This document shows, in pieces, positions 1-17,761 of a stretch of 17,761 nucleotides of DNA. The notes beneath the pieces are model-generated. The model had not been told where the DNA came from. It worked only from the letters and a program-made list of their open reading frames with translations, and did no database searches. The position numbers and the translations under genes were made by a program. Within the stretch, counting starts at the first letter, position 1; every line of letters begins with the position of its first letter. This DNA is from Anaerolinea sp. (GTDB taxonomy: Bacteria > Chloroflexota > Anaerolineae > Anaerolineales > Anaerolineaceae): NCBI GenBank assembly GCA_029975965.1, contig JARKOV010000101.1, forward strand, positions 1 to 17,761, in the 5' to 3' direction.

Positions 1-32
1 TTCGGCCAATATTCGCCTCAGCCAACCCTTTT

Positions 33-60
33 TTGACGTTTGATCCGAATCGGTTACAAT
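33..60 (+). promoter_or_regulatory. Sigma70-type promoter of the methyltransferase gene
   Basis: A -35 box TTGACG (33-38) and a -10 box TACAAT (55-60) are separated by 16 bp. The predicted transcription start is about base 67, essentially at the ATG at 68, so the mRNA would be leaderless. No Shine-Dalgarno sequence precedes the ATG. Confidence 0.65.
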
Positions 61-67
61 CACAGCT

Positions 68-631
68 ATGCCGATTATCGATCATTTTGGGCTGTTAGCC
101 CCTTCGTACGAGCGCTTCATCCGTCCGGCCTACCCGCAGCGGCTGGAGGAGCTGTTGGCGCTGCCTGCCGGCGGGAGCCTGTTGGATGCGGGCGGCGGGA
201 CGGGCCGCATCGCGCAGTTCCTGGCCCCGCGAGCCGGGATTTGCGTGGTGGCGGACGTCTCGCAGGGGATGCTGCGCTTTGCCGGGCGCAAGGTGGGGGT
301 GCGCGCGCTGCGAGCGGCCTCCGAGGGGCTGCCGCTGGCGGACGGATCGTTCGACCGCGTCATCATGGTGGACGCGCTGCACCATGTGGCCGATGCGCCG
401 GGCACGGCGCGCGAGCTGTGGCGGGTGCTAAAACCCGGCGGGCGGCTGGTGATCGAGGAGCCGGACATCCGCACGCTCCCGGTGAAGGTCATCGCGGTGT
501 TCGAGAAGCTGGCCCTGATGCGCAGCCGCTTCTACACTGGAGAGGCCATCCGCGCGATGTTTGACGGTCAGGCGAAAGGGGCCGACATCATCCGTGAAGA
601 CCACACGGTGTGGGTGGTGGTGGGAAAGTAA
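68..631 (+). CDS. Class I SAM-dependent methyltransferase
   Basis: This 187-residue protein is a compact UbiE/Methyltransf_11-type enzyme that would transfer a methyl group from S-adenosylmethionine; the substrate cannot be read from sequence. Motif I (LLDAGGGTGRIAQFL, about residues 38-52) is the SAM-binding glycine loop. The motif D-G-S-F-D-R-V (about 96-102) followed by DALHHVADAP matches motifs II/III, and LKPGGRLVIEEPD (about 122-134) matches the post-motif strand. It begins with the family-typical F-x-x-LAPSYERF segment. The ATG at 68 lies at the predicted transcription start with no ribosome binding site, suggesting leaderless translation. The gene converges on the downstream permease with a 63-bp gap. 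It could act on a lipid, quinone or small-molecule substrate. Confidence 0.88.
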   Translation: MPIIDHFGLLAPSYERFIRPAYPQRLEELLALPAGGSLLDAGGGTGRIAQFLAPRAGICVVADVSQGMLRFAGRKVGVRALRAASEGLPLADGSFDRVIMVDALHHVADAPGTARELWRVLKPGGRLVIEEPDIRTLPVKVIAVFEKLALMRSRFYTGEAIRAMFDGQAKGADIIREDHTVWVVVGK

Positions 632-645
632 AAAAGGAAAAAATC

Positions 646-684
646 AACCACCAAGGCACGCAGACGCCAAGAAAGACCGCAAGG
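646..684. repeat. Degenerate CCAAG-type intergenic tandem repeat
   Basis: The gap between the methyltransferase and the permease carries loosely repeated units of 8-10 bases built on ACCAAGG, ACGCAGA, GCCAAGA and CGCAAGG. It resembles the ACCACCAAGRCACCAAG-type low-complexity intergenic repeats I recall from many environmental bacterial genomes. No stable hairpin with a T-run was found here, so termination between the convergent genes is unexplained. Confidence 0.35.
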
Positions 685-694
685 CATTCGCTCC

Positions 695-2527
695 CTATAT
701 CCCCCAGAAGACTTTCATCCCCACCAGCAGCATCCCAAAGCACACCAGCGAAAGCGGCCAGCCGATCTTGAAGAAGTCGGCGAACGTGTAGTTGGCCGGC
801 CCGATCATCAGCAGGTTGACGGGGTGCGCCAGCGGGGTGAAAAATCCGGCCGAGCAACCGATGGCGGTGGCGACCGCGATGGCCTGCGGGCTGATCCCCA
901 GGTGAATGGCGGCGCTGATGGCGATGGGGCCGGTGACCAGCGCGGTGACCTGCCCGCCCATCACCTGGGTGAGCAGGGCGGTGAGGATGAAGGCGCCTGC
1001 CGCCAGCCCGAGCGAGCCCAGCGGGGTCACCACCCGCACCACGGCATCGCCGACGAAAGCCGCCAGGCCGGTGTGCACCATCGACAGGGTGACCGCATAC
1101 ATGCCGGCGATGAGAAAAATGGCCTGCCATTCAACCGAGCGGGTGGCTTCTTCCAGGCTGAGCAACCCGACGAGCACCACCAGCACGGCGCCGGCGAGCA
1201 TCGACAGGTAGACCGGCACGCCGGCAATCGACGCGGCGACAGCCGCCAGCACCAGGCCGCCGGCGAGCAACGCTTCGCGGCGGTGAACGGGCTGGTCGGC
1301 CGGGTTGGGTTCGAGGATGATGAAATTGGGGTCGCCGCGCAGGCGAGGCAAACCCTCGGGTTCCCCGGCTATCAACAGCGAGTCGCCGGCTTCGAGCGGG
1401 AAATCCGCCACGCTGGTGCGGAAGCTGCGGCCTTTGCGCAGCAACGCGATGGCGGTGAACCCGTAGCGGCGGCGGAAATCCATCGTCTTCAAGGTGCGCC
1501 CCAGCGCGCCCGAACGCGGCGCCAGCACGATCTCGACGAAGGTCAGGCCGAGCTCGCTGATGTGTTCGTGCGATTCGCTCAGGCGCATCCCTTCGCCGGC
1601 CAACGGGTTGACACGGTCGGCGCGCCCGACAATCCAGAGCACATCCCCGGGCACCAGCACCTGGTCTGGGGTGAGCGGGAAAACCAGGCGCCGCCCGCGC
1701 GACAGGGCCACGACCGATACCCCCAGCCGCTCGCCAAAGGCCGCGGCGCGCAAAGTGCGCCCGGCGAAGGGTGAATCCTCGAGCAGGGCGGCGTTCCACA
1801 GGCGCTCGCCCACCTGGTAGGCGTCTTCCAGCTCGCTGCCGGTGGGGCGAACAAGAGAAAAGGAGATGGAAGGCTCGTGGTTGGGCAGCAAGCGGTTGCC
1901 GAACAAGGCCAGGAAAGCGATCCCGGCCAGGGCGATCAGCCCACCGGTGGGGGTGAAATCCAGCACGCCGAGTGGAGCCTGGGGCGGGTCGGCGATGCGC
2001 AACAGGTCGCTGACGATGATGTTGGCGGTGGTGAAGTAGGTCGCCGCGCCGCCGAGCAGGCTGCCGAACGAGACCGGAATGAGCAGCTTACTCGGCTTGA
2101 TCCCGGTGCGGCGGGCAGCCTCCAGCGCGCTGGGCAGCAGCAAGGCTCCTGCGGCGAGGTTGTTCATAAACAGGGAGAGAAAAGCGGTCGCCCCGGCGAA
2201 GAGGGCGATCAACTTGGCTTCGGATGCGCCGCCAATGCGCAGCAGCCAGCGCGCCAGCAGTCGGGTGATGCCGGTTTTCTCAAGGCAGCGGGTGACGATG
2301 AAGAGGCCAATCAACGTGATGACCACCGGCTGCCCGAAGCCGTCGATGGCTTTCAGCACGCTGGCGGACTGGCCCGGCTCGCCGATCATGCTCATCCCAA
2401 AAAACTGTGCCAGACCGAGCAACGCGGCCAGGCCCAGCGCGGCCAGGTCTGGGCGAATCTTGTTGGTCGCTACCAGGGTCAACACCGGCACCAGCACGAT
2501 GACCAGCAGCCAGGCTTCCAGGCTCAT
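695..2527 (-). CDS. SLC13/DASS-type permease with two TrkA-C (RCK_C) domains
   Basis: This 610-residue integral membrane transporter of the CitT/SLC13 (divalent anion:Na+ symporter, ArsB/NhaD-like) superfamily has an N-terminal membrane half (residues 1-210). Two soluble RCK_C/TrkA-C modules follow (about 245-310 and 328-395, each with the P-L-x-x-G-D-x-L-x-I pattern), then a C-terminal membrane half (about 415-610). Family hallmarks are FMNNLAAGALLLPSALEAA (about 120-138), the SKLLIPVSFGSLLGG loop (146-160) and the C-terminal GGQVTALVTGPIAISAA. Proteins of this architecture are usually annotated as sulfate, dicarboxylate or undefined anion permeases. The start ATG at 2527 has GAGG 5 nt upstream and lies 10 nt after the stop of the sulfatase remnant, so translation may be coupled to it. 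That sulfatase neighbour hints at sulfate or an organosulfate product as substrate (inference). Confidence 0.88.
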   Translation of the reverse strand: MSLEAWLLVIVLVPVLTLVATNKIRPDLAALGLAALLGLAQFFGMSMIGEPGQSASVLKAIDGFGQPVVITLIGLFIVTRCLEKTGITRLLARWLLRIGGASEAKLIALFAGATAFLSLFMNNLAAGALLLPSALEAARRTGIKPSKLLIPVSFGSLLGGAATYFTTANIIVSDLLRIADPPQAPLGVLDFTPTGGLIALAGIAFLALFGNRLLPNHEPSISFSLVRPTGSELEDAYQVGERLWNAALLEDSPFAGRTLRAAAFGERLGVSVVALSRGRRLVFPLTPDQVLVPGDVLWIVGRADRVNPLAGEGMRLSESHEHISELGLTFVEIVLAPRSGALGRTLKTMDFRRRYGFTAIALLRKGRSFRTSVADFPLEAGDSLLIAGEPEGLPRLRGDPNFIILEPNPADQPVHRREALLAGGLVLAAVAASIAGVPVYLSMLAGAVLVVLVGLLSLEEATRSVEWQAIFLIAGMYAVTLSMVHTGLAAFVGDAVVRVVTPLGSLGLAAGAFILTALLTQVMGGQVTALVTGPIAISAAIHLGISPQAIAVATAIGCSAGFFTPLAHPVNLLMIGPANYTFADFFKIGWPLSLVCFGMLLVGMKVFWGI

Positions 2528-2537
2528 GCCATCCTCG

Positions 2538-2672
2538 TCACCGGTTCGCCTCGTGCGCCATGCGGTCGAAGTTGATGGTCAGCCCCAGCGGGTCGCCGTG
2601 CGCGCCGGTGGTATCCCAGCGTTGCTGGTCGGAGGGAAAGACGAGGATGTTCGGCGGCGTTTTGATCGGCAT
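2538..2672 (-). pseudogene. Truncated sulfatase, N-terminal 44 codons only
   Basis: A minus-strand frame starting with ATG at 2672 encodes 44 residues including PPNILVFPSDQQRWDTTGAH, then GDPLGLTINFDRMAHE, then stops. This is the beginning of a type I sulfatase (alkaline-phosphatase superfamily; compare PNILLIxxDQQRWDTLG...LTPNFDRLA). The Asp of SDQQ is the first metal ligand. Everything after the FDRMA helix is missing, including the C-x-P-x-R formylglycine site, so it cannot be an enzyme; full family members are about 450-550 residues. Homology ends at about base 2549, where an unrelated ANR-stop follows. The retained start has AGGA 7 nt upstream and an extended -10. The simplest explanation is an internal deletion that joined the sulfatase start to the permease gene; a short leader ORF retained for coupling is possible. 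Confidence 0.8.
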
Positions 2673-2700
2673 GGGCGCGTCCTATGGGTTGGATATCTCG

Positions 2701-2709
2701 ATTTTAGCA
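2701..2709 (-). promoter_or_regulatory. Extended -10 promoter for sulfatase remnant and permease
   Basis: Read on the minus strand this is TGCTAAAAT, an extended -10 (TGn plus TAAAAT). The predicted transcription start is near 2694, about 22 nt before the remnant's ATG. No convincing -35 box lies 16-18 bp upstream, as is usual for extended -10 promoters. Confidence 0.45.
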
Positions 2710-2731
2710 TAGCCGGCCCTGCGATTGGCAC

Positions 2732-2766
2732 AAAAAACCATCCGGCAGACTGTGCTACCGGATGGT
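2732..2766 (-). terminator. Intrinsic terminator of the rpsU-infA operon
   Basis: On the minus strand ACCATCCGG (2766-2758) and CCGGATGGT (2745-2737) form a perfect 9-bp stem followed by a run of six T (2737-2732). It lies 35 nt after the infA stop, the expected position for the operon end. Confidence 0.9.
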
Positions 2767-2800
2767 GGTTGAGCTCTGAGAATGAATAGATGAATGAAGG

Positions 2801-3052
2801 CTATTCCTCTTCGGCGCCGGGTTCCTGGTGTTTTTTCTGGCGGTAGACGATCCGCCCGCGCGTCAGGTCATAGGGTGAAATTTCCACCCGCACGCGGTCA
2901 CCGAGCAAGATGCGGATGTAATACTTGCGCATCCTTCCGGACAGATAGGCCAGCACTTCGTGCCCGTTATCGAGCTTGACCCGAAACTGCGTGGCGGGCA
3001 AAGCTTCAACGATGGTGCCGTCTACCTGGATCTTTTCCTCTTCTTTCGCCAT
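2801..3052 (-). CDS. infA: Translation initiation factor IF-1
   Basis: This 83-residue protein is a single OB-fold (S1-like) factor that binds the ribosomal A site of the 30S subunit during initiation together with IF-2 and IF-3. Recognisable family segments are [19 protein letters not shown] (7-25), [20 protein letters not shown] (27-46) and [20 protein letters not shown] (48-67), ending with RIVYRQ. It has an unusual acidic tail (EPGAEEE) about ten residues longer than the common 72-residue form. The ATG at 3052 has AAGGAG about 5 nt upstream. It lies 44 nt behind rpsU on the same strand, with a terminator right after it, so the two form a small translation operon. In many bacteria infA instead sits in the large ribosomal protein cluster. 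Confidence 0.97.
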
Positions 3053-3096
3053 AACTCTCCTTCCAACTATGCCACCCCAACCCGGCGCGGCGGGAA

Positions 3097-3300
3097 TTAG
3101 CTCTCCATCCCTCGCCCGGTCTGGCGGCGTTTAATCCTGCGGATGGCCTTTTTCTTCTCCACCCGTCGTAACTCGCTCTTGCTGATGAACCAGCGCTTGC
3201 GCCGGACGGTGCTGAGCACGCCGCTCTTGACGACCTTCTTGCGAAAGCGCTTCAGCAATTGATCCTGCGACTCGTTAGGGCGCAGAACGACTACGGTCAC
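3097..3300 (-). CDS. rpsU: 30S ribosomal protein bS21
   Basis: This 67-residue, very basic protein matches bS21: an N-terminal [20 protein letters not shown] strand-helix followed by a Lys/Arg-rich helical tail (residues 33-63). bS21 binds the 30S platform beside the 3' end of 16S rRNA, next to the anti-Shine-Dalgarno sequence. The start is GTG at 3300. The ribosome binding site (3305-3314) contains GGAGGTGATC, ten bases fully complementary to the canonical anti-SD 3' end of 16S rRNA. The gene is first in an operon with infA and is preceded by a ~180-nt structured leader with an internal terminator, suggesting feedback or attenuation control. Confidence 0.96.
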
Positions 3301-3304
3301 GTTT

Positions 3305-3314
3305 GATCACCTCC
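3305..3314 (-). promoter_or_regulatory. Ten-base extended Shine-Dalgarno of rpsU
   Basis: The minus strand reads GGAGGTGATC, then AAAC, then the GTG start of rpsU. All ten bases are complementary to the canonical 16S rRNA tail GATCACCTCC. Other RBSs checked here (infA AAGGAG, merR-type gene GGAGG, RNase H AAGGAGG) show only 5-7 pairs. Confidence 0.85.
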
Positions 3315-3361
3315 CCTCGTTTAAGGGATAAATTACACAATCAAATTTCCTGTAAAACGGT

Positions 3362-3394
3362 AAAAAAACCGGCTGGTCTTCACAGATTCAGCCG
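3362..3394 (-). terminator. Intrinsic terminator inside the rpsU leader (attenuator)
   Basis: On the minus strand CGGCTG (3394-3389) pairs with CAGCCG (3375-3370). An inner TCT/AGA helix is capped by GTGA, a GNRA-type tetraloop, and seven T follow (3368-3362). It lies about 60 nt upstream of the rpsU start and about 90 nt downstream of the predicted promoter start, so readthrough must occur or be regulated for rpsU-infA expression from that promoter. Confidence 0.8.
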
Positions 3395-3484
3395 AGTAAG
3401 GGGTGCGGGTCGATGGAGTTCATTCCTCGGTTGTTTCTGCCTTTAAACCTCATTCACCTGCGTGATTAAGGCGCCTGTCCAGCG
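3395..3484 (-). ncRNA. Structured rpsU-infA leader RNA, candidate attenuator or small RNA
   Basis: From the predicted start near 3484 the RNA folds locally as follows. GCGC/GCGC pairs at the very 5' end. A hairpin follows at 3471-3448, with arms CCTTAATCAC and GTGAATGAGG around a GCAG loop (one A-A mismatch, one G-U). CCGAG (3430-3426) can pair with CTCGG (3396-3392). That last 3' arm overlaps the 5' arm of the terminator at 3362-3394, so pairing CCGAG-CTCGG would compete with termination. I do not recognise a known riboswitch or described ribosomal-protein leader class. The RNA could instead be an independent ~120-nt terminated small RNA. Confidence 0.55.
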
Positions 3485-3489
3485 CAAAA

Positions 3490-3518
3490 ATTATACCTTA
3501 AGGCGAGGTTTTTTACAA
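3490..3518 (-). promoter_or_regulatory. Sigma70 promoter of the rpsU leader
   Basis: On the minus strand TTGTAA (3518-3513) and a perfect TATAAT (3495-3490) are separated by 17 bp. The predicted start is near 3483, about 183 nt before the rpsU GTG. Confidence 0.75.
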
Positions 3519-3554
3519 TATAAACGAAAGCGTAACCTATGGCTTTCTTAAAGT

Positions 3555-3591
3555 CGCCCCCACCCCTGCCCCGTCTCCTCAAGGAGGCGGG
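3555..3591. repeat. C-rich dispersed intergenic hairpin element, copy 1
   Basis: A CGCCCCCACCCCTGCCCC run is followed by a hairpin, CCCGTCTCC-TCAA-GGAGGCGGG (3570-3591; nine pairs including one G-U). A related element in the opposite orientation is at 6268-6305. It belongs to the CCCTCACCCCCAGCCC...GGAG type of intergenic repeat that I recall as common in many genomes. The rest of 3592-3700 shows no gene. Confidence 0.5.
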
Positions 3592-3706
3592 AAACCGGAG
3601 ATCCGTGGGAGGAAAAACTACCGATCCAATTCGGCATCTTTCCCCTTGGGCCTGGCAGGCACCGCGGACTTGATACAACGTTGAGATCACGGGGTGGCAG
3701 GTCGGG

Positions 3707-3712
3707 TATAAT
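3707..3712 (+). promoter_or_regulatory. -10 element for the nfeD-slipin operon
   Basis: A perfect TATAAT lies 18 nt before the NfeD ATG. The only -35-like hexamer (TTGAGA, 3681-3686) is 20 bp away, which is too far for a standard promoter, so this is a partial match. The short distance predicts a 5' leader of about 12 nt. Confidence 0.4.
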
Positions 3713-3730
3713 AATTTGGGACGGTGATGC

Positions 3731-4348
3731 ATGGAAAACATACTGCTCGATCCGAACGTGGGTTATTTGTTGCTGGTCGGGGGATTTGTCCTGGCCATCC
3801 TGGCTTTATTTGCGCCGGGGACGGGCGTGCTGGAAATTGGCGCGGTGTTCGCGCTGCTCCTGGCGGGATACACCCTGGCGAACCTGCCGGTCAACGGCTG
3901 GGCGATCGTGTTGATGATCGTGGCGGTATTTCCGCTGGTCCTGGCGGTGCGGCGGTGGCGCGGGCGCACCGGCCTGATTTTGCTGCTGGTGGCAATCGCA
4001 GCGCTCATCCTGGGCTCGGTGTTCGTCTACCGCACTGCATCGGGCGGGCCGGCGGTGAATCCTATCCTGGCCGTGATCGTTTCAGGCGGGTCGGGCTGGC
4101 TGTTGTGGTTCATGGCGCGCAAGAGCCTGGATGCTTTCGCGATGATCCCCAGCCACAGCCTGGATCGCCTGGTGGGGATGCGCGGCACCGTACGCAGCGA
4201 CATCCGCCCGGAAGGCACGGTATACGTGGGCGGTGAGGAATGGTCGGCGACCAGCGATGTCGTCATTCGAGCGGGTGAAGACGTGCGCGTCAAAGCCCGC
4301 CAGGGACTGGTTCTGATTGTGGAACCTTTGAAAGTGGAGGATAAGTGA
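3731..4348 (+). CDS. NfeD-like membrane protein with C-terminal OB fold
   Basis: This 205-residue protein has an N-terminal membrane part with about four to five hydrophobic segments (roughly 10-30, 33-52, 55-73, 80-98 and 105-125). A soluble domain follows from about 140, carrying the NfeD signature LVGMRGTVRSDIRPEGTVYV followed by GEEWSA, then VRVKARQGLVLIVEPL. NfeD proteins are membrane partners of SPFH/stomatin-like scaffolds and are thought to organise membrane microdomains; long versions add a ClpP-like protease that is absent here. The SPFH partner begins 1 nt after the stop codon, the standard nfeD-slipin operon arrangement. The ATG at 3731 was chosen because the protein then begins with the family-typical DPNVGYLLLVGG segment. 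The RBS is weak (GGACGGTG). Confidence 0.88.
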   Translation: MENILLDPNVGYLLLVGGFVLAILALFAPGTGVLEIGAVFALLLAGYTLANLPVNGWAIVLMIVAVFPLVLAVRRWRGRTGLILLLVAIAALILGSVFVYRTASGGPAVNPILAVIVSGGSGWLLWFMARKSLDAFAMIPSHSLDRLVGMRGTVRSDIRPEGTVYVGGEEWSATSDVVIRAGEDVRVKARQGLVLIVEPLKVEDK

Positions 4349-4349
4349 T

Positions 4350-5267
4350 ATGGAACCGTTTGCTTCATCTTCTTTGACGCTCCTGTGCCTGGTTGGAGCA
4401 GTCGTCATCATCGTGCTGGTGTTCCTGGTCAATGCGATCCGGGTGGTGCCCGAATACCAGCGCCTGGTCGTTTTCCGGCTGGGGCGCTGCCTGGGTGACA
4501 AAGGCCCCGGCCTGATCCTGCTGATCCCGGTCATCGACCGCGCGGTGCGCGTGGACCTGCGCGAGCAAGTCCGTGAAATTCCGCAGCAAACGTCGATCAC
4601 CAAGGATAACGCGCCGATCTCGATCGACTTCATCTGGTACTACAAGGTGCTCTCACCGACCGATTCGGTTTTGCAGGTGGGCAACTTTGAGCTGGCCGCC
4701 CAGGGCATGGCGACCACCACGCTGCGCTCGGTGATCGGCGGCATTTTGCTCGACGATGTGCTCTCGGAACGCGAGACGATCAACTCGATCTTGCGCACCC
4801 GCCTGGACGAAGTCACCGGGCGCTGGGGCGTCAAAGTGACCAACGTCGAAATCCGCGAGATCATCCCGCCGCGCGAAGTGCAGGACGCGATGAACCGGCA
4901 GATGTCCGCAGAGCGCATCCGCCGCGCGGTGGTGACCGAGTCGACCGGCACGCGCGAGGCCGCGATCAACGTGGCCGACGGCGAGCGCCAGAGCACCATC
5001 TTGCGCGCCGAAGGCGACAAGCAATCGGCGATTTTGCGCGCCGAGGGCGAACGGCAGGCCCAGGTGCTGCGCGCCGAAGGGTACGCGAACGCGCTGGAGC
5101 GCATTTTTGCGGTGGCGAATACCATCGACCAGAAAACGCTCACCCTGCAATACTTCGAGACGCTCAAAGCGATGTCGGCCAATCCTTCGACCAAGTACAT
5201 TTTCCCGATGGAGTTCACCAGCCTGTTAGGGAACTTCGTCCAAGGCCAGGGGAATAAAGAAGGATAG
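4350..5267 (+). CDS. Slipin / stomatin-like SPFH (band 7) protein
   Basis: This 305-residue protein has one N-terminal membrane anchor (about residues 9-29), an SPFH/PHB domain (about 32-190) with VVPEYQRLVVFRLGR, GPGLILLIPVIDR and VTNVEIREIIPPREVQDAMN, and a C-terminal coiled coil (about 190-255). Such proteins oligomerise on the membrane and recruit NfeD or proteases. The coiled coil contains 11-residue repeats (GERQSTILRAE, GDKQSAILRAE, GERQAQVLRAE), encoded by three 33-nt units around 4980-5080; eleven-residue periodicity fits a right-handed coiled coil. GGAGG precedes the ATG by 10 nt. The frame stays open beyond the TAG stop into the GNAT gene. Confidence 0.93.
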   Translation: MEPFASSSLTLLCLVGAVVIIVLVFLVNAIRVVPEYQRLVVFRLGRCLGDKGPGLILLIPVIDRAVRVDLREQVREIPQQTSITKDNAPISIDFIWYYKVLSPTDSVLQVGNFELAAQGMATTTLRSVIGGILLDDVLSERETINSILRTRLDEVTGRWGVKVTNVEIREIIPPREVQDAMNRQMSAERIRRAVVTESTGTREAAINVADGERQSTILRAEGDKQSAILRAEGERQAQVLRAEGYANALERIFAVANTIDQKTLTLQYFETLKAMSANPSTKYIFPMEFTSLLGNFVQGQGNKEG

Positions 5268-5273
5268 CGATCT

Positions 5274-5735
5274 CTGGCTGAGAGGCTGCAGATCGATTAT
5301 TTCATCACGGGCGCCGGTCTGGGTGACCTGAACGCGCTGCGCAGGCTGGAGCAGGAATGTTTCGGCGGTGATGCGTGGCCGTTGTGGGACCTGATCGGCG
5401 TCCTGGTCTTACCCGGGCTGGTGCGTCTCAAGGCTGTCGCGCAGGCCGAGATGGTCGGTTTCGTGGGCGGCGACCCGCATCCCGCCGAAGGGGTGGGTTG
5501 GATCGCCACGCTGGGTGTCTTGCCGGCTTACCGCCGGCAGGGCATCGCCAGCGCCCTGCTGCAAGCCTGCGAACAAGGTCTGGGCCTACCCGCTCTGCGC
5601 TTGAGCGTTCGCCGCTCTAACCAGGCCGCGCTGGCTTTGTATTACGACCACGGTTATCACCTGGTGGATGTGTGGGCGGGTTATTATCACGATAAAGAGG
5701 ATGCGCTGGTGCTGGAGAAGCGCCTCAATCGCTGA
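5274..5735 (+). CDS. GNAT-family N-acetyltransferase, non-standard start
   Basis: The acetyl-CoA binding motif A is clear (TLGVLPAYRRQGIASALLQACEQ region, compare V-x-P-x-x-R-x-x-G-I/V-G/A), followed by LRLSVRRSNQAALALYYDHGYHLVDVWAGYYHD, as in RimI-like enzymes. The substrate is unknown. The first ATG/GTG/TTG in frame is TTG 5382, which would cut off the conserved N-terminal strand and helix (ITGAGLGDLNALRRLEQECF). The frame is open from the SPFH stop (5265-5267) onward, and those upstream residues look genuinely coded. I place the start at CTG 5274, 9 nt after AAAGAAGGA (5256-5264), giving 153 residues, a normal GNAT length. CTG 5286 or readthrough of the preceding TAG in the same frame are alternatives. 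It is probably the third gene of the nfeD-slipin transcript. Confidence 0.75.
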   Translation: MAERLQIDYFITGAGLGDLNALRRLEQECFGGDAWPLWDLIGVLVLPGLVRLKAVAQAEMVGFVGGDPHPAEGVGWIATLGVLPAYRRQGIASALLQACEQGLGLPALRLSVRRSNQAALALYYDHGYHLVDVWAGYYHDKEDALVLEKRLNR

Positions 5736-5746
5736 CCGCAGTCCCT

Positions 5747-5778
5747 GCCCCAGGCGGGCGCCACAAGTTTGCCGGGGC
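5747..5778 (+). other. GC-rich hairpin after the GNAT gene
   Basis: GCCCC (5747-5751) and GGGGC (5774-5778) pair, with an inner GGC/GCC helix. There is no T-run, so it may only slow or process the transcript of the preceding operon. Confidence 0.35.
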
Positions 5779-5821
5779 GATGGGCCAAAGATGAGAAAGG
5801 CATTAGAGGCGAGCGTGCTTG

Positions 5822-5850
5822 TTGACTTTCGCCGGGAGTCGGTATATACT
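5822..5850 (+). promoter_or_regulatory. Strong sigma70 promoter upstream of the SWIM gene
   Basis: TTGACT (5822-5827) and TATACT (5845-5850) are separated by exactly 17 bp. The predicted start is about 5857. Confidence 0.8.
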
Positions 5851-5856
5851 CGACTC
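5836..5856 (+). promoter_or_regulatory. Operator-like inverted repeat over the -10 box
   Basis: GAGTCG (5836-5841) and CGACTC (5851-5856) form a perfect inverted repeat with a 9-bp centre. The centre holds the palindrome GTATATAC (5842-5849), so nearly the whole 21 bp is symmetric and covers the -10 box. A dimeric repressor bound here would block the promoter. The regulator is unknown. Confidence 0.5.
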
Positions 5857-5859
5857 AAG

Positions 5860-5895
5860 ATGCGACGGTTTGATCGAAATATCATTTTGCATTGA
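5860..5895 (+). CDS. Possible leaderless 11-residue leader peptide
   Basis: ATG at 5860 opens MRRFDRNIILH-stop, ending 3 nt before the terminator hairpin at 5899. The ATG is only about 3 nt from the predicted transcription start and has no Shine-Dalgarno, so it would have to be translated as a leaderless ORF. Position (promoter, mini-ORF, terminator, gene) resembles an attenuation leader, but no run of codons for one amino acid is present. It may be chance. Confidence 0.25.
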   Translation: MRRFDRNIILH

Positions 5896-5898
5896 GAG

Positions 5899-5924
5899 GC
5901 ACGCGGATTCACGCGTGCTTTTTT
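5899..5924 (+). terminator. Intrinsic terminator between SWIM promoter and SWIM gene
   Basis: GCACGCG (5899-5905), loop GATTCA and CGCGTGC (5912-5918) form a perfect 7-bp stem followed by six T (5919-5924). It would end a transcript of about 68 nt from the promoter at 5822-5850, or act as an attenuator for the SWIM gene. Confidence 0.8.
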
Positions 5925-5971
5925 ACAACCTGGTCTTTCCCCAACACTCAAACTAAAAGGAGTACGGCACA

Positions 5972-6199
5972 ATGGACTATGGCATGATCGGCAAAATCGA
6001 TAAAGCCAAGCGCTACGCTCAGGAAAAAGATCGCATTCGCTTCACCGATATTAAAGTGACTTTCGATGGGGAAAATAATCCTCACAATGTACATTACCGT
6101 AGCGGCGAGTGGTCTTGTGATTGCGAGTTTTTTGCCAGCCGCGGGCGCTGCAGCCACACCATGGCGCTTGAAATGATCCTGGAAGGGATGCTTTCTTAG
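5972..6199 (+). CDS. Small SWIM zinc-finger protein
   Basis: This 75-residue protein consists almost entirely of one SWIM domain. The zinc ligands C49-x-C51 and C60-x-H62 fit the C-x-C-x(n)-C-x-H signature, within GEWSCDCEFFASRGRCSHTM. SWIM fingers bind DNA or proteins and usually occur inside helicases, MULE transposases or recombination factors; free-standing ones of this size have no assigned role that I know. A preceding acidic/basic strand-rich part (residues 20-46) belongs to the same fold. AAGGAG lies about 9 nt before the ATG. The gene is bounded by a terminator-containing leader upstream and its own terminator downstream, so it is a monocistronic, separately regulated unit. Confidence 0.85.
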   Translation: MDYGMIGKIDKAKRYAQEKDRIRFTDIKVTFDGENNPHNVHYRSGEWSCDCEFFASRGRCSHTMALEMILEGMLS

Positions 6200-6221
6200 A
6201 AAACTTAATAGGGAAAATGAC

Positions 6222-6255
6222 ACGCCAGGCCGTGGAACGCGACCTGGCGTTTTTT
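6222..6255 (+). terminator. Intrinsic terminator of the SWIM gene
   Basis: ACGCCAGG (6222-6229) pairs with CCTGGCGT (6243-6250), followed by a run of T to 6255, 23 nt after the SWIM stop codon. Confidence 0.9.
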
Positions 6256-6267
6256 ATGGGGGCAAAT

Positions 6268-6305
6268 CTCTCCTCGCCGCTTTATGAGAGGGCTGGGGGT
6301 GAGGG
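6268..6305. repeat. C-rich dispersed intergenic hairpin element, copy 2
   Basis: CTCTC (6268-6272) and GAGAG (6286-6290) flank a short loop, followed by GGCTGGGGGTGAGGG. The reverse complement (CCCTCACCCCCAGCCCTCTC) resembles the element at 3555-3591. It fills the gap between the SWIM terminator and the sigma-factor promoter. Confidence 0.45.
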
Positions 6306-6349
6306 AAGAAAAATTATGCACATCGAGTGAGTTACAAAAATTTATCGTA

Positions 6350-6378
6350 TTGCCTTGGGGCGGGCAAGGTTGTAGAAT
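6350..6378 (+). promoter_or_regulatory. Sigma70-type promoter of the ECF sigma operon
   Basis: TTGCCT (6350-6355) and TAGAAT (6373-6378) are separated by 17 bp, with a predicted start near 6385 and a 5' leader of about 64 nt. This is a housekeeping-type promoter; I did not find an obvious second, autoregulatory ECF-type site. Confidence 0.55.
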
Positions 6379-6448
6379 GGAGCTAGCCGTTTTGTGGCGC
6401 TGTGATACTGGATCGGATCCGAACGTATAAAGAAGAGAAGATAGAGGT

Positions 6449-6982
6449 ATGCCGCTTTCTGAGCTGGAACTGACCGGGCGGCTGGGCGCTCAGGCGGTTC
6501 CCATCGACTGGGAATCCGTTTACACCAGTCTGTTACCGCGCGTGTTTAACTATTTTCGCTACCGCGGGCTGGCGGACGATGTCGCCGAAGATTTGACTGG
6601 GTTGACTTTTGAGAAAGCCTGGCGCAAGCGCACCAGCTATCGCCACGATCTGGCAGCCTTTTCTACCTGGGTGCTGCGCATTGCCCATAACGTGGCGATG
6701 GACTACTTCCGGTCGGGGGCCAGGGAAGTCACCCTGGAAGAAATCGATACACGCTCGGAGCATTCCAGCCCAGAAGAGCAACTCCTCGAGCGGGATGATG
6801 TGGACCGCCTGCGCCACTTGCTGGCGATGCTGCCGCCCCGCGAACAGGAATTGGTCGCGCTCAAGTATGGCTCTGGGTTGACCAACCGCATGATCGCCCA
6901 GTTGACCGGATTGAGCGAGACGAATGTCGGGACCATTCTCTACCGGGTGGTCAACCACCTGCGCGAGCGTTGGGAAAGATGA
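6449..6982 (+). CDS. ECF-type RNA polymerase sigma factor
   Basis: This 177-residue protein has a sigma region 2 (about 25-95: LLPRVFNYFRYRG, DVAEDLTGLTFEKAWRK and FSTWVLRIAHNVAMDYFR) and a sigma region 4 (about 120-177: LAMLPPREQELVALKYGSGLTNRMIAQLTGLSETNVGTILYRVVNHLRERW), with no region 3. This is the ECF layout, in which the factor redirects RNA polymerase to a small regulon in response to an envelope or stress signal. A short linker with an acidic stretch (LEEIDTRSEHSSPEEQ) joins the regions. The stop codon overlaps the next start (ATGA at 6979-6982), so the downstream membrane protein is translationally coupled and is the likely regulator. The ATG at 6449 has GAGG very close and GAAGA further upstream, so the RBS is mediocre. 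Confidence 0.93.
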   Translation: MPLSELELTGRLGAQAVPIDWESVYTSLLPRVFNYFRYRGLADDVAEDLTGLTFEKAWRKRTSYRHDLAAFSTWVLRIAHNVAMDYFRSGAREVTLEEIDTRSEHSSPEEQLLERDDVDRLRHLLAMLPPREQELVALKYGSGLTNRMIAQLTGLSETNVGTILYRVVNHLRERWER

Positions 6983-7392
6983 AAAACCAGGACAAATTTC
7001 TCCGAATTTACCGCAAGCAGCCGCGGCGAGCATTTGCACAGAGCCTCTACCAGCGGCTTGCGGGTCAAAAGCCGGCGATGGCGCTCTTCCGGCGCGCGCT
7101 GGTGTGGGGACTCACCGGGCTGTTGCTGGCAGCGGTGCTCTCTTCGAACCTGATGAACCTCGACCTGGCTCGCTATTTTGCCACGCCGGTGGTCAAAGAA
7201 GAAGTGGTGATCGAGCAGCGCGCTCCCAACCCGGCCTTGCTGGCAGAACGCGGCCTGCAATCCGCGGCGGTTTACTTTCCGCCGCCCGATGTGGAGCGGC
7301 TGGGGCCTTTCGATAAGCCCAAGGTCGAGCCGCCCGCGCCGGTCTACCGCGAGCTGGCGATGGTGATCGTCTCTGTGGCTGAGCGACGTTAG
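6979..7392 (+). CDS. Single-pass membrane protein coupled to the sigma factor (putative anti-sigma partner)
   Basis: I do not recognise a family. Starting at ATG 6979 (ATGA overlap with the sigma stop) the protein has 137 residues: a basic cytoplasmic segment (1-39, QPRRAFAQSLYQRLAGQKP), one membrane helix (about 40-58) and a Pro/Val/Glu-rich outer part (about 60-137, PPPDVERLGPFDKPKVEPPAP). The topology and coupling are those of an anti-sigma factor. The cytoplasmic part is short and lacks the zinc-binding H-x3-C-x2-C motif, and no cysteine is present at all. An in-frame upstream TTG at 6970 is less likely. Function by context only. Confidence 0.7.
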   Translation: MKNQDKFLRIYRKQPRRAFAQSLYQRLAGQKPAMALFRRALVWGLTGLLLAAVLSSNLMNLDLARYFATPVVKEEVVIEQRAPNPALLAERGLQSAAVYFPPPDVERLGPFDKPKVEPPAPVYRELAMVIVSVAERR

Positions 7393-7400
7393 ATAATAAT

Positions 7401-7434
7401 ACGCAAACGGAGGGCGAGCGCCCTCCGTTTGCGT
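7401..7434. terminator. Long perfect stem between convergent genes
   Basis: ACGCAAACGGAGGGC (7401-7415), loop GAGC and its exact complement (7420-7434) make a 15-bp perfect stem. Only two or three T follow on the plus strand and ATTATTATC follows on the minus strand. It lies between the sigma operon and the MerR-type gene and is probably a bidirectional terminator. Confidence 0.75.
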
Positions 7435-7470
7435 TTAACCCGCGGCGATCAAGTTACATCTGACTGACCA

Positions 7471-8337
7471 CTATTTCACCGGGATGTAGAGGTACATGAC
7501 CGAATCGGGGGCAAAGTCTTTGAAACGGTCATCGTAGACTTCCATGTCCATGCCATTCTCGGCCGGCTGAAGCCCCGCCTGGGGCAGCCAGGTCTGGTAG
7601 ATGTTGCGGTAGGTTTCTCCCAGTGTGGCGAGCGGGCCGACATGCTCAAAGACGGCGTACTTCGTTTCCGGCAGCGAGCGCTTGACCATTCCTTCGGGGA
7701 CGGGTGTATCTTCCGCGACCTGAAAGCCGGCGACGTACTCGAAATGGCCCTCGGGCAATCCGGCGGGCATGGAGCAAACGCCGAAGGCCTCGGCGGCGTT
7801 GTTCGATTTCACCTCCCCGGCGCGCTGGTTAAACTGACCCCACATGGCGGCGATTTCCTGGTTCTGGTTTTTGCCGTGGTAGCACAGGCCGACCACGCTG
7901 AACGCCGGGCGCACGACGATTTTCGGCTGCATGGCGATCTCCTTTCGATCGATGACATCGGATGGGTGGACACCAGCCCGTTGATTCGAGGCCAATCCTT
8001 CTTGCTCGATGAGCTTCAGGCGCGCGGCGACCAGCTCGAGGCGGTTTTGCTCGGCGCGCAGGCGCGCTTCTAGCTCGGTCTTTTTGCGGCACAAGATGCT
8101 GTGCAGTTGCTCGATGGTCAGGTTCTCATCCAGCAGCTCGCCAACCTGATCGAGGGTAAAGCCGAGGTCTTTGAGCGCCAGGATGCGATGGAGGCGAGGC
8201 AACTGCTCCATGCTGTAATAACGGTAGCCGGTGAAGCGGTCGGTCCAAACCGGTTTCAACAGGCCGATCTCGGCATAATGCCGCAGCGTTTTGACCGTCA
8301 CGCGAGACAGGGCAGCGAAGTCGCCAATTTTGAGCAA
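7471..8337 (-). CDS. MerR-family regulator with GyrI-like effector domain
   Basis: This protein of about 288 residues has an N-terminal MerR winged helix-turn-helix (LKIGDFAALSRVTVKTLRHY then EIGLLKPVWTDRFTGYRYYS), a coiled-coil dimerisation helix (about 80-125) and a C-terminal GyrI/BmrR-like ligand-binding domain (about 140-288, from PKIVVRPAFSVVGLCYHG to the end). Relatives such as BmrR, Mta and TipAL sense hydrophobic or cationic drugs and activate promoters with long spacers. I chose the TTG start at 8337 because GGAGG (8347-8343) sits 5 nt upstream and the protein then begins at the conserved LKIGDF; another TTG at 8370 gives 11 extra residues without support. Its promoter carries a MerR-type dyad, so autoregulation is likely. 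No efflux gene is adjacent. Confidence 0.9.
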   Translation of the reverse strand: MLKIGDFAALSRVTVKTLRHYAEIGLLKPVWTDRFTGYRYYSMEQLPRLHRILALKDLGFTLDQVGELLDENLTIEQLHSILCRKKTELEARLRAEQNRLELVAARLKLIEQEGLASNQRAGVHPSDVIDRKEIAMQPKIVVRPAFSVVGLCYHGKNQNQEIAAMWGQFNQRAGEVKSNNAAEAFGVCSMPAGLPEGHFEYVAGFQVAEDTPVPEGMVKRSLPETKYAVFEHVGPLATLGETYRNIYQTWLPQAGLQPAENGMDMEVYDDRFKDFAPDSVMYLYIPVK

Positions 8338-8372
8338 GCGGGCCTCCAATCGAACGGGTCGGGCGGGCAATG

Positions 8373-8388
8373 GTTGATGGCCATCAAC
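8373..8388. repeat. Perfect 16-bp palindrome at the merR-type gene's transcription start
   Basis: GTTGATGGCCATCAAC is a perfect palindrome located just downstream of the predicted start (about 8389) of the regulator gene. It could be a second operator or a leader hairpin. Confidence 0.5.
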
Positions 8389-8395
8389 ACATTCG

Positions 8396-8426
8396 AGTAT
8401 ACGGCCTCCCCTTGGGGGAGAGTCAA
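8396..8426 (-). promoter_or_regulatory. MerR-type promoter/operator, 19-bp spacer
   Basis: On the minus strand TTGACT (8426-8421) and TATACT (8401-8396) are separated by 19 bp. The spacer is filled by the dyad CTCCCC-CAA-GGGGAG (8420-8406). Long spacers with a central dyad are the hallmark of promoters remodelled by MerR proteins. The sequence around TTGACTCTCCCC resembles BmrR/Mta-class operators. It drives the MerR/GyrI gene itself. Confidence 0.85.
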
Positions 8427-8439
8427 GAGGGCTTTCGTC

Positions 8440-8754
8440 TCACCAACCGTAGATGCTGAAATCCACGCAGTCGTTTGCGTCAAAACGGATGCCTTCCTCC
8501 TCCAGGAGCTGGCGTTGGACGGCGCTGCCGAAGCCGTAACCGTGCGGGCTGATCTTGCCTTTGGCGTTGATCACCCGTTGCCAGGGCACTTGCTCCTCGG
8601 CGGGCCGCTCGCGCAGCGAAGCGAGCGCAAAGCCCACCATCTGAGCCGAGATGCCGCCGACGATGCGCGCAATCTGCCCGTAGGTGGCGACCCGCCCATA
8701 GGGGACCTGGCGGACCACGGCATAGATGCGTTGGTAGAGATTGGCTTCGACCAT
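8440..8754 (-). CDS. Alkyltransferase-like protein (ATL), MGMT family without active Cys
   Basis: This 104-residue protein has only the DNA-binding domain of O6-alkylguanine-DNA alkyltransferase (YQRIYAVVRQVPYGRVATYGQIARIVG, then PWQRVINAKGKIS). The catalytic Cys of P-C-H-R-V is Trp58 (PWQRV), as in ATL/Atl1/YbaZ proteins, so it cannot transfer alkyl groups. ATLs bind and flip O6-alkylguanine and hand it to nucleotide excision repair. At the position of the nucleotide-flipping arginine finger (A-R-x-V-G in relatives) this protein reads SAQMVG, so Gln38 replaces Arg. The Tyr25 region (TYGQIA) is intact. GGAGG lies 7 nt before the ATG. It may be co-directional with, but not obviously in an operon with, the MerR-type gene 103 nt downstream. 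Confidence 0.9.
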   Translation of the reverse strand: MVEANLYQRIYAVVRQVPYGRVATYGQIARIVGGISAQMVGFALASLRERPAEEQVPWQRVINAKGKISPHGYGFGSAVQRQLLEEEGIRFDANDCVDFSIYGW

Positions 8755-8865
8755 GGCGGTGCCTCCGGATGATCCAATGGAAACTGCCGGGCTGGAGAGG
8801 AACCCGACTGGCGCAATCCTCGAGTCGCTCAGGTTGCGCGATTCTCATTATAAAATGATTAGGTG

Positions 8866-9432
8866 ATGCACACCAAGACGCCGGCGCAGATTCCCGATTT
8901 TCTGACGCATTACTACGAGCGCTCCACCGGGCCCTTCCGCAGCCTGTCGGAGCTGCCCGCCGGGCAGGCAGAGACCGAGCTGGAGCGCATTCGCGAGCGT
9001 GGGGATGTGTTTGCCAGCCGGCGCGCGCCGGACTACATGCGCGTGCGTTTCGAGCTGGAAGAGCGCATCCGGGGTTTGTTTCAGGCCAAGGGAGGTCATC
9101 CGCGCCTGCCCAGGCCGCGCTATTTCGTCCTCGGATCGTGTGATTGGTGCCGGAGCTGGTACCGCGAGGCGGCCGAAGTGCGCCTGCCATTGGCCCGAGT
9201 GGATGCCGCGGTGGTCAGCTTCACCTACGGCGATTCGTTCCCTGCGATGCGCTACCCGGACGGCAAGGCCACCCGCGGGCAGGTGTACACGCTGGCCGAG
9301 CTGCCGGCGCTGGTGGCTGAATTTGGCCTGCCGCAGGACTGGAATCCGGAGGGCAGGCTGGCGCCGGAGCGCTACATCGAAGCGCAGGTATGGGATGAGA
9401 TCGGCAGATCGATCGTTGAGGTCGGCTTGTAA
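8866..9432 (+). CDS. Unrecognised 188-residue protein with a CxxC motif
   Basis: I do not recognise the family. The protein looks coded: soluble, no signal peptide or membrane segment, acidic helix-rich N-half (ERSTGPFRSLSELPAGQAET) and a mixed C-half. Notable features are PRYFVLGSCDWCRSWY (C93-x-x-C96 counted from the GTG at 8863), the motif SFTYGDSFPAMRYPDGK, and a C-terminal amphipathic helix (APERYIEAQVWDEIGRSI). The CDWC pair could bind metal or be redox active. Start is ATG 8866; GTG 8863 is one codon upstream, and no good Shine-Dalgarno precedes either. The 111-bp region shared with the divergent ATL gene contains back-to-back TATA-like boxes near 8847-8854. The mscL promoter overlaps its stop codon. 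Confidence 0.7.
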   Translation: MHTKTPAQIPDFLTHYYERSTGPFRSLSELPAGQAETELERIRERGDVFASRRAPDYMRVRFELEERIRGLFQAKGGHPRLPRPRYFVLGSCDWCRSWYREAAEVRLPLARVDAAVVSFTYGDSFPAMRYPDGKATRGQVYTLAELPALVAEFGLPQDWNPEGRLAPERYIEAQVWDEIGRSIVEVGL

Positions 9433-9455
9433 TCGGTCGCTAAAGTCGCTACAAT
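9427..9455 (+). promoter_or_regulatory. Sigma70 promoter of mscL
   Basis: TTGTAA (9427-9432) and TACAAT (9450-9455) are separated by 17 bp. The -35 box overlaps the stop codon of the preceding gene. The predicted start is near 9462. Confidence 0.65.
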
Positions 9456-9486
9456 CTGAATAGACCAATCCTGGAGGAGGGAGTGT

Positions 9487-9927
9487 ATGTGGAAAGAATT
9501 TAAGGCGTTTGCCATGCGCGGAAATGTGATCGACCTGGCCATTGGCGTGATCATTGGGGGTGCATTCGGCAAGATCGTCAGCTCTCTGGTCAACGATATC
9601 ATCATGCCGCCCATCGGACTTTTGCTCGGTAAAGTCCAGTTCACCAACCTGTTCATCGATCTGTCTGGCAAGGGCTACACCGTGCTGGAAACGGCCAGAG
9701 CCGAAGGGGCTCCGGTGCTCGCTTACGGGAGTTTCATCCAGGCGATCATCGATTTCCTCATCATCGCCTTCGTCATTTTCCTGGTGGTGCGCGGGATCAA
9801 CCGGATGACCGCTCCGAAACCCGCCCCGGCCGCGCCGACCACCAAGGAATGTCCGTATTGCTACTCGACGATCGCGATCAAGGCAACTCGCTGCCCGAAT
9901 TGCACTTCGGAGCTGAGCGCGGGATAG
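9487..9927 (+). CDS. mscL: Large-conductance mechanosensitive channel with C-terminal zinc ribbon
   Basis: This 146-residue protein has the MscL N-terminal amphipathic helix ([20 protein letters not shown]), TM1 (about 15-46, ending [13 protein letters not shown]), a periplasmic loop (about 50-80) and TM2 (about 82-104). MscL opens under membrane tension to release solutes during hypo-osmotic shock. The usual cytoplasmic helical bundle after TM2 is replaced by a Pro/Ala linker (108-118) and a small zinc ribbon with C122-x2-C125 and C136-x2-C139 (CPYC...CPNC). A strong RBS (GGAGGAGGGAG) precedes the ATG, and a sigma70 promoter lies 30-60 nt upstream. The gene converges on the GGDEF gene. Confidence 0.96.
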
Positions 9928-9944
9928 TCCTGGCGAAACGTGTT

Positions 9945-9988
9945 GAATCAAAATTGGCCGCGATCCTGGTCGTGGCCAATTTTGATTC
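9945..9988. terminator. Long stem between convergent mscL and GGDEF genes
   Basis: GAATCAAAATTGGCC (9945-9959) and its exact complement (9974-9988) form 15 perfect pairs. These extend through a G-U pair and CGA/TCG to about 19 pairs with a 6-nt loop. No T-run follows on either side. It is a probable bidirectional terminator or 3'-end stabiliser. Confidence 0.7.
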
Positions 9989-10074
9989 CCGTTCAGGCCG
10001 CCTTATTTGCGCGGGATGGTCGAAGACAACGCCGGATACTGCCGCGCCGGGCAAGGCTCAACGCATGCGTGGAT

Positions 10075-11487
10075 TTAGAGGCCCGACCAGCTTCCGCCGC
10101 TGCGCTTGCGGAAGCGGGCAGCGTACATCACGCTGTCGGCGCGCTGGAAGAGCGTGTCCATCTCGGCCGGGTTGGTCGCCACGGCGAAGCCGATCGACAG
10201 AGAAAGGTCGGGGCCAGGCTGGCGGATGTTGAAAAGGTTTTCGAGGGAGATGATGCGGTCGATGACGTGCTCGGCGGCCTGGGCGTCGGCGTGCTTGAGC
10301 AGGACGCAAAATTCGTCCCCGCCGATGCGCGCGACGACGTCATCCGAACGGCAGGCGCGGCGCAAAATATCCACCGCCTGGCGCAGGATATCGTCGCCGG
10401 CGGGGTGACCGTGCTGGTCGTTGATCGCTTTTAGGCCGTCGACGTCGGTGATGATCAGGCTGACAGGGTAACGGCGCGCCAGGCGCAGGCGGCGCAGCTC
10501 GTTTTCGAAGAAAGCGCGGTTATTGGCGCCGGTGAGCGCATCGTGGGTGCTGAGATGGAGCAATTCCTGCTCGCGGCGCGCCTGGTCGGTGTAATCGGTG
10601 AAGGACCAGATGCGGTAGAGCATGCTCGCGCCGGGCAGCGTAACCGTGTGCGAGCGGCATTCCAGCCAGCGCCCGCTGGCCATTTCGAGCATTTCAAGGG
10701 TTTCACCGTTGGACTGCTGAATCGTCTGGTCGAGGAAGCGGTGGAAGCGGGCGGGATCTTTCATCACCTGGGCCATCTGGTTGCGCCAGCCGAGCAGGCC
10801 GGTATCAAAGGCGCGCTCGGGCAGGTTGAAGGTGTACAAGAGGTTGGTGGTGCGCAAGATGACCCGACCGTTCGGATCGGTGACCATCAAGCCGCTGTGG
10901 TGGCTTTCCAGCGCCGCCTCGAGCAGACCGCGATCGCGCCGCAGGTCGCTGGACTCCTTCAAGAAGCGGCTTTGATCCTCCAGGGTGATCAGGCGAATGA
11001 ACTGGTCGCCTTTCCAGGGCTCTTCGCTCAGGTGGAGATGGCAAAAGCGCGGCGGGGTCAGCTCTTCGAGGTGCAGGTCGCGGTCAAGGGTGACGCCGCG
11101 GCGTGATTCGAGCAGGATGCGCCCGATCTGGCGGTTGAAATCGAACACGGGTCGCCCGATCAACCCCTGGCGGGCCATGCCCACCCATAGCGCGGCGGTT
11201 TCGTTGATGTCGATGATGCGCCCAGAGGAGTCGACCACCAGCACGGCTTGCGTCAGGCGATTGATCAGGCTGTCTTCCCGGCCAAACATGCCGGATGAAA
11301 TGGACGGTCCTCCGCCAGAGAACATGGCGGCGAAGAGCATCCCGCCAAGTGACAATGCTGCCGGCAGCGCCAGGGCCGCCAGCCGGGCGAATGGATCAAA
11401 ATAAACCATCAGAGGGTTTACCGAAAGGGAAACGAGTGCCGAGAGTACGTTGTGTACCGGGCTCAAGACCAACCCCTGTCTACCCAT
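10075..11487 (-). CDS. Membrane-anchored PAS-PAS-GGDEF diguanylate cyclase
   Basis: This 470-residue protein has two N-terminal hydrophobic segments (about 15-29 and 34-58), a PAS-like domain (about 72-170, AVLVVDSSGRIIDINETAAL) and a second PAS (about 188-300, SGLMVTDPNGRVILRTTNLL). A GGDEF domain follows (about 308-470) with DALTGANNRAFFE at 316 and an intact GGDEF active loop at 389-393. It would make cyclic di-GMP from two GTP. An R-x-x-D inhibitory site (RSDD, 380-383) lies five residues before GGDEF, so product inhibition is expected. No EAL or HD-GYP domain is present. The ATG at 11487 has no clear Shine-Dalgarno; a slightly internal start is possible. Confidence 0.92.
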   Translation of the reverse strand: MGRQGLVLSPVHNVLSALVSLSVNPLMVYFDPFARLAALALPAALSLGGMLFAAMFSGGGPSISSGMFGREDSLINRLTQAVLVVDSSGRIIDINETAALWVGMARQGLIGRPVFDFNRQIGRILLESRRGVTLDRDLHLEELTPPRFCHLHLSEEPWKGDQFIRLITLEDQSRFLKESSDLRRDRGLLEAALESHHSGLMVTDPNGRVILRTTNLLYTFNLPERAFDTGLLGWRNQMAQVMKDPARFHRFLDQTIQQSNGETLEMLEMASGRWLECRSHTVTLPGASMLYRIWSFTDYTDQARREQELLHLSTHDALTGANNRAFFENELRRLRLARRYPVSLIITDVDGLKAINDQHGHPAGDDILRQAVDILRRACRSDDVVARIGGDEFCVLLKHADAQAAEHVIDRIISLENLFNIRQPGPDLSLSIGFAVATNPAEMDTLFQRADSVMYAARFRKRSGGSWSGL

Positions 11488-11577
11488 CCCGTGCGCAGGT
11501 CGGGTTTAGGAAAATCTTGCTTTGAGAGCAACCAACTTGAAAGCGCTCAATCCCCTTCGGGCGAACGTATCTTAAGT

Positions 11578-11606
11578 AGTTTAGCCTAAAGCAGGGGGAA
11601 AATCAA
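11578..11606 (-). promoter_or_regulatory. Sigma70-type promoter of the GGDEF gene
   Basis: On the minus strand TTGATT (11606-11601) and TAAACT (11583-11578) are separated by 17 bp. The predicted start is near 11571, leaving a leader of about 84 nt in which I recognise no riboswitch. Confidence 0.55.
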
Positions 11607-11681
11607 CGTTAATTGACCACCCATTTTTGGCATATTTCACCCCGTAAACTTGTTTCGCCAAAAAGAATGGCCCGTCTTGAC

Positions 11682-12245
11682 TCAGACGCTCAAGCCGACC
11701 GGTTGGTAGATGCGCAGGTCGAGCAAAGAGAGCAGGTGTTTGTGCTTTCGCTTTGGAAGCGATGGATCTTCCACGGCGTGCAAGGCGGCGCGGTATTGCG
11801 CCGGGTTGGCTACGATCTGGCGCATGGCGTGGCGGGTGAGCAGGTCGGCTTCGTGATTCTTGCGGCGCGGGGTCCAGGTCCAGATCAGGCGCCGGAAACG
11901 ACCCGCCAGGCGGGCTGCGCGCCGGTAGAGCGGGCGCGTGGACGCAGAATTGACCGCGGCGCGCCCTTGCATCTGCTCGATCACCGAGCGCGCGTCGCCG
12001 ATCACCTCGATGGTGTCGTTTTCGCAAGCCATATCGCACAGGGCGCTCAACCCTTCGATCAGCGCCAGGTATTCGGCGATGTTCGACGTGGCGTCTTCGC
12101 GGCGGACATATCCGCCGTGTCCGCGGGCGACCGCCTTCCCGTTGCGCTGAATGACCCATCCGTAGCACATCACGCCGCCGTGTGAATGGGTCTCGCCGTC
12201 TTCCGATAAGGCGCGATACAGGCCGTCAAAGCGCAAGGTCAGCAT
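11682..12245 (-). CDS. RNase HI-like protein with basic C-terminal extension
   Basis: This 187-residue protein has an RNase H fold with all four catalytic acids: D7 (LRFDGLY), E58 (SNIAEYLALIEGL), D84 (VIGDARSVIEQM) and D134 (NHEADLLTRHAM). RNase HI cuts RNA in RNA-DNA hybrids. The spacing suggests the short RnhA-like/RVT_3 subgroup rather than the E. coli type. The basic handle is not clearly present, and a 40-residue tail (148-187) rich in Arg/Lys/His follows the fold, perhaps for nucleic-acid binding. AAGGAGG lies 3 nt before the ATG. A promoter at 12389-12416 and a ~137-nt leader with a strong hairpin precede it. Confidence 0.88.
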   Translation of the reverse strand: MLTLRFDGLYRALSEDGETHSHGGVMCYGWVIQRNGKAVARGHGGYVRREDATSNIAEYLALIEGLSALCDMACENDTIEVIGDARSVIEQMQGRAAVNSASTRPLYRRAARLAGRFRRLIWTWTPRRKNHEADLLTRHAMRQIVANPAQYRAALHAVEDPSLPKRKHKHLLSLLDLRIYQPVGLSV

Positions 12246-12285
12246 AAACCTCCTTCTGGGGCTGTGGATGACCGCCGATAAAGGC

Positions 12286-12319
12286 GCCGGTCGGCGCGGA
12301 TATTCCGACGCCGACCGGC
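12286..12319 (-). other. Stable hairpin in the RNase H leader
   Basis: GCCGGTCGGCG (12286-12296) and CGCCGACCGGC (12309-12319) pair perfectly over 11 bp, with an inner CGGA/TCCG helix and one bulged A. On the minus-strand transcript it lies about 40 nt before the RNase H start and is followed by GCCTTTAT, not a real T-run, so termination is doubtful. Confidence 0.55.
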
Positions 12320-12388
12320 TCCTCGAGGATCAACAATAACTGGCTGGGTAGTAAGTACTTGTATGGACAAGGCCGCATAGTTACTTCT

Positions 12389-12416
12389 ATTATGCACAAT
12401 TCGAACAAAAGGTCAA
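12389..12416 (-). promoter_or_regulatory. Promoter of the RNase H gene
   Basis: On the minus strand TTGACC (12416-12411) and CATAAT (12394-12389) are separated by 16 bp. The predicted start is near 12382. Confidence 0.6.
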
Positions 12417-12533
12417 TTAACGATTGCTTAACAATTTGGTAAGCCAATCTCGGCATGGCTCAAAGTTCTTCTTTTAGACTGGCGCCAGAGAAGGATCAGG
12501 CTTCCCGGCGCTCGTCCGATGCGGGCCACGGCT

Positions 12534-12588
12534 GTCACCCAACCTTCGTGACGGTCACGCCAGGCGCATGACCCCGCTGCGTGACGTC
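12534..12588. promoter_or_regulatory. Cluster of GTGAC/GTCAC boxes upstream of a membrane protein gene
   Basis: Four copies of GTGAC or its complement occur within 55 bp: GTCAC at 12534, the perfect dyad CGTGAC-G-GTCACG at 12547-12559, and CGTGACGTC at 12580-12588. They lie 85-140 bp before the ATG at 12671, and a possible -10 (TATCCT, 12618-12623) follows. This looks like an activator or repressor binding region; the factor is unknown. The rest of 12420-12530 shows no gene. Confidence 0.4.
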
Positions 12589-12670
12589 TGGTACATGCCG
12601 CGCCCTTCTTTTCCGGCTATCCTATGGACGTAGCAATCAACCGGCCTTGCCGGATCAAAGGAGAAATGTC

Positions 12671-13192
12671 ATGTCAACCAACCTGGTCAACCAACCCAAA
12701 TCCAAAGTCAACGCCTACATCGGCGGTTCGTTATTGATCGTCTTTGGCCTGCTGGCGCTGGCGGTCAACTTCATCGAGATGCCCGGTTTTCTCTTCATGC
12801 TCGTCCCCGGCGCGGCCTTCCTGGCCTGGGGACTGGCGATGCGGCGGACCGGTCTGGTCATTCCGGGCAGCATTCTCACCAGCCTGGCGGCAGGAATATT
12901 CCTGGTCGAAGGGCGCTACGCGCAGTCGGTCGAGCCTTTCAACGGCGGGGTGTTCACCCTCTGCCTGGCGGCAGGGTTCTTCCTGATCTCGCTGCTCTCG
13001 CTTTACACCCAACGGGGCAGGCTGGCCTGGTGGCCGTTGATCCCCGGCAGCGTGCTGGCGCTCACCGGCGGGATGATGGTCGGCGGCGAGACGGGGCTCA
13101 AGATGCTCGAGGTGTTCGGGCAGGGCTGGCCGGTGATCTTGATCGCGATCGGCCTCTACCTGGTGCTGCGGCGCAAAGATTTGACGGAGTGA
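12671..13192 (+). CDS. Small polytopic membrane protein, LiaF/DUF5668-like
   Basis: This 173-residue protein has about six hydrophobic segments (roughly 15-33, 37-56, 62-80, 94-112, 118-136 and 152-167). The last, GQGWPVILIAIGLYLVLRRK, matches the LiaI/LiaF-like transmembrane motif (W-P-x-I-L-I-x-x-G-L-x-L-L-x-R-R) common in envelope-stress proteins. The N-terminal part (NAYIGGSLLIVFGLLALAVN) is a second copy of the same kind of unit. Start ATG 12671 is chosen because AAGGAG lies about 7 nt upstream; an in-frame extension to 12581 has no support. No DNA-binding or enzymatic motif is seen. It is preceded by the GTGAC box cluster and converges on the cyclase gene. Confidence 0.75.
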   Translation: MSTNLVNQPKSKVNAYIGGSLLIVFGLLALAVNFIEMPGFLFMLVPGAAFLAWGLAMRRTGLVIPGSILTSLAAGIFLVEGRYAQSVEPFNGGVFTLCLAAGFFLISLLSLYTQRGRLAWWPLIPGSVLALTGGMMVGGETGLKMLEVFGQGWPVILIAIGLYLVLRRKDLTE

Positions 13193-13220
13193 CCTAAAGC
13201 AGAGCGCACTCGCGGGAATC

Positions 13221-13265
13221 CATAGAGGGACAAAAACGGAGAGAAGCCGTTTTTGTCCCTCTATG
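13221..13265. terminator. Perfect 19-bp stem between convergent genes
   Basis: CATAGAGGGACAAAAACGG (13221-13239), loop AGAGAAG and its exact complement (13247-13265) form a 19-bp perfect stem. The T-run is inside the 3' arm (CCGTTTTTG), not after it. It is probably a bidirectional terminator for the two flanking genes. Confidence 0.75.
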
Positions 13266-13270
13266 TGTGC

Positions 13271-13975
13271 TTATGGGACGAAGGCCAGCACGGCAACGGG
13301 CGCACCTGAGCCGCCTTGCAGGCGGGGCAGGCCAATGGCCACGGTTGCGCCGAGCGGGGGGAGGAGGTGCAAATTGCACAGGTTTTCGAGCACCAGCGCG
13401 CCGCGCGCCAGGGCATAGCGGTTGACCGAGTACCCCTCGTCCAGCCCGGGTTCGACGCCGTGGGCGTCACTGCCCAGGCCGGCGGCGGCGCGCGCCTCGA
13501 TCAGGAAGCGCACGGCCTCCAGCGAAAAACCCGGAAAGTGGCATCGCCCGCCTGCGTCCTGGTTGAAAAAGCGTCGTGGATCTTGCCAGCGCTCCTGCCA
13601 GCCGGTGAAGAGGATGACCAGGCTGCCCGGAGGAACGCGACCGTGGACGGCCTCCCAGGCGTCAAGTTCTGCAACGTCCAGGGCGTGATCGGCGTTGGCG
13701 CTGCACGCCGGGCGCGCGTCGATCAACGCGGCGGGCAGAACCAGCCGCCGGGGTGGAATTTGCTCGACGGTGGCGCCGCCGGGGTGGAAGTGGGCCGGCG
13801 CGTTGAGGTGCGTGCCGCTGTGCTCGCCCAGGATAATGCGCCGCAAGGCAAATCCCTGCTCGGCGATGGTGGCCTGCTCATCGAATTGCACCGGCGGGTC
13901 GCCCGGCCAGACCGGGATGGCGGGGTGAAGGGGGTGATGCAACTCGACGAGGTGGGAAAAAGAAAGAGAGGTCAT
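13271..13975 (-). CDS. Cyclase-family metalloenzyme, kynurenine formamidase-like
   Basis: This 234-residue protein is of the Cyclase (PF04199) family, which includes KynB arylformamidase and isatin hydrolase. It starts with HLVELHHPLHPAIPVWPGDP (family pattern D/E-L-x-x-P-x-P-x-W-P-G-D-P) and has the metal-binding motif H52-S-G-T-H56-L-N58-A-P-A-H62-F. In the standard motif HxGTHxDxPxH the Asp is a metal ligand; here it is Asn58. Later family segments are SLVILFTGWQERW, FPGFSLEAVRFLIEARAAAGLGSDAHGVEPG and ENLCNLHLLPPLGATVAIGLP. Substrate unknown; no kynurenine or tryptophan gene is nearby. The ATG at 13975 is preceded by AGGCAGG and an extended -10 promoter. Confidence 0.9.
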   Translation of the reverse strand: MTSLSFSHLVELHHPLHPAIPVWPGDPPVQFDEQATIAEQGFALRRIILGEHSGTHLNAPAHFHPGGATVEQIPPRRLVLPAALIDARPACSANADHALDVAELDAWEAVHGRVPPGSLVILFTGWQERWQDPRRFFNQDAGGRCHFPGFSLEAVRFLIEARAAAGLGSDAHGVEPGLDEGYSVNRYALARGALVLENLCNLHLLPPLGATVAIGLPRLQGGSGAPVAVLAFVP

Positions 13976-13994
13976 TCAAACCTGCCTTGTGGAG

Positions 13995-14003
13995 AGTATA
14001 TCA
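13995..14003 (-). promoter_or_regulatory. Extended -10 promoter of the cyclase gene
   Basis: The minus strand reads TGATATACT, a TGn-TATACT extended -10. The predicted start is about 13988, roughly 13 nt before the ATG. No good -35 box is present. Confidence 0.5.
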
Positions 14004-14147
14004 TGGGCAGAAAGAACGAGATTTTCACGCACGCTTGTCGTCGGCCCATGGACGCCTCCATTGGCATTGACTGTTTCTCAACACCGGTGTCGAGTTGTTC
14101 GAGATCGTCGCCCCACCACTTTTCAGCATTCGATTTGATTTCCTATA

Positions 14148-14153
14148 TATAAT
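14148..14153 (+). promoter_or_regulatory. -10 element before the FemAB-like gene
   Basis: A perfect TATAAT lies in an AT-rich stretch (14130-14220) about 70 nt before the TTG start. No matching -35 is found at 16-18 bp. The remaining part of the 246-bp intergenic region shows no gene. Confidence 0.4.
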
Positions 14154-14221
14154 GATTCTATCGGTTAAAGAAATCTTCTCTTAAGCTTTAGCCAGGCTGC
14201 AAACCTGTCATTTTAGGAAAC

Positions 14222-15496
14222 TTGATCACAGGGTGGTCCCTGCTTATGCCAGCAAAAGAACGATTCGGAGCAAGGTTAAAAGCCAGGGGAAATTATTACT
14301 TCGATCGTGTGATCGATTGGTGCGATAAGCGTTTGTTTTATATCTCGCGGTTCGACTCGCCGGTCCGTCTGGCGCTGGAATGGATTATCCGCGGCATCGG
14401 CGATTTCGCCTGGCTTTTACGGGACCTCCCTCGATTAAATATCTATCGATTGCGTGGCGCCGGTTTTTCCATCGTTTTCTTGGGCTCACAGCAGAGCAGC
14501 CTCGAATTCGCGCACGACTTTTACAACTCTGAACCCTTCACCATCGAGGAGGGCGAGCGAATCCCGCTCCTCCAATGTTCATCACTTGCCAGGCGTTGGT
14601 TGCAAACTGGGGATGACCTGGTGATTGTTGAGACGAGCCGCTGGCGTCCTTTCCGCCCAGGCACCTCGCTCTCGATCAAGGTCAACAGTTGGGTCGCGCA
14701 GATCATCGAAATCCCCGATGACCTTGAACAGCTCCTTTCGGGTCGACGTATGCGCGGACCGCGACGGCGAATCCGGCAGGCGGAGAAGGATGGATTTTCT
14801 TTTTATTTCACCAAAGATGTGAACGACCTCGCGAAATTTACCAGCGAAATGTACATTCCCTTTGTGACGGCTCGTTACGGCTCAAGGGCGTTGACCTCCA
14901 CGATGCAGGACCAATTTAAGTGGTGGTTCGTGCCGGGCGGTTTGATTATGGCGACCAAAAACGGCCAACCGATTGGCGGGACGCTGGTTATCCAAACTGG
15001 AAAAGTGTGTCATGGGATCGAGCAAGGAGTCCTGCACAACGATCCGGCGTTGATCCAGCAGGGCATTAACGCATATCTGGTCTGGTCCACCCTGCAATGG
15101 GCAAAACAGCGCTCGGCGAGGTGGCTGAGTTTTGGAGGTAGCCACGGTTGGGTTTCGAACGGGCCGTTTAATTTTAAAGCGCAATGGAACACAAAGGTCA
15201 TCCGTCGTAAAGCGATCTACTCGGTGTGGACTCTGATGGGGGAGCAGATCTCACCCGCTCTGAGAGACAAATTGAACGCTTTTGGCCCGATCCATGAACA
15301 TGACGGCGGCTTTTACCAGGTTTTCCTGTCAGAAGGCTCCGGAGTTGTTGCGCCTGGTCTTGCCGAATTGGCAAGCGAGGCGTGCAAGAAGGGGTTGTCA
15401 GGCATCGTCTTGGTCACCCCGGGCGAGCCATACCGCTATGTAAAGGGGGTCATCATGCCTGACGACCTGGGATCGACACCCAGCAACGAGTCATGA
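14222..15496 (+). CDS. FemAB / GNAT_6-fold acyltransferase-like protein
   Basis: This protein of 424 residues, or 416 if it starts at ATG 14246, appears to contain the double-GNAT fold of FemAB/BioF2-like aminoacyl- or acyl-transferases. Support comes from an Arg-rich segment (RRMRGPRRRIRQAEKDGFSF, about 177-196) like the R-x-x-x-R-R-x-x-R-x-A of that family. Further on are GGLIMATKNGQPIGGTLVIQ, HGIEQGVLHNDPALIQQGINAYLVW and WLSFGGSHGWVSNGPFNFKAQW, the typical G-x-x-F-K-x-x-W/F end. These enzymes add residues to peptidoglycan or build polysaccharide/lipid conjugates. TTG 14222 has TTTAGGA 5 nt upstream and is preferred over ATG 14246. The gene and its upstream region are visibly less GC-rich than neighbours, so it may have been acquired. 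Its stop is 9 nt from the convergent permease stop. Confidence 0.65.
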   Translation: MITGWSLLMPAKERFGARLKARGNYYFDRVIDWCDKRLFYISRFDSPVRLALEWIIRGIGDFAWLLRDLPRLNIYRLRGAGFSIVFLGSQQSSLEFAHDFYNSEPFTIEEGERIPLLQCSSLARRWLQTGDDLVIVETSRWRPFRPGTSLSIKVNSWVAQIIEIPDDLEQLLSGRRMRGPRRRIRQAEKDGFSFYFTKDVNDLAKFTSEMYIPFVTARYGSRALTSTMQDQFKWWFVPGGLIMATKNGQPIGGTLVIQTGKVCHGIEQGVLHNDPALIQQGINAYLVWSTLQWAKQRSARWLSFGGSHGWVSNGPFNFKAQWNTKVIRRKAIYSVWTLMGEQISPALRDKLNAFGPIHEHDGGFYQVFLSEGSGVVAPGLAELASEACKKGLSGIVLVTPGEPYRYVKGVIMPDDLGSTPSNES

Positions 15497-15505
15497 CCCC
15501 CTTCT

Positions 15506-17119
15506 TCAGGTTGAACCGGTCATTGCCAGAACCACCAGCCCAACCAGAACTGCCAGCGCAAGGCTGTGGAAGAAAACGGAACGCAAGAGATCGCCTTCTT
15601 TGCCTGGTCGGTGGACCGCCGTCGCTGCGACGACCACGCTCTGCGCGTTGATCATTTTGCCCATCACCCCGCCCGAGCTGTTCGCCGCGGCCATCGCCAC
15701 GGGTGAAAGCCCGAGCTGCTCGGCGGTGATGCGCTGCAAGCTGCCGAACAGCACGTTGGACGACGTGTCGGAGCCGGTGATGAACACGCCCAGCCAGCCA
15801 AGCAGCGTGCCGAAGATGGGGTACAGCGCGCCGGTGCGGGCAAAAGCGAGGCCCATCGCGGCGTCCAGGCCGGCGTAGCGCATGACGAACCCCACCGCCA
15901 TCATGGTGCAGATGGTCCACAACGAGAGGCGCACCTGGCGGAAGGTGGCCGCGTAATGGCTCAGCAGCTCGCGCGGGCGGTAACCCATCCACAACCCGGC
16001 GACCAAGGCGGTGAGCAAGATGGCGCTGCCCGAGGCGGACAGCCAGGCCAGGTCAAAGACAGCCGGCTCGACGCGTGGCTGGGCGACGATGGGCGGCATG
16101 CGCAGCACCAGCCCGTCCAAGCCGGGGACGGGGATGCGCACGAGGGTCAGGCGGTCGAGCAAGGCTTTGACCTGGGGCAGCCCCCAGGCGAACATCCAGC
16201 CGCTGAGCAGGAGCCAGGGCGCCCAGGCGCGTAAAATCTCGCGGCGGGGGTGGGATGCGGCAGCGGAAGGCTCGGCCGCATCTCCGCCGGGCAGTCGCCA
16301 GACCTGTTTGGGCCGCCAGACGCGCAGAAACAACGCCAGCGCCGCCAGCGAGACGAGTGCAGCCACAATGTTGACCAGCCAGGGTCCGTGCAGCACAGCC
16401 ACCGCGAGCTGGGCCAGGGCAAAAGAGCTGCCGGCGACCAGCAGAGCCGGCCACACGCCGCGCACGCCCCGCCAACCGGCGAGCACCCACACCAGCCAGA
16501 ACGGGATCAGCACATCGAACAGGCTGAGCTGCAAGGCAACCGCGGTGGTCAGCGCGCGCAGGTCGAGGCCGGTGACACCCTGCAAGGCGATGAGCGGGGT
16601 GCCCAGCCCGGCGTAAGGCACAGGAGCGGTATTGGCGATCAAGGACAACGCGGCGGCGGGCAACGCCGGAAAGCCCAGCCCGAGCAGGATCGTGGCGGAC
16701 ACGGCGACCGGGGTGCCGAAACCGGCGACGCCTTCGAGGAATGCGCCAAAGCAGAAGGCCACCAGCACCAGTTGCAGGCGCCGGTCGGCCGTCAGCGCGG
16801 CCAGGCTGTCGCGCAAGATGCGGAATAACCCCTTGTGCTCGGTGAGGCGGTAGAGAAAGAGCACGTTGAGGACGATCCAGCCGATGGGGAGAAAGCCATA
16901 AGCCATGCCGTACAGCGCACTGGCGGCGGCTACGCCGGGCGGCATGTCGAAGATCAGCACGGCGACCAGGAGAGCCGCGGACAGGCCGATCAGCGCGGCG
17001 CGGTGGGCTTTGACGCGCAGCAACCCCAGGCACACGAGCAGCACCAGGGCGGGCGCGAAGGCTGCCAGGGTGGAGAGGAGAGGCTGCTGGAGCGGGTCGT
17101 AACTCTGCTGCCAGGGCAT
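15506..17119 (-). CDS. L-lactate permease (LctP/LldP family)
   Basis: This 537-residue polytopic protein has about 13-14 hydrophobic segments. Family signatures are FCFGAFLEGVAGFGTPVAVS (about 120-139), the APVPYAGLGTPL region, FITGSDTSSNVLFGSLQ (about 447-463) and AANSSGGVMGKMINAQSVVV (about 475-494). The family takes up L-lactate, D-lactate or glycolate with protons. It begins MPWQQSYDPLQQPLLSTLAAFAP, the usual lactate permease start. It lies 10 nt behind the radical-SAM gene on the same strand and has a weak RBS (GAGAG), so it is probably translated from a shared mRNA. No lactate dehydrogenase gene lies in the window. The substrate assignment is by family only. Confidence 0.93.
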   Translation of the reverse strand: MPWQQSYDPLQQPLLSTLAAFAPALVLLVCLGLLRVKAHRAALIGLSAALLVAVLIFDMPPGVAAASALYGMAYGFLPIGWIVLNVLFLYRLTEHKGLFRILRDSLAALTADRRLQLVLVAFCFGAFLEGVAGFGTPVAVSATILLGLGFPALPAAALSLIANTAPVPYAGLGTPLIALQGVTGLDLRALTTAVALQLSLFDVLIPFWLVWVLAGWRGVRGVWPALLVAGSSFALAQLAVAVLHGPWLVNIVAALVSLAALALFLRVWRPKQVWRLPGGDAAEPSAAASHPRREILRAWAPWLLLSGWMFAWGLPQVKALLDRLTLVRIPVPGLDGLVLRMPPIVAQPRVEPAVFDLAWLSASGSAILLTALVAGLWMGYRPRELLSHYAATFRQVRLSLWTICTMMAVGFVMRYAGLDAAMGLAFARTGALYPIFGTLLGWLGVFITGSDTSSNVLFGSLQRITAEQLGLSPVAMAAANSSGGVMGKMINAQSVVVAATAVHRPGKEGDLLRSVFFHSLALAVLVGLVVLAMTGST

Positions 17120-17129
17120 GCGCAGACTC

Positions 17130-17761
17130 TCAGCTTAACCGGAGGTCGCCTTCGAGGCGGGTGAGACCGGCTGCGCGGGAAGCCTGGATGGCGGCGGCGT
17201 ATTCCTGCGGGGTGATGCGGCGGGTGAGCTGCGGGAAAGCGGACGCCCGGTACTCCGGGTGGTACTGCGCCATCACGTTGAGGTACGTGTTGGGTGAGAC
17301 TTCGTTGGCCAGGAAGCGGGCGATCTCGGCGGTGCCCCCCAGGCGGTTGGGCAAAACCAGGTGGCGGACGAGCAGCCCGCGCACTGCCAGGCCGTGCTCA
17401 TCGAGGGTCAGGTCGCCTACCTGGCGGTGCATCTCTTTGACCGCGGCGCGGTTGGCGTGGGGGTAGTTCTTCACCCCTGAAAGCATATGGGCGGTCTTGG
17501 CGTCGGCGTATTTCATGTCCGGCATGTAGATGTCCACCACGCCGTCCAGCAATGCCAGGGTTTCGAGGGAATCGTAGCCGCCGGTGTTGTACACCAGCGG
17601 CAGGCGCAGGCCGGCTCGAGCCGCCAGCAGCACCGCCGCCAGGATCTGGGGCACCACATGGGTGGGCGAGACGAGGTTGATGTTGTGGCAGCCGACCGCC
17701 TGCAGCTCGAGAAAGGCGGCGGCCAGCTCCTCGGGCTCCACCTCCGGCCCGGCGTCGGCCT
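17130..17761 (-). CDS. Radical SAM protein, PflA-like (COG1313), 5' end outside window
   Basis: About 210 residues are visible and the frame runs off the right edge. EVEPEELAAAFLELQAVGCHNINLVSPTHVVPQI is the characteristic block that follows the radical-SAM cluster in the PflX/YgkM-like group annotated as pyruvate formate-lyase activating enzyme homologues. VYNTGGYDSLETLALLDGVVDIYMPDMKY follows, and the C-terminal VRHLVLPNRLGGTAEIARFLA and YLNVMAQYHPEY blocks also match. The C-x3-C-x2-C iron-sulfur motif would lie in the missing N-terminal third. The apparent start GTG at 17741 is only an internal Val. It is probably co-transcribed with the lactate permease 10 nt downstream; the functional link is unknown. 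Confidence 0.9.
   Translation of the reverse strand, partial: ADAGPEVEPEELAAAFLELQAVGCHNINLVSPTHVVPQILAAVLLAARAGLRLPLVYNTGGYDSLETLALLDGVVDIYMPDMKYADAKTAHMLSGVKNYPHANRAAVKEMHRQVGDLTLDEHGLAVRGLLVRHLVLPNRLGGTAEIARFLANEVSPNTYLNVMAQYHPEYRASAFPQLTRRITPQEYAAAIQASRAAGLTRLEGDLRLS

Follow-up and report, generated by a model that had tools for sequence, protein, structure and literature searches.

The segment between positions 3301 and 3518 of a 17,761-nucleotide stretch of Anaerolinea DNA (the whole stretch is referred to here as the window) probably attenuates transcription of the rpsU-infA operon in cis, as a ribosomal-protein-operon leader. The best reading of the evidence is that it represents a new ribosomal-protein-operon attenuator which is conserved in many Anaerolineae. 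An rpsU-infA attenuator acting on transcription would, as far as could be found, be without precedent for bS21. The features of the locus are listed in Table 1.

Table 1. Features of the rpsU-infA locus and its leader, in window coordinates.
Feature	Position	Strand	Description	Basis
NfeD-type gene	3731-4348	plus	divergent neighbour upstream of the rpsU leader	
Promoter	3490..3518	minus	sigma-70-type, TTGTAA-17-TATAAT	10/12 consensus matches
P1 5’ strand	3479..3483	minus	GCUGG, at the presumed start of the transcript; closing helix of the antiterminator	folding
Hairpin P2b	3447..3472	minus	ten-position hairpin 3471-3448; contains GAGG in the window	folding
GAGG	3448..3451	minus	near-invariant Shine-Dalgarno-like element	relatives
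P3 5’ strand	3426..3440	minus	GCAGA..CA.CCGAG	folding; own-terminator pairing in the family
P3 3’ strand	3382..3396	minus	CUCGG.UG..UCUGU, overlaps the terminator 5’ arm and loop	folding
Intrinsic terminator	3362..3394	minus	stem 3394-3389/3375-3370 (CGGCTG/CAGCCG), U7 at 3368-3362	sequence, folding
P1 3’ strand	3372..3376	minus	CCAGC, overlaps the terminator 3’ arm	folding
Short hairpin	3310..3327	minus	CCCUU/GAGGG, loop AAAC (3327-3314), abutting the rpsU Shine-Dalgarno sequence GGAGG (3314-3310)	sequence
rpsU	3097..3300	minus	bS21, 67 aa, GTG start	PF01165, 48.8 bits
infA	2801..3052	minus	IF-1, 83 aa	PF01176, 91.5 bits
Terminator of the rpsU-infA unit	2737..2766	minus	12-pair stem, then T run	

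The 2 kb scanned for promoters contained two promoter-like sites, where 0.9 would be expected. Transcription probably starts near 3483, which gives a leader of about 183 nucleotides. The Shine-Dalgarno region of rpsU has the sequence GGGGAGGUGA. Assignment of the leader terminator to an upstream gene was considered and rejected, as the upstream neighbour is the divergent NfeD-type gene. The inner part of this terminator reads UCU-GUGA-AGA and its loop is therefore a GNRA tetraloop. The terminator was not picked up by the program terminator scan, which has a loop limit of 8 nucleotides.

In the window, the P3 pairing CCGAG/CTCGG (3430-3426/3396-3392) extends into CA/UG and GCAGA/UCUGU (3440-3436/3386-3382). 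P3 is thus composed of 12 base pairs with two internal loops, and P1 has 5 base pairs. For the transcript 3483-3355, folding at minimum energy gives a three-way junction of P1, a middle hairpin, and P3, with a free energy of −35.8 kcal/mol; the same transcript with the terminator enforced has −34.3 kcal/mol. A transcript truncated ahead of the terminator 3’ arm folds into P3 and the middle hairpin. The terminator and the antiterminator are mutually exclusive because P3 occupies the 5’ arm and P1 most of the 3’ arm. An initial annotation of this DNA had described the promoter, the terminator, the CCGAG/CTCGG pairing, and the ten-position hairpin, all of which were recovered at the same positions. 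Its proposal that the two folds exclude each other agrees with the re-pairing of both terminator arms by P3 and P1 and with the competition seen across the family. The antiterminator it had called a weak 5-bp helix is in fact about 12 base pairs with a 5-bp closing helix.

The window’s antiterminator, taken alone, is no better than chance. When the window RNA stops at the terminator stem, termination is favoured by 2.2 kcal/mol versus 3.2 kcal/mol for shuffled leaders (z −0.4), and P1 and P3 rank 0.65 and 0.37, respectively, among swapped partners. The P1 5’ strand GCUGG is unchanged in all five rows of alignment A2, in which MAFFT places P3 off by about one column.

Related loci were collected by a scan of genome contigs with a bS21 protein, which gave 80 loci, mostly from Anaerolineae, Chloroflexi, or genera of that group. 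A hairpin plus T-run is found upstream of rpsU in relatives. Conservation of the hairpins, on which the initial annotation had made its proposal depend, was borne out, as the terminator and the competing fold are kept and 66 of the 80 loci have TATAAT, GAGG or GGAG, and a terminator ahead of rpsU. Together with the window, these make 67 leaders. An exact TATAAT is present upstream in all 67, a set that was chosen partly for the presence of a −10 box. The leader filter left 14 of the 80 loci out of this set. In eight, the −10 box is too near the hairpin or absent (L045, L052, L064, L069, L071, L076, L078, and L079), one is without a terminator (L062), and five were removed by hand because GAGG is missing at the expected place or the hairpin is doubtful (L032, L054, L072, L075, and L080). 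A further 117 loci included one without a bS21 match and 60 duplicates; 56 were kept, and 15 of these passed the leader filter. The resulting 82 leaders (67 + 15) were reduced to 68 at less than 80% identity. The distant Chloroflexota loci L129-L137 and L179-L197 all failed the filter.

At the family level, a mutually exclusive antiterminator is conserved beyond chance. This was seen in three tests that work without an alignment, each applied to the 68 leaders. In the first, a swap test, the pairing of a leader segment with its own terminator is compared with its pairing to the terminators of other leaders. The first 25 nucleotides of the leader (P1) and the segment GAGG+4 to +34 (P3) both prefer their own terminator, with z of −6.6 and −5.2, respectively, values that are not exact normal scores because some controls drift positive (up to +3.2), while none is strongly negative. 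As controls, three other stretches were set against the terminator, with z of −0.7, +3.2, and −0.3, and four combinations of leader parts were paired with each other, with z of +3.0, +1.6, +2.1, and −0.5. At least one of the P1 and P3 segments falls within the best 10% of partners in 33 of 68 leaders, where about 13 are expected. In a position profile of the same leaders with 14-nucleotide windows, own-terminator pairing peaks at leader nucleotides 8-21 (z −6.8), which is 8-21 nucleotides after TATAAT. A second peak begins at GAGG and extends to about +27 (z between −2.5 and −3.4), with no such pairing between the two peaks.

A gap test, defined as the energy of the antiterminated fold minus that of the terminated fold, gave a mean of −0.9 kcal/mol versus +4.0 kcal/mol for shuffled leaders (n = 68). 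The mean z is −1.64 (t −12.6), with z below −1 in 47 of the leaders and below −2 in 27. The controls were the first 110 terminator-like hairpins found in the same loci, taken with slightly stricter hairpin cut-offs and a fixed 100-nucleotide upstream stretch; their mean z is 0.03, with z below −1 in 17 of 110 and below −2 in 9 of 110. Set against these controls, the test indicates that many leaders are kept near the balance of termination and read-through.

The leaders can be sorted by the strand that competes with the terminator. P3 is the dominant antiterminator in L003, L007, L012, L023, and L060, and the 5’ end (P1) is dominant in L037, L061, L063, L074, and L118. For ten related, diverged P1-type leaders, the RNAalifold consensus structure is the P1 antiterminator and not the terminator. 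In this ten-row subgroup, formal covariation is weak: two of the 16 P1 pairs change on both sides, a number matched by 203 of 500 column shuffles, and the covariation score is reached by 52 of 500.

The GAGG element is present in 62 of the 67 leaders, and the remaining five contain GGAG. It lies 46-69 nucleotides before the terminator stem, and 52-59 nucleotides in 56 of the 67 leaders, a narrow spacing that is partly chosen because the picking rule fixes the position: the GAGG (else GGAG) closest to 57 nucleotides before the stem was taken, at least 30 nucleotides into the leader and at least 40 nucleotides before the stem. A random GAGG is estimated to occur in a 24-nucleotide stretch in about 9% of leaders (24/256). 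GAGG is complementary to the anti-Shine-Dalgarno sequence, and a 16S 3’-end 16-mer with CACCTCC was found in three of the eight genomes searched. Across the 68 leaders, GAGG is on average unpaired with upstream or downstream leader RNA; in the window’s genus it can pair with CCUU. Placement of GAGG inside a family-wide conserved hairpin was rejected, with swap z near 0 upstream and not negative downstream, and with no excess over shuffles. The segment from GAGG to GAGG+36 folds no better than shuffles (t 0.5), whereas the segment from the 5’ end to GAGG does (t −4.1; 68 leaders for both).

Start codons are not enriched behind GAGG and are depleted in some ranges only. ATG, GTG, or TTG occurs 3-10 nucleotides behind it in 13 of 67 leaders versus 21.7 expected; the counts for the other ranges, also with n = 67, are 18 versus 24.2 (2-10 nucleotides), 24 versus 24.2 (4-12), and 37 versus 33.3 (0-12). 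ATG alone is found in 5-12 of the 67 leaders across ranges, with 6.0-9.4 expected.

The specificity of the leader for rpsU was examined with two covariance models, one built from five window-type leaders and one from ten P1-type leaders. The searches covered 147 genomes of the family and 251 of the phylum, under stricter filtering at which weak matches are lost. The five-leader model has matches in 11 of 147 genomes and the ten-leader model in 10 of 251, one in each genome, and all lie directly upstream of rpsU. The models recognise close relatives only. Training sequences make up 14 of the 21 matches (4 of 11 and 10 of 10), and the ten-leader run therefore shows only the absence of other places. 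The other seven matches of the five-leader model are in genomes outside the training set, with E-values of 3.9e-5 to 8.9e-4. The leader is thus found consistently upstream of a ribosomal-protein gene, as is characteristic of r-leaders. The simpler pattern GAGG-N42-60-CGGCTG-N6-16-CAGCCG occurs in 81 of 121 genomes and has many places away from rpsU among the matches listed; it is therefore no test of specificity. Rfam 15 gave no match at the gathering score over the window and none at E ≤ 5 for positions 3250-3600, and in ten relatives it gave rRNA matches only.

A mechanism can be proposed from these folds. RNA polymerase would transcribe the leader, the 3’ part of which can fold as an intrinsic terminator. 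Before the 3’ arm emerges, the 5’ arm and loop of the terminator could be captured by upstream leader RNA, namely the stretch after GAGG (P3), the 5’ end of the leader (P1), or both as a three-way junction, as predicted for the window. Capture would lead to read-through into rpsU-infA. The computational results support these steps. A factor bound at GAGG or close to it presumably decides between the folds. An excess of bS21, or free 30S subunits replete with bS21 and with their anti-Shine-Dalgarno sequence on GAGG, would cover the P3 5’ strand, which would free the terminator and create a negative feedback loop on rpsU-infA. As the sensor, bS21 or the 30S subunit is the leading but tentative candidate, plausible yet short of probable. 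Binding of bS21 or 30S subunits at GAGG fits P3-type leaders better than P1-type leaders, in which it is not obvious that a 30S subunit bound at GAGG would mask the P1 strand. GAGG may act as an orphan Shine-Dalgarno sequence with no conserved start codon, to which a free 30S subunit carrying bS21 binds while the leader is being made and covers the antiterminator strand so that termination follows, although this is speculative and rather unlikely. If it were true, the attenuator would gauge the pool of idle, complete 30S subunits and not a free protein or metabolite, and the supply of both bS21 and IF-1 would be set by that pool. Docking of ribosomes at GAGG with no start codon would also mean that 30S availability drives attenuation without a leader peptide.

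In attenuation by a leader peptide, GAGG would serve a short ORF as its Shine-Dalgarno sequence, and translation of that ORF would select the fold. Attenuators of the trp type have mutually exclusive terminator and antiterminator hairpins and a Shine-Dalgarno-like sequence in the leader. The Anaerolinea leader is like them in both respects; GAGG or GGAGGU would be a good Shine-Dalgarno sequence whose spacing to the terminator varies rather little, and an ATG stands behind GAGG in single leaders (L021, L024, L038, and L046). It is unlike them in that ATG, GTG, and TTG are not enriched behind the element in any of the four ranges, and no consistent ORF was seen with these three starts considered. 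The lack of enrichment makes trp-type attenuation very unlikely. The initial annotation had also raised the idea of a separate small RNA. In that case the terminated RNA of about 115 nucleotides would stand alone and the terminator would be just its 3’ end. This would suit a compact RNA delimited by a promoter and a terminator, but it becomes highly improbable given that the model matches lie directly upstream of rpsU only and that a terminator-destroying fold, needless for a stand-alone RNA, is maintained. CsrA or another GGA-binding protein acting on GAGG or GGAG is highly unlikely. The CsrA family is present in four of the six leader-bearing genomes searched, whereas no CsrA match was obtained in leader-bearing genomes G003 and G034 (contigs of L002 and L031), the assemblies of which may have gaps. 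CsrA usually binds in a hairpin loop.

IF-1 might be the sensor, or might itself act as an antiterminator by melting the terminator; E. coli IF1 has antitermination activity, and IF-1 is an OB-fold RNA-binding protein. The infA gene is directly downstream in all 78 leader loci tested, the infA match beginning 30-84 nucleotides beyond the rpsU match. Against this, 21 of the 29 loci that fail the leader filter likewise have infA behind rpsU, a contrast that is not clean because at least one of the failing loci, L120, does carry a leader. Loci L045, L052, L062, L071, and L124 have no leader by eye, yet infA is present, and melting of RNA would not need a conserved GAGG. A role of IF-1 is consequently judged unlikely. 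Direct binding of free bS21 to the leader, at a site made of GAGG and the junction and without the 30S subunit, would leave the segment an attenuator and change only the sensor. All 21 model matches, 14 of them training sequences, are at rpsU, the antiterminated fold of the window is a compact three-way junction, and binding of a protein to its own 5’ UTR is the norm for r-leaders (PMC7247131, in excerpt). The antiterminator helices, however, vary strongly among lineages, and the sole near-invariant element found is a 4-nucleotide Shine-Dalgarno-like sequence, which offers little for protein recognition. Direct binding is thus somewhat unlikely.

Control of bS21 has been described in other bacteria and, according to a 2024 review, is not understood even in E. 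coli (PMC10931766, in excerpt). In E. coli, bS21 enables pairing of the 16S 3’ end with the Shine-Dalgarno sequence (PMC10931766, in excerpt). In Flavobacterium and the Bacteroidota, bS21 autoregulates rpsU through an extended Shine-Dalgarno sequence and ribosomes lacking bS21 (PMC9976891, in excerpt), such that bS21, as a part of the ribosome, controls its own synthesis (PMC10931766 and PMC9976891, in excerpt). The Anaerolinea leader resembles this system in the gene concerned, in the Shine-Dalgarno-like cis signal, and in the bS21 status of the ribosome as the proposed signal (PMC9976891, in excerpt). It differs in that Flavobacterium uses translational control at the rpsU start codon with anti-Shine-Dalgarno sequestration by a Bacteroidia-type bS21 (PMC9976891, in excerpt), while Anaerolinea has a transcription terminator and antiterminator. 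The Shine-Dalgarno-like element of the Anaerolinea leader is upstream of the terminator and has no conserved start codon, and the effect would need the opposite sign.

There are 35 known or predicted r-leaders plus 20 candidates (PMC7247131, in excerpt). The Anaerolinea leader shares with r-leaders of the attenuator type a structured 5’ UTR ahead of ribosomal-protein genes, alternative folds, and an intrinsic terminator (PMC7247131, in excerpt); any ligand binding or rRNA mimicry by it is putative. It is similar to the multiform rpsL- and rimP-leaders (PMC2965389, in excerpt) in that a terminator is conserved ahead of translation genes and other parts differ by lineage, and is unlike them in the genes concerned, the near-invariant GAGG, and the measured own-terminator pairing. 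The main text of PMC7247131, PMC2965389, PMC11109978, and PMC6429828 has no mention of S21 or rpsU. A bS21 or rpsU attenuator was not found in the literature searched or in Rfam 15, and the claim of novelty is limited to these; the initial annotation had likewise known of none among ribosomal-protein leaders.

Several loci differ from the window upstream of rpsU. In L045, L052, L062, and L071, no promoter-terminator leader was found, and the sequence there looks coding by eye; rpsU may therefore be co-transcribed with another gene. Loci L124, L174, and L177 are without such an attenuator. In these three, ATCACCTTTTGGAAGGGAGGTGA at the rpsU Shine-Dalgarno sequence can form a hairpin that sequesters it, and the 5’ strand of this hairpin resembles the 16S rRNA 3’ end (GGAUCACCUCC). 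This may be a different, translational control of rpsU. Locus L127 has a related region upstream of rpsU without the exact ATCACCTTTTGGAAGGGAGGTGA stretch.

In four of the ten relatives scanned (L061, L068, L113, and L125), rpsU and its leader are directly behind an rRNA operon, with the 23S and 5S rRNA ends upstream on the same strand. The leaders of L113-L126 form a sub-lineage that has the conserved block GGAGTGTGAAGCG, which varies slightly, followed before the terminator by a hairpin of the TGATCGCAAGGTCA type.

Pairs of the type CCCU..AGGG, like those of the short hairpin at 3327-3310, are visible by eye in many relatives. The stretch between the terminator and the start codon folds better than shuffles across the 68 leaders (t −6.2). 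The hairpin at 3327-3310 is possibly a second, translational layer of control.
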